Shown here: in pieces, positions 1 to 64,000 of the stretch
Layout of the letters: each line of letters begins with the position of its first letter
How positions within the stretch are numbered: the stretch's first letter is position 1
Origin: Sutcliffiella horikoshii
GTDB taxonomy: Bacteria > Bacillota > Bacilli > Bacillales > Bacillaceae_I
Assembly: GCF_019931755.1 (NCBI RefSeq)
Contig: NZ_CP082918.1
Location: 2,026,001-2,090,000, forward strand
Length of the DNA stretch: 64,000 bases
Direction of reading: 5' to 3'
The notes under the pieces: model-generated
What the model was told of the DNA's origin: nothing
What the model saw: only the letters and a program-made list of their open reading frames with translations
The model's database searches: none
Translations under genes and position numbers: made by a program

Positions 1-616
1 TAAGATCATGGATAAATTCTATACAGGTTCAGAAAATGTAAAAGCCACTTTGCATCAAGTAACCAGCTACATCCATGCTTTCCATGAGGCCAATCCATTA
101 AAAGCAGGAGTGGCAAAGGCTGAAATACTTTCAAACTTTTCAAATTCGGTACCTAAGAATTTAGTAGAACATGTCATTCAATCACTACAAGACGACGGAA
201 AAATAATGCGAGATGAAAGTTTATTATATGATGCCAGCTTTGAACCGCATTATCCTGTTTCTTGGAAAAAAAGAATGGAACAGGTTGTGTCTGGTATTGA
301 GGGGGACGGTCTTACTCCTAAACCTTTTGAGCAGTATGGACGAGAGACGGGACTTCCTGAAAAAGAACTGCGTGATCTTCAGCATTATTTAATCAGGCAG
401 GAAAAAGTATACGTGTTGGATGATAAGCATTTAGTCAGTGTAAAAATCATAGAAAGTTCTGTCTCTAAACTAAAGAGGAAGTATTCACAGGAATTAGAGC
501 TGAGCGGAGTAAAAGAGGAACTCGGATTATCCAGAAAGTATTTGATCCCTTATATGGAATTGCTAGATGCCTTACAGATTACGAAAAGAGAAGATTCTGT
601 TCGGTATTGGAGATAA
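1..616 (+). CDS. selB: SelB, selenocysteine-specific elongation factor, C-terminal part (5' end outside window)
   Basis: This is the C-terminal winged-helix region of SelB, the GTPase that carries Sec-tRNA to the ribosome and recognises the SECIS hairpin in selenoprotein mRNAs. The frame is open from base 2 with no stop upstream, so the gene continues beyond the window; the ATG at base 8 is internal. Residues around HEANPLKAGVAKAEI match the conserved HPLR-G-xKEEL start of a SelB winged helix, and the remaining 200 residues fit further wings. The GTPase domains are not visible. The gene converges on selD, with one hairpin terminator between them. Identification rests on this motif and on the neighbouring selD and selA. 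Confidence 0.87.
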   Translation, partial: KIMDKFYTGSENVKATLHQVTSYIHAFHEANPLKAGVAKAEILSNFSNSVPKNLVEHVIQSLQDDGKIMRDESLLYDASFEPHYPVSWKKRMEQVVSGIEGDGLTPKPFEQYGRETGLPEKELRDLQHYLIRQEKVYVLDDKHLVSVKIIESSVSKLKRKYSQELELSGVKEELGLSRKYLIPYMELLDALQITKREDSVRYWR

Positions 617-658
617 TGAAAACGGTGCTACTGAAAGTAATCAGTTGGCACCGTTTTT
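617..658. terminator. Bidirectional terminator between selB and selD
   Basis: A hairpin pairs AAACGGTGC..CTGA with TCAG..GGCACCGTTT and is followed by a T run on the plus strand. The last codons of selD lie inside the right arm. Confidence 0.75.
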
Positions 659-1705
659 GCTTACATAAATGCATTTTTCTCTTTTTTCTGTGACAGATCC
701 AATGACAGCAGCATGCACATTTCTTTCTTTTAGCTTGCTTACATACTGATACGCTTCCGTTTTAGGCATGCTGACTAGCATGCCTCCAGATGTGATAGCG
801 TCACACAACACCAGCTGCTCATGAAAAGAGATGGAATCAGGGTAATAAACCTCATTCTCTAACCATTGATGGTTGGACTTAGATCCACCAGGCACTACGC
901 CTGCTTCTGCCAACTCATATGTTCCCGATAAAACAGGAACTTTCTTCAGGTCGATATGTAAGCTTACGCCGCTTCCACGTGCGATTTCACTTGCATGTCC
1001 GAGCAGTCCAAAACCAGTAACGTCTGTAACGGCATTCGGATTGTATTCTTTCAATGTTTCAGCTGCATGTTTGTTTAAGGAAGCCATTGTCTGCGTTACG
1101 AGAGTAATTTGTTCATCTGTAGCTTTTCCTCGTTTTATGGCGGTAGTGATGATCCCTACCCCAATAGGCTTTGTTAATACAAGTGCATCCCCAGTGCGAG
1201 CACCAATATTTTTCCATATATGATTTGGATGGGCAAACCCTGTAACAGATAAGCCGAATTTAGGTTCCTGGTCATCAATGGAATGTCCACCGACAATGAC
1301 TGCTCCTGCTTCCTTCACTTTATCCAACGCCCCTGAAAGGATAGAGTGGAGAATTTCGGGTCCCAATTTCTTTATTGGATATCCGACAATATTTAGTGCT
1401 GTTTTTGGGGTGCCACCCATTGCATAAACGTCACTCAATGCATTCGCAGCAGCTATTTGTCCAAACATGTAAGGGTCATCCACAACTGGTGTAAAATAAT
1501 CGAGCGTCTGGATCATCGCAATGTCATCAGTGATTTTATATACTCCGGCATCATCAGAAGTGCTAAAGCCTACTAACAAATTAGGATCGTGGTTATTCGC
1601 AGGTAAATCACGCAAAACTTGCGCGAGGTCGCTAGGACCAAGTTTGCAGCCTCAACCAGCTTTCGTAGATAGTGATGTTAAACGAATTTTTTCGTGTTCA
1701 CTCAT
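641..1705 (-). CDS. selD: Selenophosphate synthase SelD, itself a selenoprotein (in-frame UGA = Sec18)
   Basis: SelD makes selenophosphate from selenide and ATP, the selenium donor for Sec-tRNA synthesis. The long open frame begins only near 1615, but the same frame continues upstream through one TGA (1652-1654) to an ATG at 1705. That ATG has a strong AGGAGGTG site five bases upstream. The upstream part reads MSEHEKIRLTSLSTKAG-U-GCKLGPSDLAQVL, which contains the SelD glycine-rich active-site loop with U where other SelD proteins have Cys or Sec. The full protein is 354 residues, normal for SelD. DVTGFGLLGH and GGMLVS are further family motifs. A hairpin follows the TGA. Sec-containing SelD proteins are known in other bacteria. 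Confidence 0.93.
1611..1654 (-). promoter_or_regulatory. Candidate bacterial SECIS hairpin of selD
   Basis: Directly after the UGA (1652-1654, minus strand), GCAAACTT (1647-1640) pairs with AAGTTTTGC (1620-1612), leaving one bulged base. An inner helix GGTC/GACC closes a five-base apical loop CTAGC (1635-1631). Placement and size fit a bSECIS, which SelB reads with its C-terminal wings. The fold was drawn by eye. Confidence 0.7.
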
Positions 1706-1776
1706 TAGGGCACCTCCTGTCATGTACTAAGTATATTCGTCCAATGAGTGGTTTACCAGTGATAAAGATTTGAATT

Positions 1777-1805
1777 TTGCGAAAAGGTAATAGATGTACT
1801 ATGAT
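1777..1805 (+). promoter_or_regulatory. Candidate SigA promoter of the SelW-like gene
   Basis: TTGCGA at 1777-1782 and TATGAT at 1800-1805 are separated by 17 bases, about 65 bases upstream of the ATG at 1871. Confidence 0.5.
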
Positions 1806-1870
1806 AATATTAATGACTGGGAAGGAATATCTTGGTCATCGTAGTAAAAACTTGCATAGGAGGAAAACTC

Positions 1871-2110
1871 ATGAGCAATTTCAAAGTATCTATCGAATTT
1901 TGCATGCAGTGAAACTACGCGCCAAAAGCCGCGAGTTTCGCGGAATTACTATTCAGCCACTTCCGAACGGATATCTCCTCTATGGAGCTGATCCCAAGCT
2001 CCGGTGGAAAATTTGAAGTGACGGTAAATGGAGAAACAATCTTTTCTAAAAAAGAAACCGGTGTGTTTCCGAAAGCGGAAGACATCATTGCTCAATTGGA
2101 AGGCAAGTAA
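1871..2110 (+). CDS. SelW/Rdx-family selenoprotein (CMQU motif, UGA = Sec14)
   Basis: A 79-residue reading frame starts at ATG 1871 after an AGGAGG site, crosses one TGA at 1910-1912 and ends at TAA 2108-2110. It begins MSNFKVSIEFCMQ-U-NYAPKAASF, giving the CxxU redox motif in the first loop after a beta strand. It continues with a helix, SGGKFEVTVNGETIFSKK and a final FPKAEDIIAQL. This is the thioredoxin-like SelW/SelT/SelH (Rdx) layout and length. The codons after the TGA stay in one frame for 65 residues of family-like sequence. A hairpin immediately follows the TGA. The physiological role of bacterial SelW-like proteins is not settled; a thiol redox role is inferred. It lies between selD and selA. 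Confidence 0.9.
1910..1939 (+). promoter_or_regulatory. Candidate bacterial SECIS hairpin of the SelW-like gene
   Basis: GAAACT (1911-1916) pairs perfectly with AGTTTC (1934-1939), and CGCG (1918-1921) with CGCG (1930-1933). A single bulged A (1917) and an eight-base loop complete the fold. The hairpin begins inside the UGA codon, as expected of a bSECIS. Confidence 0.8.
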
Positions 2111-2140
2111 GAGAGGAGGGGGAACCCTTCTCTTTTACCT
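2109..2140 (+). terminator. Terminator after the SelW-like gene
   Basis: A twelve-pair hairpin (AAGAGAGGAGGG with CCCTTCTCTTTT, two G-U pairs, GGAA loop) is followed by T-rich sequence. The TATAAT at 2152-2157 may then serve as a separate -10 box for selA. Confidence 0.6.
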
Positions 2141-2188
2141 TTTTATTAGGATATAATAGGAGAATGACCGAACGGAAAAGGTGAAAAT

Positions 2189-3586
2189 ATGAAAGAATTA
2201 CTTCGAAGCATTCCCCCTATACATGAACTGCAAAATCAACCTACATTTATGCAATTAAGCAAAAAGTATGATGTTGATAAAACAGTTATGACCTCCATTT
2301 TGAGAATGGCAATAGAGGGGCTTAGAAATCAAATTATTGCGGGTGATCTAGAGGGTTCGGATATCACTTCTAGAATATGGAATCAAATGGAACTGATGTT
2401 GAATAGAAAAAATAAGTCACGACTGCTGCCAGTTATCAATGCAACGGGGACGATCTTACATACAAATCTTGGACGCACAAGGTTAAGTAGAGACGCAATT
2501 AACCGAGTTGTTGAAGTGGCTTCTAACTATTCCAATTTAGAATTTGATATTGATTCAGGTAAGCGGGGCTCAAGGCATGATATTGTCGAGGATTTAATTA
2601 AAGAGGTAACTGGTGCGGAAGCTGCCATGGTAGTAAATAATAACGCGGCAGCAGTGTTTTTCATCTTGAATGCGTTTGGCAAAGGGAAAGAAGTAATTGT
2701 TTCAAGAGGCCAGCTTGTGGAGATTGGAGGTTCTTTTCGAATCAGCTCCATTATGGAAGAGAGCGGTGCGAAGCTCGTGGAGGTTGGGACCACAAACAAA
2801 ACGCATCTGAAAGATTATAAGGAAGCTCTTTCAGATGATACCTCCATGGTGTTAAAAGTACATACAAGCAATTTTAAAATAGTTGGTTTTACTGAGGCCG
2901 TATCTACACAACAACTGGTTGATTTAAAGCAGTTTCAAGAAGATTTGATTGTCTACGAAGATCTGGGCAGCGGAGTCCTTTTTGATTTCACGGAAGCAGG
3001 CATAGGAGAGGAACCAGTTGTACAAAAAGTGTTAGAAACTGGTGTAGACATCGTATCGTTTAGCGGTGATAAACTGTTGGGTGGACCACAAGCAGGTATC
3101 ATAGCCGGAAAAAAGCAATATATCGATAAGTTAAAAAAGCATCAGCTTGCCAGGGTGCTTCGAGTGGATAAAATGAGTTTTGCTGCGCTAGAAGGTACAT
3201 TACAAGCTTATGCAAACAAAAAAGCAAAAGACATTCCAGCGGTTAGAGATATGTTACTATCCATGGAAGAGGTTAGAGAAAGAGCCATGGTATTCCTTGA
3301 TACCGTGACCTCTTTGAATTTGTTTCATTGGGAGCTTGTAGAAGTCGAGTCAATGGTTGGCGGTGGAACGATGCCAGAAGTGAAAATACCTTCCATTGCA
3401 GTTAGGGTGCACACCGATACTCTTTCATCACAGACGTTGGCAGATGAACTAAGAAAAGGAACCCCAAGTGTGGTGGTCCGTCTCCAAGATCAGCACGTGA
3501 TGTTGGATTTCCGGACTATCACACAAGGGGAGATACCTAAAATTGTGGAAGCTTTTCGTAAAATCGAGCTTACATATCGTGACTAG
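2189..3586 (+). CDS. selA: L-seryl-tRNA(Sec) selenium transferase SelA
   Basis: SelA is the PLP enzyme that converts Ser-tRNA(Sec) to Sec-tRNA(Sec) using selenophosphate from SelD. At 465 residues it has normal family length. [19 protein letters not shown] is the typical N-terminal block, and [12 protein letters not shown] carries the PLP lysine at position 295, the same number as in E. coli SelA. The ATG follows AAAGGTG. It is transcribed in the same direction as the SelW-like gene, with a terminator and a TATAAT box between them, so it may have its own promoter. Its last 17 bases overlap the end of sspP on the other strand. Confidence 0.95.
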
Positions 3587-3713
3587 AATTATGCTTTTGG
3601 CGAGTATGCTGACGGTTTTTCACTTTATGAGATCCGCTTAAAGGTGCGGGTTGGCCTGATTGATTATCTTTAGGCTGGTTTCTTACCATATCTTTGTGGC
3701 TGTTTTTGTTCAT
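3570..3713 (-). CDS. sspP: Small acid-soluble spore protein P
   Basis: This 47-residue basic protein begins [17 protein letters not shown] and has the [15 protein letters not shown] core and QKHNSSHDM end characteristic of B. subtilis SspP. SspP is a minor spore-core protein made in the forespore. ATG 3713 follows AGGAGGAGAT. The last 17 bases overlap the 3' end of selA in convergent orientation. It keeps the B. subtilis arrangement of sspP and sspO beside citB, and it marks the organism as a spore former. Confidence 0.9.
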
Positions 3714-3848
3714 TGTATATCTCCTCCTTTGCTTATAGTTTTTGAAAAATGGACAGGTTTATGCTCGACTGTCTTAGGTATATTTTTCTTTTAGACGGGC
3801 AGTATAGGTAGAGCTATTATTTACTTTGACCTAAAGGAGCGAAAAGAT

Positions 3849-4115
3849 ATGCCATATCATAAAGATAAACAGCAAGCTTTCCAAGCAGCACAACAAGGAA
3901 CAGAACAAGCAAGAGATGTTTACGAAGCGATTGTCAGAAATGATCCAAACTATGGGCACGATTTCAAGAGATTAGAAAATGAAGTGAACGAAGCAATCGA
4001 ACAGATCAACAACGCACTAGAAGTAGCTTCTGAAACACAACGACCGCAATTGATGCAATTTCAGGCAGATCTACAACGCCTGATGCAGCAAGGTGAAGGG
4101 AATACGTTGGAGTAG
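3849..4115 (+). CDS. Small helical protein, DUF2524/YtzC-like
   Basis: An 88-residue, charged, almost wholly helical protein without Cys or membrane segments. Heptad-like stretches (residues 40-80, NEVNEAIEQINNALEVASE then QRPQLMQFQADLQRL) suggest a coiled coil. The QRPQL segment resembles the QREQL core of DUF2524 proteins of Bacillus, whose function is unknown. The ATG follows AAAGGAGCG by about seven bases. It stands alone between sspP and sspO and has its own terminator. The family assignment is tentative. Confidence 0.65.
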   Translation: MPYHKDKQQAFQAAQQGTEQARDVYEAIVRNDPNYGHDFKRLENEVNEAIEQINNALEVASETQRPQLMQFQADLQRLMQQGEGNTLE

Positions 4116-4136
4116 AGAGTTGATTCGTTAGGTTAG

Positions 4137-4184
4137 GCCAATCTTGAACCGGTAATTTAGGTTTTAGGTTGGCTTTTGGCTTTT
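4137..4184 (+). terminator. Terminator after the DUF2524-like gene
   Basis: GCCAA..GAACC pairs with GGTTT..TTGGC around an A/T-rich loop, followed by TTTT and then a seven-T run. Confidence 0.6.
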
Positions 4185-4202
4185 TTTCAAATTGATTGTG
4201 TT

Positions 4203-4241
4203 GGCAAAAAAAAATCAACCCCAACAAATTGGAGTTGATTT
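4203..4241 (-). terminator. Terminator of sspO
   Basis: Read on the minus strand, AAATCAACTCC pairs with GGGGTTGATTT and a long T run follows, just past the sspO stop. Confidence 0.75.
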
Positions 4242-4253
4242 CATTAAGAACTA

Positions 4254-4403
4254 TTACTGATTCTTCTTACGTTTTTTATTATTCTGCTTCTGCGCTTCTG
4301 TCAAAGGTTCATTGGAAAGTTCCTCATTGTACCCGGCACCTTTTCCTTGTCCGCTCGCATTGTTCATACCTTCGATGACATGGTTCGATTTTCTTTTTGC
4401 CAC
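4254..4403 (-). CDS. sspO: Small acid-soluble spore protein O
   Basis: A 49-residue protein reading [20 protein letters not shown], then GAGYNEE, and ending [16 protein letters not shown]. It matches B. subtilis SspO nearly residue by residue. The start is GTG at 4403, seven bases after GGAGGTG; no suitable ATG exists. It is a minor forespore-made protein of the spore core. It is transcribed away from citB, as in B. subtilis where sspP and sspO sit beside citB. Confidence 0.9.
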
Positions 4404-4472
4404 TTCACTTCACCTCCATTTATAGTTTCTCCTGAGGTTTCAACAGCATGTATTTGTGGAATATTATGAAAG

Positions 4473-4487
4473 ATAAGTGTAACTTAT
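4473..4487 (+). promoter_or_regulatory. CcpC-type dyad operator upstream of citB
   Basis: The sequence is ATAA-N7-TTAT, the CcpC consensus. Its centre (4480) lies 66 bases upstream of the start site predicted from the -10 box at 4534. In B. subtilis the citB dyad is also centred at -66. A half-site TTAT (4516-4519) falls near -27, again as in B. subtilis. CcpC represses aconitase synthesis until citrate is present. Confidence 0.75.
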
Positions 4488-4510
4488 GTGATTTGATAAC
4501 TTTATTGATA

Positions 4511-4539
4511 TTTACTTATGAGAAATGTTGTATTAAGAT
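4511..4539 (+). promoter_or_regulatory. Candidate citB promoter
   Basis: TTTACT (4511-4516, approximate) and TAAGAT (4534-4539) with about 17 bases between them. An alternative reading is TTGATA-17-TTGTAT a few bases upstream. Confidence 0.5.
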
Positions 4540-4600
4540 AATATTGTAAGGACTATTCGGTGGGAGAAACAACTCGAAAATTGTCTCAAAGAAAAACATT

Positions 4601-4614
4601 CGCAAACGCTTTCC
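4601..4614 (+). promoter_or_regulatory. Imperfect cre-like site in the citB leader
   Basis: CGCAAACGCTTTCC matches the CcpA cre consensus TGNAANCGNWWNCA except at its two ends. It lies about 60 bases downstream of the predicted start site, a position where cre sites can act as roadblocks. It is weak evidence on its own. Confidence 0.35.
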
Positions 4615-4699
4615 TCAAAAAAGAAAGCTTGTTTTTCAATGCCTATTAATTGTTCATAGCGAGGTCCTATTAAACTATGAGTAGCAGGGGGTAATACAT

Positions 4700-7405
4700 A
4701 TGACGAAGCAAGATGTTTTTAATGCCCGCACGTCTTTTGATGTGAACGGCAAAACGTATCATTACTATTCTTTGCAAGCGCTTGAAAAAGCAAACATTGG
4801 TAACGTGTCACGTTTACCATACTCCATTAAAGTATTATTAGAATCCGTTCTTCGCCAAGTAGACGGCCGTGTTATCACAAAAGAGCACGTTGAAAACTTA
4901 GCAAAATGGGGAACAGACGAGCAGAAGGACGTGGATGTACCATTCAAGCCTTCCCGTGTCATTCTTCAAGACTTCACAGGAGTTCCAGCGGTAGTTGACC
5001 TTGCATCTTTACGTAAAGCAATGGCTGACGTGGGTGGAGATCCTCAGAAAATCAATCCTGAAATCCCGGTTGATCTTGTAATTGACCACTCTGTACAAGT
5101 AGACAAAGCTGGTACGGCTGACTCTTTAGACTTCAACATGAAGCTTGAGTTCGAACGTAATGCAGAGCGTTACAAGTTCCTAAGCTGGGCTAAAAAATCC
5201 TTTGACAACTACCGTGCAGTTCCACCTGCAACTGGTATCGTTCACCAAGTTAACTTAGAGTACTTGGCAAACGTTGTTCACGCTGTGGAAGAAAATGGCG
5301 AATACTTAGCATTCCCTGACACGCTTGTTGGGACAGACTCCCATACAACCATGATCAATGGTATCGGTGTTCTTGGATGGGGTGTAGGTGGTATCGAGGC
5401 GGAAGCAGGAATGCTTGGCCAACCTTCATATTTCCCAGTTCCTGAGGTTGTAGGGGTTAAACTTACAGGTTCAATGCCAAATGGAACAACTGCAACTGAC
5501 TTAGCATTAAAAGTTACGCAAGTATTGCGTAAACATGGTGTGGTTGGTAAGTTTGTTGAATTCTTCGGTCCTGGAGTATCTGAATTACCACTAGCAGACC
5601 GTGCAACAATCGCCAACATGGCACCTGAATACGGAGCAACTTGTGGATTCTTCCCGGTTGATGAAGAGTCTCTTGATTACATGCGCTTAACAGGACGCAG
5701 TGAAGAGCAAATTAAATTAGTAGAAGAGTATTCCAAAGCAAACGGATTGTTCTTCAGCCCTGATGCTGACCCTATCTACACAGATGTAGTAGAAATCGAC
5801 CTTGGAGCTATTGAACCGAACCTTTCTGGACCTAAACGTCCACAAGACCTTGTGCCACTATCCATGATGCAGGAAACATTCCGCAATGCGTTAGTTGCTC
5901 CACAAGGTAACCAAGGCTATGGTTTAACTCCTACTGACATCAGTAAAGAAGTAGAAGTGACTTTGGCTTCCGGTGAGAAAACAACAATGAAAACAGGATC
6001 TATTGCGATTGCATCCATTACTTCCTGTACAAATACATCCAACCCATACGTATTGATCGCTGCTGGTTTAGTTGCGAAAAAAGCGGTGGAATTAGGATTG
6101 GAAGTACCAAGCTTCGTGAAAACGTCCTTAGCGCCTGGTTCAAAGGTTGTTACAGGTTACCTTCATGATTCCGGACTTCAACCATATTTAGATCAATTAG
6201 GTTTCAACATCGTAGGTTACGGTTGTGCGACATGTATCGGTAACTCCGGTCCATTAGCGGATGAAATCGAAGAAGCAGTGGCAGAGAATGACTTGCTTGT
6301 TACTTCTGTACTTTCTGGTAACCGTAACTTTGAAGGACGTATCCACCCGCTTGTAAAAGGTAACTACCTGGCATCTCCACCACTAGTTGTGGCATATGCA
6401 ATTGCTGGTAATGTGGACGTTGACCTTCAAAACGATGTAATCGGAAAAGACAAAGACGGCAACGATGTATTCTTCAAGGATATCTGGCCTTCCATGACAG
6501 AAGTGAAAGAAGTTGTTAAATCAACAGTAACTCCAGAGCTATTCCGCAGAGAATACGAGCATGTATTTGATGACAATAAGCGCTGGAATGAAATTCAAAC
6601 TTCTGATGAGGCATTGTACTCATGGGATAATGATTCCACATACATTCAAAACCCGCCGTTCTTTGAAGGGTTGACTGCTGAAGCAGGAACTGTAGAGCCG
6701 CTTTCTGGTCTTCGTGTAGTTGGGAAGTTTGCTGATTCTGTTACTACAGATCACATCTCTCCAGCTGGTTCTATCGGAAAAGATACGCCTGCAGGTAAAT
6801 ACCTACAAGCAAACGGTGTAACTCCTCGTGAGTTCAACTCTTATGGATCTCGTCGTGGTAACCATGAAGTGATGATGCGTGGTACGTTTGCAAACATCCG
6901 TATCCGTAACCAAATCGCTCCAGGTACAGAAGGCGGCTGGACGACTTACTGGCCTACTGGCGATGTAATGTCCATCTATGATGCTTGCATGAAGTACAAA
7001 GAAGAAGGCACTGGCTTAATGGTCATCGCTGGTAAAGACTATGGTATGGGAAGCTCTCGTGACTGGGCTGCTAAAGGAACAAACCTACTTGGAATCAAAA
7101 CTGTTATCGCGGAAAGCTTCGAAAGAATCCACCGTAGTAACCTTGTTCTAATGGGGGTATTACCTTTACAGTTCAAAGATGGCGAAAGTGCAGAAGTACT
7201 TGGCTTGACTGGTAAAGAAACGTTTGAAGTGGCTGTTGACGAAACAGTTAAACCACGTGACTTTGTAAAAGTTACGGCTACAGACGAAGAAGGCAACAAG
7301 AAAGAATTTGAAGCGCTTGTTCGTTTCGATAGCGAAGTAGAAATCGATTACTACCGTCACGGTGGTATCCTGCGTATGGTTTTGCGCGACAAGCTAAAAG
7401 CATAA
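4700..7405 (+). CDS. citB: Aconitate hydratase (AcnA/CitB type)
   Basis: The TCA-cycle enzyme that isomerises citrate to isocitrate; in B. subtilis the apo form also binds RNA. At 901 residues it has the normal length of the cytosolic IRP1/AcnA family. The three 4Fe-4S ligands are C443 in TSCTNTSNP and C509 and C512 in [33 protein letters not shown] and the [12 protein letters not shown] segment form the C-terminal swivel-domain active site. The start follows CAGGGGGTAA. It is monocistronic, with a CcpC dyad upstream and a strong terminator after it. Codon use is that of a highly expressed gene. Confidence 0.97.
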
Positions 7406-7416
7406 TTCAATAGATA

Positions 7417-7449
7417 GGCTGGTCTCAAAACATGAGGCCAGCTTTTTCT
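7417..7449 (+). terminator. Terminator of citB
   Basis: GCTGGTCTCA pairs with TGAGGCCAGC around a short loop and is followed by five T. Confidence 0.85.
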
Positions 7450-7544
7450 TTTGATTTAAATGTTATAAAATTGACATAGGTTATAAAGAACTACAACCTT
7501 TAACTATGATTAAATGAGAGTAATACACTGTAAAGGAGAACGGT

Positions 7545-7949
7545 ATGGATGCCATTCAATTAGGTCCGCTGCTATTAAAGAAGTCGTATCTGGTTCTTCT
7601 TTTTTCATGTTTACTAGCATATCTTTATATTGCTATTTACCTTAGAAAGAAACCGGAAATCGTCAAGACGGTGGAAAATCACATAACAACTGGATTGCTA
7701 ATATGGATCCTTATTTTTAAATTTAGTATTATTATTTTCAGACCGTCCATCATTTGGACAAATCCTTATGGACTGCTCTTTTTCACAGGGGGGACAAGGG
7801 GGTTCTATCTTGCAGTATTTGTAACAATATCATACTTATTTTGGAAACTTCATCAATCCAACATACATATTAGAACTTCCGCAATTATTCTGATTCCAAG
7901 TATTATAATAATCATCTCTAGCTATTACGGAATAATGGCAATTTTATAA
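7545..7949 (+). CDS. Polytopic membrane protein, possibly Lgt-like, paired with the thioredoxin YneN
   Basis: A 134-residue protein with about four membrane segments (near residues 12-30, 47-65, 85-102 and 110-130). The start IQLGPLLLKKSYL and the middle stretch WTNPYGLLFFTGGTRGFY resemble the N-terminus and the GG-containing loop of prolipoprotein diacylglyceryl transferases. It is half their length and I see no catalytic HGGL-type motif, so enzyme function is not claimed. It ends fifteen bases before the thioredoxin start and is probably co-transcribed with it. It could be a partner or anchor for that exported thioredoxin. Confidence 0.6.
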   Translation: MDAIQLGPLLLKKSYLVLLFSCLLAYLYIAIYLRKKPEIVKTVENHITTGLLIWILIFKFSIIIFRPSIIWTNPYGLLFFTGGTRGFYLAVFVTISYLFWKLHQSNIHIRTSAIILIPSIIIIISSYYGIMAIL

Positions 7950-7963
7950 AGGTGGGAATGTTG

Positions 7964-8473
7964 ATGGTAAAAAAAATAATAGCAATCGCCTTTCTTGTTG
8001 CATTAAGCGGTTATGCTATCTTTCAGGTATTTGGAGAAAAAGATCCAGCGACTGGTACACAGCCAGGTGAAAAAGCGATTGATTTTGAGCTAAGTACATT
8101 AGATGGAAAAACAGCACAACTTTCCGATTATGAAGGAAAAAAAGTCATTGTGAACTTCTGGGCTACCTGGTGTGGACCGTGCAGAGCTGAAATGCCTGAA
8201 ATGCAGAAGTTTCATACAGAAAATGAGGATGTCGTAATGCTTGCTGTCAACTTGACTGACAGTGAACCAAGTCTAGATACAGTTAAGGAATATGTAGAAG
8301 AGGGTGGGTATACTTTTCCGATCCTTCTAGACAAGGAAGATATCTTTAGGCACTATCAAGTCTTGACGATGCCTTCTACGTTTTTTATCGACTCAGAGGG
8401 TATCATATCCTACATGCATTTAGGGCCAATGACATATGAATTGATGGAAGAACAGGTTGCGAAAATGAATTAA
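7964..8473 (+). CDS. yneN: Membrane-anchored thioredoxin-like protein (TlpA/ResA family, YneN)
   Basis: An extracytoplasmic thiol-disulfide oxidoreductase of 169 residues. An N-terminal hydrophobic anchor (residues 2-18) is followed by AhpC/TSA-TlpA sequence (AIDFELSTLDGK) and the active site FWATWCGPCRAEMP, then the cis-proline region TMPSTFFID. ATG 7964 is chosen because AAAGGTGGG lies about seven bases upstream; GTG 7952 overlaps that site. In B. subtilis yneN likewise lies directly after citB. Likely roles are cytochrome c maturation or spore-envelope disulfide chemistry, as for ResA and StoA; which one cannot be told from sequence. Confidence 0.87.
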   Translation: MVKKIIAIAFLVALSGYAIFQVFGEKDPATGTQPGEKAIDFELSTLDGKTAQLSDYEGKKVIVNFWATWCGPCRAEMPEMQKFHTENEDVVMLAVNLTDSEPSLDTVKEYVEEGGYTFPILLDKEDIFRHYQVLTMPSTFFIDSEGIISYMHLGPMTYELMEEQVAKMN

Positions 8474-8484
8474 GAAAGTTAAAG

Positions 8485-8525
8485 AAGGAGGTTGTACAGG
8501 TATGGATACTGTGCAACCTCCTTTT
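8485..8525. terminator. Bidirectional terminator between yneN and the DUF1287 gene
   Basis: AAGGAGGTTG..CAG pairs with CTG..CAACCTCCTT, with T runs on both strands. Confidence 0.85.
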
Positions 8526-9219
8526 AAAATTCCCAGCGAAAATGACCGGTTATCGGCGATTTAAACGACGTTAGCTTAATCTCAGAAGCAAAAGGGTAAG
8601 TGTTATGAATAATATATGGAATGCCATCTTTAGTACGTTTATCAGAAACAATGCCAACATGATCAAAATCTCCTCCTAGAAACACAACAATGTCTCCAGC
8701 TTGCCATTGCTCTAGGTTGTCTATATCTCCTTTTTTAACTTCAGTGGTCAATGATTGTGCATGTCTTTCAAAAAATACGGATTGATTTGGAACACGCCTA
8801 AAATCTATGTTGGGGTCAGGAGTTCCACCAACCCTTGGATACAAGTCCGTATTCTCGGCAATATCCTGATCCATTAGGTCCTTTAAATTAATTCCTGCTC
8901 CCATTAACCCACGCCAGACTACGTCCGTACAAACACCCTCTGTATCAGGTGGATAACCATCGGCATAATATACACTTTTATAAGGTGTACGCTGCTCTAC
9001 CTCTTTTCTTGCAGTTAAAACGATATCTAGCTGATCTGGTGTGCCGTTTTTATTTTGATCATGGTCGGATAAATTAGTGGGGATATCCAGAGTTTTGGTA
9101 AAAGGAAGTGACACATTAATTCCTAAATAGTCCCAAACAATACCCTCCTTAAAATAAAAGGAAAATCCTAATAGAAAAATTAATGCCCCTACAATTAAAA
9201 TCCTCGCTTTCTTTTTCAT
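8524..9219 (-). CDS. DUF1287 family exported protein with NlpC/P60-like layout
   Basis: A 231-residue protein with an N-terminal signal or anchor segment (residues 5-21). A short acidic DHDQNKNGTPDQLD motif resembles a calcium-binding loop. The DUF1287 core contains YYADGYPPDTEGVCTDVVWR, GDIVVFLGGDFDHVGIVSD and a late HNTYP. The Cys, the His after DFDHVG and the HN near the end fit a papain-like NlpC/P60 catalytic arrangement, so cell-wall amidase or peptidase activity is possible but unproved. ATG 9219 follows a GGGAG-type site. It is followed on the same strand by nothing and preceded by the DinB-like gene, 16 bases away, so the two probably form an operon. Confidence 0.8.
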   Translation of the reverse strand: MKKKARILIVGALIFLLGFSFYFKEGIVWDYLGINVSLPFTKTLDIPTNLSDHDQNKNGTPDQLDIVLTARKEVEQRTPYKSVYYADGYPPDTEGVCTDVVWRGLMGAGINLKDLMDQDIAENTDLYPRVGGTPDPNIDFRRVPNQSVFFERHAQSLTTEVKKGDIDNLEQWQAGDIVVFLGGDFDHVGIVSDKRTKDGIPYIIHNTYPFASEIKLTSFKSPITGHFRWEF

Positions 9220-9235
9220 GCTTCACCGCTCCCAG

Positions 9236-9694
9236 TCAAACAGTCAGGCTTATTATTTGTTTCATATGGTGTATATCGTGTTTTACAAACATACGTAAGA
9301 ATGAATCGGGAGTATATTTGCGCCTTTTCTTCCCGATGGTGAAAGTAACTTCTTGATCTAAACTCTCTATTTTGTCCAATAGCTTTTTTCTTGTGGTGAC
9401 AAATTCCTCAATTAGTACATTAGTGTCTTCAAAGGTTTTAATTGATTTTATAGCTTTTTCATTGTAGGTATCATGATCCGGGAAGTCTGGTAGAACACCT
9501 TTTTCTTTCATTTCAGGCACCATATTTTCCAACAAAAATAAATCCCAGAAGTAAATGTGGCCGATGATTTCTTTTATTGACCACTTACCTGTTGAAAGAG
9601 GTTTGATTAACTCACTTTCCTCTTTTGCTCTAAATGAATAGAAAAACTCCAAATTGTATTGATAGGCTTCATATGTTGATGCGGTCATATTCAT
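9236..9694 (-). CDS. DinB/YfiT-like four-helix metalloenzyme
   Basis: A 152-residue protein of the DinB superfamily. The expected histidines are visible: H47 in KEIIGHIYFWD and the HDIHHMKQI pair near the C-terminus, which together bind a divalent metal. Known members of the fold include thiol-dependent transferases (bacillithiol S-transferase BstA) and many of unknown activity. ATG 9694 is preferred over the TTG three bases upstream because of spacing from GAGGG. It stands just upstream of the DUF1287 gene. The substrate is unknown. Confidence 0.75.
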   Translation of the reverse strand: MNMTASTYEAYQYNLEFFYSFRAKEESELIKPLSTGKWSIKEIIGHIYFWDLFLLENMVPEMKEKGVLPDFPDHDTYNEKAIKSIKTFEDTNVLIEEFVTTRKKLLDKIESLDQEVTFTIGKKRRKYTPDSFLRMFVKHDIHHMKQIISLTV

Positions 9695-9969
9695 CAATTA
9701 CCCTCACTTTTCAAAATATTCTCTCATTAGATTGTACCGTAAATACATAAAAGTAACAAGAACATATATTCGTTTTTGTGGCTATTTATACCAGTTTTTA
9801 ATTTTCTGAATTCGGTTATATAGTTAATAACTAGCTCCCGCAACCATCTTCTAGTGACAAACCTCTTTAAATTTTCATGAAATTCTAATTTATTTCGCAT
9901 AAAGTTATCATAATTTTAGAGTATTTTGGACATTAATACTATTACAATAATAAATAAGTAGGTGAGATG

Positions 9970-10104
9970 ATGAGAAGAATCCGTAAACGTTCGTTTGAAG
10001 AACTTGTTTTAGAAAACAAGCAGCTGTTGTTAAAAGACGAAGAAGCGCTACGTAAAATTGAAGATCGCTTAGAAGAAAAAATGTTAAATAAAGCAGCAGA
10101 ATAA
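9970..10104 (+). CDS. fbpB: FbpB-family small basic protein
   Basis: A 44-residue protein beginning MRRIRKRSFEELVLENKQ and continuing EALRKIEDRLEEK. The MRK(I/V)RKxSFEELVxxNK start is the hallmark of the Bacillus FbpB (Fur-regulated basic protein B) family. In B. subtilis FbpB acts with the sRNA FsrA in iron-sparing translational control. ATG 9970 is four bases after AGGTGA; an in-frame ATG lies one codon upstream. I could not find a convincing Fur box upstream, so iron control is inferred from the family only. The gene is too short for most gene callers. Confidence 0.75.
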   Translation: MRRIRKRSFEELVLENKQLLLKDEEALRKIEDRLEEKMLNKAAE

Positions 10105-10171
10105 CTCTCAAATTTTTCTTGTAATGAATATCCCTCCACCTTGAGATAGTAAAGGTAGGAGGGATGTTTTT

Positions 10172-10315
10172 ATGAGTAATCCAAAAGGAAGCAGAAAACA
10201 TTTTATGCCAAACCACATCGGCACTCAACCACAAGAGGCTGGCGGTAATAAAGGCAAACAAATGCAAGATACATCTGGTAAACACGCTCAAGTAATTCAA
10301 ACAAAGGGTGAATAA
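10172..10315 (+). CDS. sspN: Small acid-soluble spore protein N
   Basis: A 47-residue protein with [20 protein letters not shown] followed by MQDTSGK, matching the B. subtilis SspN core. It starts at ATG 10172 after GGTAGGAGGG. In B. subtilis sspN and tlp form a forespore-specific operon, and tlp follows here 92 bases downstream. Confidence 0.88.
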
Positions 10316-10407
10316 TACATCCATCTATTTCAAGAATTATTCGAGGCAGCGTTGCAAAGAATAATCTTTGTAGTAACTTTTCATTCGATAAAGGGAGGCG
10401 TTTTGTT

Positions 10408-10650
10408 ATGGACCAAAATAAACAACATCGTGCAAACCCGGATGATCGCAGTGATAATGTAGAAAAGCTACAAAGCATGGTGCAGAATACAATAGAAAAT
10501 ATTGAAGAAGCACATGATTCCATGCAATTTGCCAATGCAGAGGAAAGAGCTCGCATTGAAGCAAAAAACCACCGTCGTGAAGAGAGCATTGCAGCTTTTA
10601 GATCTGAAATTAAAGACGAAGCCAGTGCTCGCGAAAACGGGCTTAAGTAA
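10408..10650 (+). CDS. tlp: Small acid-soluble spore protein Tlp (thioredoxin-like)
   Basis: An 80-residue, strongly charged helical protein containing [19 protein letters not shown] and ENIEEAH, as in Bacillus Tlp. Despite its name it has no CxxC thioredoxin motif; it is a minor spore-core protein. ATG 10408 follows AAAGGGAGGCG. It probably forms one transcript with sspN and ends at a strong terminator. Confidence 0.9.
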
Positions 10651-10658
10651 AAAGGGGA

Positions 10659-10686
10659 AGACGGGCAGAGTAATGCCCGTCTTTTT
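10659..10686 (+). terminator. Terminator of sspN-tlp
   Basis: GACGGGCA pairs with TGCCCGTC around GAGTAA, followed by six T. Confidence 0.9.
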
Positions 10687-10763
10687 TAGAGGCCTTTTTA
10701 TGTGGAAAAATATTCTTTTATGTTATCATTATCAAATACAGCCAAGTAAATGGGGGAGTAGAG

Positions 10764-11189
10764 ATGCTAATTTCTAAAAAAGAGATTGAAGTACGTTATG
10801 CGGAGACAGATCAAATGGGGGTTGTGTATCATGCCAATTACCTGGTTTGGATGGAACTCGGCAGAACACAACTTATAAAAGATTTAGGCTTTTCTTACGC
10901 AGAAATGGAGCAGGACGGAGTTATTTCTCCTGTAATCGATATAAATGTTACATATAAGAAACCGCTTCGTTACGGGGAAGTAGCGACTATACATACTTGG
11001 ATTGAAACATACGATGGATTCCGTGTAGTTTATGGTTATAAAATACTTACTCCAGAAGAGGATATTGCACTATTGGGAAGTTCCTCGCATGTTTGTGTGA
11101 AAAAGGATAACTTTAAACCTATAATTATTCGTAAGAAATATCCGGAGTGGCATACTGCCTACGAAAACGCGAAGAAGCAAGGAGAGTAA
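10764..11189 (+). CDS. yneP: Acyl-CoA thioesterase, 4-hydroxybenzoyl-CoA thioesterase fold (YneP)
   Basis: A hot-dog-fold thioesterase of 141 residues. RYAETDQMGVVYHANYLVWME is the classical 4HBT/YbgC signature with the catalytic Asp, and YKKPLRYGEVATIHT follows as expected. It cleaves acyl-CoA; the natural acyl chain is unknown. ATG 10764 follows GGGGGAGTAGAG. YneQ follows four bases later, so they form an operon. Position matches the B. subtilis tlp-yneP-yneQ-yneR order. Confidence 0.87.
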   Translation: MLISKKEIEVRYAETDQMGVVYHANYLVWMELGRTQLIKDLGFSYAEMEQDGVISPVIDINVTYKKPLRYGEVATIHTWIETYDGFRVVYGYKILTPEEDIALLGSSSHVCVKKDNFKPIIIRKKYPEWHTAYENAKKQGE

Positions 11190-11193
11190 TACT

Positions 11194-11499
11194 ATGGCTT
11201 TCGGAATCAATCGTGGGGAACTTCAACAATGGAAAGAGAAAGTGAAATGTGGAGAGATAGCATTCCTTACTCACTATTGGATTCACCCGCGCTTTGATGG
11301 AATTACTACCGTAACAAAAGCTGGTTGCTGTGATGTGGAAAAGCTTATTGAATGGGGAAGGCAATATGGGTTGAAGGAAGAATGGATCCATAAAAGGGAA
11401 CAGTATCCTCATTTCGATTTAATCGGAGATACCCAGCTCGAGATTTTGAAAAAAGAAGGTCAATGCAAACAGATTAATCGTTTCTTCGAGCATAAATAA
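11194..11499 (+). CDS. yneQ: Conserved hypothetical protein YneQ
   Basis: A 101-residue soluble protein of unknown function. It has GEIAFLTHYWIHPRFDG, TKAGCCDVEKLIEWG and EEWIHKREQYPHFDLIGD, features I recognise from Bacillus YneQ. Several His, Cys and Asp residues (HYWIH, AGCCD, PHFDL) could bind metal, but this is speculation. It lies four bases after yneP and ends at a bidirectional terminator. Confidence 0.75.
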   Translation: MAFGINRGELQQWKEKVKCGEIAFLTHYWIHPRFDGITTVTKAGCCDVEKLIEWGRQYGLKEEWIHKREQYPHFDLIGDTQLEILKKEGQCKQINRFFEHK

Positions 11500-11533
11500 A
11501 GAATTAGGACTAAATAGCCCTAATTCTTTTTAA
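11500..11533. terminator. Bidirectional terminator between yneQ and yneR
   Basis: AAGAATTAGG pairs with CCTAATTCTT, with A and T tracts on either side. Confidence 0.85.
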
Positions 11534-11536
11534 TGT

Positions 11537-11824
11537 TCATTCATAGTCAAATTTAGGTTCATTCAATTTTTCATCAAACTTAATGTGAAGATCATGATTG
11601 TCAAAATACCATGCATCTTTTTCTTCCACAAAGAACGTAATTCCGTCTTTTTCAACGGTTGCAACAGGCTGGTCTGGGTCTTCTTTTACAATCCCTAAAG
11701 AAAATCCCTTTTGCACGGTACTGTAGCCTCCATAGCGGACTTGAAATTTTATGTTGTCTCCATTTTCTAGGTGAAGCTCTTTTTTATACCATTCCAAAGC
11801 TTGATCTGACATGTGAATATTCAT
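11537..11824 (-). CDS. yneR: HesB/IscA-like protein YneR
   Basis: A 95-residue protein of the HesB/YadR/YfhF group, beginning MNIHMSDQALEWYKKELHL. It has the beta-rich IscA fold (FQVRYGGYSTVQKGFSLGI) but lacks the three conserved cysteines of true Fe-S carriers, as B. subtilis YneR does. A cluster-carrier role is therefore doubtful. ATG 11824 follows AAAGGAGTTG; a longer frame upstream has no such site. It is convergent with yneQ. Confidence 0.82.
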   Translation of the reverse strand: MNIHMSDQALEWYKKELHLENGDNIKFQVRYGGYSTVQKGFSLGIVKEDPDQPVATVEKDGITFFVEEKDAWYFDNHDLHIKFDEKLNEPKFDYE

Positions 11825-11964
11825 AATAGCAACTCCTTTTGTCTCTGTGATTGTATTACGTTGCCTTGAAAAAAGGAAAGATGCTTTCGCATGAACGCAA
11901 TATGTATATACAACCTTATTATACCTGAATTCCACATATGCAACCAAATGAAACAGCTTTAGGT

Positions 11965-12008
11965 AAAATAAAAAGCACCGACCCAAGTTTTTGGATCGAT
12001 GCTTAATA
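11965..12008 (-). terminator. Terminator of the capA-like gene
   Basis: On the minus strand AAGCATCGATCCAA pairs with TTGGGTCGGTGCTT around AAAC and runs into TTTATTT. Confidence 0.75.
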
Positions 12009-12010
12009 AT

Positions 12011-13201
12011 TTAGTTTCTTAATTCATCATCTTTTAACCATTGGTACATATGTTTCATCATTTCCTCGTTTTTAGCCTCTGCCTGAGGAAAGCCATACGA
12101 TGCCGCGTCCTTTAATGGAACAACATGATATTTAGTAGGATTAATCTGTGAAACATAAGTAGGGATGAAATTGTCCACTTTAATATCAATTTTGCTTTCC
12201 TGTCCATCCATGTTTTTTTCCACATGGAGTTGAAGGATGCCACCGATATCTTTATAGTCGTCTTTTTGCCCAGAGAGGAAATTACCTAAAGAATAGACAA
12301 CAAACATCTTTCCGCCATCAGGCCTGTCCATGAACTTCATTGGTTGCAATACATGTGGGTGATGCCCGATCACAATGTCGACACCAGTTTCAGCCAGGAA
12401 GTCTGCAAGTTCTTCCTGTTCTGAATTTGGAAAAAGGATATATTCTACCCCCCAGTGCATCGCAACTACAACGACATCTGAATTTTGCTTGGCTTCTTGA
12501 ACGTCTTTTTTTATCGCTTCACGATCAATCAAGTTTACAAAAAATTCTTTCCCTTCCGGAACGGGAATACCGTTTGTTCCGTATGTGTAAGACAAGAATG
12601 AGAACTCAATGCCATTCTTTGATATGGTTCGTAATTTTGCTTTATCTTCATTGCTCTTATACCCACCTACATACTCCATTCCAATGGTTTCATAATGGTT
12701 AATGGCATTCATGATCGCCTTTTCTCCACGGTCCAATGTATGGTTATTGGCGATGCTGACAATATCAACGCCGGCTTCCTGAAGGGCATCAGCCACTTCA
12801 AATGGACTGTTAAAGCTAGGATAGTTGGATAATCCTATTTCAGTCCCCCCGATGATGGTCTCTTGATTTGCAATGGAAATATCGGTTTCAAGCAGGTAGG
12901 ATTTCACCTTATTTAGCATTGGATTGAAATCATAGCTGCTTTCCCCTGTTTTCGCTGCATTATAAACCGTGCTATGGATAAGTAAATCCCCAACAGCGGA
13001 AATGGTTGCTTCTGTTCGGAAGCCCTTTTCGGTTTTTAATTCTTTTGTTAACTTATGAAGCTTCACTGGATTTGCAACAAGTTCTTCTTGACTATCACTC
13101 CCATTAAAACTGCTGAAATGTTTAAAGGACAATACAGAAAAAACGGTTCCCAATAGCATAATAATTAAAATCGGGAGAAGGTATTTAAATTTTTTATTCA
13201 T
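12011..13201 (-). CDS. CapA-family metallophosphatase-like exported protein
   Basis: A 396-residue protein with an N-terminal membrane anchor (residues 5-25) and a PGA_cap/CapA domain. The metal-binding motifs are AVGDLLIH, NQETIIGG, SIANNHTLDRG and GHHPHVLQ, in the order of the calcineurin-like CapA fold. CapA (PgsA) takes part in poly-gamma-glutamate export, but here there is no capB or capC nearby, so a role in a PGA operon is not supported. Single CapA proteins are common in Bacillus, with unknown roles in wall-polymer metabolism. ATG 13201 follows AAGGGGTT; the longer upstream frame is unlikely. Confidence 0.87.
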   Translation of the reverse strand: MNKKFKYLLPILIIMLLGTVFSVLSFKHFSSFNGSDSQEELVANPVKLHKLTKELKTEKGFRTEATISAVGDLLIHSTVYNAAKTGESSYDFNPMLNKVKSYLLETDISIANQETIIGGTEIGLSNYPSFNSPFEVADALQEAGVDIVSIANNHTLDRGEKAIMNAINHYETIGMEYVGGYKSNEDKAKLRTISKNGIEFSFLSYTYGTNGIPVPEGKEFFVNLIDREAIKKDVQEAKQNSDVVVVAMHWGVEYILFPNSEQEELADFLAETGVDIVIGHHPHVLQPMKFMDRPDGGKMFVVYSLGNFLSGQKDDYKDIGGILQLHVEKNMDGQESKIDIKVDNFIPTYVSQINPTKYHVVPLKDAASYGFPQAEAKNEEMMKHMYQWLKDDELRN

Positions 13202-13354
13202 TGTAATTAACCCCTTATATCTTTTTCTTCCTCCACCATATAACATAGTTTTTGCAAAATTCATCGTAATATGTCGAATGTTCAAAAAATTAAAGGGTTT
13301 TTGTTTTGTATCTCGAAATAGTAAAAGGATACATGTAAAAAGGGGGAAATCAAT

Positions 13355-15133
13355 TTGCTTACGTTCAAAAAACCTGAAGTAGAACAATTCTTTAAAGTTT
13401 TTAATATTGAAGATTTTACATTGAGTCCTGATGAAAAACAGTTAGTGTACAGTACGAATCTAACGGGTCATTATAATGTATGGGCAATGGATCTGCCGAA
13501 TCAGTACCCATACCCACTTACATTCAATGACCAAAGTTGTCATGGGTTAAAGTACGAACCAAATGGAAAATACATATTAGCAAGCTTTGATCAGGATGGA
13601 AATGAGCTGGCGCAACTTTATGCACTGCCAAGTCGAGGCGGGGAATTGCAGGATGTGAGAGTGGATAACGATCACCGTCATATGAACCCGAGTTTCTCCA
13701 AGGACGGACAACGTATATACTATACGAGCACAAAAGGTAACCAAACCTATTTAAATTGTTATTGTTACGACTTGGAGACAAAAGAGGAAAAGTTATTGGT
13801 GGATGGGACAGATGCGTCAACATACTTAATAGCTGTCTCAGAAGATGAAGAAAGTTTCATTACTTTAAGACATTATGCCAACACTCATACACAGGCATTT
13901 TTACATCAAGGAGGAACAACAACTAAATTAACTCCGGAAACAGACAGTCAGCATACAGTTGACAGCGCAATATTTACGGAATCCAACTCCATTTATCTTG
14001 TTACTGATTATGAGGATGATAACGGATACCTCGCGCATTTTGATCTTGAAACCAAGAAGTTTACAAAAGTATCAGATAGTGAGATGCATTTTAATAACAT
14101 GTATTTAGACAAGACAGGAAACAAGTTATACCTCGTATCAGCCAAAGGGGTGGAGGATAAACTCTTTACCTATTGTTTGGAGAAAAAAGTTTGGAATGAA
14201 GTAGATATACCAGTTTCCATTATCGAAAAAGTGGTAATTAGTAAAAGTGGATCGGTCTATTTACTAGGAAAAACTGCTTCAAAGCCAGCAAACATATTTA
14301 AAAAGGAAACTGAAGGTTGGATTCCTTTAACAAATAATCGTGTGCCGGCAGTTGCGGATGAAGATCTTTGTGAACCTGAAATACTTTCTTATCCATCCTT
14401 TGATGGATTAGAGATTGAAGCTTTATTCTTTAAGGCAAAAGAAGAGGTTTCAAATGGACATGTAATCTTATGGCCGCATGGTGGTCCCCAGGCATCTGAA
14501 CGAAAATTCTTCCGCTCCTATTTCCAATTCCTTGTTAATCGCGGATTTAGTATTTTTGCACCGAATTTCCGAGGATCATCCAATTATGGACTAACTTATA
14601 TGAAAATGGTAGAGGGAGACTGGGGTCATGGACCTCGGCTAGATAACATCCATGGTTTAGAATGGATAATCGAAAAAGGATATGCAGAAAGAGAAAAAAT
14701 ATTCCTTATGGGCGGCAGCTATGGTGGTTACATGGCGTTACTTCTCCATGGGCGTCATCCTGAATATTTCAAAGCAGTCATTGATATATTTGGTGTCAGT
14801 AACTTGTTTTCCTTCATTGATTCTGTGCCAGAACATTGGAAACCGATCATGAAACAATGGGTTGGAGATCCGGTAGAGGATAAAGAACGACTGACAATCG
14901 ATTCTCCAATCACTTACCTTGATACAATGACAAAACCAATGTTAATTATCCAAGGTGCGAACGATCCGCGAGTGGTCAAGAAAGAATCCGATCAGATTGT
15001 GGATGCTTTAAAAGAAAAAGGCAGAGAAGTGGAATATCTTGTTCTTGATGATGAAGGGCATGGCTTCTCTAAGAAGGAAAATGAAATAAAAGTATTCAGG
15101 TCAATCTTGAATTTTTTAGAAAAACACCTTTAA
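13355..15133 (+). CDS. S9 family serine peptidase (prolyl oligopeptidase type, YuxL-like)
   Basis: A 592-residue cytoplasmic peptidase: residues 10-330 form a beta-propeller with WD40-like blades, and the rest is an alpha/beta hydrolase domain. The triad is S455 in GGSYGGY, D537 in QGANDPRV and H569 in DDEGHGF. GPQASERKFFRSYFQFLVNRG and FRGSSNYG are typical S9C (acylaminoacyl peptidase) motifs. The start is TTG 13355 after AAAAGGGGGAAA; no ATG fits. There is no signal peptide. It is divergent from the capA-like gene with a shared 150-base promoter region. Confidence 0.92.
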   Translation: MLTFKKPEVEQFFKVFNIEDFTLSPDEKQLVYSTNLTGHYNVWAMDLPNQYPYPLTFNDQSCHGLKYEPNGKYILASFDQDGNELAQLYALPSRGGELQDVRVDNDHRHMNPSFSKDGQRIYYTSTKGNQTYLNCYCYDLETKEEKLLVDGTDASTYLIAVSEDEESFITLRHYANTHTQAFLHQGGTTTKLTPETDSQHTVDSAIFTESNSIYLVTDYEDDNGYLAHFDLETKKFTKVSDSEMHFNNMYLDKTGNKLYLVSAKGVEDKLFTYCLEKKVWNEVDIPVSIIEKVVISKSGSVYLLGKTASKPANIFKKETEGWIPLTNNRVPAVADEDLCEPEILSYPSFDGLEIEALFFKAKEEVSNGHVILWPHGGPQASERKFFRSYFQFLVNRGFSIFAPNFRGSSNYGLTYMKMVEGDWGHGPRLDNIHGLEWIIEKGYAEREKIFLMGGSYGGYMALLLHGRHPEYFKAVIDIFGVSNLFSFIDSVPEHWKPIMKQWVGDPVEDKERLTIDSPITYLDTMTKPMLIIQGANDPRVVKKESDQIVDALKEKGREVEYLVLDDEGHGFSKKENEIKVFRSILNFLEKHL

Positions 15134-15152
15134 TTTTTTTGACATTTGTTTA

Positions 15153-15187
15153 GGACTCGGGTTTATACTCAGAGTCCTATTTTTTTT
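15153..15187 (+). terminator. Terminator of the S9 peptidase gene
   Basis: AGGACTC pairs with GAGTCCT around a 13-base loop, followed by A and eight T. Confidence 0.8.
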
Positions 15188-15342
15188 GCTTAACATGTTA
15201 TGGCGCTCTAGTCGTAGCCTCTTCTACGCCTCAAGAAGTATTTTCCAAAAAAGGCTTTTTATTTGATTAATTAGCGCATATAATCAATTTTGGGAGTTGG
15301 AAAATTATTCTTATTTTTCTTAATTGAGGGGAGAATTTTGGG

Positions 15343-18300
15343 ATGTCGATGATGGAATTTATTTTAAAAAGGAAAATTGCTGTTGGGCTATTAGTTGTGT
15401 TTGTATTTATGATCGGCTTTTACTCACTGAACAAACTAGATCAAGAATTAATGCCACCGATTTCTTTTGATATGACCATTGTACAGGTAGATGCCGGACA
15501 AATGCCGGTACTGGATGTAGAAGATAAAGTGACAAAACCGATTGAACAGATTTTAAGTGGAATGGATGGTGTGGATTCCCATACTTCCGCAACCTATGTT
15601 GGAAAGTCTTCTATTACTGTCATGATAGAAGAGGGAAGAGGGGATGAAGTACATAAGAATATTGAGGCTGCAGTAGCCCCTTTATCCACTCAAATCCCCG
15701 GAGTTCAGTATATTAATAGCTTTCAAATGACTACAAGCCAGGAATATGAATTTTATATGGATATTTTTAATGGTAATATGGAGGACATTTCAGCCTTTGC
15801 TAGAAATGTGGTAGAACCTAGACTAGAAGCATTGCCAGAAGTAAGAGATGTGAAGTTTGATGGATTAGAAGAGAACGAAGTGGTCATTACATTCAAGGGT
15901 GATGAACTATCGGACGCTGGTGTGGACTCCCAGCAAATCATTCAAACCATTCAACAGTCTAATCTAATCACTTCATTTGGGGAACTATCGGAGGAAGTAA
16001 ACGAGCCGACATTAAGATGGAACACCTCCTTAACAAATGTCGAGGATATTAAAGGGATTTTAATACCCACCATGTCTGGGGTGAAAGAACTTAGCCAACT
16101 AGCTGATATTGAACTGCAGGTTCGAGAGACTACATCTGGCGTATGGAAGGACGGAAGCCAGGATGTAGTAATGGTTCAAATTGGGCGTGTTTCTGAGGTT
16201 ACGCAAATTGAAATGGCAGAAGCGGTCCGTGCTGAAGTCGAGAAAATAAGAGAAGAAGGGCTTGTTTCCGGATTTGAGTTTGAAGAAATAGTAGCTCAGG
16301 CCGATTATGTCAGCGAAGCGGTGGATGGTGTTTCAAGCAACATTCTAATTGGGGGAATACTTGCCATCGTGGTGTTATTCCTGTTCCTCCGAAATGTCAG
16401 AGCAACCATGATCATTGGAATTTCCATCCCCTTATCCATTCTACTCACCTTTGCGAGCATGTGGTTATTGGGATACAGCCTTAATATGCTGAGTTTAATA
16501 GCGCTTGGGTTAGGAATTGGAATGATGGTGGATGCTTCCATCGTTATTTTAGAGTCCATTTATCGAAAAAAAGAACAAGGTTTAAAGAATCGGGAAGCTG
16601 TAATAGTTGGAGTAAAGGAAGTTGCATCTGCGGTATTTGCTTCCATGCTGACTACCATCGTTGTGTTTTTACCTATCGGTTTGTTAGGTGGAGAAGCAGG
16701 CAAGTTCATGATTATATTATCTGTTGTGGTGATTGTGACACTCGTAAGTTCAGTTGTAGTTTCTTTTACACTAATACCATCCCTTTCTGAAAATTTCTTG
16801 AAATTGACGAAAAGGCAACAGAATAAAAAAGAAAGTAAAATTATCCTGTCCTATGGTAGGTTCATTAAATGGCTGACTGGTAAAAAACGTAGACGCTACG
16901 GTGTTATCTTCCTGTTTTGCCTAATGTTTATTGGGTCTTTGGCTTTAGTTACAAAAGTTCCGATGACCATCATGCCTGACATGTATAATCGCTATTCGGA
17001 AATTATGGTTTCATTAGATAAAGGTGTTACACCAGATCAGAAAAATGAAATTGCAGAAGCAATACATTCCAAGCTCGTTGATATTCCAGATGTTAAGGAA
17101 GGTTTTGTACTGGATCAAATTGAATTCATGTTTGTGCTGATCAATATGACTCCAGAAGAAGAAGCTACCTTAGAGCAAAAAGAGGTAAACGAACAGATTC
17201 TCAAGGGATTGCTTGAACTAAAAGAAGATTATCCTGTCATGGATGTTACCTCCGTAATGAGCGCTGGAGCCAGTTATCCGGTTCAAATTGAGTTAAGTGG
17301 AGAAGATCTTGATGGGTTGACTTCGTTATCCTCTGATTTGGTAAAAGAACTGAACGATATAGATGGGATCATGGGCACCACAACTTCACTTGGAACATTG
17401 ATGGATGAGGAACTAATTGTGCTTAATGAAGCAGCCATGACAAAGGACGGAATTACTCCGCTACAAATTTTTGGTCAATTAAATAATTTTACTTCATCTG
17501 TTCCAATTGGTGCATTGCAAGATGAAGGCGCAACACCTATCTTAGTTGCCCCAAATGAAGTAATTACAAACAAAAATGAGTTATTAGATCTTGAGGTGAC
17601 AACACAAGACGGACCAAAGAGACTTTCTAATTATGTGTCGTTTGAACAAGTAAAAGCACCCGGCCAAATTGATCATAAAGACGGGGAACGGGTTGTCAAA
17701 GTTCTTGCGAATATCGAGGATCGCGATTTAGGTTCTGTTAACAGAGATGTGCAAGAAATAGTGGAGAATTTTGATACACCAGATGGCTATAGTATCTCGG
17801 TTGGAGGAAGTCTTGAGCAGCAACAAGAAGCAATACAGGATATGTTAGTTATCTTAGCCATAGCCATATTCTTGGTATATGTTGTGATGGCCGTTCAATT
17901 CAACCACTTACTCCACCCGATCATTGTGATGACAATTATCCCAATGACTTTTACCGGTGTTATTTTAGGATTACTGCTAACACAGCGTGAATTGAGTATT
18001 ATGTCAGGGATGGGTGTCATAATGTTAATCGGGATTGTATTAAATAATGCTATCCTATTGATTGACCGAGCTAAACAACTGAGAGCAGATAATTATGGTG
18101 CAGGGGAAGCGATGGTAGAAGCAGGTATGAACCGGATACGTCCGATCTTCATGACTACGTTGACAACAGTTGGTGGAATGTTGCCGCTTGCCATTTCTAC
18201 AGGAGCTGCAAGCAACTACCAGGCACCTTTAGCCACTGTTGTGATTGCAGGACTATTGTTCTCAACTTTAATAACATTGGTACTGATTCCTTCTGTTTAT

Positions 18301-18396
18301 ATGCTTTTCCATGATCTTGGAGATGGTATTCGTAAAGTGTTCAAACGAAAAAGAAGAGATGAAACTGACATTTCTACAGCTAAAAAAGCAGGATAA
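15343..18396 (+). CDS. RND family multidrug/surfactant exporter (AcrB/SwrC-like)
   Basis: A 1017-residue RND transporter with 12 membrane segments: one at residues 12-30, six clustered at about 330-480, one at about 525-545, and the rest near 845-990, with two large outer loops. GLGIGMMVDASIVILESI contains the proton-relay Asp, and GVVPI-like motifs and the MPLAIS end are conserved. The duplicated layout and absence of membrane-fusion or outer-membrane partners match B. subtilis SwrC (YerP), which exports surfactin and confers resistance to it. ATG 15343 follows GAGGGGAG. Substrates here are unknown. Confidence 0.9.
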   Translation: MSMMEFILKRKIAVGLLVVFVFMIGFYSLNKLDQELMPPISFDMTIVQVDAGQMPVLDVEDKVTKPIEQILSGMDGVDSHTSATYVGKSSITVMIEEGRGDEVHKNIEAAVAPLSTQIPGVQYINSFQMTTSQEYEFYMDIFNGNMEDISAFARNVVEPRLEALPEVRDVKFDGLEENEVVITFKGDELSDAGVDSQQIIQTIQQSNLITSFGELSEEVNEPTLRWNTSLTNVEDIKGILIPTMSGVKELSQLADIELQVRETTSGVWKDGSQDVVMVQIGRVSEVTQIEMAEAVRAEVEKIREEGLVSGFEFEEIVAQADYVSEAVDGVSSNILIGGILAIVVLFLFLRNVRATMIIGISIPLSILLTFASMWLLGYSLNMLSLIALGLGIGMMVDASIVILESIYRKKEQGLKNREAVIVGVKEVASAVFASMLTTIVVFLPIGLLGGEAGKFMIILSVVVIVTLVSSVVVSFTLIPSLSENFLKLTKRQQNKKESKIILSYGRFIKWLTGKKRRRYGVIFLFCLMFIGSLALVTKVPMTIMPDMYNRYSEIMVSLDKGVTPDQKNEIAEAIHSKLVDIPDVKEGFVLDQIEFMFVLINMTPEEEATLEQKEVNEQILKGLLELKEDYPVMDVTSVMSAGASYPVQIELSGEDLDGLTSLSSDLVKELNDIDGIMGTTTSLGTLMDEELIVLNEAAMTKDGITPLQIFGQLNNFTSSVPIGALQDEGATPILVAPNEVITNKNELLDLEVTTQDGPKRLSNYVSFEQVKAPGQIDHKDGERVVKVLANIEDRDLGSVNRDVQEIVENFDTPDGYSISVGGSLEQQQEAIQDMLVILAIAIFLVYVVMAVQFNHLLHPIIVMTIIPMTFTGVILGLLLTQRELSIMSGMGVIMLIGIVLNNAILLIDRAKQLRADNYGAGEAMVEAGMNRIRPIFMTTLTTVGGMLPLAISTGAASNYQAPLATVVIAGLLFSTLITLVLIPSVYMLFHDLGDGIRKVFKRKRRDETDISTAKKAG

Positions 18397-18400
18397 CGGG

Positions 18401-18442
18401 AAGCAAGCATCCATTGTCATAGAGATAATGGATGCTTGTTTC
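18401..18442 (+). terminator. Terminator of the RND exporter gene
   Basis: AAGCAAGCATCCATT pairs with AATGGATGCTTGTTT around a 12-base loop. Confidence 0.8.
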
Positions 18443-18497
18443 TATTATATGGTAACATATTAACTAATAAATTTTTTTAAAGGTGGTATACATACAT

Positions 18498-19085
18498 ATG
18501 AAAACACTCGTCTGTTTCGGTGATAGTTTGACAGCAAGGCATGAAGGAAAGGACAACCCTCGACTAACTGAAAAACTTTCAATTCAACTCCCTAAGTTCA
18601 GAGTTGTCAACGCAGGGGTATCTGCAAATACCACGAAGGACGCATTAAGAAGAATCGAAGAGAATGTATTAATTCATAGACCCGATTTAGTAACTGTATT
18701 ATTCGGTTCAAATGATGCTGCAGCACATAAAAAAGTTGCACTTAAGACTTACGTAGAGAACATTTTCAAAATTACCGAACTAATTGGACCGGATAAAACG
18801 ATACTCATCACACCACCTCCAGTAGATGAAAAGTTACAACCAAACAGGGAAAACAGCGAACTGGCTAAATATGCAGATGCAGTTAAACGGGTGTCAGAGG
18901 AAACAGGTTGTTATATGATTGACTTTTTCACAGAATTACACTCTAGACCGAATTATAAAGAGCTCTTGGTTGGCATATTAAATGATGGGTTGCATTTTGG
19001 TGATGCAGGCTATGATATTTTGGCAAATCTAATCACGGAAAAGATACATGAGATTGAATCAAACGGAGAACGGAAGTTTGATTAG
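18498..19085 (+). CDS. SGNH/GDSL-family hydrolase
   Basis: A 195-residue esterase-fold protein. The four blocks are visible: FGDSLTA (nucleophile Ser), VNAGVSANTT (Gly), GSNDAA (Asn) and NDGLHFGDAGY (catalytic Asp and His). There is no signal peptide, so it acts in the cytoplasm on an unknown ester. ATG 18498 follows AAAGGTGG with about nine bases between; the upstream GTG lies inside that site. The next gene overlaps its end, so these genes form an operon running through the GNAT gene. Confidence 0.87.
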   Translation: MKTLVCFGDSLTARHEGKDNPRLTEKLSIQLPKFRVVNAGVSANTTKDALRRIEENVLIHRPDLVTVLFGSNDAAAHKKVALKTYVENIFKITELIGPDKTILITPPPVDEKLQPNRENSELAKYADAVKRVSEETGCYMIDFFTELHSRPNYKELLVGILNDGLHFGDAGYDILANLITEKIHEIESNGERKFD

Positions 19086-19755
19086 AGCGGTAATATTTGA
19101 TCTTGATGGCACACTTTTGGATAGGGATGCTTCATTAAAGAAGTTCATTGAAGACCAATATGAAAGGTACAAGCAAGCTTTCGCACACATACACAAGAAT
19201 ACCTATATTGATAGATTTATCGAATTGGATGCACGCGGATATGTGTGGAAGGATAAAGTCTATCAGCAGCTTGTAGATGAATTTCTAATAAATGCTCTTA
19301 CTTGGGAAGAACTTTTGGATGATTATAGCTCTAACTTTCAATTCCACTGTACCCCTTTTGATAATGCAGAAAACACACTCCAGCGACTTTCTAAAGAAAA
19401 CCTTTCATTAGGAATGATAACGAACGGTTTTGAGGTTTTCCAAATGAACAATTTAAAAGCACTTGGTATCGAACCCTTTTTTCAATCTATTCTTGTTTCG
19501 GAGCGGGAAGAAATAAAGAAACCTAATCCTGAAATTTTCCGCAGGTCCGCAGAGTTTCTTCAAGTGTCAATGAAGGAATGCCTTTTTGTTGGGGATCATC
19601 CCGAGAAGGATGTGACTGCTGCTAAAGCTGTTGGCATGACAACAGTTTGGAAAAGAGATTCTTATTGGGATGAAGCCGATGCAGACTTTATTATAGAAAA
19701 TCTCGGTTGTTTGCCTGCTATTGTCAAATCCATAAATGAGAAGGAAGGCAGATAA
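19078..19755 (+). CDS. HAD-superfamily hydrolase (YjjG-like, subfamily IA)
   Basis: A 225-residue phosphatase of the HAD superfamily. Motif I is IFDLDGTLLD (nucleophile and acid Asp), motif II is GMITNGF, the lysine is in REEIKKPNPEIF, and motif IV is VGDHPEKDVTAA. The helical cap of about 80 residues follows motif I, as in subfamily IA nucleotide or sugar phosphatases. TTG 19078 is chosen because it gives the normal MIRAVIFDLDGT start and follows GGAG by nine bases; ATG 19048 would add ten unconserved residues. It overlaps the SGNH gene by eight bases. Confidence 0.85.
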   Translation: MIRAVIFDLDGTLLDRDASLKKFIEDQYERYKQAFAHIHKNTYIDRFIELDARGYVWKDKVYQQLVDEFLINALTWEELLDDYSSNFQFHCTPFDNAENTLQRLSKENLSLGMITNGFEVFQMNNLKALGIEPFFQSILVSEREEIKKPNPEIFRRSAEFLQVSMKECLFVGDHPEKDVTAAKAVGMTTVWKRDSYWDEADADFIIENLGCLPAIVKSINEKEGR

Positions 19756-19756
19756 C

Positions 19757-20608
19757 ATGGTTTTTGAAGAACTTACTTTAAAGCATGAGCTTTTAACAAT
19801 CGATGAAAAAAAGATATTAAGAGATGAAATATATTGTGACAAATTGATAGATTCTATGATGAAGCACATCGGCTCAACAGACCCCGTTCTTCGTGATGAA
19901 TTAATTTACACCAACCTTTCTAAATTTATTAATGGTGGGATCATCCCACAGAGTAAGATTCTTAATATGTTAGAAATATGTTTGGATGAGGAGCACCTGT
20001 TTTATAAAATTGGGGAAGAAAAGACAGACTCTGTTTTTACACGATCCTTCTCTTCTTTGGTTGTTGCTCTAATTTTAACGAAAGAGGATGGGACACTTCT
20101 TGATGCTAAGAAATTTCTAGAAATACAGACAGCAATCTTTAAGTATTTAGATAAAGAAAGGGATATTCGCGGATTTGTAGAAAATAAGGGTTGGGCACAC
20201 AGTATCGCACATGGAGCAGATATGCTGACTGCTCTAATAAGTCACGCACATTTTAATATGAATCTACTGTCTGATGTGCTTAAAGCAATAGAAACTTCCC
20301 TTCTAAAGGATGTAGTGTACCAAGATGAGGAAGAAGAGCGGCTTATTTTTGCTGTAGAAGTCCTGTTAGAAAAAGGGATGGAGAAACAGATGCTTATGAA
20401 TTGGATAAAAGCCCTCTCGTCTACTTTGAACAAGGAACATGTAAAAAGTGGACAAACATTGCCCTTTTATCGAAGTAAGATTAACATGACCAATTTCATG
20501 AAGTCCCTTTATTTTAGATTGAAGCTTATGAATCCTGATAAGGAACTGTTAGAATGCTTAGAACATGAAATTCATTACTGGTTCAGAAAAACTTATGGGC
20601 GAGGGTAG
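19757..20608 (+). CDS. DUF2785 family protein
   Basis: A 283-residue, wholly helical soluble protein. The stretch DIRGFVENKGWAHSIAHGADM is the conserved core of DUF2785, a family of unknown function found in Bacilli. The repeated helices suggest an alpha-solenoid. ATG 19757 is one base after the HAD stop codon and follows AAGGAAGG; an in-frame ATG at 19736 is less likely. It belongs to the operon from the SGNH gene to the GNAT gene. Confidence 0.8.
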   Translation: MVFEELTLKHELLTIDEKKILRDEIYCDKLIDSMMKHIGSTDPVLRDELIYTNLSKFINGGIIPQSKILNMLEICLDEEHLFYKIGEEKTDSVFTRSFSSLVVALILTKEDGTLLDAKKFLEIQTAIFKYLDKERDIRGFVENKGWAHSIAHGADMLTALISHAHFNMNLLSDVLKAIETSLLKDVVYQDEEEERLIFAVEVLLEKGMEKQMLMNWIKALSSTLNKEHVKSGQTLPFYRSKINMTNFMKSLYFRLKLMNPDKELLECLEHEIHYWFRKTYGRG

Positions 20609-20619
20609 GTGTTGTAATT

Positions 20620-21156
20620 TTGATTCATCAAAAAGAAGAATTAATTATAAGAGAACTTCAACAAGGCAAGGATGAAAAATATTTATTAAAATGGTTGTCC
20701 GATCAAAAAGTGTTGGAGTTCTATGAGGGACGAGACATATCATTTACCAAGGAAGATATCATTAGGAAATTCTTTAATAGAGACGATGAAGTGTCTAGGT
20801 GTTTGGGCGTCTATCAAGGAAAAAACATAGGATATATTCAATTTTACCCAATTAATAATTCTACTAGCACACTAGCAGAATACTTTGAGATGGAGGGGGT
20901 TTATGGCCTAGATCAGTTTATAGGGGATTCCGACTATTGGAACAATGGGATAGGAACCCTGATCATTTCTTCCTTGGTTAATTACCTAATAACTCAAAAA
21001 GGGATCAACCGGCTAGTGATGGATCCAATGACATCCAATGGAAGAGCGATAAAATGTTATGAAAAATGTGGTTTTAATAAGGTACGAGTATTACATGAAC
21101 ATATTTTACATGAAGGACAATATAGAGATTGTTGGTTGATGGAACTTACAAGTTAA
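20620..21156 (+). CDS. GNAT acetyltransferase, AAC(6')-like
   Basis: A 178-residue GNAT protein. Residues near YGLDQFIGDSDYWNNGIGT give the acetyl-CoA-binding R/Q-x-x-G-x-G/A region in the form used by AAC(6') enzymes. RLVMDPMTSNGRAIKCYEKC then matches the C-terminal block of that group. Chromosomal relatives in Bacillus are often annotated as aminoglycoside 6'-N-acetyltransferases without tested activity, so drug resistance is not claimed. The start is TTG 20620 after GGGTAGGTG. It is the last gene of the operon. Confidence 0.78.
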   Translation: MIHQKEELIIRELQQGKDEKYLLKWLSDQKVLEFYEGRDISFTKEDIIRKFFNRDDEVSRCLGVYQGKNIGYIQFYPINNSTSTLAEYFEMEGVYGLDQFIGDSDYWNNGIGTLIISSLVNYLITQKGINRLVMDPMTSNGRAIKCYEKCGFNKVRVLHEHILHEGQYRDCWLMELTS

Positions 21157-21206
21157 ATACATAATTAACAATCTCTATAGGGTAAAGGGTTAATTAATAC
21201 TAAAAC

Positions 21207-21464
21207 CTAAATTGCTAAAGCCCTAAAGGTAATTGCAAGATAAAACATAAAGGGGAATAAAGTTATGATTACCCCCATTGTCTTAAACTTATTTTTAAAC
21301 TGTAAGCTTAATCCGATAAGCCAAATGCCAAGTATAAGTAAATACCAGAGGTTGTATTGTGAAGTTTCTGTTTCTGATATACCTGGACCTGCCAACCATA
21401 GGGTCAGTAATAAAACAAATAAACCAGTCACTACATTCCAAGCTACTAGCATAAATCGTTTCAA
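21207..21464 (-). CDS. Small three-helix membrane protein of unknown function
   Basis: An 85-residue hydrophobic protein with membrane segments at about residues 6-26, 39-56 and 62-82, and a short charged loop QFKNKFK. TTG 21464 follows AAGGAGG with nine bases between. No family was recognised. It is alone on the minus strand between the GNAT gene and spo0M. Confidence 0.6.
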   Translation of the reverse strand: MKRFMLVAWNVVTGLFVLLLTLWLAGPGISETETSQYNLWYLLILGIWLIGLSLQFKNKFKTMGVIITLFPFMFYLAITFRALAI

Positions 21465-21632
21465 ATTAGTGGCCTCCTTTTATATAGGTTAGTGTAATTT
21501 TACACGATAAAAGTAGTAGATGTACATCTTTAATTCTGAAAATTAAATAATTTCGCTTTTTGAAACCTTATTCTTATTTGAATCGTAATATTTATGTCTT
21601 AATAATTTTTCATGTTGAATGGGGGAGTATGG

Positions 21633-22403
21633 ATGTCTTTTTTTAACAAGGCATTGGCTAGTGTAGGTATTGGAGCTGCAAAGGTAGATACTAAATTGGC
21701 TGAATCAAGCTTCATAGCTGGTGAGGAAATACGAGGTATTGTAGAAATCACCGGTGGTTCTGTCGAACAGCAAATTGATGAAATTTACTTAACTTTATTA
21801 ACAAATTATATTAAAGAATCTAATGATACAAAGGTCCATAAACAAGCAGTGCTAGAAAAAAAGAAAATCGTGGATCCGTTTGTGATTGGTATAAATGAAA
21901 AGAAGGAAATCCCTTTTACATTAACACTGCCACATGATACACCTGTAAGTATGGGCAGCACAAAAGTGTGGTTACAAACTGGATTGGACATAAAAAATGC
22001 AGTAGATCCTTCTGATAAAGATGTTGTACAAGTGAAACCATCTCCACTTATTTCAACCATTTTAAGTGCTGCGGAGCAATTAGGTTTTCGCTTAAGAAAA
22101 GTGGAGTGTGAAGCTGCGCCATATAGATGGAAAAATCATTTTCCGTTCATTCAGGAGTTCGAATTTGTTCCAACGTCCGGTCCATTCAGAGGGAAACTGG
22201 ATGAAATTGAAATGATCTTTTCCAACAATAATGGAAGTTCAGTAGAATTGATTCTGCAAGTAGATCGTAAGGTTAGAGGACTTGGTAGTTTTCTATCAGA
22301 AGCACTGGAAATGGATGAAACGTTTATCAAAATGCGTGTTACGAATCAGGATCTTCCTGGCTTTAAGCAACAACTAGAAAGTACCATTCGCCGATATTGC
22401 TAA
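21633..22403 (+). CDS. spo0M: Sporulation-control protein Spo0M
   Basis: A 256-residue protein of the Spo0M family, which has an arrestin-like beta-sandwich fold. MSFFNKALASVGIGAAKVDT is the typical start; IVEITGGSVEQQIDEIYLTL and the C-terminal LPGFKQQLESTIRRY follow. In B. subtilis Spo0M modulates early sporulation and cell shape and is under SigH. I see no clear SigH promoter here. ATG 21633 follows GGGGGAG by five bases. Confidence 0.92.
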   Translation: MSFFNKALASVGIGAAKVDTKLAESSFIAGEEIRGIVEITGGSVEQQIDEIYLTLLTNYIKESNDTKVHKQAVLEKKKIVDPFVIGINEKKEIPFTLTLPHDTPVSMGSTKVWLQTGLDIKNAVDPSDKDVVQVKPSPLISTILSAAEQLGFRLRKVECEAAPYRWKNHFPFIQEFEFVPTSGPFRGKLDEIEMIFSNNNGSSVELILQVDRKVRGLGSFLSEALEMDETFIKMRVTNQDLPGFKQQLESTIRRYC

Positions 22404-22420
22404 GAATAAGTTTTTAAGGA

Positions 22421-22448
22421 GGACACCCTTTTCTGGGGTGTTCTTTCT
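22421..22448 (+). terminator. Terminator of spo0M
   Basis: GGACACCC pairs with GGGGTGTTC around TTTTCT, then TTTCTT. Confidence 0.7.
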
Positions 22449-22528
22449 TGTGTGAAAAGAGTTGTTATTTCAAAAAATATAAATTAAACTAAAAATTCAT
22501 TCAATTTATTTTAAAGGAGCGTGTTGTA

Positions 22529-23110
22529 ATGACAAAATTAGGACTTATCCGACACGGAAGTACTGCCTGGAATAAGGAACGAAGAGCACAAGGCAGTTCT
22601 AATATTCCACTTGATCAAGATGGGATTAGGGATGCAGAAAGTTTGGCAGACAGAATAAAAGATGAAGAATGGGATGTTATCTACTCTAGTGATCTATTAA
22701 GAGCCATGCAAACCGCTGAAATTGTAGCAAGGAACCTGCAAGTTGACGAGGTGTTCTTAGACTCCAGACTCCAAGAAGTGAACGGTGGTCAAATTGAAGG
22801 TACGACAGAACCCGAAAGAATAGAAAAATGGGGAGAAAATTGGCGGGATCTGGACTTGGGGATAGAATCAAGGGAAATGGTAATAAAACGTGCCCTCTCG
22901 TTCATTGAAGAAGTAACAGAAAAACATAAAGATCAGAATGTACTAGTTGTAAGTCACGGGTCCTATATTAGACATGTATTAAGAGAATTGGTGAAAGACC
23001 TTAAAATGGAAGATCATCTTGAGAATACCTCTGTTTCCACTGTCAAAGTTCGTGAAGGACTGTGGGAATGTGAACTTTATAATTGCACGAAGCATCTTGG
23101 AGGCAAGTAG
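22529..23110 (+). CDS. Histidine phosphatase family protein (phosphoglycerate mutase-like)
   Basis: A 193-residue phosphatase of the histidine phosphatase superfamily. LIRHGSTAWN carries the nucleophile His, followed by the usual N, R and E positions (YSSDLLRAMQTAEI, LQEVNGG), and VVSHGSYIRHVL has the second His. It is too short for a glycolytic mutase and resembles cofactor-independent phosphatases such as PhoE/YhfR. ATG 22529 follows AAAGGAGCG. The next gene starts four bases after its stop. Confidence 0.87.
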   Translation: MTKLGLIRHGSTAWNKERRAQGSSNIPLDQDGIRDAESLADRIKDEEWDVIYSSDLLRAMQTAEIVARNLQVDEVFLDSRLQEVNGGQIEGTTEPERIEKWGENWRDLDLGIESREMVIKRALSFIEEVTEKHKDQNVLVVSHGSYIRHVLRELVKDLKMEDHLENTSVSTVKVREGLWECELYNCTKHLGGK

Positions 23111-23113
23111 GAA

Positions 23114-23713
23114 ATGGGTTCTCGATTAATGCACACCATTATTGCACATGAAATTGCTTCACGTATAGGTGTAGCGGATACTTCTTCATTCATTTTAGGA
23201 GCCATTGCACCGGATGCTGTCGCTCCTAAAGATTTTTCTCATTTTTATATAGGGGATTCAAACGATTACACTCGGTCTATTGATTATCAAGCTTTTTTAC
23301 ATAAATACAATAAGTACAAAAACAACCCCTATATTCTTGGATATTATACTCACCTGATAGCAGATGATATCTGGCTTAATGGCTTCTTTTTACCATGGTT
23401 AAAAAACAGGTTGGAAAATGATACTTCTTTATTAGAAAGATATCATAATGACTTTAAACTCTTAAATTCTAAATTGATGAGTCATTATAAGACGAACCGT
23501 GATTTATTAAAGGGAATTTTAGGAGCAGCACACCCCATGGAGATAGAGGAAGTGTCCATTACTCAGCTTTCATCTTTTATCCCTTACGTCGAACAAGATA
23601 TGAAGCTTTTACAAACGGACAAGCCTTTACAAGTTTTTACGATGGAAATGATCATTGGCTATATCGAGACTTCCATTGACATGGGGGTGCAGTCGATAAA
23701 AACAAACATCTGA
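23114..23713 (+). CDS. Zinc-dependent phospholipase C-like hydrolase
   Basis: A 199-residue helical protein of the Zn_dep_PLPC family. MHTIIAHEIASRIG near the start, GAIAPDAV and DFSHFYIGD, and YYTHLIADDIW in the middle carry the His and Asp residues that bind the metals. It lacks a signal peptide, so an intracellular target is likely; its real substrate is unknown. It is translationally close to the histidine phosphatase gene. Confidence 0.78.
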   Translation: MGSRLMHTIIAHEIASRIGVADTSSFILGAIAPDAVAPKDFSHFYIGDSNDYTRSIDYQAFLHKYNKYKNNPYILGYYTHLIADDIWLNGFFLPWLKNRLENDTSLLERYHNDFKLLNSKLMSHYKTNRDLLKGILGAAHPMEIEEVSITQLSSFIPYVEQDMKLLQTDKPLQVFTMEMIIGYIETSIDMGVQSIKTNI

Positions 23714-23793
23714 TTGGAAAGTCTTGCTAAAATAGTGCTTTCTTTTGTATAATGAGAATATATGTTCGTGTACCGTAAAAGGAGGCATTTTTC

Positions 23794-24375
23794 TTGTTAC
23801 AAACTGAAAAATATGTACTGAATCTCATTGAATCAGATGAATGGATGATGGATATTTTGAGAGTGGCAAAATCTCTTAATCTCCCAGATTGGTGGGTATG
23901 TGCTGGATTTGTCAGAACAAAAGTCTGGGATACATTACACGGGTATGACTGTAGAACTGCATTGCCTGATATCGATGTTATTTATTTTGATAAAAATGAT
24001 GTATGTGAGGAAAAGGAAAAACATCATGAAAAAAGACTGCTAGAACTACGCCCAGTTGAACCATGGTCCGTTAAAAACCAGGCAAGGATGCATGTCATTA
24101 ATAATTTACCTCCATATACTAATTCCACGGAAGCAATGTCTAAATTTCCAGAAACAGCTACGGCATTAGGAGTAAAATTAGATCAAGACAATCAATTACA
24201 ATTAGCCGCTCCTTGCGGGGTTCAAGATCTGATAAATTTAAAGGTGAAGCCCACTCCTGTCTATAACAAAACAACAGAACATGCCAGGATTTATGAAACT
24301 CGCTTGAAACAGAAAAATTGGCAAGCATTATGGCCGATTATCACAATTTCACATGTGGAAGGTGTAAAATCATGA
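23794..24375 (+). CDS. Nucleotidyltransferase-like protein (NTP_transf_6)
   Basis: A 193-residue protein of the family formerly DUF925. CAGFVRTKVWDTLHG and LPDIDVIYFD fit a minimal nucleotidyltransferase core, with DID as the likely metal-binding pair. The C-terminal block CGVQDLINLKVKPTP is also conserved in the family. TTG 23794 follows AAAGGAGG. Its stop overlaps the next start (ATGA), which shows translational coupling. Substrate unknown. Confidence 0.82.
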   Translation: MLQTEKYVLNLIESDEWMMDILRVAKSLNLPDWWVCAGFVRTKVWDTLHGYDCRTALPDIDVIYFDKNDVCEEKEKHHEKRLLELRPVEPWSVKNQARMHVINNLPPYTNSTEAMSKFPETATALGVKLDQDNQLQLAAPCGVQDLINLKVKPTPVYNKTTEHARIYETRLKQKNWQALWPIITISHVEGVKS

Positions 24376-24764
24376 CAGGACTTCTTCATCATATAGAATT
24401 GTATGTGTCGGACTTGAAGAAAACGAAAGAATTCTGGGGGTGGTTGCTCGAAGAACTGGGATATGAGCGCTATCAAGAATGGGAAAGAGGACAGAGTTGG
24501 AAAATAGAAAATACATATATAGTTTTTGTACAAACGGAAGAAAAATTTCTCGATATTCCTTATCATCGATGCAGAGTAGGCCTAAATCATCTTGCTTTTC
24601 ATGCAGCATCACGTGATCAGGTTGACGAATTAACAGAAAAACTGAAGGCTCGGGGAGTAAATATGCTATATACCGATAGACATCCATATGCTGGCGGGGA
24701 AAACTACTATGCGGCATTTTTTGAAGATCCTGACCGGATTAAAGTAGAACTTGTGGCTCCTTGA
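24372..24764 (+). CDS. VOC family protein (glyoxalase/bleomycin-resistance fold)
   Basis: A 130-residue VOC-fold protein: LLHHIELYVSDLKKTKEFWG is the first beta-alpha-beta half and LNHLAFHAASRDQVDEL the second, ending FFEDPDRIKVELV. H6, H73 area and the final E are at the usual metal-ligand positions. ATG 24372 overlaps the previous stop by four bases and follows GGAAGGTG. Possible roles are lyase or dioxygenase; drug binding is not implied. Confidence 0.82.
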   Translation: MTGLLHHIELYVSDLKKTKEFWGWLLEELGYERYQEWERGQSWKIENTYIVFVQTEEKFLDIPYHRCRVGLNHLAFHAASRDQVDELTEKLKARGVNMLYTDRHPYAGGENYYAAFFEDPDRIKVELVAP

Positions 24765-24792
24765 GAATAATGATTTCAAAGGAGGAAAACAA

Positions 24793-24924
24793 ATGATCAA
24801 TACAGTATTACTTATAGGTATTGCTATTGGGGTAGGAACCATCATTTCCTATCTAGGACAGTTGGTTAAGCAAAATAAAAGAATCATAGAATTGTTGGAA
24901 ACTAGAAATAACGGAGAGAAATGA
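24793..24924 (+). CDS. Single-pass 43-residue membrane peptide
   Basis: A short frame starting at ATG 24793 after AAAGGAGG with good spacing. It encodes one membrane helix (residues 3-22, ending SYLGQL) and a charged tail QNKRIIELLETR. It ends one base before the Nudix gene ATG, so translation is probably coupled. No family was recognised. The strong RBS and tight packing in the operon support it as a real gene. Confidence 0.65.
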   Translation: MINTVLLIGIAIGVGTIISYLGQLVKQNKRIIELLETRNNGEK

Positions 24925-24925
24925 A

Positions 24926-25393
24926 ATGACTAAGATCAGTATGTATACGATGTGTCTTGTAGTGGACGGAGATAAAGTTCTCTTAATTGATAGGCCTGCA
25001 GATAAAGGATTTCCGGGATTCATAGGCCCAGGCGGGAAAGTGGATTTTCCTGAAAGTTTAACAGAAGGCGCTATTCGAGAAGTCCGTGAAGAAACTGGCT
25101 TGCAAGTAAGTAACTTAATCTATAAGGGTCTAGATGAATATGTAAATGAGTTGGAAGATGAAAGATATATGGTGTTTAACTATCTAACATATACCTTTAG
25201 CGGACAGCTTTTACCATCTCCCCCAGAAGGAAAGTTAAAATGGGTAGCAATATCGGAGGCACTAGAGCTCCCCATGCAGGATTGGTTCAAAGAAAGATTC
25301 CCGCTTTTCTTTGAAGAGGGGACTTTTGAGAAACATGTAGTATGGGATGAAAAAGTTAAAAAGGCTGTGAAAGAAGTGGTAACAAAGCATTGA
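24926..25393 (+). CDS. Nudix hydrolase (MutT/8-oxo-dGTP diphosphatase-like)
   Basis: A 155-residue Nudix protein. The box runs from GGKVDFPESL to REVREETGLQ, with all the Glu residues that bind magnesium. The start KISMYTMCLVVDGDKVLLI and the C-terminal KHVVWDE stretch resemble MutT-type 8-oxo-dGTP diphosphatases of Firmicutes. The exact substrate cannot be read from sequence. It closes the run of genes beginning near 23.8 kb. Confidence 0.87.
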   Translation: MTKISMYTMCLVVDGDKVLLIDRPADKGFPGFIGPGGKVDFPESLTEGAIREVREETGLQVSNLIYKGLDEYVNELEDERYMVFNYLTYTFSGQLLPSPPEGKLKWVAISEALELPMQDWFKERFPLFFEEGTFEKHVVWDEKVKKAVKEVVTKH

Positions 25394-25400
25394 TAGTAAT

Positions 25401-25433
25401 AAAAAAGCATCCGAGAAATACTCGAATGCTTTA
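25401..25433. terminator. Bidirectional terminator between the Nudix gene and plsY
   Basis: AAAGCATCCGAG pairs with CTCGAATGCTTT (one mismatch) around AAATA. Confidence 0.8.
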
Positions 25434-26036
25434 GGATACCTTCTTCTTTTTTAAATTTAACCATGTAATCTTTGGCTCTGTTCTCTTGATAATTCTACCG
25501 ATATTTGCCCGATGTTTAAAAATGACAAATACTGTTAACAAAGATACAGCAATAATAAGCGGAAGATCTCCAAAAGCAATGCTATAAATGGTGGTTACCA
25601 CTCCTGTCAGCATAGAAGATAGAGATACATACTTCGTCAAAAACAAGAAAAGAAAAAAGCAGAATAGCATTAAGCCGAACAGAAGCGGACTGGCGAACAA
25701 TAGAACTCCGCCTGAGGTTGCTACTGCTTTTCCGCCACGGAATTTTGCAAATATCGGATAAACATGTCCGACAACGGCACAGGCACCAGCAAGAAGCGGA
25801 TGAATATCAGCACCAAGTAAGAATGGCAGGGAGGCGGCAAGTGTCCCTTTCAAGATATCGCAAATAGTTACAATCATTCCGGCCTTAACACCCAATGTTC
25901 GGAACGTGTTTGTACCGCCTAAGTTCCCGCTTCCGTGTTCCCGGATGTCGATTCCATAGCCTACTTTTCCCACTACTAGTGCGAAAGGAATGGAACCGAT
26001 GAGGTATGCAAGTATAATAATTAGTAGTTCAGTCAT
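25431..26036 (-). CDS. plsY: Glycerol-3-phosphate acyltransferase PlsY
   Basis: An integral membrane enzyme of 201 residues that moves an acyl chain from acyl-phosphate to glycerol-3-phosphate, the first step of phospholipid synthesis. The conserved loops are [35 protein letters not shown] and the late [15 protein letters not shown]. Seven membrane segments are apparent. It corresponds to yneS of B. subtilis and faces yneT divergently, as there. Confidence 0.95.
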
Positions 26037-26234
26037 TCATTAAACCCCTTTATGTAATAATCCCTATCTTTAATATATGTTAAATTTAACAAGAAGCAAA
26101 GGGTTTATTGCAAGTTATCACGAATTTTTTATGAGTAAGTACTAATATCAGGTTGTTAGAAGTTGTTAAAACTAAACTAAACGGGTATAACAGTAAGAAT
26201 TAACTTTTAAAAAAAGGAAGGGGACAAAAATAAT

Positions 26235-26648
26235 ATGAATATTGAAATACCTAGCAGAGAAGAGATCGGAAAGATATTGAAAAAGAGCAAGCGGATTGCT
26301 GTAGTCGGATTGTCCGATAATCCTGCGCGTACCTCCTATATGGTTTCAAAAGCGATGCAAGATGCAGGATACGAGATTATTCCTGTGAATCCTACTGTAG
26401 ACGAAGTTCTTGGCGTGAAGGCTGTTCCAACCTTAAAAGAAGTGGAAGGACATATTGATATCGTTAATGTCTTCCGTCGTTCAGAGCATTTATATGGAGT
26501 AGCAGAGGAGTTTTTACAAGTAGATGCAGACGTTTATTGGGCACAACTCGGACTTGCTGATGAAAAAACCTATGAACTGTTGAGAGAAAAGGGCTATACT
26601 GTCATTATGGATCGTTGCATTAAAGTGGAACACGCTTTAACAAAATAG
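26235..26648 (+). CDS. yneT: CoA-binding domain protein YneT
   Basis: A 137-residue Rossmann-type CoA-binding protein. RIAVVGLSDNPARTSYMV is the nucleotide loop, and VNVFRRSEHLYGVAEEFL and YWAQLGLADE follow as in succinyl-CoA synthetase alpha-like domains. Function unknown. It starts at ATG 26235 after AAGGAAGGGG and lies upstream of parE in the conserved order. Confidence 0.9.
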   Translation: MNIEIPSREEIGKILKKSKRIAVVGLSDNPARTSYMVSKAMQDAGYEIIPVNPTVDEVLGVKAVPTLKEVEGHIDIVNVFRRSEHLYGVAEEFLQVDADVYWAQLGLADEKTYELLREKGYTVIMDRCIKVEHALTK

Positions 26649-26654
26649 TTCAGA

Positions 26655-26697
26655 CTCGTCCTTGTTTTTATAAAAGAAAACAAGGATTTTTATTCAT
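26655..26697 (+). terminator. Terminator of yneT
   Basis: TCCTTGTTTT pairs with AAAACAAGGA around a short A/T loop, followed by TTTTTATT. Confidence 0.8.
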
Positions 26698-26891
26698 TTT
26701 ATGACAATTTACGCCAGATTATATTGGCTAAAGTGTAAGAACCCTATACAATAGAACATAGACAAGTTTCAAATGTATGATAATATATAAACGAATATTT
26801 GTTGTGAACAAACAACAAATCCGTGTAGATAAAAGGAAATTCATACATAATGTGATTTACTGGTAGTAGTAGTGAAAGGGGTATGTTTTTG

Positions 26892-28859
26892 GTGGCAAAA
26901 AATACGTTTGAATATAACGATGATGCGATACAGGTATTAGAAGGTCTCGAAGCTGTACGTAAGCGTCCGGGTATGTATATTGGAAGTACGGACAGCAGAG
27001 GTCTTCATCACCTTGTATACGAAATCCTTGATAATTCCGTCGATGAAGCCTTAGGCGGATATGGGGATCATATCATTGTGACGATACACAAAGATAACAG
27101 CATAAGCGTGAAGGATAAAGGCCGAGGTATGCCTACCGGAATGCATAAAATGGGAAAACCTACCCCCGAAGTAATTTTAACGGTATTACATGCAGGTGGA
27201 AAATTTGGTCAAGGCGGCTACAAAACGAGTGGTGGACTACATGGTGTAGGTGCTTCCGTCGTAAATGCTTTATCTGAATGGTTGACGGTAACGATCAAGC
27301 GCGACGGTATTGTGTACGAGCAGCGTTTCGAGAATGGTGGCAAGCCAGTAACAACGCTTGAAAAGATTGGTACGACTAACCAAACAGGTACGACGATTCA
27401 TTTCAAACCGGATACAACAATCTTTAGCACCACAACTTATAATTTTGAGACACTATGCGAACGTCTACGTGAATCTGCCTTTTTATTAAAAGGTTTAAAA
27501 ATAGAGCTGAATGATGAAAGAAATTCTGTTAAAGAGGTGTTTCATTATGAAAGCGGCATTGAAGCATTCGTCACTTACCTCAATGAGGAGAAGGATTCGC
27601 TTCACAATGTTGTTTCCTTTGAAGGTGCCCAAAACGGAATTGAAATAGATTTTGCTTTTCAATTTAATGACGGATATTCCGAAACCATCTTATCTTTTGT
27701 TAATAATGTTAGAACGAAAGATGGCGGTACACATGAAGCTGGTGCAAAAACAGCAATGACCCGTATTTTTAACGAATACGCCAGAAAAGTGAATCTACTA
27801 AAGGAAAAAGACAAGAATTTAGACGGTTCTGATATAAGAGAAGGATTATCTGCCATTATTTCCGTTCGTATACCAGAGGAACTCTTACAGTTTGAAGGAC
27901 AAACAAAAGGGAAGCTTGGGACCAGTGAGGCGCGCTCTGCGGTAGATAGTGTGGTTTCAGAACATCTTGCTTACTTTTTAGAAGAAAATCCTGAAACCAG
28001 TTCGATGCTTGTTAAAAAATCCATCAAGGCTTTCCAAGCCAGAGAAGCAGCTCGAAAAGCAAGAGAAGACGCTAGGAGCGGGAAAAAGAGAAAACGTTCT
28101 GATGCGATGCTTAGTGGAAAATTAACTCCGGCACAATCACGTAACCCTCAGAAAAATGAAATTTACCTGGTGGAGGGTGACTCTGCAGGCGGTTCTGCTA
28201 AACAGGGTCGTGATCGCCGCTTTCAAGCAGTCTTACCACTTCGAGGGAAAGTCATTAACACGGAAAAAGCTAAACTTGCTGATATCTTCAAAAATGAAGA
28301 GATTAATACGATCATCCATGCAATAGGCGGTGGAGTCGGACCGGACTTTTCAGTGGAAGACATCAACTACGATAAAGTGGTTATCATGACCGATGCCGAT
28401 ACAGACGGTGCACACATTCAGGTGCTTCTTCTGACGTTCTTTTATCGCTATATGAAGCCGCTTATTGAAGCTGGAAAAGTGTTTATCGCACTTCCACCAC
28501 TTTACAAAGTAAGCAAAGGGACCGGAAAAAAAGAAGTATTGGAATACGCATGGTCTGATGAGGAACTGAAGGGTGCTATCCAAAAGATTGGCCGTGGATA
28601 CATTATTCAACGTTATAAAGGTCTTGGCGAAATGAACGCAGATCAATTGTGGGAGACAACGATGAATCCGGATACTCGTACCCTCATTCGCGTTAGAATC
28701 GACGATGCAGCCCGTGCAGAACGCCGTGTGACCACACTTATGGGTGACAAAGTGGAACCAAGACGTAAATGGATTGAAAGCCATGTTGCCTTTGGATTGG
28801 AAGAAGATCCAAATATTTTAGAAAATGATAACTTGTTGGTCGCAACTGAGGAGGTATAA
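26892..28859 (+). CDS. parE: DNA topoisomerase IV subunit B
   Basis: The ATPase subunit of topoisomerase IV, which decatenates daughter chromosomes. The GHKL domain has DNSVDEALGG, DKGRGMPTG and GGLHGVGASVVNALS; the TOPRIM domain has YLVEGDSAGGSAKQGRDR and MTDADTDGAHIQ. About 655 residues, normal for ParE. The start is uncertain: ATG 26883 is only one base from AAAGGGG, so TTG 26889 or GTG 26892 (seven and ten bases away) are better; 26892 is given. It precedes parC by three bases. Confidence 0.95.
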   Translation: MAKNTFEYNDDAIQVLEGLEAVRKRPGMYIGSTDSRGLHHLVYEILDNSVDEALGGYGDHIIVTIHKDNSISVKDKGRGMPTGMHKMGKPTPEVILTVLHAGGKFGQGGYKTSGGLHGVGASVVNALSEWLTVTIKRDGIVYEQRFENGGKPVTTLEKIGTTNQTGTTIHFKPDTTIFSTTTYNFETLCERLRESAFLLKGLKIELNDERNSVKEVFHYESGIEAFVTYLNEEKDSLHNVVSFEGAQNGIEIDFAFQFNDGYSETILSFVNNVRTKDGGTHEAGAKTAMTRIFNEYARKVNLLKEKDKNLDGSDIREGLSAIISVRIPEELLQFEGQTKGKLGTSEARSAVDSVVSEHLAYFLEENPETSSMLVKKSIKAFQAREAARKAREDARSGKKRKRSDAMLSGKLTPAQSRNPQKNEIYLVEGDSAGGSAKQGRDRRFQAVLPLRGKVINTEKAKLADIFKNEEINTIIHAIGGGVGPDFSVEDINYDKVVIMTDADTDGAHIQVLLLTFFYRYMKPLIEAGKVFIALPPLYKVSKGTGKKEVLEYAWSDEELKGAIQKIGRGYIIQRYKGLGEMNADQLWETTMNPDTRTLIRVRIDDAARAERRVTTLMGDKVEPRRKWIESHVAFGLEEDPNILENDNLLVATEEV

Positions 28860-28862
28860 CAG

Positions 28863-31307
28863 ATGACACAGACAGAGAAATTTCACGACCTACCCCTAGA
28901 GGAAGTTTTAGGCGACCGATTTGGACGTTATAGTAAATACATTATCCAGGAGCGTGCATTACCAGATGCACGTGATGGACTTAAACCTGTTCAACGACGA
29001 ATTTTATATGCCATGTACGCAGAGGGAAACGTAAATGATAAACCATTCCGTAAATCTGCTAAAACAGTTGGTAACGTAATCGGTAACTATCATCCACACG
29101 GAGATTCCTCTGTGTATGATGCAATGGTCCGGATGAGTCAGGACTGGAAAGTACGTAATATGCTTATCGAGATGCACGGTAACAACGGTAGCATTGATGG
29201 CGATCCACCAGCAGCAATGCGTTACACGGAAGCAAGATTATCACCAATCGCTTCCGAACTTTTACGTGATCTTGATAAAAAAACCGTAGAATTTATTCCA
29301 AACTTTGATGATACATCTCAGGAACCGGTTGTGCTTCCTGCCATGTATCCAAATCTTTTAGTGAATGGCTCTACAGGAATTTCTGCAGGATATGCAACGG
29401 ACATTCCACCACATCACCTTGGAGAAGTCATTGATGCAACCATCATGCGCATCGATAACCCTTCTGTTACTGTAGATGAGCTAATGACAGTGGTCAAAGG
29501 ACCCGACTTCCCAACTGGAGGTATCATTCAAGGAGTAGAAGGCATCAAGAAAGCCTACGAAACTGGAAAAGGCAAGATCATCGTTCGCGGATTAGCAGAA
29601 GTGGAAGATATTCGTGGTGGCAAGCAGCAGATTGTTATCTCAGAGGTTCCATATGAAGTGAACAAAGCAAATCTAGTAAAAAAAATAGATGAACTGCGCT
29701 ATGACAAAAAAGTAGACGGTATCTCAGAGGTACGTGACGAAACCGACCGTACAGGCTTACGTGTTGTAATTGAGCTGAAAAAAGAAGCAGATGCGAACGG
29801 CATTTTAAATTACCTTTATAAAAATACCGACCTGCAAATCACTTTCAACTTCAACATGGTTGCAATCTATAAAAAGCGCCCGACATTAATGGGATTACCT
29901 CACTTTTTAGATGCGTACATAGATCACCAGAAAGAAGTAATTACGAATCGTTCACGTTTTGAGTTGAACAGAGCAAAAGAACGCCAGCATGTTGTAGAAG
30001 GCCTAATGAAAGCACTCTCTATTCTAGACGAAGTAATTGCAACAATCCGTGCTTCCAAAGACAAACGCGACGCTAAAGATAACTTGATTGCCAAGTTCAC
30101 TTTTACAGAACCGCAAGCGGAAGCCATCGTTTCCTTGCAGTTATACCGTTTGACAAACACTGATATTACAGCATTGCAGGCCGAAGCGGATGAGCTTGCT
30201 AAGAAGGTTGCTGAATTAGAAGCAATTTTAGGAAGCGAGAAAAAGTTGTTTTCAGTTATAAAATCTGATCTTAAGCGTGTGAAAAAGCTTTATACTAATG
30301 ATCGTCGCTCTAAAATCCAGGACCAGATTGAAGAACTCAAAATCAATCTGGAAGTGATGATACCATCAGAAGATGTCATTGTGACGGTAACGAAAGATGG
30401 ATACGTAAAACGTACAAGCTTACGTTCTTACTCAGCATCCAACGGGCAGGATTTCGGTATGAAAGAAACCGACCGGATCATCTCTAAGTTGGATATCAAT
30501 ACAACACAAACGTTGCTATTGTTCACAAATAAGGGAAATTATCTGTATCTTCCAGTCCATGAACTTCCTGATATCCGTTGGAAAGACATGGGACAACACG
30601 TGGCAAACATAGTTCCAATTGACCGAGATGAGTCGATTATAAAAGCAATACCTGTGAGCAATTTCGAGGACCCTAAATTCTTGTTGTTCGTCACACGTAA
30701 TGGGATGGTCAAGAAAACGGAGCTGAGTGCCTACAAAGCACAACGCTACTCTAAGCCATTAATGGCAGTAAACCTTAAAGGCGATGACCAGGTAGTCGAT
30801 GTACATCTAACAGACGGCGCTCAGGATATCTTCTTGGCAACGAGAAGCGGATATGGACTTTGGTTTACCGAAGAGGAAATTAATGTCGTAGGCGCCCGTG
30901 CAGCAGGGGTGAAGGGCATTAATTTGAAAGATAGTGATTTTGTTGTGAGCGGCTTAGTATTTGAGAAAGAATCAAAGGCCATGTTGTTTATCGCCACCCA
31001 TCGCGGTGCCGTGAAGAAATTGAAAATTACTGAGTTTGATAAAGCCACACGAGCTAAACGCGGGCTTGTCATGCTGCGTGAAGTAAAAAATAATCCGCAT
31101 CAGATAGCAGCAGTCGATCTTGTGGAGCCTTCAAGTTTCATTTATGTTCAAACTGAAAAAGGTACGGTGGAGAAGTTAGCAGCCGCATCTTACCGTAACA
31201 ATGACCGCTATTCAAACGGATCCTTCGTCCTAGATCAACAGGAAGCAGGAGATGTAGTAGAAATGTGGGTTGAGACGGAAGAGGAAGTTCTAGGTAAGGA
31301 AAAATAA
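28863..31307 (+). CDS. parC: DNA topoisomerase IV subunit A
   Basis: The DNA-cleaving subunit, 814 residues. The catalytic Tyr lies in AAMRYTEARLS, and the quinolone-determining region is HPHGDSSVYDAMVRMSQDW, with the wild-type Ser and Asp/Glu-type residues expected there. GNFGS-like GNNGSIDGDPPAA and a C-terminal beta-pinwheel with six repeats follow. ATG 28863 follows GAGGAGG inside the end of parE, so the pair is translated together. Confidence 0.96.
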   Translation: MTQTEKFHDLPLEEVLGDRFGRYSKYIIQERALPDARDGLKPVQRRILYAMYAEGNVNDKPFRKSAKTVGNVIGNYHPHGDSSVYDAMVRMSQDWKVRNMLIEMHGNNGSIDGDPPAAMRYTEARLSPIASELLRDLDKKTVEFIPNFDDTSQEPVVLPAMYPNLLVNGSTGISAGYATDIPPHHLGEVIDATIMRIDNPSVTVDELMTVVKGPDFPTGGIIQGVEGIKKAYETGKGKIIVRGLAEVEDIRGGKQQIVISEVPYEVNKANLVKKIDELRYDKKVDGISEVRDETDRTGLRVVIELKKEADANGILNYLYKNTDLQITFNFNMVAIYKKRPTLMGLPHFLDAYIDHQKEVITNRSRFELNRAKERQHVVEGLMKALSILDEVIATIRASKDKRDAKDNLIAKFTFTEPQAEAIVSLQLYRLTNTDITALQAEADELAKKVAELEAILGSEKKLFSVIKSDLKRVKKLYTNDRRSKIQDQIEELKINLEVMIPSEDVIVTVTKDGYVKRTSLRSYSASNGQDFGMKETDRIISKLDINTTQTLLLFTNKGNYLYLPVHELPDIRWKDMGQHVANIVPIDRDESIIKAIPVSNFEDPKFLLFVTRNGMVKKTELSAYKAQRYSKPLMAVNLKGDDQVVDVHLTDGAQDIFLATRSGYGLWFTEEEINVVGARAAGVKGINLKDSDFVVSGLVFEKESKAMLFIATHRGAVKKLKITEFDKATRAKRGLVMLREVKNNPHQIAAVDLVEPSSFIYVQTEKGTVEKLAAASYRNNDRYSNGSFVLDQQEAGDVVEMWVETEEEVLGKEK

Positions 31308-31324
31308 TATAAAGTTAGTTTATT

Positions 31325-31369
31325 GACCGCTTTTCTGCGTTGGATTTTGCGTAGAGGGGCGGTTTTTTT
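31325..31369 (+). terminator. Terminator of parEC
   Basis: GACCGC..CTGCG pairs with CGTAG..GGGCGGT, followed by seven T. Confidence 0.8.
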
Positions 31370-31463
31370 GTGTGGTTTTGGGTAAGAGTGTACATGAAAA
31401 AGGGAATTAGGGTTTACTGGATTAATATTATGTAAACTAATTAAGTGATTAACTATGAAAACT

Positions 31464-31589
31464 GTAGAACCTTAAAACTAAGAGGTAGAAGTAAGCTTGG
31501 GAAATGTATAAGTAGATTCGGGAAATGTAGAAGGTTGGAGTTTTAAGGTAGAAGGTCAGAATAAAAGGGTAGAACAGTTCAAAAATGAC
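31464..31589. repeat. Six degenerate direct repeats with an exact 21-bp period (core GTAGAA)
   Basis: The hexamer GTAGAA (once GTATAA) begins at 31464, 31485, 31506, 31527, 31548 and 31569, that is, every 21 bases without a slip. The remaining 15 bases of each unit vary, although the second and third units share GGGAAAT. This fills most of the 440-base space between parC and the isochorismatase-like gene. There is no credible coding frame. Twenty-one bases is two turns of B-DNA, so all cores face the same side of the helix. A second array with the same period but a different core lies at 47.26 kb. Confidence 0.8.
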
Positions 31590-31751
31590 CAGACTCTCCA
31601 GTTAAAAAATTGTTTCTGTAACAGAAGAGGATGGAATACCTGATATAATGTGGAGTAATAATGCTCCAAGAAACATTAATCCAAGTCTTTATACAAGCAT
31701 ATCTATCGTAAAGGTCTAATAATATAGTGAAGAAAAGAGAGGGGATGGATT

Positions 31752-32318
31752 ATGAAGCCAGTATTACTAGTTGTAGATGTTCAAAAAGGGTTTGACGATC
31801 CAGCATGGGGTCAACGCAATAATTTAGATGCTGAAGATAGAATGCTAGAACTTATGAAAGCGTGGAGACAAAGAGAGTTTCCTATTATTCACGTTCAACA
31901 CGTATCTCAAGACCCAAATTCTAAACTGCATCCCAGCAACCCTGGATTTGCTTTAAAACCGGGATTTGAGCCGATGGAAGACGAATATTTTATCCGTAAA
32001 AATGTGAACAGTTGTTTTATCGGAACACAATTGGACAGCTATCTAAAGAAAAATGGCTATCAAACACTGATTGTCATTGGTTTGACCTCCAATCATTGCA
32101 TATCGACTACAGTAAGAATGGCTGGAAATCTCGGGTATAGAACGTATGTTTGTAGTGATGCAACTGCAGCATATGAGGCTGTTTCTTATGACGGTTTGAA
32201 GTTATCAGCTGAAGACGTACATCGCCACGCCTTATCCTCATTACACCAAGAATTTGCAGAGGTTACTACAACTAGAGAAGTGGTGAAATTGATTCAACAG
32301 CAAACAATAATGAATTAA
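31752..32318 (+). CDS. Isochorismatase-family cysteine hydrolase
   Basis: A 188-residue hydrolase with the three catalytic residues: Asp in LVVDVQKGF, Lys in FIRKNVNSCF and Cys in TSNHCISTTVRMA. Members include nicotinamidase, isochorismatase and ureidoacrylate hydrolases; the substrate here is unknown. ATG 31752 follows GAGAGGGGA. It is transcribed alone and ends at a strong terminator. The guanine deaminase-like gene converges on it, which may hint at purine or pyridine salvage, but this is weak. Confidence 0.87.
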   Translation: MKPVLLVVDVQKGFDDPAWGQRNNLDAEDRMLELMKAWRQREFPIIHVQHVSQDPNSKLHPSNPGFALKPGFEPMEDEYFIRKNVNSCFIGTQLDSYLKKNGYQTLIVIGLTSNHCISTTVRMAGNLGYRTYVCSDATAAYEAVSYDGLKLSAEDVHRHALSSLHQEFAEVTTTREVVKLIQQQTIMN

Positions 32319-32319
32319 T

Positions 32320-32354
32320 AAAAACAACGCCAAAGCAAAGTGGCGTTGTTTTTT
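32320..32354. terminator. Bidirectional terminator between the isochorismatase and guanine deaminase genes
   Basis: AAAACAACGCCA pairs with TGGCGTTGTTTT around AAGCAAAG. Confidence 0.88.
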
Positions 32355-32830
32355 CAATAATGAGTCCGATCAACTTTTTTACGCCAATTCATAAAAGGTT
32401 GCAAGGAGTTTACTAGTGGTAAATGGATAAAGGGGAGCGTTCGATTTGCAGGATCAAGTTGCACTTCACGGTAGATAAATTCATCATCAAAATGAATGGA
32501 GGCTGCGTCTTTTCGATCTGCAGCAAAATATACGGTTGGAATCCTGGACCAATAAATAGCACCAAGACACATCGGGCAAGGTTCACAGCTGCTATAAAGT
32601 ATACAATCTGTAAGCTCAAAGGTTTGTAAACTTTGACAAGCCTTCCGTATAGCCATAACTTCAGCATGTGCAGTTGGATCGAGATTACTTGTCACTCTGT
32701 TGACACCTTCGGCAATAATCTGATTGTTCCTTGTAATAACTGCGCCAAAGGGACCGCCATTTTCTTTAACATTTTGTACAGCCAAGTCAATGGCACGGTG
32801 AAGGAAGAATTCATGCAAGTGCTTTTCCAA
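32354..32830 (-). CDS. guaD: Guanine deaminase-like CMP/dCMP-type deaminase (GuaD)
   Basis: A 158-residue zinc deaminase. TAHAEVMAIRKAC gives the zinc His and catalytic Glu, and SSCEPCPMCLGAIYW the two zinc Cys. GGPFGAVITRN and the domain-swapped C-terminal FDDEFIYREV resemble B. subtilis GuaD along its length, which converts guanine to xanthine. TTG 32830 is chosen as start because GGAGGTG lies five bases upstream; the longer frame from 32863 reads through that site. Confidence 0.85.
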   Translation of the reverse strand: MEKHLHEFFLHRAIDLAVQNVKENGGPFGAVITRNNQIIAEGVNRVTSNLDPTAHAEVMAIRKACQSLQTFELTDCILYSSCEPCPMCLGAIYWSRIPTVYFAADRKDAASIHFDDEFIYREVQLDPANRTLPFIHLPLVNSLQPFMNWRKKVDRTHY

Positions 32831-32863
32831 AGAAACACCTCCACAGAAAGGGATTTCTAACAT

Positions 32864-33280
32864 CTTATTGCGTTATTTTAGAGTTAATACGCAAAAGGAA
32901 TAAATACTTATAAATATAAAAGGACAGGATTAATGGACAAAGCCAATAAAAGGATGCGGTAATAATGTTATGTAAACTTATAATATAAAGAGATACCAGA
33001 AGTTTAAGATTAATGAATAATAGATCCAATAAATTAAGAATAAAGAAATCTAATTTTTCAAGCCAGAAACACTTGGTTTGGATTAAGGTTCTAGATTTGA
33101 TATAAATGATTAATAGTTTGTAGAAAAATACATTTTAGATTAACAAATAGTTAAACTGCTGAATTTAATCATTTTTACTAATTTCGTCTCACTATCATAA
33201 GTTTACTTTGTTTTTGATACAAAACAGCTAAATTTATATGACTTCCTATAATAAGTGTTATGTCGACCGCCGAGAAAATA
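32864..33280. other. AT-rich intergenic region with no recognised gene
   Basis: About 420 bases rich in A and T, containing scattered GATTAAT words but no regular spacing, hairpin, or frame with a ribosome binding site. It lies between guaD and the endonuclease gene and may include the guaD promoter on the minus strand. Nothing else could be supported. Confidence 0.5.
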
Positions 33281-33311
33281 AAAGATTAGAGGAGTATTAG
33301 GTTACTCCTCT
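33280..33311 (-). terminator. Terminator of the endonuclease gene
   Basis: AGAGGAGTA pairs with TACTCCTCT-type sequence around ATTAGG; on the minus strand it runs into CTTTTATTTT. Confidence 0.7.
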
Positions 33312-33323
33312 GCTTTCAAATAT

Positions 33324-34274
33324 TTATATTTTTGTTGTGATTTCAATACTTGCAAATCGATCATCAGTTTTTACCCAATTCTCTAACTGCTCAACAGAAA
33401 TATTTGCATGTAAACGTGCTTTTTCTATGGAGTTGTGAAACTCTAACTCTTTAAGGAATACTCTTTGCTTAGTTGGTTTTTTTGCTGCTTTGTTTATTAA
33501 CTGTTCAGCTAATAATTCTTCTTTATTGTAAATATCAAATTTTCTTTTCAGATATAATCCTTTATCATTGTATTTCCAGTCGCCAAATTGTTTTATGGTC
33601 TTTTTGCCGCTTATGTAAATCCTGAAGTGATTATCTTTACTTGTAATTATTGGGTCGAACTCTTTGTCGTCAAGTATATCTCTTAAATCTAAAATAAAGG
33701 AATATGAACCTCCAACAAAATTTATCATATTAACTTTTTTGTATATACTTCCATCCCCATCAAAATAACCTCTTACAAAATGATGCATATATTCTTCTGG
33801 TACATGAGGAAATTCAACAGTTTTAGACTTGTTTGGTGTTAGGCCGTGAATATTCATCAAGTCATCTTTAATGATTTTGCTGTTTATATTAAGAAAGTGT
33901 ACACCATTATTATATTCCCCAATGGGATGATTAGATTCCATTTCATGCCGTATTTGATCAAGAATCTCAATTTCCTTTTGAGCAAAACTTACTGTTTGTC
34001 CTTCTCCACTAACTACTCCATCCGCCAAGAAAAACCCTAATATATATGCCATGTTCGGTGACCAGTGCTTAAAATAATCCTCATTTATATGATACTTCCT
34101 TTTCCAATGTCCCCTTGGCCGCAACTCTACATTATTCTTCTTAAGAATTTGTGTAATTCTTCGGCTAGATACATTCCCTGCAATTGCGATCTCAGTGGTA
34201 CTCATGCCATCTTCATACATTTTAATAATTTCTAGGAGGTCTAAGGTGATTTTTCTATTTCGCATCTGCTTCAT
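33324..34274 (-). CDS. Free-standing LAGLIDADG homing endonuclease with N-terminal helix-turn-helix
   Basis: A 316-residue protein. Residues 10-48 form a helix-turn-helix of the resolvase type (TTEIAIAGNVSSRRITQIL). Two LAGLIDADG helices follow: YILGFFLADGV (77-87) and FVRGYFDGDGS (166-176), both with the catalytic acidic residue, about 90 residues apart as in monomeric enzymes. The C-terminal 60 residues are lysine-rich. ATG 34274 follows AAGGGG. It is not inside an intron or intein; the flanking genes are intact at this edge. Such free-standing genes occur in Firmicutes; a target cannot be named. Confidence 0.85.
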   Translation of the reverse strand: MKQMRNRKITLDLLEIIKMYEDGMSTTEIAIAGNVSSRRITQILKKNNVELRPRGHWKRKYHINEDYFKHWSPNMAYILGFFLADGVVSGEGQTVSFAQKEIEILDQIRHEMESNHPIGEYNNGVHFLNINSKIIKDDLMNIHGLTPNKSKTVEFPHVPEEYMHHFVRGYFDGDGSIYKKVNMINFVGGSYSFILDLRDILDDKEFDPIITSKDNHFRIYISGKKTIKQFGDWKYNDKGLYLKRKFDIYNKEELLAEQLINKAAKKPTKQRVFLKELEFHNSIEKARLHANISVEQLENWVKTDDRFASIEITTKI

Positions 34275-34387
34275 ATGTTCCCCTTCCTCTCCTGTAGGTC
34301 TAATTACTTATAATATTATTATACGAACATTTGTTCCTAAGTGCAAATAATAGCACTTTCCCCTATAAAAAAAGAAAAAACCGCCCA

Positions 34388-35539
34388 TCACTGAGCAGTT
34401 TTTCCCTCCATATCCATCAACTTTATCGTTAACACAACGGCCCCCAACACCATCACTCCCCCAATCCACGGAATATGGATCAGACCTATGGAATCCACGA
34501 TAATCCCACCTAATAAGGAACCGATGGCAATACCAACATTAAATGCTGCGATATTGAGCGCAGAAGCGACGTTTACTGCAGAAGGTACATATTTTTCCGC
34601 CAGGTTCACGACCAATACCTGCAGTCCAGGTACATTCATAAATGCAAACATTCCCATCAAGAAGATCACCATCAACCCTACAACTTTATATGGTGCTGCA
34701 AAGGTCAGCGCCACTAAAATGACGGTTTGCAAAATAAACATCCACATAAGTGCCTTCAAAGGGTTCTTATTTGATGCTTTACCGCCAATTACATTCCCTA
34801 AAGCAACAGCGATTCCATAAACAAGTAAGATACCACTCACCCATCTAGCACTAAATCCTGTCACGTTTTCTAAAAGTGGTGTCAGGTAAGTGAAGGCCAC
34901 GAAAGTTCCACCATACCCTAAGGCGGTTATCGCAAAAGCCATCAACAGTTTACTGTTTTTCAATACATCAAGTTGCTCGCGTAACGTTGATGGTGGTGCT
35001 TCTTTTAAATTGCGTGGAATTAGAATTGCACTTGCTATTGCTCCAATCACTCCCAACAAAGCAACGCCCCAAAACGTTGCTCTCCAGCCAAACATTTGCC
35101 CAATGAATGTCCCGAGTGGTACACCTGTTACCGTCGCCACTGTCAGGCCTGTAAACATCAAGGCAATAGCGCTGGCTCTTTTGTCAGCAGGAACAAGATC
35201 TGCAGCAATGGTTGCCCCTATTGAAAAGAAGATTCCGTGTGAGAAAGCTGTGATAAACCTTGCTGCCAATAGTAATTCATAGCTGCTGGATAAAGCTGCT
35301 ACCGTATTACCAATAATAAATACAACCATAAGTGAGATGAGAAGTGTCTTCCGATTCATTTTATTAGTGAGAGCTGTTAATACTGGTGCTCCTACTGCAA
35401 CACCCATCGCATAACCCGAGATTAACAATCCGGCCATTGTGATAGAGATGTTAAGATCATTTGATATCGTTGACAATAAGCCAACTGGTACAAATTCTGT
35501 AGTGCCAATTCCAAAAGCACTAATTGCTAATGCTAACAA
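34388..35539 (-). CDS. MFS drug-efflux transporter (YdhP/AraJ type), N-terminus apparently frameshifted
   Basis: A 12-helix major facilitator of about 383 residues starting LALAISAFGIGTTEFVPVG, with NRKTLLISL and RFITAFSHG as typical DHA1 motifs. The visible frame begins at a TTG inside the first membrane helix, without an RBS. A perfect AAGGAGG site and ATGATG lie upstream (35601-35616), and that frame reads MNSQAVSINHAKTNRS, which looks like the missing N-terminus, but it stops at 35542-35544. The two frames differ by two bases (62 mod 3). The gene is therefore probably disrupted, unless this is a sequencing error. It faces the HxlR regulator. Confidence 0.8.
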   Translation of the reverse strand: MLALAISAFGIGTTEFVPVGLLSTISNDLNISITMAGLLISGYAMGVAVGAPVLTALTNKMNRKTLLISLMVVFIIGNTVAALSSSYELLLAARFITAFSHGIFFSIGATIAADLVPADKRASAIALMFTGLTVATVTGVPLGTFIGQMFGWRATFWGVALLGVIGAIASAILIPRNLKEAPPSTLREQLDVLKNSKLLMAFAITALGYGGTFVAFTYLTPLLENVTGFSARWVSGILLVYGIAVALGNVIGGKASNKNPLKALMWMFILQTVILVALTFAAPYKVVGLMVIFLMGMFAFMNVPGLQVLVVNLAEKYVPSAVNVASALNIAAFNVGIAIGSLLGGIIVDSIGLIHIPWIGGVMVLGAVVLTIKLMDMEGKTAQ

Positions 35540-35626
35540 AGCTAACGTACTATACTTCTATTTGTTTTAGCATGATTTATAGAAACTGCTTGTGAATTCA
35601 TCATAAATGCCTCCTTCATAAAATGC

Positions 35627-35654
35627 GGATTACCATTGGCGCCATTTGGTAACC
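35627..35654. promoter_or_regulatory. Palindromic operator candidate between the MFS and HxlR genes
   Basis: Imperfect inverted repeat around a central GGCGCC: GGATTACCATT on the left and the complement of ATTTGGTAACC on the right. It lies 10 bases upstream of the MFS gene's RBS. It is a likely binding site for the divergent HxlR regulator. Confidence 0.6.
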
Positions 35655-35800
35655 TTACGAGTTCTTATTATGAAGGCGGTTGTCTATAAATGTAAGTACG
35701 CACTTTAAAGTGAGGTAGGCACCTGGAAGTACCCTATTTACCTTTAAGAACATGGTGGTATAATGAGTGAAATAAATACCTTATAAAGAAGGGGTCCTTT

Positions 35801-36136
35801 ATGAAGAAATACAATATTCCAGTGGAAGCTGCATTGGAAGTGATCGGTGGCAAGTGGAAAGTAGTGATCCTGTGTCACCTTATAAAAAGTAAAAGACGAA
35901 CAAGCGAACTCAAAAGACTAATGCCTACTATTACGCAAAAGATGCTCACACAACAACTTAGAGAACTTGAGTCTGATGGTGTTGTTAACCGCATTATTTA
36001 TAATCAGGTTCCTCCTAAAGTCGAGTATGAGTTAACTGAATACGGCTGGTCCCTGAAGCCTGCTTTGGACATGCTTTGCGCATGGGGGGAACATCATATA
36101 GAGAAAACCTCGCCAAATAATGAGTTAGTAAATTAA
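35801..36136 (+). CDS. HxlR-family transcriptional regulator
   Basis: A 111-residue winged-helix regulator. ALEVIGGKWKVVILCHLI is the HxlR signature, followed by RRTSELKRLMPTITQKMLTQ (recognition helix) and RIIYNQVPPKVEYELTEYG (wing). ATG 35801 comes after AAGAAGGGG; a promoter with TATAAT at about 35757 and TTTACC 16 bases upstream precedes it. It is divergent from the MFS exporter and probably controls it, as in the B. subtilis pairs. Confidence 0.9.
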   Translation: MKKYNIPVEAALEVIGGKWKVVILCHLIKSKRRTSELKRLMPTITQKMLTQQLRELESDGVVNRIIYNQVPPKVEYELTEYGWSLKPALDMLCAWGEHHIEKTSPNNELVN

Positions 36137-36170
36137 CCCCCTTTCTGCATGGAAAGAGGGTTTTTTTCTC
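36137..36170 (+). terminator. Terminator of the HxlR gene
   Basis: CCCCCTTTC pairs with GGAAAGAGGG around TGCAT, followed by seven T. Confidence 0.8.
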
Positions 36171-36214
36171 TCCCGTCTATCAAAAAATACAAAAACCCAA
36201 CAATATTATTGGGT

Positions 36215-36664
36215 TTAGTCTTCTCTCTTCTTCTTTTCATGAACACTTAACTCTTCTGAGAACTCTGTTTGTAGTTCCATCGATTGAGCTTCCCTCTTCG
36301 ATTGCTTTCTCGGGTGATCCGGGAAAACACTTTTGACAAGGTATAGATGAAAGAACACTTCAAAAACAGTGATCGTTAATGCTGCAATCGCAGATGGCAA
36401 TAAAAATCCGCCACTTAAATTGGTCAAGATATATACCATAAAGGCTATAGCGGCAAAGTTAAATGCAAAGTCAAAAACAGCAGCAAATGTATAGTTTGTT
36501 CTAGGCAATACTATATCATCCACTACAAAGTACGAAAGAGTAACAAGAATAACGGTTGTCAAAAGGATATCTAGGAAAGAGATCTCAGCAAACTGATTCA
36601 AGAAAAAGGATAGGATTAAAAAGCTGGCGATGAACTTGATCAAGATCGGCATAAAATGCTTCAT
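36215..36664 (-). CDS. YndM-like membrane protein (DUF2512)
   Basis: A 149-residue protein with four membrane segments (about 5-24, 30-48, 60-80, 85-105) and a charged C-terminal tail of some 40 residues. KFIASFLILSFFL and DDIVLPRTNYTFAAVFDF resemble the DUF2512 family of Bacillus, function unknown. ATG 36664 follows AAAAGGAGTG; the longer frame has no site. It is preceded on the same strand by the ABC exporter genes but separated from them by a terminator. Confidence 0.75.
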   Translation of the reverse strand: MKHFMPILIKFIASFLILSFFLNQFAEISFLDILLTTVILVTLSYFVVDDIVLPRTNYTFAAVFDFAFNFAAIAFMVYILTNLSGGFLLPSAIAALTITVFEVFFHLYLVKSVFPDHPRKQSKREAQSMELQTEFSEELSVHEKKKRED

Positions 36665-36719
36665 TTTTTTCACTCCTTTTCTCTTGTAGATTGCTCGATG
36701 AAAAGGTGTTTTATACAAG

Positions 36720-36750
36720 GAAACCCCCTCGTAATAATAACGAGGGGGCA
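36720..36750 (-). terminator. Terminator of the ABC exporter operon
   Basis: Perfect stem CCCCCTCGT with ACGAGGGGG; TTTCC follows on the minus strand. Confidence 0.8.
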
Positions 36751-36758
36751 CATCAACA

Positions 36759-38363
36759 TTATCCTGCTATATCACGATTGCGAAATCCTATAAAACCTAC
36801 CAATGTTAATGCAATGGCAATAAAAATAAGAATCGCAAGGGTTAAATAGCTGACCTCTTCCACCGGTATCTGCGGAATATGTCCGTATGGCGATAAATTT
36901 GCCATCCATTCTGGCAGCTTAAGCATGCTACCTAGATAAACCACAAAAAATGAGTAGCCCAGTACAAGCCATGTGAGACCTGTCAAGTTAGGCTTTATTC
37001 CAATTGTGGCAACCCCGATTCCGGTCATAATCCACAAAGCAGGCAAATAGACAAGACCCGCCTTTAAAAACGACTGTAATGATATAGGTTCATCCATAAC
37101 TGAATCTGCTGCCACCCACAAACCTAAAATAGCCAAGGTTAGCATAATAAAGCCAAAGATGAGAGACAACAGCATATAACTTCCCAGTAGCTTAGATCTT
37201 GACACACTTTTCGAAAGAATCGGCTCCAGTTGCCCCCTCTTCTCCTCTCCTTTTAGTTTTAGAAGAAACATGATGGGAGGAACAGTACAAAGCATCGAAA
37301 TAATAGCCATGAGCATAGTCATAAACTGTTCGGTTAACGTATATCCTTCGACAGGTGGTAACATTTCAGCCATCATTTCATTACTTGCAAAGAAAGACTC
37401 TAGGTCCCCAAGCACCGAACCATAAGATACACCTAAGATGAACATTCCGATCGCCCAAGCGATGATTCCTGTCCGCTGGAGCCTGAACGCCAACCCGAAA
37501 GGACTACTCAAGAAACGTGATGCGTGCCTTTTACCTGGCTTTGTTGGAATGAAACCAGACCCAAGATCACGCATGGCATGTAAGTACAACGCAGTCATCG
37601 CAATAAATATGGAACTACCTATTGTTAGAAAAACCGGCCACCAATAATTGTTGACGTAAACCTCGGTCCCCAATATCCACCCTAGAGGGGAGATCCATGA
37701 CAAAGCTTCATTACTTACATCCCCTACCGCACGAATCAAGTAGGAAAATGCAAGGACGGTGAATGATAAACCAATTGTCCCACGCGAATTTGAAGACAGT
37801 TGTGCAAGCAGAAGCGTAATACCTGTGAAAAATATCCCTGTAGCACCTAGTGCGGCACCATATAAAAAGGAACCACTTAAATCGATGCTTTCAATTCCCA
37901 ATGAAAATAAGCTAACCGCAATCAAAATGGTCAATAAGGCATTTGTAGCTATCATAACAACTAATGTAGCAGTAACAGTACTTAATCGACCTACTGGCAA
38001 GGAACGAATCAGCTCAACGCGCCCTTCCTCCTCGTCATTCCGTGTATGACCAGTAACAAGCATGATACTCATGATTGCAACCACAATGGCTGTAAATAGA
38101 AGCATCTGGTGCGCCATCATAGGTCCTTCCGTATAGTTCTCCAATCCATATCCTTTACCGACCATGGCAGTCATTGCAGGATTTTTCATCGTTTCAGCCA
38201 TTGCTTGCCTTTCCTGGTCATTCGCATACAAGCCGGCAAAAGAAGTGGCAGTTAATATAGTCATTAATGTAATGGATATCAGCCAAATCGGAATGCGAAT
38301 TTTATCCCGTTTCAAAATGAAGAAAATAAGGCTACCCGTATTACTAAAACGCTGTCTCCACAT
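36759..38363 (-). CDS. ABC exporter permease (TnrB3-like, polyketide antibiotic exporter family)
   Basis: A 534-residue protein of about 12 membrane segments in two groups of six, with a large first extracytoplasmic loop. HTRNDEEEGRVELIRSLPVG and the repeated LKGEEKRGQLEPILSKSVSR are the two coupling-helix segments typical of COG3559 permeases (exporter of polyketide antibiotics). Its ATG shares a base with the ATPase stop (TAATG), so the two are translationally coupled. The pair makes a complete exporter; the substrate is unknown. Confidence 0.87.
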   Translation of the reverse strand: MWRQRFSNTGSLIFFILKRDKIRIPIWLISITLMTILTATSFAGLYANDQERQAMAETMKNPAMTAMVGKGYGLENYTEGPMMAHQMLLFTAIVVAIMSIMLVTGHTRNDEEEGRVELIRSLPVGRLSTVTATLVVMIATNALLTILIAVSLFSLGIESIDLSGSFLYGAALGATGIFFTGITLLLAQLSSNSRGTIGLSFTVLAFSYLIRAVGDVSNEALSWISPLGWILGTEVYVNNYWWPVFLTIGSSIFIAMTALYLHAMRDLGSGFIPTKPGKRHASRFLSSPFGLAFRLQRTGIIAWAIGMFILGVSYGSVLGDLESFFASNEMMAEMLPPVEGYTLTEQFMTMLMAIISMLCTVPPIMFLLKLKGEEKRGQLEPILSKSVSRSKLLGSYMLLSLIFGFIMLTLAILGLWVAADSVMDEPISLQSFLKAGLVYLPALWIMTGIGVATIGIKPNLTGLTWLVLGYSFFVVYLGSMLKLPEWMANLSPYGHIPQIPVEEVSYLTLAILIFIAIALTLVGFIGFRNRDIAG

Positions 38364-39277
38364 TAGGCTTCCCCTCCCGCTCCCATTTTGGAAGTGCCGC
38401 CGCCTTCATAATGACGCATAAACAAATCTTCTAGTGTAGGTGGAGAACTCTCTAATTTAATAAGACCGAACCCGCTAACATGCTTCATGACTTCTGCTAG
38501 TTCTTCAGCGTCTACCTGAAAAGATAATGCATCGTCCCTCTGTTCCACCTCATGTACTCCTTTTAAAGAGCCAATATCCAGTACAGGCTCTGTTGTTTCG
38601 ATAAGAAGGTTTGTTCTTGTTAAATGTCTCAACTCTTGTAACGTTCCTGTTTCAATGATTTTTCCTTGTCGGATGATTCCAACACGGTCACAGAGCTTCT
38701 CAACTTCAGAGAGGATATGGCTTGAGAGAAGTACGCTCTTTCCGGCAAGCTTAGCCTCTAAGACACATTCCTGAAAAACCATTTCCATTAACGGATCAAG
38801 TCCTGAAGTAGGTTCATCTAATATATAGAGATCTGCATTAGAAGCAAAAGCTGCAACTAACGCTACTTTTTGCCGATTTCCTTTAGAATAGGTTCTGCAT
38901 TTCTTGGTAGGATCCAGTTTAAATCTTTCAATTAGCTCTTCTCTTCTCCCCCTGTCGCTCCCTCCACGTAGTTTCATGAATAGATCAATGACCTCTCCTC
39001 CAGTTAGGTTTGGCCATAATGTCACATCACCGGGTACATAGGCTATGCGTTTATGAATCTCTACAGCATCCTTCCAGGCATCAAGTCCAAATATCTTTGC
39101 TTCCCCCTGTGTAGCTTTCAGAATGCCCAATAATATACGAATTGTGGTGGATTTCCCCGCTCCATTTGGTCCAATAAAGCCATAGACCTCTCCGCTGTTA
39201 ACATTTAGATTAACCCCGTCCAACGCAGTGAATTTCCCGAAAGTTTTACATAAATTTTTAGTCTCTAATATGGTCAT
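38363..39277 (-). CDS. ABC exporter ATP-binding protein
   Basis: A 304-residue ATPase: Walker A GPNGAGKSTT, Q-loop region, signature TYSKGNRQKVALVAAF, Walker B LYILDEPTSGLDP and H-loop LLSSHILSEVEKLC. The signature motif reads YSKGN rather than LSGGQ, as is usual in this CcmA/NatA-like group. ATG 39277 follows GAGGGAGGG. It is divergent from the TetR regulator, which probably controls it. Confidence 0.92.
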   Translation of the reverse strand: MTILETKNLCKTFGKFTALDGVNLNVNSGEVYGFIGPNGAGKSTTIRILLGILKATQGEAKIFGLDAWKDAVEIHKRIAYVPGDVTLWPNLTGGEVIDLFMKLRGGSDRGRREELIERFKLDPTKKCRTYSKGNRQKVALVAAFASNADLYILDEPTSGLDPLMEMVFQECVLEAKLAGKSVLLSSHILSEVEKLCDRVGIIRQGKIIETGTLQELRHLTRTNLLIETTEPVLDIGSLKGVHEVEQRDDALSFQVDAEELAEVMKHVSGFGLIKLESSPPTLEDLFMRHYEGGGTSKMGAGGEA

Positions 39278-39347
39278 GAAAGACCCTCCCTCATTCTACA
39301 GGATAAATCATACAGAAAAGAAAAATATGAAATATTTTAACTTACAT

Positions 39348-39394
39348 AGTTCATAATATATATAAAATAATCCTTTGACAAGAGTTTATGAACT
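39348..39394. promoter_or_regulatory. Inverted-repeat operator candidate and TetR-gene promoter
   Basis: AGTTCATAA (39348-39356) and its exact complement TTATGAACT (39386-39394) flank 29 bases. A perfect -35 box TTGACA (39375-39380) lies between them. This suggests that the divergent TetR regulator binds here and represses both itself and the ABC operon. Confidence 0.55.
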
Positions 39395-39446
39395 TTTTTA
39401 TTTGTTTTATTACATATTTTTGATTAAAATAAAAGAGAGGTGAAAA

Positions 39447-40034
39447 ATGATGGACGGTTTTCAACGACGGAGGGAACAAAAGAAACAAGATATCCTAGAA
39501 GCAGCCTTGGCACTTTTTATGGAGTATGGAGTTCAGAAAGTATCCATATCCGAAATAGCGCAAAAGGCCAATGTTTCCCAAGTAACAATCTATAATTATT
39601 TCGAAAGCAAACACAAATTAACAAGTGATGTGTTTGGTTATTACATAAATAAAACTTCTGACGACTTTGAAAAACTCATTCATAGCGACATTCCATTCCC
39701 AGAAAAAATCAAACAAATTATCTTCAATAAAAAAGAAATCTCAAAACAGATTCATGAAGAATTTTATCACTTTATGATGAAGGAATATGCAACTGAAGGT
39801 AATATCATTGAGAAAATCTATGTAGAAAAAGCACTTCCCTATTTTGCGAAGCTGTTTGAGGAAGGGAAAGAACAAGGGTATGTTGATCCAAACCTATCCC
39901 AAGAAGCAATTCTTTTCTATGTACAGATGTTGAAAGATTATATGCAAAGAGAAGAGGTTTATCAAAAAGTGCTTCCGTTAACAGAAGATATTACGAACAT
40001 CTTTTTTTACGGCATTATCGGCAAAAAAGAGTAA
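39447..40034 (+). CDS. TetR-family transcriptional regulator
   Basis: A 195-residue regulator. RREQKKQDILEAALALFMEY then VSISEIAQKANVSQVTIYNYF is the TetR helix-turn-helix (residues 10-55); the remaining helical domain would bind an effector. ATG 39447 follows GAGAGGTG. It is divergent from the ABC exporter genes, the usual layout of a local repressor that senses the exported compound. Confidence 0.9.
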   Translation: MMDGFQRRREQKKQDILEAALALFMEYGVQKVSISEIAQKANVSQVTIYNYFESKHKLTSDVFGYYINKTSDDFEKLIHSDIPFPEKIKQIIFNKKEISKQIHEEFYHFMMKEYATEGNIIEKIYVEKALPYFAKLFEEGKEQGYVDPNLSQEAILFYVQMLKDYMQREEVYQKVLPLTEDITNIFFYGIIGKKE

Positions 40035-40036
40035 AA

Positions 40037-40071
40037 ACAGGCTCCCTCTAGTGAGGTACCTGTTTTTTTTA
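40037..40071 (+). terminator. Terminator of the TetR gene
   Basis: AACAGG..CCTC pairs with GAGG..CCTGTT, followed by eight T. Confidence 0.75.
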
Positions 40072-40073
40072 TA

Positions 40074-40655
40074 TTATCCCTTTTTAATTACCTCATCGAT
40101 AATTCCGTATTCCTTTGCTTCACCTGCACTCATAAAATTATCTCTGTCTGTATCCCGCTCAATCTTTTCAATTGGCTGTCCGGTATAATCAGCAATCATC
40201 TTATGAAGGTCATCCTTTAACTTCAGGATTCTACGAGCTGATATTTCAATATCTGTCGCCTGGCCTCTTGCACCACCGAGCGGCTGATGAATCATAATTT
40301 CACTGTTCGGTAATGCCAATCTCTTCCCTTTCGTTCCAGCCATTAGGAGCATTGCGCCAAAAGAAGCGGCCATTCCGATGCAGATAGTTCGAACGTCTGG
40401 TTTGATATAGTGCATCGTATCAAGGATAGCAAAACCAGCGGTAGTAGATCCGCCTGGGCTGTTAATATAGATGGATATGTCCTTTTCCGGGTCATCGGCG
40501 GCTAAAAATAGTAATTGGGCAACGACGCTATTTGCGATCTGATCATTGATTTCATCCCCAATCATGATAATGCGGTCTTTCAGCAAGCGCGAGTAAATAT
40601 CATAAGAACGCTCTCCTCTGCTTGATTGTTCAATAACATAAGGTATCGTATTCAT
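40074..40655 (-). CDS. clpP: ClpP protease subunit paralog
   Basis: A 193-residue ClpP with the full triad at canonical numbers: S98 (GMAASFGAM), H123 (MIHQPLGG) and D172 (DTDRDNF). The usual AASMGAFLLAAG is [12 protein letters not shown] here, and the C-terminus stops at VIKKG. ATG 40655 is chosen because it is eight bases after AAAGGAGG and gives the normal [10 protein letters not shown] start; ATG 40661 is too close. It lies 12 bases downstream of an ECF sigma gene and is probably co-transcribed with it. This is likely a second ClpP rather than the housekeeping one. Confidence 0.9.
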
Positions 40656-40672
40656 GTTCATATCCTCCTTTA

Positions 40673-41353
40673 TTAGGCAACACAGTTAAATGCATTTGTA
40701 GGAGTGTGAGTAGGTAGTGAGTACGTCGTGACATTATCATGGAAGATAGCCGGAAGGGCATCAATGAGCACTCCTGGATCTTCTTCCTGCAGACTTTCCT
40801 TAAATAAATGTGGCAATAATTCCTTTTCCTCTTCGCTCCAAAGGCTTTCTATAAGGTCAGAATTTGGTGGCTCTTTTTTGTTCATTCTTTTTCTGGTTCG
40901 GTGTAAAGCTGCTTTTACCGCTCCTTCAGTTGTTCCCAGTATGTCGGCAATTTCAGCAGATTGAAAGTCAAATGCTTCTGTAAGGAAAAAAATCACTGCC
41001 TGTTTTGGCGTAGTATGTGTAAGAAGTGTATCTGTAATGATGAGGGCTTTTTCCATATGATGCTGATACACCTCTTCTTTAAGAACATCCTGCAATATTT
41101 CCTTTTGTCGTCTACGGACAATATCAATCCACTTGTTGTAAGCAACTTTTTTAAGCAGACCTTGGCTAATGACAGCAGGATGAGAGTAATGCTGAATGGT
41201 CTTGGCCATCGTTTCCTGTGCGAGATCATTTCCATCCCATTCGTTTTTTGTGAGAAAAAGGCAATATCGAAGTAATTTATGGTAATGGCCTTGCAGGTAC
41301 TCTTCCTCGGAAAAATCAGTCTCAACTAACATTCTATTCTTAGCATTTTTCAC
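40673..41353 (-). CDS. ECF-type RNA polymerase sigma factor with C-terminal extension
   Basis: A 226-residue sigma-70 family factor. Region 2 covers residues 22-88 ([36 protein letters not shown]). Region 4 covers about 105-155 ([28 protein letters not shown]). The last 65 residues are an acidic extension beyond region 4. GTG 41353 follows AAAGGAGTG. No membrane anti-sigma gene is adjacent; instead a clpP gene follows directly. Control by proteolysis or by the extension is possible but only inferred. Confidence 0.85.
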
Positions 41354-41552
41354 TGAGCAACACTCCTTTACTCCACTCTATTATCTAAACGTTTCATTAG
41401 CCCCTTAAGATACGGGGTACTGTAAATTATTTTTTGAAGTATGTATATGTAAACATACTGTAAAGAAAAATACCCCCACAAACTCGATCGTTTTCATTAA
41501 TATTATATATACAATACATAACCAAATATCAGTATGTTCATGGGAGGTAACT

Positions 41553-41876
41553 ATGCAAACATATGTAAAGGATTCTTTATTGGAATGGAAAGAAGAAATG
41601 CTAAAGCAGAAGAAAGAGATTGATGATGAATATGAAAAAGTGAAGTCAGATCTTCAATTATATTCTATTAAGTTCAGTATTACGAAACAAGTGATACAAT
41701 CGACGATAAATGATGAAATCATCGACAACATCAAAGAATCGTATCACAAACCATATGAAGAGAAATTCAATGAACTGAAACAATACATAAAAGAATTAGA
41801 TGAGAAAAGAAAAGTGTTTCAAATGTTTGTAGATAAAATCGACAAAGTTAGTGAGACTGAGATGATCGAGAAATAG
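41553..41876 (+). CDS. Hypothetical coiled-coil protein
   Basis: A 107-residue, highly charged protein predicted to be almost entirely helical, with heptad-like Leu/Ile spacing (residues 8-40 and 65-100). It has no Cys, signal peptide or membrane segment. ATG 41553 follows GGGAGG with good spacing. No family was recognised. It stands alone between the sigma-factor gene (divergent) and fumC (convergent). Confidence 0.65.
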   Translation: MQTYVKDSLLEWKEEMLKQKKEIDDEYEKVKSDLQLYSIKFSITKQVIQSTINDEIIDNIKESYHKPYEEKFNELKQYIKELDEKRKVFQMFVDKIDKVSETEMIEK

Positions 41877-41883
41877 TTTGGAT

Positions 41884-41930
41884 TGGGCTGTTGGGAACTC
41901 CTGTGTAATTGGTATTCCCGACAGCCCTCC
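41884..41930. terminator. Terminator between the coiled-coil gene and fumC
   Basis: GGGCTGT..GGGAA pairs with TTCCC..ACAGCCC around a 15-base loop; convergent genes on both sides. Confidence 0.7.
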
Positions 41931-41934
41931 TTCT

Positions 41935-43320
41935 TTATTGTGGATGTACCATTTTACTCGGATCAACGAAAGCATCAAATTCTTCTTCTGTTAGTAGTTC
42001 CAATTTGAGAGCGGCTTCTTTTAATGTCGTCCCCTCCTTGTGTGCAAGCTTAGCAATGGATGCTGCTTTTTCATACCCTATATAAGGATTTAAGGATGTT
42101 ACTAGCATCAATGAATTTTGTAGGTTTAAGGCTATTTTTTCAAGATTAGGTTCCATCCCGCATACACATTTGTCGTTAAAGCTGTTCATGCTGTCTGTCA
42201 AAAGTGTAACCGATTGAAGAAAATTGTAAATAATGACCGGCTTAAACACATTTAATTCAAAATTCCCTTGACTTGCTGCAACCCCAATCGTTACATCATT
42301 CCCCATCACCTGCGTTGCCACCATCGTCAATGCTTCACTTTGAGTTGGGTTGACTTTACCGGGCATGATGGAGCTGCCAGGTTCATTTTCAGGAATGATT
42401 ATCTCTCCGATCCCGCTTCTAGGACCACTTGATAGCCATCTTACATCATTCGCGATCTTCATCAAATCTGCAGCAAGTGCCTTTAATGCTCCATGTACAT
42501 ATACAACCTGATCATGACTCGTTAAAGCATGAAATTTATTCTTTGCAGATGTGAAATCTTTCCCAGTCAGCCTTGTGATTTCTTCCGCTACCATTTGCCC
42601 AAAATCAGGATGTGCATTTATACCTGTACCTACTGCTGTACCCCCAATTGCCAGTTCTTTCATATGAGGTAGGCTTTCTAAAATCATCATCTCCCCTTTT
42701 TCGAGCATATGATGCCATCCGCTAATTTCTTGGCCCAGTGTCAGCGGGGTCGCATCTTGTAAGTGGGTTCTTCCTATTTTAATAACATCCCTAAATTCAT
42801 CTGACTTTTGAAGCAAGGTCTCTTTTAGTCTCGTTAGCGCTGGAAGGAGTCTTTCCTCCACGGCTAACACGCCGGCAATATGCAGGGCAGTCGGGAATGT
42901 GTCATTGGAGCTTTGTGACATGTTCACATCGTCATTTGGATGTATCAGGTCCGCTCCTCCGCTCTCCGTTAAAAGTTGGTTTGCCCTATTAGCAATCACT
43001 TCGTTTACATTCATATTGGATTGTGTCCCGCTTCCCGTTTGCCACACAACAAGTGGGAAATGCTCATCCCATTTTCCGGTTATTATCTCCTCAGCAACGG
43101 CTGTAATTGCTTGTGTTTTATCGGTAGAGAGTTTGTTTAATTTATGATTACTTTTTGCCGTTGCTTTTTTTAATAGAGCAAAAGCGTGAATAATCTCTAT
43201 TGGCATTTTCTCAGCACCAATAGCGAAATTTTCGATACTTCTTTGAGTTTGGGCACCCCATAGCTTATTCTTTGGAACTTTTATTTCTCCCATTGTATCT
43301 TTTTCAATCCGGTAATCCAT
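41935..43320 (-). CDS. fumC: Fumarate hydratase, class II
   Basis: The TCA-cycle enzyme that hydrates fumarate to malate, 461 residues, iron-independent class. The signature [13 protein letters not shown] and [16 protein letters not shown] are complete, and [14 protein letters not shown] binds the substrate. ATG 43320 follows GAAAGGAGAG; the frame upstream (from 43344) lacks a site. It is monocistronic. Confidence 0.96.
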
Positions 43321-43412
43321 GTATGTACTCTCCTTTCTGCTCATTACTTACTATTAACCTTTATTGTTTAAAGGAAAACGTATGCTTTTCAGATAAGTAT
43401 TTCTTTATAGGC

Positions 43413-43448
43413 AAAAAAATAACCTGTTCCTCATTTGAGAAACAGGCT
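43413..43448 (-). terminator. Terminator of trhO
   Basis: On the minus strand AGCCTGTT pairs with AACAGGTT, followed by A and seven T. Confidence 0.8.
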
Positions 43449-43461
43449 AACTTACTATTTA

Positions 43462-44421
43462 TTAGTTTGTAACTTCTTCTTTGATGGCATCCATTCTTTT
43501 GCTTACTTCTTCTTCTGTTAGACCGTGCTCAATGATATACCGGTTTCTTGGGTCTACACGGCATTCATGGGAGCAACTGCGCAAGTATTTGTGTTCGTTT
43601 TCCTCAGAGCTCAGTATTTTCTTATTGCACTCAGGGTTTGCGCAGTTTACATAGCGCTCGCAAGGTTCACCGGAAAAGTGGTCCTTCCCGACTACAACAT
43701 GTTCTTTTTGATTGATTGGAACACTGATGCGCTCATCAAATACGTAGCATTGTCCATCCCATAGTTCTCCTTGCACTTCAGGGTCTTTCCCGTAAGTGAC
43801 AATTCCTCCATCCAGCTGGGAAACATCCTCAAAACCTTCTTCAAGCAGCCATCCAGAGAACTTTTCACAACGTACTCCGCCAGTACAATACGTCAGAATC
43901 TTTTTGCCTTCAAAATTCTTCTTGTTTTCTTTAATCCATTGAGGAAGCTCTTTGAATGTATTGATGTCAGGTTTGACTGCACCACGGAAATGTCCAAGAT
44001 CGTACTCATAATCATTACGAGCATCGATTACAACTGTATCTTCGCTTTGTAATGCTTCCAACCATTCTTTTGGTTTTAAATGCTTTCCTGTTGTTTTGCG
44101 GGGATCGATATCATTTTCCAGGCGTAATGTTACCAATTCCGGACGATAACGGACCTTCATTTTAGGGAATGCATGTTCAGATACTTCATCTACTTTATAA
44201 ATGATATCTGAGAATAGGGGATGTGCATTCATATGCTCGATATAAGCGTCTGTTTGCTCGATCGTACCTGAAACTGTACCGTTAATCCCTTCTTGTGCAA
44301 TCAATACTCGGCCTTTCAATCCTAGCTCTTTACAGAATTCCAGATGTTCTTGAGTGACCTCTTCAGGATTCTCAATATCTACATATTTATAATACAATAA
44401 TACTCTATAGTCTTGACTCAT
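43462..44421 (-). CDS. trhO: tRNA uridine(34) hydroxylase TrhO (rhodanese domain, YbfQ-like)
   Basis: A 319-residue enzyme that installs the 5-hydroxyuridine at tRNA position 34. An N-terminal acylphosphatase-like domain ([16 protein letters not shown]) precedes a rhodanese domain with the catalytic loop [14 protein letters not shown]. Four cysteines in [10 protein letters not shown] and RSCSHECR form a C-terminal zinc-like site, as in the family. ATG 44421 follows GGTGAT at moderate spacing; an ATG four codons upstream is possible. Confidence 0.92.
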
Positions 44422-44656
44422 CATTATCACCAATACCTTTATTAAATTTATCTATTTACATAGTTGACATAAATGTTTCTTTATATAAGAAGTTACAACA
44501 TATTACTATATCAAAAATAATGGGATTGTGACAAGCTTTTATTACTTTAATATGAAGGTGACCTATTAAGTCATTTGTTTTTGGTGGAAATGTATTGATT
44601 AACTTTGGGATAAAGGGTATATTTTACACAAATGTAGGCGTTTTCAGTCTATTTTT

Positions 44657-44668
44657 CGAAACGTTTCA
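44657..44668. promoter_or_regulatory. LacI-type palindrome upstream of the glycoamylase-like gene
   Basis: CGAAACGTTTCA is a palindrome except for its outer pair, with the central CG typical of LacI-family operators. It is two bases shorter than a CcpA cre, so a local LacI regulator elsewhere in the genome is more likely. It lies about 30 bases upstream of the start codon. Confidence 0.4.
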
Positions 44669-44698
44669 CTAAAATCATTAAGAAGGAGTTGTTCATAT

Positions 44699-46054
44699 TT
44701 GAAAAGATTGTTTGGGTTATTTTTAATAGCCATTGTGTTTGTTGATGCGGTTCTTTATTTTACAAGCACTCCGGTAAGGACTACCACTCAACCAAAAAAT
44801 GGAATGGAAAAAGAACTATTGGAAACTGCTGAAAAAACGTTTCGATTTTTTGGAGATTATACAGATTCTGAAACAGGGCTTACTATGGATCGTGTTGACT
44901 TTGAGCAGGATGAAACGAAAGCGGAACATACCTCTCCAACGAATATTGCCATGTATATGTTAGGGATGGTTTCTGGTGTGGAACTTGGATTCATATCCAA
45001 AAAGGACGCCGAGCAAAAGCTTGAAAAAACTTTGCGCACACTAAACGAAATGGAAACTTGGAATGGACTTTATTACAACTGGTACTACACTCAGGATGGC
45101 ACGCAAAAAAAAGATTGGGGACAGTTTATCTCTAGTGTTGATAATGGTTGGTTGACTGCAGGGTTAATGGTAACCGGGCAGTATTTTGAAGGGTTAAAAG
45201 ACTTAACAGATCCTCTCGTGGAGCAAATGGATTATTCTACCCTTTATGACCCATCAGTTGGTCATCTACATGGAGGATATGATAAGGAACAAGAAAGTCT
45301 CACCCCTCACCATTACGGGATGTTATATACCGAGCCGCGAGTGGCAAGTTACCTTGCTATCGGAAAAGGAGATGTACCTGAGGAACATTGGTGGAAGTTG
45401 TACCGAACTTTTCCGCCAGAGTTTGATTGGCAATCTCAAACACCGACGGGATCTATGGTGGACTACGACGGCATAAAAGTTTATCAAGGAGTCTACGAAT
45501 ATGACGGAATCAAATATGTACCAAGCTGGGGAGGCAGCATGTTTGAAGCGTTGATGCCAAGCCTTGTCATGAAGGAAAATGAACTTGGTGTGAATGCCTT
45601 AGGCTTAAATAATCTGCATCATGTTCAAGGTCAAATCCGCTATGCGGAAGAAAATGAGTTGGATGCTTGGGGCTTTTCCCCTGCAGCAATCCGCAATAAT
45701 TATGGAGAGTTTGGAGCGACTGTATTAGGAACAGAAGGTTATGAGGATAAAGGTATTGTAACTCCCCATGCCAGCTTTCTTGCTTTAGAGCATGCTCCTG
45801 ATGAAGTCTATGACAATCTTAAAAAACTGCAAGATATGGGAGTCTATGGAGAAGATTACGGCTATTATGATACAGTCAATCTTCAAACAGGAGAAGTTGC
45901 ACATACTTACTTATCTTTGGACCAGGGAATGATTTTGACCGCTATCACCAATTATTTAAAGAAAGGTGTCCTCAGGGATTATTTTCATCAAGATCCGATT
46001 GGAGAAAGACCTGAACACTTATTAGAAGTCGAGGATTTTGGTATCAGGGATTAA
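44699..46054 (+). CDS. Exported glycoamylase-like protein (DUF3131/GH144-type)
   Basis: A 451-residue protein with an N-terminal signal segment (residues 4-20). SPTNIAMYMLGMVSGVELGF and YNWYY, then VDNGWLTAGLMV, and SWGGSMFEALMPSLV, WGFSPAA and TPHASFLAL are motifs of the glycoamylase-like (alpha/alpha)6 barrel family that acts on beta-1,2-glucans and similar polymers. The acidic residues of the active site are likely among E and D of these motifs. TTG 44699 follows GAAGGAG. The polymer attacked is unknown. Confidence 0.8.
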   Translation: MKRLFGLFLIAIVFVDAVLYFTSTPVRTTTQPKNGMEKELLETAEKTFRFFGDYTDSETGLTMDRVDFEQDETKAEHTSPTNIAMYMLGMVSGVELGFISKKDAEQKLEKTLRTLNEMETWNGLYYNWYYTQDGTQKKDWGQFISSVDNGWLTAGLMVTGQYFEGLKDLTDPLVEQMDYSTLYDPSVGHLHGGYDKEQESLTPHHYGMLYTEPRVASYLAIGKGDVPEEHWWKLYRTFPPEFDWQSQTPTGSMVDYDGIKVYQGVYEYDGIKYVPSWGGSMFEALMPSLVMKENELGVNALGLNNLHHVQGQIRYAEENELDAWGFSPAAIRNNYGEFGATVLGTEGYEDKGIVTPHASFLALEHAPDEVYDNLKKLQDMGVYGEDYGYYDTVNLQTGEVAHTYLSLDQGMILTAITNYLKKGVLRDYFHQDPIGERPEHLLEVEDFGIRD

Positions 46055-46094
46055 ACATAAAAAGAGCCCCATCTTGGCGGCTCTTTTTATGTTT
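46053..46094. terminator. Bidirectional terminator between the glycoamylase-like and HTH-F1beta genes
   Basis: AAACATAAAAAGAGCC pairs perfectly with GGCTCTTTTTATGTTT. Confidence 0.88.
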
Positions 46095-46102
46095 CTATCA
46101 AG

Positions 46103-47149
46103 CTATTTTATTGTACCGATATATGATAAAGAATTCACTTCTGCAGAATCATAGGAACCTTCTAGTATTTTTCTAATATCTTCAAGCATCGTCGGGAGGT
46201 CCACATCTTCACCTTTTTTTCCGGAGAATGGTTCTGCAACAAAGAAAGGCTGGGTTAGGTATGCCTCTAATCTTTCCCCTCTCTTATATGTTTGGATTTC
46301 AGTTTCAGGGAGTAGATCCATTCCTCTGACTTGAACAAGTGAGCGTAATTCACGGTACCGTCTAAGAAGTTTTTGTGAGCGTTGTTGTATTGTTAAGTGG
46401 TGTTGATCTAAGTGAGCACCTTCTAAAACAGATGAGGTGGATTGTAAGGGATTAATAGCAGGATATTTGTGTCTTGCTGCAAGGTCTGCATCAAATTGCC
46501 ATAACGTTTCTAAAGGTCCATAAGGAAGGTCTTCGTCCACTACCTGACCACTTAAATCAAGAAGGAAGGTTGTAACTGTATTCATTCCTATCTTTTCTAG
46601 TTTGTTGTGAAGGTCTTGAATGTTCCCATTCGCTACATGGCCGCGGTCAGCAGTGAAAATAATATCTTTATTTGGTCCAAGTTCCATGATTTTTTGGTAA
46701 GCATCTTCTATTGTAATAACAGTGAAATCTACATGTTCAAGAATCTCCTCGACTTCGGGATGCTCCCCCTTAGGTAAAAGCATAATAGAAGTGTATCCAT
46801 CTCGTTTAAGACGGTAATACAATTCCGCTAGAACCACAAGTTGCCCCATGCCTGGCCTTGCTACGAGACCGTTAGTTCCTCCTTTAGTTAATGGAGCCAA
46901 TAAATCGATTGCTTTAATTTTCGTTTCAATCATATCGACTTTCTCCCCTCTCAATATCAACTCATCCAAGCTACACTCTGCTAATTCTGCAAGTGCGATA
47001 ATGGTACGCACCTCTGCTCTTCCAACTGGAATTTTGCCTGTGCAAAGATTTGAAACGGTGGCGGGTCTTAAGCCCACAGATTTAGCTGCACTCGTTAGGT
47101 TTGGGACCTTTCTCCGCAATAAAGCAACATTCAATCTTACATTTTCCAT
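46103..47149 (-). CDS. Helix-turn-helix protein fused to a degenerate F1-ATPase beta-like domain
   Basis: A 348-residue protein with two parts. Residues 1-68 form a helix-turn-helix (SAAKSVGLRPATVSNLCTG). From residue 74 it follows the catalytic subunits of F1-ATPase: IETKIKAIDLLAPLTKGG matches IETGIKVVDLLAPYxKGG, KYPAINPLQSTSSVL matches YPAVDPLDSTS, and LTQPFFVAEPFSGKKG matches the C-terminal SQPFHVAEVFTGKxG. The Walker A GGAGVGKT is replaced by ARPGMGQL, so the catalytic Lys and Thr are lost, and roughly 55 residues of the core are missing. ATG 47149 follows AGGAGGTG. It is probably a DNA-binding regulator with a sensing or scaffold domain. No function is known to me. Confidence 0.8.
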   Translation of the reverse strand: MENVRLNVALLRRKVPNLTSAAKSVGLRPATVSNLCTGKIPVGRAEVRTIIALAELAECSLDELILRGEKVDMIETKIKAIDLLAPLTKGGTNGLVARPGMGQLVVLAELYYRLKRDGYTSIMLLPKGEHPEVEEILEHVDFTVITIEDAYQKIMELGPNKDIIFTADRGHVANGNIQDLHNKLEKIGMNTVTTFLLDLSGQVVDEDLPYGPLETLWQFDADLAARHKYPAINPLQSTSSVLEGAHLDQHHLTIQQRSQKLLRRYRELRSLVQVRGMDLLPETEIQTYKRGERLEAYLTQPFFVAEPFSGKKGEDVDLPTMLEDIRKILEGSYDSAEVNSLSYIGTIK

Positions 47150-47255
47150 TATTTTCACCTCCTGTTACTTTATAGAGTAATCGATATTCTGTTTGAAAGC
47201 AACAAAAAATTACGCTTGAAGGTAACAATTATTACTTTTTAGCCGCGATTGTTTG

Positions 47256-47363
47256 GATTGTAACTTTTCGGACGCTGATTGTAACTATTTCTTTAGTGAT
47301 TGTAACTTTTTCGAAGGTTATTGTGACTTTTATAGGGTTCATTGTGATATTTCGGATTGTGAA
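47256..47363. repeat. Direct repeats with an exact 21-bp period upstream of the HTH-F1beta gene (core ATTGT-A)
   Basis: GATTGTAAC begins at 47256, 47277 and 47298, followed by TATTGTGAC at 47319 and CATTGTGAT at 47340: five units, each exactly 21 bases. Two further copies out of phase lie at 47247 (GATTGTTTG) and 47355 (GATTGTGAA). The array fills the space between the tcyP terminator and the promoter region of the HTH-F1beta gene. A 21-base period places all cores on one face of the DNA, as in arrays of regulator sites. The adjacent HTH protein is the natural candidate ligand. Confidence 0.8.
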
Positions 47364-47375
47364 TTAAAAAACCAC

Positions 47376-47406
47376 GAAAAAAAGAGCAGCCACCTAAGCT
47401 GCTCTC
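47376..47406 (-). terminator. Terminator of tcyP
   Basis: On the minus strand AGAGCAGC pairs with GCTGCTCT around TTAGGTG, followed by seven T. Confidence 0.88.
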
Positions 47407-47427
47407 TCTCCCTCATTCAAATCCTTA

Positions 47428-48822
47428 TCAAACATCCAACTCCATATCCGTCGATGCTTTACTGTTATATACAGAGGTATCAAGGTCATTCGTCACCTTA
47501 CTCGTCAGTACACCTGCGGTCATACTGCCGCTTACATTCACTGCCGTACGCCCCATATCAATAAGTGGTTCTACAGAAATCAACAAACCTGCCAGTGCAA
47601 TCGGTAAGTCCATTGCTGAGAGCACAAGAATCGCTGCAAATGTTGCACCGCCTCCTACTCCCGCTACCCCAAACGAGCTGATAGCAACGATGACAATCAA
47701 CATGAACAGGAAGGATGGATCTAATGGATTTATTCCTACAGTCGGCGCGATCATTACTGCAAGCATGGCTGGATAAACACCCGCGCAACCATTTTGACCG
47801 ATGGATAATCCAAAGGAACCGGCGAAATTGGCAATTCCATCTGACACACCGAATTCTTTAGTCTGAGTCTTAATATTCAATGGTAAAGCTCCAGCACTTG
47901 TGCGCGAAGTAAAGGCAAACGACAGAACTGGAATTGCTTTACGCACATATGTCAACGGATTCAAGCCGGCAATCGCTAAAAGAATTAAATGGATACCGAA
48001 AACAATTGCCAGAGCCACATAGGAAGCTGCTACAAATTGCCCGAGTTTAGCAATGGCTCCGTAATCACTTGTTGCGGTAACCCTGGTCATTAACGCTAAT
48101 ACCCCATAAGGAGTCAGTCGAAGAATCAATGTCACAACTCTCATGATGATGGTATAGAATGTATCCACTATTTTTGCGAAGGATTCTGCCTGTTCAGGGT
48201 TTTTGCGTCTTACCCCTAAGTAAGCTATCCCGATAAATGCGGCAAAGATAACTACTGCTATGGTAGAAGTGGAACGTGCACCTGTGAAATCAAGAAACAC
48301 ATTGGATGGAATGAAGTCCAGCATCTGTTGCGGGAATGTCTTGGATGCAAGGTCCCCCGCTCGCTGTTCCATCTGCTCTCCTCTGACTGTTTCCGCTTCT
48401 CCTTGCTCAATTTGTATTGCTTCTAAATCGAAGACAAGTGTGGTACCGATACCAACCGCAGCTGCTACTGCTGTCGTACCAATCAAGATACCTATAATTA
48501 ACGCGCTGATCTTACCGATGTTACTCTTTAAAGTTAGTCTTGTGAAAGCGGCAATGATACTGATGAACACTAACGGCATTACAATCATCTGCAGAAATTT
48601 CACATAACCCGAACCTACAATGTTGAACCAGTCGATGGATCCACTCAATACTTCTGAACCTGATCCATAAACAAACTGAAGTCCAAGACCAAAAACAATC
48701 CCAATTCCTAAAGCGGAGAAAACCCGCTTAGAAAAAGAAACGCCTTTCTTTTGCATCGTATAGAGCCCAAAGCAAAGTAAAAGTAATAAAATAATATTAA
48801 GTACAATAAACAAAGTATCCAT
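47428..48822 (-). CDS. tcyP: L-cystine symporter TcyP
   Basis: A 464-residue secondary transporter of the dicarboxylate/amino acid:cation symporter family, with about eight membrane segments and two re-entrant loops. FTSRTSAGALPLNI corresponds to the serine-rich loop (HP1), and GLSIGQNGCAGVYPAMLAVM carries the substrate and cation site. Over its whole length it resembles B. subtilis TcyP, a high-affinity cystine importer controlled by CymR. ATG 48822 follows AAGGGGGAGAG. It has a strong promoter and a terminator, so it is monocistronic. Confidence 0.9.
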   Translation of the reverse strand: MDTLFIVLNIILLLLLCFGLYTMQKKGVSFSKRVFSALGIGIVFGLGLQFVYGSGSEVLSGSIDWFNIVGSGYVKFLQMIVMPLVFISIIAAFTRLTLKSNIGKISALIIGILIGTTAVAAAVGIGTTLVFDLEAIQIEQGEAETVRGEQMEQRAGDLASKTFPQQMLDFIPSNVFLDFTGARSTSTIAVVIFAAFIGIAYLGVRRKNPEQAESFAKIVDTFYTIIMRVVTLILRLTPYGVLALMTRVTATSDYGAIAKLGQFVAASYVALAIVFGIHLILLAIAGLNPLTYVRKAIPVLSFAFTSRTSAGALPLNIKTQTKEFGVSDGIANFAGSFGLSIGQNGCAGVYPAMLAVMIAPTVGINPLDPSFLFMLIVIVAISSFGVAGVGGGATFAAILVLSAMDLPIALAGLLISVEPLIDMGRTAVNVSGSMTAGVLTSKVTNDLDTSVYNSKASTDMELDV

Positions 48823-48851
48823 ACACTCTCCCCCTTCTTTCTTAATTAAAT

Positions 48852-48880
48852 ACTTTAATCCACTAAAACCGCCCTGTCAA
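48852..48880 (-). promoter_or_regulatory. tcyP promoter (SigA)
   Basis: On the minus strand TTGACA (48880-48875), 17 bases, TAAAGT (48857-48852), about 30 bases upstream of the start codon. Confidence 0.75.
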
Positions 48881-48898
48881 GTAGGAATTGGATAAAGA

Positions 48899-48927
48899 AG
48901 AATAACTTTCCATGGAAAAATTATTCT
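48899..48927. promoter_or_regulatory. 29-bp palindrome upstream of the tcyP promoter
   Basis: AGAATAA at one end and its exact complement TTATTCT at the other frame a central TTTCCATGGAAA; only a few positions break the symmetry. It ends 18 bases upstream of the -35 box. It is an operator candidate (a cysteine-metabolism regulator such as CymR, though the sequence is not a clear CymR box) or a cruciform. Confidence 0.55.
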
Positions 48928-48971
48928 CTGTTATAGTGTATTTAGCTTATTCTCATACATGCCCATCAAAC

Positions 48972-49007
48972 AAAAAAAGAGGCTGTCCTTTTTACTGGAC
49001 AACCTCA
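48972..49007 (-). terminator. Terminator of the DUF1292 gene
   Basis: On the minus strand GAGGTTGTCC pairs with GGACAGCCTC, followed by seven T. Confidence 0.88.
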
Positions 49008-49013
49008 TTACTA

Positions 49014-49283
49014 TTATTGTTCTTTGTCTACCATTGCTTCAAATGCTGCGGAAACTTCATTGAACTCTTCGTCGGTTTCAATTTCGGATAACTCGCCATC
49101 CTCTTCTACTTTCAAGAAGAAAATGTCGACGTCGCCAGTCGTTTCTTTTGCTATCTCATCCACAAAACCAACTGCCACGTATACAGAATCAGCTACGTCC
49201 ATTGTGCCAAGTACCTCAAGTTCTTGTTCTTGATCATTCTCATCCGTCACAATAAAAATATCTCCTACTTCTATCTTTTCCAT
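49014..49283 (-). CDS. DUF1292 family protein (YrzB-like)
   Basis: An 89-residue, very acidic protein: IEVGDIFIVTDENDQEQELE, YVAVGFVDE and a long Asp/Glu-rich end. This is the small beta-rich DUF1292 domain found throughout Firmicutes, function unknown. ATG 49283 follows GAAGGGAG. It is downstream of the RNA gene described next but separated from it by a terminator. Confidence 0.8.
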   Translation of the reverse strand: MEKIEVGDIFIVTDENDQEQELEVLGTMDVADSVYVAVGFVDEIAKETTGDVDIFFLKVEEDGELSEIETDEEFNEVSAAFEAMVDKEQ

Positions 49284-49413
49284 TTTTCTATCTCCCTTCT
49301 TTTACTATTCGCTCTTGTAAGTCTTTTCCTTGTACTCTTCATTCTATACACGTACAGGACCTACTTATCTTAACACACTGCGCTCATGTATTATATGGAG
49401 AATGGCATCAAAT

Positions 49414-49453
49414 AAAAACGAGCCTTCATCGCAATGATGAAAGCTCGTTTTTT
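49414..49453. terminator. Bidirectional terminator downstream of the 6S-like RNA
   Basis: AAACGAGC..TTCATC pairs with GATGAA..GCTCGTTT around GCAAT (one bulge); T runs on both strands. Confidence 0.85.
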
Positions 49454-49465
49454 AGTGTGTTTTTA

Positions 49466-49658
49466 AAGGAACAAGCCACAACTGCCGTAACTTAGTATAA
49501 GAAAGTTTTAAACCACCACTCCTGAAAGTGGGTGTTCGCAAAAACATTCCTGTCGTCCTCTATCCATGGAGGCATGACATTCCTGCTTTTATATAAAACT
49601 CCCTAGCTAAGTATAAAGGTTAAAACTTTGTTATGGTTACGTACATCGTAGCTTGTTT
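49466..49658 (-). ncRNA. Structured RNA, candidate 6S RNA (SsrS/6S-2-like)
   Basis: A gene-free stretch with its own promoter and a terminator can fold over its whole length of about 190 bases. The 5' end AACAAGC..AC pairs with the 3' end GT..GCTTGTT (13 pairs including G-U), then a 3x3 loop, then CGTAAC with GTTACG. An asymmetric open region follows (about 6 and 10 bases). Then AAAGTTTTAACC pairs with GGTTTAAAACTTT, and the far end holds two small hairpins (CCTC/GAGG and CCACT/AGTGG). A long closing stem, a central bubble and a terminal arm are the 6S RNA plan, which mimics an open promoter to bind RNA polymerase. B. subtilis 6S-2 also lies near desKR. The fold was drawn by eye; identity is not proved. 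Confidence 0.5.
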
Positions 49659-49662
49659 CACT

Positions 49663-49691
49663 ATAGTACAGGAGAACGAGAAAAAATGCAA
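49663..49691 (-). promoter_or_regulatory. Promoter of the 6S-like RNA
   Basis: On the minus strand TTGCAT (49691-49686), exactly 17 bases, then TACTAT (49668-49663) preceded by TG. Predicted start at about 49657. Confidence 0.65.
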
Positions 49692-49701
49692 ATGGTTTTA
49701 G

Positions 49702-49995
49702 TTAAAGTACTGTCTTGTAATGTTCGCCGCAATATGCAAGAACAGCCTGCTCTTCCTCTTCTTCCATTTCAAAATCCAACGCCTTGTTGGTATTCTCTTC
49801 AAAAAATTGATACTGTGCAATCCTTTGTCCATTCTCTTCGACAGCGAAAATCACTTTCAAATAGACACCTTGTTCAGTATACAGTTCATCTTCTTCATCG
49901 ATTTCCAAATCCAGAAAGAATTCGAATCTGTCTCCTTCAATAATTCCTGTAGGGTCTTTCAGCTTTTCTGCTTCATGTCCTTTAATGTTCATCAT
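49702..49995 (-). CDS. Small acidic protein, DUF6509-like
   Basis: A 97-residue acidic, beta-rich protein. KDPTGIIEGDRFEFFLDLEI and LDFEMEEEEEQAVLAYC resemble a Bacillus family annotated DUF6509 (sometimes misnamed pullulanase). Function unknown. ATG 49995 or the next codon follows GGAAGAG. It lies 12 bases after the helicase gene, so they may share a transcript, and its stop is close to the -35 box of the RNA gene. Confidence 0.65.
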   Translation of the reverse strand: MMNIKGHEAEKLKDPTGIIEGDRFEFFLDLEIDEEDELYTEQGVYLKVIFAVEENGQRIAQYQFFEENTNKALDFEMEEEEEQAVLAYCGEHYKTVL

Positions 49996-50007
49996 TACTC
50001 TTCCTTT

Positions 50008-51243
50008 CTATCTTTTAAAACTCTTGTTGGTAAAATCTTTTTTTCTGGACTTTTCTCTTCTAGCTTTCGCAATGTTAACATTGCGTTCTTCCTCATAATC
50101 ATCACGGTCAGGAATGCTGATGCCTTTGAATACTAGTCTTTCTAATGGAAATTCAATTCCTTTTTCTATCATTTGGAGAAAATCCACATCCCTTGGAGCG
50201 TATAGCGTGTAAGCTTCTCCAGTTCCGCTTGCACGTCCTGTACGGCCAGTGCGGTGGATATATGTCTCCAGATCCTGAGGAATGTCATAATTATAGACAT
50301 GTGTCACCCCTTCTACATCCAACCCGCGAGCAGCTACATCTGTAGCAACAAGATATTGAAGTTTGGCTTCACGGAACCATTTCATCGCTCTGTTACGTTT
50401 AGATTGCGGGATGTCGCCGTGCAAAGGTTCACATTCAATTCCCTCTTGTTTAAGAACCTCTGTCAGCTTTTGCACCCTTGCCTTTGTTCGGCAAAAGATT
50501 ATGGCCAAATAGGGATTGTGTTCTTTAATGAGATGTAGCATGGTCCCTTCTTTACGGCGGTCCGTCGTTTCCACGGCATAATGGTTGATGGACTCGACTG
50601 TCACTTGTTTCTCAGCTATTTGAATGTGTTTAGGTTGCTTCATATACTTTTGAGCTAAGGAATGAATCTCATTTGGTATGGTTGCAGAAAACAGCATCGT
50701 CTGGCGGGAAGAAAAAGTTTCTGCTGTAATGGTATCAATATCAGGTAGAAAACCCATTAACAGCATCTGATCAGCCTCGTCAATTACTAGCATGGAGATG
50801 GTGGAAAGATCGATGGTCCCTCTTCTCACATGATCCAGCAAACGCCCAGGCGTTGCCACGATAATATGCTGTGCCCCTTTGAGTTTTTTAAGCTGTGATT
50901 GGACATCCTGGCCTCCGTACACGGCAAGAACCTGTAAATCATCTATATTTTCTTTTAGCTTTTTTATCTCTTTTGTAATTTGATGGGCAAGCTCTCTTGT
51001 TGGTGTCAGTATCAATGCTTGAGTTTCAGGGTTATTAACGTCCACCTTCTCCAAGATAGGAAGGACAAAAGCTAATGTTTTTCCTGTTCCTGTTTGTGCC
51101 TGTGCAATAACATCATGACCCTCAAGTACTTTGGGGATGGTTTGTTCCTGTATTGGGGTTGGGGCATTGATTCCCATGGATTTTAAGGAATGATTTACTC
51201 CTTTACGAATCCCTAATTTTAAAAAATCTGTCACTCTTATCAC
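50008..51243 (-). CDS. DEAD-box RNA helicase
   Basis: A 411-residue helicase with all motifs in order: Q-motif APTPIQEQTIP, motif I AQTGTGKT, Ia PTREL, Ib TPGRLLD, II VIDEADQ, III SAT, IV IIFCRTK, V ATDVAARGLD and VI HRTGRTGRAS. A short basic tail (SRKKDFTNKSFKR) follows. Such proteins help fold RNA and assemble ribosomes, often in cold-grown cells. It is not CshA by length; closer to the YfmL/CshB class, but which is not clear. The GTG start at 51243 has only a weak RBS, and GTG 51234 is an alternative. Confidence 0.88.
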   Translation of the reverse strand: MIRVTDFLKLGIRKGVNHSLKSMGINAPTPIQEQTIPKVLEGHDVIAQAQTGTGKTLAFVLPILEKVDVNNPETQALILTPTRELAHQITKEIKKLKENIDDLQVLAVYGGQDVQSQLKKLKGAQHIIVATPGRLLDHVRRGTIDLSTISMLVIDEADQMLLMGFLPDIDTITAETFSSRQTMLFSATIPNEIHSLAQKYMKQPKHIQIAEKQVTVESINHYAVETTDRRKEGTMLHLIKEHNPYLAIIFCRTKARVQKLTEVLKQEGIECEPLHGDIPQSKRNRAMKWFREAKLQYLVATDVAARGLDVEGVTHVYNYDIPQDLETYIHRTGRTGRASGTGEAYTLYAPRDVDFLQMIEKGIEFPLERLVFKGISIPDRDDYEEERNVNIAKARREKSRKKDFTNKSFKR

Positions 51244-51310
51244 GTCTCTTTTCTATATATAGCCTTAAAATAGCTCCAATAACTATATCATATAATAAAG
51301 TAGAGCATAA

Positions 51311-51346
51311 ACAAAAACCGATCAGAACTCTCAGACCGGCTTTTAA
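51311..51346 (-). terminator. Terminator of desKR
   Basis: On the minus strand AAGCCGGTC pairs with GATCGGTTTTT-type sequence around a ten-base loop, then TTTGTTT. Confidence 0.7.
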
Positions 51347-51361
51347 ACATTCTATCCAATT

Positions 51362-51961
51362 TTACTTAAACCAACCTTTTTCCTTGGATTGAGTAATAGC
51401 TTCAATTCGGTTTTTTACCTCGAGTTTATCCAGTATGGTTGAAATGTAGTTTCTAACAGTACCTGATTTTAAGCTTAATTCATCAGCTATTTCTTGTGTA
51501 TTCTTCCCGTCTGCCACAAGCTCCAGAACCGCTTTTTCCCTTTCTGTGAGCGGATTTTCCTCTCCGTAGAAGTCATCCATCAATTCAGGGGCATAAACGC
51601 GTCTTCCTGACATGATGCTCCGGATGGAGCTGGCCAGATCTTCACTTGGGCTGTCTTTTAGTAAGTAACCGGTAACTCCCGCTTTCAAGGCTCGTTGGAA
51701 ATAACCTGTTCTTGCAAATGTGGTCAATATGATGACTTTGCACCCAAGACCCTTTAATTCTTCAGCAGCTTCCAAACCAGTTTTCTCTGGCATTTCAATA
51801 TCCATAATGCAAACATCCGGCTTATATTTGTGATATAAAGCGACAGCCTCTTCCCCGTTTCCAGCCATTCCAACCACTTCCATATCCTCTTCCAAATCTA
51901 GTAATGAACCTAAGGCGCCTAACATCATGCGTTGGTCCTCTGCTATTACTATCCGTATCAT
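51362..51961 (-). CDS. desR: Response regulator DesR
   Basis: A 199-residue NarL/LuxR-type regulator. The receiver has the acidic pair ED (8-9), the phosphorylated D54 in CIMDIEMPEKTGLEAAEELK, T81 region and Lys104 region; the helix-turn-helix is LELVADGKNTQEIADELSLK. The sequence tracks B. subtilis DesR over its full length, including the LLKDSPSE stretch and the final SKEKGWFK. DesR~P activates the desaturase gene des after cooling. Its ATG overlaps the desK stop (ATGA). Confidence 0.9.
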   Translation of the reverse strand: MIRIVIAEDQRMMLGALGSLLDLEEDMEVVGMAGNGEEAVALYHKYKPDVCIMDIEMPEKTGLEAAEELKGLGCKVIILTTFARTGYFQRALKAGVTGYLLKDSPSEDLASSIRSIMSGRRVYAPELMDDFYGEENPLTEREKAVLELVADGKNTQEIADELSLKSGTVRNYISTILDKLEVKNRIEAITQSKEKGWFK

Positions 51962-53094
51962 GCTTTCTCCTCCCGTTCCCTCTGATTGACCATTTTGGGC
52001 ACCTTGATTCGGATTGTTGTTCCCTGTTCCCCGCTAATCTCCACCAGGCCATTTACAAATTCTAGTCGTTCTCTAATACCGAGCAGTCCGCTGCCTTTCC
52101 CTATATCATCCTGCTCTGTCATTCCAACCCCGTTGTCATGAATGGTCAGCCTGATTTCGTCACCTAGCTGCTCCATCTTGACCGTACATATTGACGCTTT
52201 GCTATGTTTAACTACATTTGTAACCGCTTCTTTCAAGCACATACTCAATATGTTCTCTAAGAACAATGAATTGTCCTTTAAAGGTAAATCGTGGTCCAAT
52301 TTTAATTCTATCTGTGCAGCATCAAGTATTTGTTTTATCCTAACAAATTCCTCTTTTAATCGAATTCCCCTCATTTGAGACACCATTTGTCTCACTTCAT
52401 TTAAAGCGGTCCGGGCTGTTTGTTGGACATCCTTTAGCTCCAATTTTGCCTGATCAGGATTTTTAGTCATTACTTTCCTAGCAAGATCACTCTTCAAGCC
52501 GATCAACGAGAGTTTTTGTCCAAGTGTATCATGCAAATCTCTTGCAATCCGTTGCCGCTCTTCTTGGATAATAAGCTCAGATATTCTTTTGTTTGCTACA
52601 TCCAACTGTTCTTCTAACTGATCCTGTTTTCTTTTATTGTAAAGATTAAATGGCAACAAGATTACAGCAATCCAAATGATCACTACAAACGGAATCTGTT
52701 TCAAGAATAACTCGTCCCTCATGACGACATTTATGTTGATTGCTACAGTAGTTGCAATCAGATGAATGATATATAGCACGATAAATGCAATTTTATTCTT
52801 AATTTTTCCATTGTAATAAGCAATATAGAAAGCAAAGTAAATGAAATGAAACAAGATAGTCATTGTAATGGAAATCCCTATCAGTAAACAGGTCCAAAGA
52901 TATACTGGCCACTTATTAGAAATAAATGCAAATCTATAAGCAATAAAAAATAAAATCGTTAAACTTATACCCACTATTATTTCGGGGGTGGATGATGATT
53001 GAAAAATAAAATAAAACGGAAGGATGCTGAATACGCTCCAGATATATGGTGATATTCCAGAACCTTTTTGAAACATTAAATATCTCTTTTTCAT
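51958..53094 (-). CDS. desK: Membrane-fluidity sensor kinase DesK
   Basis: A 378-residue HisKA_3 kinase. Five membrane segments cover residues 15-150, then a coiled-coil and the H-box EERQRIARDLHDTLGQKL with H188, the same number as in B. subtilis DesK. The ATPase domain has LKEAVTNVVKHSKA (N-box) and DNGVGMTEQD and GSGLLGIRERL. DesK senses membrane thickness and switches between kinase and phosphatase for DesR. In B. subtilis the des desaturase gene precedes desK; here it does not. Confidence 0.88.
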   Translation of the reverse strand: MKKRYLMFQKGSGISPYIWSVFSILPFYFIFQSSSTPEIIVGISLTILFFIAYRFAFISNKWPVYLWTCLLIGISITMTILFHFIYFAFYIAYYNGKIKNKIAFIVLYIIHLIATTVAININVVMRDELFLKQIPFVVIIWIAVILLPFNLYNKRKQDQLEEQLDVANKRISELIIQEERQRIARDLHDTLGQKLSLIGLKSDLARKVMTKNPDQAKLELKDVQQTARTALNEVRQMVSQMRGIRLKEEFVRIKQILDAAQIELKLDHDLPLKDNSLFLENILSMCLKEAVTNVVKHSKASICTVKMEQLGDEIRLTIHDNGVGMTEQDDIGKGSGLLGIRERLEFVNGLVEISGEQGTTIRIKVPKMVNQREREEKA

Positions 53095-53267
53095 AGTTGA
53101 AACCTCATTTATCCTTTACATGTCTTGTATCGATATTATACCAAAGTTAATAGGAAAGTTCTGTAAAATAATGATTATAGACTTTTAAATCCATTTTACT
53201 CTTTTAATAAAAGGAAGAATAGTCATACGTGTCATAAGCATGTTATGACAAATGTCATATATTTTCT

Positions 53268-53774
53268 TTAATTAGATGGATTTTTACTGAACTTTCTATT
53301 CGTTAATATATTTAAGGCGGCCATCCCATCACTTGGGCAGCCATTCAGGTGATTAATTGGAAATAAAGAAAAGAACAAAAAATAAAATGAGAAATACGTA
53401 AACTGATAGAAGAAAATACTTGGCTCCAATACTTCTTTTAATATCAATGTATTTAAGATGAATATGGACAAAATGTTAAATAGTGATCCCCCTAAGTAGA
53501 CTAAAATCTTATCGAGTTTAGAAGCTTTTTTGCTCAATGATATATACTCGCACCAACCATCATAAAAATATAACTTTCTTACTCGAATAGCACCAAACTT
53601 GAAAAGGATATTTCCTGTTCCTATATGGACAATGACCTTTCCTCCAAAGAGCTTAGCGAAGAAATAATGACCCAATTCATGAATGATCGTCACGATAGGT
53701 AACACAAGAAAAAAAGAGAAGAAAAATTTCCACAGATCATTGAACCCGAACAATATAAACACTACCTTTCCCAT
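53268..53774 (-). CDS. M50-like membrane metalloprotease (site-2 protease fold, short)
   Basis: A 168-residue protein with a zinc motif HELGH inside a membrane segment (TIIHELGHYFFAKLFGG) and a second segment FFSLFPINHLNGCPSDGMAA in place of the usual NxxPxxxLDG motif; the LNG and following Asp resemble it but are altered. About four membrane segments. ATG 53774 lacks an RBS; TTG 53753 with GGAAAGG upstream is an alternative. It lies between desK and the TPR gene on the same strand. M50 proteases often cut membrane proteins or pheromone precursors. Confidence 0.7.
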   Translation of the reverse strand: MGKVVFILFGFNDLWKFFFSFFLVLPIVTIIHELGHYFFAKLFGGKVIVHIGTGNILFKFGAIRVRKLYFYDGWCEYISLSKKASKLDKILVYLGGSLFNILSIFILNTLILKEVLEPSIFFYQFTYFSFYFLFFSLFPINHLNGCPSDGMAALNILTNRKFSKNPSN

Positions 53775-53876
53775 GATGTAAAGAATAGAATTAAATAATG
53801 CTTACATACCCTAAATTCAACAATCAAACATGATTAGATGCAAGAAATTAAAATTAAACCAAATTACCCATTTCTA

Positions 53877-53916
53877 AAAAAAATCCCACACCAATATTAT
53901 GAGTGTGGGTTTTTGA
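53877..53916. terminator. Terminator between the TPR gene and the M50 gene
   Basis: Hairpin ACCCACACTCATA with TATTGGTGTGGGA-type pairing; T run on the minus strand. Confidence 0.75.
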
Positions 53917-53923
53917 ATTACTC

Positions 53924-55144
53924 TTAATAAGAGGTTTTTGATTTTATATTTTGCAAACAGCTGTCGAAAAATTCACTTGCTAACTTGTATTGTTGGCTTT
54001 CGAAATAGTATTTAGCCAACATCTCCGTATACTTAATGGTGTATCTTTCATTCCCGGCATTCTTAAAATAAGGGATTACTTCTTGTATGATATATGGCTC
54101 TAACTCTGAATCTTTATCTAATAAATAGATATGTGCGGTAAAGTGAATAATATATTCTGTTAAATCAATTTGTTTGGCCAATCTTAGCCCTTGTTCCGCC
54201 CATTCCCTTGAAAATTCAGTTTGGTCCAAAAAGTAATATTCTTCAACAAGGCCTAGGATGGAAAAAACACTTCTTTCTTCTTCTCTTTTTCGTTTTAATG
54301 ATTCTAAATAATAAAAGATAGCTTCTTCTGATTGCTTCAAATATGACTTGATACAACCAAGATTGTGAAGTGCCATGGATTCCAAATAGGAATCTCCAAT
54401 GTTTTCCCCTATATTTTTTGCAGAAAGATAATGCTTTTCAGCAAAGTCTTGTCGTTTGGAATGGTTGTAGTTGATGCCTAAAACGATATGACACTCAGCC
54501 GAACGTTTATTGTTGTAGAGACTTTGATAGAGGGAAAGGGCCTTTTCGGCGAAAAAGATGGATTCAAACGTATCACATGTTTTTAGTTTTGTTAATGAGA
54601 CTTGATAATACAGTTCTGCTTTATCATCTTCAGAAATATAAGGTAGTTTTTCAGCCAAAGATAAGGCATTATCAAGTGCTAAGGTGGATTGTAAAAAATT
54701 ATTCGTACGATAATAATAGATTCCTAATGTTTTATGGTGTATATACTCAACAGAGGGATTTATGCTAGTTGGTAAACTTCTAATTTGATCATATATCGAC
54801 TCATATAGTTTTCTATCATTATTAAGGATAAAGTACTTAAGCTTCACCACGAGATAAAGTAAGTTTATGCTGGGATCAGATAAGACATTTTTAATATCAA
54901 ACTCATCATTTAAGTATAAAAACTTTTCTCTTGCAGCCTTTTTATTCTGTAGTACGGTAAAATCATAAATTTCATATAATAGCTCTTCCACTGGTGTATT
55001 AAATTTAAGTCTTTCATGAACTTTTAGATTGTCTTCTTGTCCATTAGATAATTCTAAGGTGCCAACAATCCCATGATCTAGATTGTAATTGAGAGAGAAT
55101 GTGTCCCTGGAAAGCCTATTAATATGATTTTTTAAATTCCTCAT
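53924..55144 (-). CDS. TPR-repeat protein, Rap/RRNPP-like without an N-terminal HTH
   Basis: A 406-residue, all-helical protein. Residues 95-400 contain successive TPR-like pairs such as HHKTLGIYYYRTNNFLQSTLA, AELYYQVSLTKLKTC, SAECHIVLGINYNHSKRQDFA and ALHNLGCIKSYLKQSEEAIF. The layout recalls Rap and other peptide-sensing RRNPP proteins, but the first 80 residues are not an obvious HTH or Rap three-helix bundle. No secreted peptide gene was found beside it. ATG 55144 follows AAAGGGTG. The function cannot be named; a peptide sensor or scaffold is a guess from fold. Confidence 0.7.
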   Translation of the reverse strand: MRNLKNHINRLSRDTFSLNYNLDHGIVGTLELSNGQEDNLKVHERLKFNTPVEELLYEIYDFTVLQNKKAAREKFLYLNDEFDIKNVLSDPSINLLYLVVKLKYFILNNDRKLYESIYDQIRSLPTSINPSVEYIHHKTLGIYYYRTNNFLQSTLALDNALSLAEKLPYISEDDKAELYYQVSLTKLKTCDTFESIFFAEKALSLYQSLYNNKRSAECHIVLGINYNHSKRQDFAEKHYLSAKNIGENIGDSYLESMALHNLGCIKSYLKQSEEAIFYYLESLKRKREEERSVFSILGLVEEYYFLDQTEFSREWAEQGLRLAKQIDLTEYIIHFTAHIYLLDKDSELEPYIIQEVIPYFKNAGNERYTIKYTEMLAKYYFESQQYKLASEFFDSCLQNIKSKTSY

Positions 55145-55339
55145 TAAATACACCCTTTGTGTGAATTATAAGAATATTTTACCACCTTCTTCTACATATT
55201 TATACAACATTCCGTCAGATTTTACTTTTTTTTCTACAATCTTTCTGTTATTGGCAAGAGTAAGCTATTGTTTGCTAACCTCGCCTTCTCTTCAATGGTT
55301 GTCACAAATTAGCCGAATCTTTGCCATAAAGATGTCATA

Positions 55340-55353
55340 TTCAAGCGCTTTCC
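55340..55353 (+). promoter_or_regulatory. cre-like site upstream of cydA
   Basis: TTCAAGCGCTTTCC matches the CcpA cre consensus at 12 of 14 positions, 147 bases upstream of the cydA ATG. In B. subtilis cydABCD is repressed by CcpA and Rex. No convincing Rex palindrome was found in the 345 bases between the TPR gene and cydA. Confidence 0.5.
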
Positions 55354-55499
55354 CCCTGTTTTGCTTCTTCGTTAAAGGGAATATACTAGAAAGAGAGTTT
55401 GCTTGGTGTTTATATTGTGAAGTATTGAGCAATCTATTGTATAATAAAAAGTGAACCTAGAAGATTGTAATTTTTGTTTGAAAAAGGAGTGGAGTATGG

Positions 55500-56840
55500 A
55501 TGTTTGGGATGTTTGAATATGATCCGGTCTTATTAAGTCGAATTCTAACTGGAATTACATTGGCTGTTCACGTCATTTTCGCCACGGTCGGTGTGGGAGT
55601 TCCCCTTATGATAGCTTTGGCAGAGTGGATGGGAATAAAGAGAAATGATGAACATTATCGCCTGCTTGCAAGAAGATGGGCTCGTGGATTTGTCATAACC
55701 GTTGCGATCGGGGTAGTGACAGGAACTGCTATCGGTTTACAGTTGAGCTTACTTTGGCCAAACTTTATGCAGATGGCCGGCCATGTTATCAGTCTTCCAT
55801 TGTTCATGGAAACCTTTGCGTTTTTCTTTGAAGCTATTTTCCTCGGCATCTACCTATATACGTGGGACCGATTTAAAAAGAAAATTTATCACTTTTTCAT
55901 TTTGATTCCTGTAGCTCTCGGTGCAATGGCTTCAGGCTTCTTTATCACAACAGTAAATGGCTTTATGAATGCACCAAGAGGATTTGACCTTGAAAACGGC
56001 GTATTGACCAATATCCGTCCATTAGAAGCAATGTTCAATCCTGCAACTCCTACAAAGGTTGCTCACGTTTTATCATCGGCGTATTTAACAACAGCTTTTG
56101 TTCTAGCTGCCATTGCAGCCTTCGCGATACTTAAAGGAAAAGACCATGTTTATCATAAAAAAGCATTGCATCTTACGATGACAGCAGCTGCAATCTTTGC
56201 TATATCCACTGCTATCATTGGTGATTTTTCAGGTAAGTATCTAGCAAAATATCAACCTGAAAAACTTGCCGCAGCAGAATGGCATTTTGAGACTTCAACG
56301 GAAGCTCCGCTAATATTGGGTGGTGTACTTCAAGAAAATAATGAAGTGAAATATGCACTGGAAATTCCCTATGCCTTAAGTATCCTGGCTCACGGGACAC
56401 CAGATGCAGAAGTAATCGGGTTAGAAGAGTTCCCAGAAGATGAGCTACCTCCATTAGTTGTCCATTACTTCTTTGATTTGATGGTGGGGATCGGGATGTT
56501 CCTAGCGTTTATTTCTATTCTGTATGTCTTGTTTGCAAAAGTTCGTAAATGGAATGAATGGAACAAACCTTTATTATGGGCGATAGTTGCCGGTGGACCG
56601 TTGTCCCTACTGGCAATAGAGATGGGCTGGTTCTTTGCAGAACTTGGCAGACAGCCATGGTTGCTTGTAGGTTATATGACGGTTGAACAAGGGGCAACGA
56701 CTTCGGAACATGTTGATCTGATGATAGTCCTTTTTGTTCTACTTTACATCGTTCTTTGTACAACATGTGCCACAGTATTACGGAAAATGTTTAAAAATAA
56801 CCCGGTGGAGAAAGAGCTTCACGACAGGGGCATGGAGTAA
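55500..56840 (+). CDS. cydA: Cytochrome bd ubiquinol oxidase subunit I
   Basis: The large catalytic subunit of the bd oxidase, 446 residues, with about nine membrane segments. MFEYDPVLLSRILTGITLAVH carries the heme-ligand His of the first helix; SLPLFMETFAFFFEAIFLGI has the conserved Glu pair; the Q-loop is short, as in Geobacillus-type enzymes. It reduces oxygen to water with menaquinol in the membrane. ATG 55500 follows AAAAAGGAGTGGAG. It heads the cydA-cydB-cydS operon. Confidence 0.94.
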   Translation: MFGMFEYDPVLLSRILTGITLAVHVIFATVGVGVPLMIALAEWMGIKRNDEHYRLLARRWARGFVITVAIGVVTGTAIGLQLSLLWPNFMQMAGHVISLPLFMETFAFFFEAIFLGIYLYTWDRFKKKIYHFFILIPVALGAMASGFFITTVNGFMNAPRGFDLENGVLTNIRPLEAMFNPATPTKVAHVLSSAYLTTAFVLAAIAAFAILKGKDHVYHKKALHLTMTAAAIFAISTAIIGDFSGKYLAKYQPEKLAAAEWHFETSTEAPLILGGVLQENNEVKYALEIPYALSILAHGTPDAEVIGLEEFPEDELPPLVVHYFFDLMVGIGMFLAFISILYVLFAKVRKWNEWNKPLLWAIVAGGPLSLLAIEMGWFFAELGRQPWLLVGYMTVEQGATTSEHVDLMIVLFVLLYIVLCTTCATVLRKMFKNNPVEKELHDRGME

Positions 56841-56852
56841 GGGGGATGACAA

Positions 56853-57866
56853 ATGAGCTATGAAGTAATTGGGATCACTGTCCTGTGGACGTTTTTGTAC
56901 GGTTATTTAATTGTAGCATCCATTGATTTTGGCGCAGGTTTCTTTAGTTATTACTCAACAATTACAAAGAAAAACCACCTAATCAACAAAGTGATTGTCC
57001 GTTACCTCTCCCCTGTTTGGGAGGTAACGAATGTATTTCTAGTATTCTTCTTCATCGGAATAGTAGGGTTCTTCCCTTCTACCGCCTATTATTATGGAAC
57101 AACCCTTTTAGTACCGGGAAGTATCGCAATTGTGCTGTTGGCAATTCGAGGGTCCTACTACGCTTTTCATCATTATGGGGAAAAAGGAAACAACTTTTAT
57201 CAAGCCTTATATGGAGCCACAGGTCTTTTAATACCTGCTTCCCTTTCTGTTGTGCTTACCATTTCAGAGGGTGGATTCATCTATAAATATGAAGATTCTG
57301 TATGGCTTGATTATGAAGCCCTATTCACCAGTTTCTACTCCTGGGCAGTGGTCATCCTGGCGTTAGTAAGTGTACTTTACATCTCGGCTTATTTCTTGGC
57401 ATATTACGCTAAGACCGCTCAAGATGAAAAAGCCTTTGATGTATTAAGAAAGTATGCCTTAAATTGGAGTCTACCAACGATACTTGCCAGCGTTCTTGTA
57501 TTTTTCGCTTTAAGCGATCATAACCCAGAACACTTTGATAAAATGTTGGAACTTTCCTGGATGTTCAGTCTTTCTTTCCTCTTTTTCATCGGAGCGGTTT
57601 ATCTGATGTGGAAAAAGAAACATCTCGGTGTAGCCTTTATCTTGGTAATGCTCCAATTTGCAACGGCCTTCTTCGGTTACGGGGCATCTCATATGCCGTA
57701 CCTGCTATATCCGTATCTGACCATCTATGATGGATTTACGAATGAGGCGATGGCGATAGCGTTGATTACAGCGTTCATTGCTGGATTGTTTTTGTTAATC
57801 CCTTCTTTGTATCTATTGATGCGACTGTTCTTATTTGACAACAAGTACGTACAAGGGAAAAAATAA
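56853..57866 (+). CDS. cydB: Cytochrome bd ubiquinol oxidase subunit II
   Basis: A 337-residue membrane protein of eight to nine segments, the structural partner of CydA. GYLIVASIDFGAGFFSYYS and VRYLSPVWEVTNVFLVFFFIG are characteristic of CydB in Bacilli. ATG 56853 follows AAGGGGG and starts 12 bases after the cydA stop. It shares the operon with cydA and the small cydS. Confidence 0.93.
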   Translation: MSYEVIGITVLWTFLYGYLIVASIDFGAGFFSYYSTITKKNHLINKVIVRYLSPVWEVTNVFLVFFFIGIVGFFPSTAYYYGTTLLVPGSIAIVLLAIRGSYYAFHHYGEKGNNFYQALYGATGLLIPASLSVVLTISEGGFIYKYEDSVWLDYEALFTSFYSWAVVILALVSVLYISAYFLAYYAKTAQDEKAFDVLRKYALNWSLPTILASVLVFFALSDHNPEHFDKMLELSWMFSLSFLFFIGAVYLMWKKKHLGVAFILVMLQFATAFFGYGASHMPYLLYPYLTIYDGFTNEAMAIALITAFIAGLFLLIPSLYLLMRLFLFDNKYVQGKK

Positions 57867-57879
57867 GGGGGTAAACTCT

Positions 57880-57981
57880 GTGGAAAATTTCTTAATCATG
57901 TATGCTTCGCCATTGATTGTGGCAACGGGCATCTTCGTACTATTCCTTTGGGGAGCCAAGGGGAAGGAAAAGTATAAATAA
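57880..57981 (+). CDS. cydS: CydS, 33-residue third subunit of the bd oxidase
   Basis: A 33-residue single-helix membrane protein reading MENFLIMYASPLIVATGIFV and ending WGAKGKEKYK. The N-terminal FLIMYA and the length of exactly 33 match CydS of the Geobacillus thermodenitrificans bd oxidase, where it is a structural subunit next to heme b. GTG 57880 follows AAGGGGGT at seven bases. It begins 13 bases after the cydB stop and is followed by the operon terminator. It is too short for ordinary gene calling. Confidence 0.85.
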   Translation: MENFLIMYASPLIVATGIFVLFLWGAKGKEKYK

Positions 57982-57987
57982 AATAAC

Positions 57988-58018
57988 AAAACAGCCCTGC
58001 CAATGGTAGGGCTGTTTT
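57988..58018. terminator. Bidirectional terminator between cydS and tctA
   Basis: AAAACAGCCCTGCC pairs with GGTAGGGCTGTTTT around AAT. Confidence 0.88.
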
Positions 58019-58024
58019 ACATTT

Positions 58025-59533
58025 TTAGAGTTTTAAATTCTTATCATCAGCAACAAGTCTCGGTTTCTTCTTAAGTAATGGAATTATTAAAGATAACAAT
58101 GCTACCCCTATCAATGTAGCAGAGATTGGACTTTTTACAAATACCAACCAGTCCCCATTTGAAATGGTAAGAGATTGACGCATGGCCTGTTCCATCATGC
58201 CACCAAGAATGAAAGCGAGAATGAACGGTGCTGCCGGAAAGGAGAAGATTCTCATCAAAAATCCTGCTACTCCGAATAATAGCAATATATATAAATCAAA
58301 AGTATTGAAGCTTATCGCATAGACCCCGATAAGACTGAACATGATGACCAAAGAGATTAGCAAGGGCCTTGGAACCTTAAGTACTTTGGCTATATATGGG
58401 ATAAGCGGGAGATTCAATACCAATAAAAACACATTCCCTATATACATACTTGCAATAATCCCCCAGAACACTTCAGGATTATCCTGCACCAATAGTGGAC
58501 CTGGCTGTACACCTAGTACAAGGAAGGCACCAAGAAGGACAGCAGTTGTACCCGACCCGGGAATACCTAAACTAAGGAGGGGAACAAAGGCCCCGCCTGT
58601 TGCCGCATTGTTCGCAGCTTCAGGTGCAGCAAGTCCTTTTATGGAACCTTTCCCGAACTCTTCTGGCCTTTTGGCAATTCGCTTTTCTGTGACATAAGCA
58701 ATAAAAGATGCGATCGTCGCCCCTGCTCCAGGTAGAACACCTAGCAAAAATCCTAGAAATGATTGCCGCGTAACAGGTCCCTTCATTTCATTGACATCTT
58801 CTCTGGATAGCTTCAGACTGCCAATGTTTCCACTCATTCCCCCTGAGCTGTCCTTGCGGTTGAAAATCAATACACAAACTTCTGCCAGTGCGAATAATCC
58901 AAGAGCAATGACAAGAAAGTCAATTCCTTCAAGTAGATTAATATTCCCGAAAGTAAACCGCTGTGTTCCTGTTTGAGCATCTATACCAATCGTTACGGCC
59001 ATGAAACCCAACACTGCAGAAATCATTGCTTTTATTGTGGATCCATCAGACAAACTTGAAATGGCTGTCAGTCCCATCAGCATTAAAGCAAAATACTCTG
59101 CCGGGCCGAAAACGACAGCGACAGAAGCTAATAATGGAGTGAAGAGCATCAACAGAATAACACTAATGGTACCTCCGGTGAAGGAAGCGATGGCAGCAAT
59201 GGCCAAAGCTTTTCCTGCCTTCCCCTGCTGTGCCATAGGGTATCCATCAAACGCGGTTGCGACTGTACCCGATATTCCTGGTGCATTTAATAGAATGGAG
59301 GATGAAGAGCCCCCAAATACTGCCCCGTAATAGACCCCGGCCATCATGACCAATGCCAACGCCGGGTCCATACTGTATGTGACGGGAATCATGATGGCAA
59401 TCGCACTGATTGGTCCCAGACCCGGCATCATCCCAATAAAGGTCCCGATAAACACCCCTAAAAATACAAATAAAATACCTTCTATACTAAATGCGACCTG
59501 AAACCCGGAAAATAGACCTTCCATGGAACCCAT
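58025..59533 (-). CDS. tctA: Tripartite tricarboxylate transporter, large membrane subunit TctA
   Basis: A 502-residue membrane protein of about 12 segments. GTFIGMMPGLGPISAIAIMI and GVLPGAGATIASFIAYVTEK are the two copies of the conserved TctA motif, one in each half. GIPGSGTTAVLLGAFLVLGV is a further family block. ATG 59533 is chosen because GGAGGTGAGAG precedes it; GTG 59542 lies inside that site. With TctB and TctC it forms a sodium-coupled, binding-protein-dependent importer for citrate or another carboxylate. Confidence 0.93.
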   Translation of the reverse strand: MGSMEGLFSGFQVAFSIEGILFVFLGVFIGTFIGMMPGLGPISAIAIMIPVTYSMDPALALVMMAGVYYGAVFGGSSSSILLNAPGISGTVATAFDGYPMAQQGKAGKALAIAAIASFTGGTISVILLMLFTPLLASVAVVFGPAEYFALMLMGLTAISSLSDGSTIKAMISAVLGFMAVTIGIDAQTGTQRFTFGNINLLEGIDFLVIALGLFALAEVCVLIFNRKDSSGGMSGNIGSLKLSREDVNEMKGPVTRQSFLGFLLGVLPGAGATIASFIAYVTEKRIAKRPEEFGKGSIKGLAAPEAANNAATGGAFVPLLSLGIPGSGTTAVLLGAFLVLGVQPGPLLVQDNPEVFWGIIASMYIGNVFLLVLNLPLIPYIAKVLKVPRPLLISLVIMFSLIGVYAISFNTFDLYILLLFGVAGFLMRIFSFPAAPFILAFILGGMMEQAMRQSLTISNGDWLVFVKSPISATLIGVALLSLIIPLLKKKPRLVADDKNLKL

Positions 59534-59545
59534 CTCTCTCACCTC

Positions 59546-60007
59546 CTAAAATGGTAACACTCCTGGTGGTAAATGAATAAGGAGCAAGTAATTGAACAAA
59601 AAATACAAAAGTAACGAAAAAATGATTGCCACTAGGACACTTACTTTATATTTTTTATATCCAAGAAATGAAGAACATGTAAAGACAAACGTTGCTGTCA
59701 TTATGACAAAACCTACTATTTCAAGTAAAAAAATATAGATTAAGATAAACCCCGCGACCCCCAGCAGAACATAAAGTTCCTTCTTAGGTATCGTTCTTTT
59801 TTCTTTTTCTTGTTCGGTTTCTTCCTTTTTCTGGACGAAAAGTAAAATGGACAATATTAATAGTAAGAAACCCAATCCCTTTGGTACCACGTCTGCATCG
59901 ACTAACGCATATGTGTAACTGGGGATCTGGTAGCTTAAAAACAGGTATACTCCTGCAAAGAAGAATAGGGCCAATCCAAGTTTACGATTTATCGGTCTTA
60001 GTATCAT
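59546..60007 (-). CDS. tctB: Tripartite tricarboxylate transporter, small membrane subunit TctB
   Basis: A 153-residue protein with four membrane segments, the usual form of TctB. The sequence is poorly conserved in this family, so the assignment rests on size, topology and position between tctC and tctA. ATG 60007 follows GGTGGGGAG; the TTG and GTG codons upstream are part of that site. Its stop lies twelve bases before the tctA start. Confidence 0.85.
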   Translation of the reverse strand: MILRPINRKLGLALFFFAGVYLFLSYQIPSYTYALVDADVVPKGLGFLLLILSILLFVQKKEETEQEKEKRTIPKKELYVLLGVAGFILIYIFLLEIVGFVIMTATFVFTCSSFLGYKKYKVSVLVAIIFSLLLYFLFNYLLLIHLPPGVLPF

Positions 60008-60032
60008 GTAACTCCCCACCAATCTATAGAGG

Positions 60033-60060
60033 CCGCTCCCTCGATATGGGAGGGCAGCGG
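60033..60060 (-). other. Intercistronic stem-loop between tctC and tctB
   Basis: CCGCTCCCTC pairs with GAGGGCAGCGG (one bulge) around a short loop, without a T run. This is probably an RNA-stabilising hairpin giving more tctC than tctBA message. Confidence 0.55.
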
Positions 60061-60075
60061 TCCGTCTATTAATCT

Positions 60076-61089
60076 TTAATTCCCGAGCCCCAATTCTTCC
60101 AATAAGGCTTGCATTTCTTCATTCTCTTTTTTAAGAAATTCCTGATATTCCTCTCCTGTCATGAAAAGCTCATTCCAGCCGTATTTCTTTCTGATTTCAT
60201 CCCAGGCTTCTGATTCGTTTAATTTTGAGAACTTATCTACATAATAGGCAACAGCCGCGTCATCCATGTTGGCTGGGCCAAAGAATCCTCTCCAGTTCAC
60301 GAAGGTTTCATCTATTCCCTGTTCCTTGGCAGTTGGAAAGTCAGAAAGAACCTCCCCCTCTAGACGCTCTTCTGCTGTTATGCCTAATACCTTGATTTTC
60401 CCTGCCTTCACATGCTCCACCGTTTCAGCGGTGCCGGCGGAATAGACATCCACACTTCCGTTAAGTAATGCCGTCAATGTTCCTCCCTCTTGTTCGGATA
60501 CATATTTGACCTTGGTGATATCCACGCCAGCTGCTTTAGCTATTTTGACAAATTGGATATGATCCATGCTTCCGGGAGAAGATACACCGATAACCGTGAT
60601 GCTTGCTGGATCTTTTTTCATATCTTCAAATAACTCATTTAAATCGTTCCACTTTGCATCAGCCCGTACTGCAAAAGCACCGTAGTCCGCGATAACATTG
60701 GCAAGTGGAGTAAAATCCTCATACGTATTCTCGGATTGTCCGTTAAGCGGGACTAGTAATAAAGGTGGAGAAGATACGAACAGATGGTGTGGATCCGCCT
60801 CTTTCTTCGCGATGTAAGACCAAGCAACAGCACCGCCGCCACCTGGCTTATTGACAACTGGCATTCTCTTATCGATCAATTCCTCCTGCTCAAATGTCTG
60901 AGCTACCATCCGAGCGGTAGTATCCCATCCCCCTCCTGCCCCAGCTGGTGCTACCATTTCTATTGGTTTCTGAGGAGACCATGTACCATCTGCACTTGTT
61001 CCTCCTGTTGAGCTGGAGCAAGCTGCTGTTACGGATAATAACAATGTTAACCCCACTGCACTTGCTTTGTTTTTCCATTTCTTTGTCAT
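60076..61089 (-). CDS. tctC: Tripartite tricarboxylate transporter, substrate-binding lipoprotein TctC
   Basis: A 337-residue solute-binding protein. A signal peptide ends in the lipobox VTAAC, so the mature protein is anchored at Cys. The TctC (Bug) fold motifs are PIEMVAPAGAGGGWDTTAR and VVNKPGGGGAVAWSY near the start, then ASITVIGVSSPGSMDH. The bound ligand is probably citrate or a related acid, suggested by the CitS/CitT-type regulators upstream. ATG 61089 follows GGGGAG by seven bases. Confidence 0.92.
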   Translation of the reverse strand: MTKKWKNKASAVGLTLLLSVTAACSSSTGGTSADGTWSPQKPIEMVAPAGAGGGWDTTARMVAQTFEQEELIDKRMPVVNKPGGGGAVAWSYIAKKEADPHHLFVSSPPLLLVPLNGQSENTYEDFTPLANVIADYGAFAVRADAKWNDLNELFEDMKKDPASITVIGVSSPGSMDHIQFVKIAKAAGVDITKVKYVSEQEGGTLTALLNGSVDVYSAGTAETVEHVKAGKIKVLGITAEERLEGEVLSDFPTAKEQGIDETFVNWRGFFGPANMDDAAVAYYVDKFSKLNESEAWDEIRKKYGWNELFMTGEEYQEFLKKENEEMQALLEELGLGN

Positions 61090-61146
61090 CCACAAACTCC
61101 CCTTTGCTATTGTCTTGTAATTGATTGTAAAGAATATTCTTATAAA

Positions 61147-61160
61147 TGTAACCGTTTACA
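61147..61160 (-). promoter_or_regulatory. Perfect cre site upstream of tctCBA
   Basis: On the minus strand TGTAAACGGTTACA, which satisfies every position of the CcpA cre consensus TGWAANCGNTNWCA. It lies 58 bases upstream of the tctC start codon and implies carbon catabolite repression of tctCBA. Confidence 0.8.
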
Positions 61161-61233
61161 AAATTAGCGTTATAAAAGATTTATTGGTTATTTTGTTCAT
61201 TTTGTTCACAGGAAGTTTTATCAAATGACCAAA

Positions 61234-61279
61234 TAAAAGAGGCTGCCCTTAGGAAATTTCCTTTAGGACAACCTCTTTA
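61234..61279 (-). terminator. Terminator of the Nudix gene
   Basis: On the minus strand AAAGAGGTTGTCC..AGGAAA pairs with TTTCC..GGGCAGCCTCTTTT. Confidence 0.8.
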
Positions 61280-61290
61280 TTTTGCATCTT

Positions 61291-61908
61291 TTAAGGCTTA
61301 ACTGATTTTAGTGCCTCCAATGTTTCTTTGTAAAAAGTATCATTGTGTGGAACAAACATTTTTTTATCCACCTTCATAGTAATCTTAACTCTTTCGCCGT
61401 GAGCATTTTCCTTTATCCCTTCGATTGATACATCCGTCATATTCCCAAACCATAGTTGGTAAAAGTCTTCTAAAGGAACGATAAAAATCCCACTAACCTC
61501 TTCTGTTTGCAGAGTAAATGACTCTAAGGGTATGTACCGCTTTAACAGATAAACATGGGCATGCTCTCTATCGATAAAATCTTCCAATTCTTTTTCATAA
61601 GGGATGACACCCAGGTAAGACAGTTCATCCATGCCAACTTTTATCCCTATTTCCTCTTCTACCTCCCTTACCCCATCTTCCACGTTTTCATGTGATAACA
61701 GATGTCCGGCTGCTGTGATATCCAATAAGCCTGGATAATCTTTCTTTTCCTTGCTTCTCAGTTGAAAGTAAAGATATTCTTTGCCGTTTATCTCAGCCTT
61801 TATCCAGCAGTGAAAAGTCTCGTGCCAATGTCCCTTAATATGTACTTCATCTCTTGATGCAGTGCCCAGGTATGTTCTTTCCTTATTGAAAACTTTTAAT
61901 TGCTCCAT
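61291..61908 (-). CDS. Nudix hydrolase (isopentenyl-diphosphate isomerase-like, YfcD type)
   Basis: A 205-residue Nudix protein. The box runs from AAGHLLSHENVEDG to REVEEEIGIKVG, with an N-terminal extension containing HWHETFHCWI. This group resembles type 1 isopentenyl-diphosphate isomerase but lacks firm evidence for that reaction; YfcD-type diphosphatase activity is equally possible. ATG 61908 lies four bases after the stop of the response-regulator gene, so it is translated with the two-component system. Confidence 0.85.
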   Translation of the reverse strand: MEQLKVFNKERTYLGTASRDEVHIKGHWHETFHCWIKAEINGKEYLYFQLRSKEKKDYPGLLDITAAGHLLSHENVEDGVREVEEEIGIKVGMDELSYLGVIPYEKELEDFIDREHAHVYLLKRYIPLESFTLQTEEVSGIFIVPLEDFYQLWFGNMTDVSIEGIKENAHGERVKITMKVDKKMFVPHNDTFYKETLEALKSVKP

Positions 61909-61912
61909 TGTC

Positions 61913-62602
61913 TCATAATCCTATCCGATAGTATTTTCTTTCAGGTCTGCCTACCAAGCCGTACTCCAACTCAGCTTTTGCTTTATCCAGAGAAATCAAG
62001 TACTCAAGGTACCGCCTTGCTGTTGTCCGGGATGCCCCCATCAATTCTCCCATTTGTTCCGCTGTCCATCCATTATGGCTATGATTATCTAATAGGCCTT
62101 CCACTTTTTCCAAGGTTAATTGGTCGATTCCCTTGGGTAAAGAATCCTTTTGTTTCTCAGTTTCCATCAACCCGTTTCTATGAAAAAACTGATCTATAAC
62201 TTTTTGATCATATGATTCATTCTCTTTTATGAAAGCTTTTCTCTCAAGATATGTTTTTATGGCATGTTGAAACCTTTCAAATGTTACCGGTTTGATTAAG
62301 TAATCAACCACCCCATATTTCAGAGCCGCTTCCACCACCGCTTTTTCTGTTGCTGCAGTTATCATGATGATGTCCACCTCGGGGAATCTATCGCGGATGA
62401 GTGGTAGCAGGGAAGCTCCGCTTTCATCAGGCATGAAATTATCCAAGAGGATAAGATCGATTTCCCCAATTGCAAGTTTGTCCATGGTTTGAGCTGCATT
62501 TAGAGCTTTATTGACCACCCTTACTCCTTCAATTTTTTCTAAGAATTGCTCATGAATGCCCGCAACCCGAAAATCATCCTCTGCTATTGCCACGTTTATC
62601 AT
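61913..62602 (-). CDS. CitT/DctR-family response regulator
   Basis: A 229-residue regulator of the CitB/DcuR group: receiver residues 1-120 with the acidic pair at 9-10 and phosphorylated D54 in LILLDNFMPDE, then a C-terminal helix-turn-helix (GWTAEQMGELMGASRTTARR). ATG 62602 follows GGGGGTG; its start lies inside the end of the kinase gene, an overlap of 29 bases. It probably activates tctCBA in response to extracellular carboxylate. Confidence 0.9.
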   Translation of the reverse strand: MINVAIAEDDFRVAGIHEQFLEKIEGVRVVNKALNAAQTMDKLAIGEIDLILLDNFMPDESGASLLPLIRDRFPEVDIIMITAATEKAVVEAALKYGVVDYLIKPVTFERFQHAIKTYLERKAFIKENESYDQKVIDQFFHRNGLMETEKQKDSLPKGIDQLTLEKVEGLLDNHSHNGWTAEQMGELMGASRTTARRYLEYLISLDKAKAELEYGLVGRPERKYYRIGL

Positions 62603-64000
62603 TTCTTTCACCCCCATATGTTTTGTTTTTAGGGAGGTATACGGTAAACACCGTTGTATTGTCCGAGGTTCTTTGAACTTCTACCGTTCCGCCAAGCTGT
62701 TCTACCTCTTTCTTGACAATAGCAAGGCCGTATCCCCTTGGCTGATCAGCTTGTTTGGTACTGTATCCCTTCCCGAAAATTAAATCTATTGTTCCTTCTT
62801 GAAAACCTGGTCCATTATCACTTATCTCCAAAATTAAGTCGTTTCCATAATCAATAGCGAAAAAGGATACAATTCCATCCTCTCTTGTCTCCACGGCCTC
62901 CAACGCATTATCTATTAAATTACCAACAATGGCCACTAAGCTAGAGAGCTCTATATTACGGGTGATTAACTGGACTGAACTTTCTTCATTTAGTTGGAGA
63001 AGTTTCTTCTTTTCTGATGCGACAGCAAGCTTCCCTAGCAGGATGGCCTGAAGTTTTTCGTCCTTTATCCTGTCAAATAGAATATCATTGCGTGCCTGAT
63101 TAACCATATATTCTTTCTTGATCCAGTCTAATGCTTCTTCAAATTTTCCTAACTCCAACATCCCTGATAAAACGTAAAGTTTATTAGTAAATTCGTGGGT
63201 CTGAGCTCGCAACTCCTCTGAATATTTCTTTACCTCTACAAGAGTATGTAGCAACTTTTTCATATCTGTTTTATCTCGAAAGCTGGACACTACTCCTACC
63301 ACGATTTCTTTTTCCATAATAGGAATCCTGTTTACAATTACATCTTTATCAAATAAGTAGATTTCTTTGTTTTCCTGCGCATGTCCTGTTCGGGCAACCT
63401 CCATAATATCTGTATCAGGTACGATGTCGGTTATTTGTTTATGTATCAGTTCTTCTTCACGCAGCTCTAATATATCAAGCGCTGAAGGGTTAACCATGGT
63501 AACGAACCCATTTGCGTCAACAGCAATAATGCCCTCTTTTACTGATTTTAGGATGGCATTTCTTTCCCTGTACAAGGAAGCGATTTCATGGGGTTCCAGA
63601 CCGAGGATATCTTTTCGTATGTTTCTAGCAAGCAGATACCCTCCAACCACTCCGACATTTACTGCCAACAGAGCAATCAACGATATTTCCACCAACTTTT
63701 CTTCCATCCGGCTTTTTAAATTCTCCATGAGAAAACCGACCGATACAACTCCGATGACCGTTCCATCATTTGAAATAATAGGAGCTTTCCCTCTGATGGA
63801 TAACCCTAGTGAACCTGTCGCTTCCGATATATAAGCTTTCCCTTCTTCCAAAGCCCTTATATTATCTCCCCCCACCATCTGTTGGCCGATTTTATCGGTA
63901 TCAGGATGTGTATAACGAAGGCCTTGAGCATCTCCGATCACCACAAATTGCGCGTCTATCTCCTGCTGGATTTTCAATGTAAGCGGTTGGAGCGTATCAC
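62574..64000 (-). CDS. CitS/DcuS-family sensor histidine kinase (5' end outside window)
   Basis: The visible 475 residues lack the N-terminal membrane segment. An extracytoplasmic sCache (PASp) domain of the CitA/DcuS type comes first, with GDAQGLRYTHPDTDKIGQQM, the segment that reads the carboxylate. A second membrane segment (LLAVNVGVVGGYLLARNI), a cytoplasmic PAS domain, and the kinase core with the H-box AQTHEFTNKLYVLSGMLELG follow. N-box NLIDNALEAVE, DNGPGF and GYGLAIVKKEVEQLGG complete it. The frame is open to the window end, so the TTG at 63977 is internal. It forms an operon with the response regulator. Confidence 0.92.
   Translation of the reverse strand, partial: DTLQPLTLKIQQEIDAQFVVIGDAQGLRYTHPDTDKIGQQMVGGDNIRALEEGKAYISEATGSLGLSIRGKAPIISNDGTVIGVVSVGFLMENLKSRMEEKLVEISLIALLAVNVGVVGGYLLARNIRKDILGLEPHEIASLYRERNAILKSVKEGIIAVDANGFVTMVNPSALDILELREEELIHKQITDIVPDTDIMEVARTGHAQENKEIYLFDKDVIVNRIPIMEKEIVVGVVSSFRDKTDMKKLLHTLVEVKKYSEELRAQTHEFTNKLYVLSGMLELGKFEEALDWIKKEYMVNQARNDILFDRIKDEKLQAILLGKLAVASEKKKLLQLNEESSVQLITRNIELSSLVAIVGNLIDNALEAVETREDGIVSFFAIDYGNDLILEISDNGPGFQEGTIDLIFGKGYSTKQADQPRGYGLAIVKKEVEQLGGTVEVQRTSDNTTVFTVYLPKNKTYGGERNDKRGNSRG

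Follow-up and report, generated by a model that had tools for sequence, protein, structure and literature searches.

A SelW-like gene with an in-frame TGA in Sutcliffiella horikoshii: its family, its probable SECIS hairpin and its wide distribution across the order

A short gene between selD and selA in Sutcliffiella horikoshii (contig NZ_CP082918.1) carries a TGA at its fourteenth codon. Is this TGA an ordinary stop, or is it read as selenocysteine (Sec), and if so, which RNA hairpin acts as the SECIS and which proteins keep the Sec trait in the lineage? We addressed these questions in a 64,000-nucleotide stretch of the contig (hereafter the window, whose numbering is used throughout) and in related genomes. 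The locus is arranged as follows.

1 to 616, forward strand: 3' part of selB, the Sec-specific elongation factor, with winged-helix domains (PF09107 and PF09106); the gene starts upstream of the window
641 to 1705, reverse strand: selD, selenide water dikinase (TIGR00476, 417 bits), with an in-frame TGA (context GUGCK) at 1654 to 1652
1858 to 1863, forward strand: ribosome-binding site AGGAGG, read in the sequence, with a 7-nt spacer to the selW ATG
1871 to 2110, forward strand: selW-like gene of 79 codons with CxxU at codons 11 to 14, identified from its frame, profile matches, relatives and dN/dS
1910 to 1912, forward strand: in-frame TGA of selW, the putative selenocysteine codon
2107 to 2138, forward strand: intrinsic-terminator-like hairpin and T-run 3' of selW, from a terminator-pattern search
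2189 to 3586, forward strand: selA, L-seryl-tRNA(Sec) selenium transferase (TIGR00474, 562.8 bits; cut-off 267.9)

Reading frame and protein family

The selW frame runs from an ATG at 1871 to a TAA at 2108-2110 and encodes a product of 79 residues. Its single in-frame TGA is codon 14, in the motif CMQU (C11-x-x-U14). The initial annotation of this DNA had described exactly this: a 79-codon frame with a strong ribosome-binding site, one in-frame TGA and a CxxU motif. It had also anticipated that standard gene calling would miss the gene, and the gene is indeed mis-called: among table-11 ORFs of at least 30 amino acids, the frame is represented only by a 42-amino-acid tail. Downstream, three nested terminator-like matches lie at 2107-2138; a fourth coincides with the hairpin at 1929-1943 discussed below (four such matches were found in 1600-2300, where shuffles gave 0.5 on average). 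A promoter-like site at 1777-1805 is no more than chance would give (1 found for 1.5 expected).

The split made by table-11 gene calling is what one would see if the TGA were an ordinary stop, leaving either a CxxC gene in decay or a short peptide of 13 residues with a non-coding remnant behind it. Against this, the codons 3' of the TGA are under purifying selection, with a dN/dS of 0.05-0.09 in 12 of 13 relatives (dS is saturated in the remaining one). The single-TGA frame is present in all 13 close relatives compared, the TGA is retained across the order as well as in genomes further removed, and selW is strictly tied to selA, as detailed below. We therefore give an ordinary stop almost no credence. 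The gene is genuine and encodes a small redox-type protein, and its mid-gene stop codon is very probably read as selenocysteine.

The product belongs to the Rdx family, as the initial annotation had proposed in assigning it to SelW/Rdx. A profile search matched PF10262 (Rdx) with 81.3 bits (E 6.1e-23; gathering score 22.6), and this was the only Pfam family found. TIGR02174, the CXXU_selWTH model, was matched with 67.9 bits against a cut-off of 34.2. The Campylobacter SelTWH equivalog NF041051 scored narrowly below its cut-off (85.6 bits versus 88), a point against the reading favored here. The CxxU motif near the N-terminus (C11-x-x-U14) corresponds to the CxxC/CxxU redox motif of Rdx/SelW-like proteins, and alignment with the solved relatives 2fa8, 3dex and 2p0g places the Sec of SelW at the second Cys of CxxC. 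CxxC members of the Rdx family are regarded as small thiol redox proteins. The selW product is, by analogy, most likely a small redox protein of the selenol/thiol type.

The codon at position 14 shows the pattern of a bacterial selenoprotein, with UGA conserved among homologues and aligned to Cys in others. TGA is found in 61 of 62 named loci and TGT in one, and each of the 150 sequences listed from 164 matches in the order has exactly one TGA. This comparative evidence favors Sec14 as originally proposed, and the Cys or Sec homologues that the initial annotation had suggested looking for do exist, Cys forms being also present in the database (P0006, P0034 and P0035). Altogether, 44 database homologues (P0002-P0045) carry W at position 14 in 35 cases and C in 3, while 6 do not reach the position. 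The 35 tryptophans might suggest that TGA is read as Trp in these organisms. However, selD in the same locus also terminates with TGA, as do 6 of the 35 window ORFs of 200 or more codons (a count that includes overlapping frames, not all of them genes), the genome encodes a tRNA-Sec with anticodon tca, and the tie between selW and selA would have no place in such a scheme. Reading as Trp thus has a negligible chance of being correct; the W at the Sec position is probably a database artefact of gene calling with code 4, in which TGA is Trp.

Two mutually exclusive hairpins at the UGA

Two hairpins that cannot form together begin in or after the putative Sec codon.

1911 to 1939, forward strand: longer hairpin, mutually exclusive with the next; real in the genus, without covariation
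1929 to 1943, forward strand: covariation-supported bSECIS hairpin, CCGCGA-GUU-UCGCGG, with a stem of 6, the loop GUU and 22 nt from UGA to loop

The longer hairpin was the SECIS proposed in the initial annotation. The structure itself exists as described, pairing GAAACT at 1911-1916 with AGTTTC at 1934-1939 (six pairs) and CGCG at 1918-1921 with CGCG at 1930-1933 (four pairs); the role assigned to it did not hold up. In its favor, it is the most stable fold at the window selW: the minimum-energy fold of 1905-1950 contains it (-16 kcal/mol, z -2.5, 3 of 200 shuffles equally good), and all ten pairs are present in 10 of 12 genus sequences. Among 59 distinct Bacillales-type sequences, its pairing is no better than in shuffles (88.1% of cells versus 88.4%), and double-change cells are fewer than in shuffles (11 versus 14.2). 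The complete hairpin occurs in 19 of these sequences, and none of the 28 more distant ones has it. The longer hairpin also breaks two rules of a published bSECIS model as given in the available text of PMC13188914: its loop CCAAAAGC lacks a G in the first two positions, and it lies 9 nt from the UGA. Finally, the first bases of its 5' arm belong to the UGA, so that this arm would sit inside the decoding ribosome and the longer hairpin should be unable to form during UGA decoding. We consider it very unlikely that this hairpin is the functional SECIS. As an observation in its own right, it varies little among sequences of the genus and is a competitor of the SECIS.

The short hairpin at 1929-1943 shows covariation. 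The alignment comprised 88 distinct 60-nt sequences from 104 loci: 59 of Bacillales type, 28 more distant ones and one locus, L084, set aside as a Cys case; shuffle and covariation statistics used the 59 Bacillales-type sequences only. The more distant set (L086-L113) includes three loci from Melghirimyces and Marinithermofilum (L086, L087 and L090), the rest belonging to other phyla. Loci L118-L145 come from the 30 order matches with the highest scores, out of 164, and are not a random draw. In the 59 sequences, 99.2% of cells are paired against 92.1% in shuffles, and double-change cells number 31 against 6.8, in shuffles that ignore kinship. No shuffle reached the covariation score, and slid controls, which keep relatedness, paired at most 63.8% of cells. 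One of five covariation measures, further pair types, shows no excess (6 versus 6.2 in shuffles) and counts against the hairpin.

Two of the stem pairs connect wobble positions. The wobble-wobble pair between Ala20 and Ala24 is C-G in 42 sequences and T-A in 17, and the pair between codons 21 and 23 is G-C in 49 and A-T in 10. Both are Watson-Crick in 59 of 59 sequences, against shuffle means of 34.8 and 42.4, respectively. Even where the protein changes (Ala21/Ala24 to Val/Thr in L121, L122 and L136), the pair is retained as T-A. Two further observations weigh against the hairpin: it is weaker in the 28 more distant sequences, with 85.7% of cells paired and the complete stem in 15 of 28, and the minimum-energy fold of free RNA omits it in 11 of 12 genus sequences. 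In fragments that leave out the first 9-16 nt, counted from the first base of the UGA, the short hairpin is the predicted fold in 6 of 6. Removing these nucleotides is what a ribosome positioned on the UGA would do. It also agrees with the bSECIS model in the available text of PMC13188914, which calls for an apical loop of 3-9 nt (here 3), an upper stem of 4-16 bp (here 6), a G among the first two loop positions (here GUU) and a distance of 16-37 nt from the UGA (here 22 nt).

The same kind of hairpin is found in selD, the second gene of the locus with an in-frame TGA.

1610 to 1624, reverse strand: SECIS-type hairpin of selD, GCGCAA-GTT-TTGCGT, with its loop 33 nt 3' of the TGA

The TGA is codon 18 of selD. 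Each of the six stem positions is paired in at least 42 of 43 distinct selD sequences, and both sides of the stem show changes; the energy of the whole stretch 1610-1660 is no better than that of shuffles (z 0.49), which counts against the element. In Cytobacillus eiseniae (L084), TGT stands in place of the TGA of selW (4001-4228 of that locus), and mismatches (A-G and C-T) break two of the six pairs in its hairpin. The selD of the same locus retains both its TGA and a fully paired hairpin. This single case is probably a natural Sec-to-Cys conversion, in which the element was damaged in selW alone.

Sec machinery and distribution of selW

The genome has all the components for Sec decoding. SelW is encoded between selD and selA, with selB (a full ORF of 629 amino acids, at 12727-14616 of locus L002) adjoining, and a tRNA-Sec with anticodon tca (57.5 bits; gathering score 47) lies at 2015805-2015897 of the contig, ~10.1 kb before the window. 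SelA, SelB, SelD and tRNA-Sec are thus all present. Within the window itself, the sole Rfam match at the gathering threshold is a 6S RNA (RF00013, 87.7 bits) at 49469-49657 on the reverse strand.

We consider it highly probable that selB, selD, selW and selA, together with the tRNA-Sec ~10 kb away, form a Sec-decoding cluster, in which UGA14 of selW would be decoded as selenocysteine to give a CxxU site in a 79-residue Rdx-family protein, likely a redox protein. SelB loaded with Sec-tRNA would recognize the hairpin at 1929-1943; with the UGA in the A site, this small element can remain outside the ribosome. The data show the gene with its frame and family, the conserved UGA, the covarying hairpin, the full set of machinery genes and their co-occurrence with selW; Sec insertion itself, the binding of SelB and the redox function of SelW are what we infer.

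The occurrence of selW follows that of the Sec machinery. In a sample of 18 genomes from the family, selW, a strong selA match and an above-cut-off tRNA-Sec occur in the identical 14 genomes; a fifteenth has a selA match of 19 bits only. Counts of tRNA-Sec are restricted to matches above the cut-off, present in 14 of 18 family genomes and in 5 of 14 controls, since at E <=0.001 all 18 and all 14 match. In a sample of 397 genomes from the order, an Rdx match is found in 164, and all of these are among the 180 genomes with selA above its cut-off. This leaves 16 genomes with selA and no selW, and 217 with neither. The number of genomes with selA is the same at E <1e-100, while 280 of 397 match at E <=0.001. 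In a control set of 14 known genomes, Rdx matches are confined to two archaea and are absent from Bacillus subtilis and E. coli.

Gene neighborhoods bear on whether SelW might be chiefly a selenium-status sensor, or a selenium sink, that regulates the sel cluster rather than a redox enzyme. SelW is small, its gene adjoins the machinery genes, and selA sits in the flanking sequence (<=4 kb) at 32 of the 34 loci L052-L085; selD was recovered from the flanks of 28 of these 34 loci, always with TGA at the Sec position. On the other hand, Rdx is the only Pfam family of SelW, and SelW homologues are also encoded at the 28 more distant loci (L086-L113), where no selA or other sel genes were seen within flanks of at most 4 kb using queries from this genome, a search by which they could be missed. 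A primarily regulatory role is improbable, and we continue to favor a redox function.

SelW is widespread in the order. The initial annotation had considered selenoproteins rare in aerobic Bacilli; with selW in 164 of 397 order genomes, counted regardless of oxygen use, this rarity does not hold. The family itself has already been described (PMC1794560, PMC2398784 and PMC9312934, in their available text). The 2006 survey of Zhang et al. (PMC1794560) gives 10 SelW-like proteins in all and 3 Bacillales selenoproteins of any kind; a 2016 survey (PMC5029168) gives SelW-like proteins in 35 organisms. SelW-like selenoproteins were also abundant in marine metagenomes (GOS data, PMC2398784), and a 2022 review (PMC9312934) includes pfam10262 under the name SELENOW-like. 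The 2006 survey further reports few or no Cys homologues of SelW-like proteins in Sec-using organisms, with which the 61 of 62 TGA codons found here agree. SelW-like CxxU selenoproteins are an established bacterial family, counted by these surveys in few organisms and yet present in about two fifths of the sampled genomes of one order. Among the titles listed by a search of open literature, none was dedicated to SelW in Bacillales or to selenocysteine in Sutcliffiella, which is weak evidence of absence.

Retention of the Sec trait and comparison with known systems

Candidates for other users of Sec gave little. Formate dehydrogenase as the main Sec user was rejected: TIGR01591 has no match in this genome, and its four matches in three of the 18 family genomes include none with a stop inside. 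Selenouridine synthase was likewise rejected, being above its cut-off only in G015, 1 of the 18 family genomes (another 12 match weakly, at about 20 bits). Sec forms of the AhpC/TSA and CMD families were sought in this genome, where 14 and 1 matches, respectively, have no internal stop. Given the families searched (formate dehydrogenase, selenouridine synthase, AhpC/TSA and CMD), SelD and SelW may be the whole selenoproteome.

SelD makes the selenium donor. A large part of the order might then keep its Sec apparatus for two selenoproteins, SelD and SelW, both bearing the same kind of hairpin, and with SelW as the end user that maintains the trait. We advance this only tentatively, and it is somewhat doubtful. 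SelW is not indispensable for keeping the Sec trait, since 16 of the 180 genomes with selA do not have it. According to the available text of PMC1794560, every selenoproteome has FdhA or SelD, and where FdhA is lacking, Sec-SelD is present, mostly with the selenouridine trait. The Sec-SelD of this genome fits the FdhA-or-SelD part of that survey. Maintenance of the trait has previously been ascribed to formate dehydrogenase, or to Sec-SelD assisted by selenouridine; the two-member reading would ascribe it to SelW. Culturable relatives could serve to ask what SelW does and how the trait is retained where no Sec formate dehydrogenase is detected.

The window gene truly belongs to a selenoprotein family already known; its SECIS is now corrected, and its distribution in the order is unexpectedly wide. 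What is new is this breadth (164 of 397 sampled genomes of a single order, against the 10 proteins and 35 organisms in the available text of the surveys), a SECIS with covariation support, of a kind common to two genes in one locus, and hints that Sec serves mainly SelD and SelW.

Family membership (PF10262; TIGR02174), CxxU with Sec at the second redox position and a downstream bSECIS are all common to the window selW and other bacterial SelW-like selenoproteins. Rdx proteins of the Cys type whose structures have been solved (2fa8, 3dex, 2p0g, 2obk, 2ojl and 2oka) align within residues 2-72 of SelW; where SelW has CxxU, the chains 2fa8, 3dex and 2p0g have CxxC, with Cys instead of Sec. The SelW of Campylobacter jejuni (L113) shares 43% identity with the window SelW over residues 3-62. 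In the available text of PMC4607533, Epsilonproteobacterial SelW (NF041051) also contains Sec, its genes were likewise missed in annotation, and its SECIS is a common apical hairpin of 5/6 bp a few nucleotides downstream, as here.

A further comparison is with the SECIS of E. coli fdhF. In E. coli K-12, fdhF has GCAGGTCTGC after its TGA, and some selW genes (L062 and L065) carry GCAGGTCTTGC. The host genes are unrelated, and the selW loop lies one codon further from the UGA. The textbook fdhF hairpin, like that of selW, is not returned as the minimum-energy fold by the folding program.
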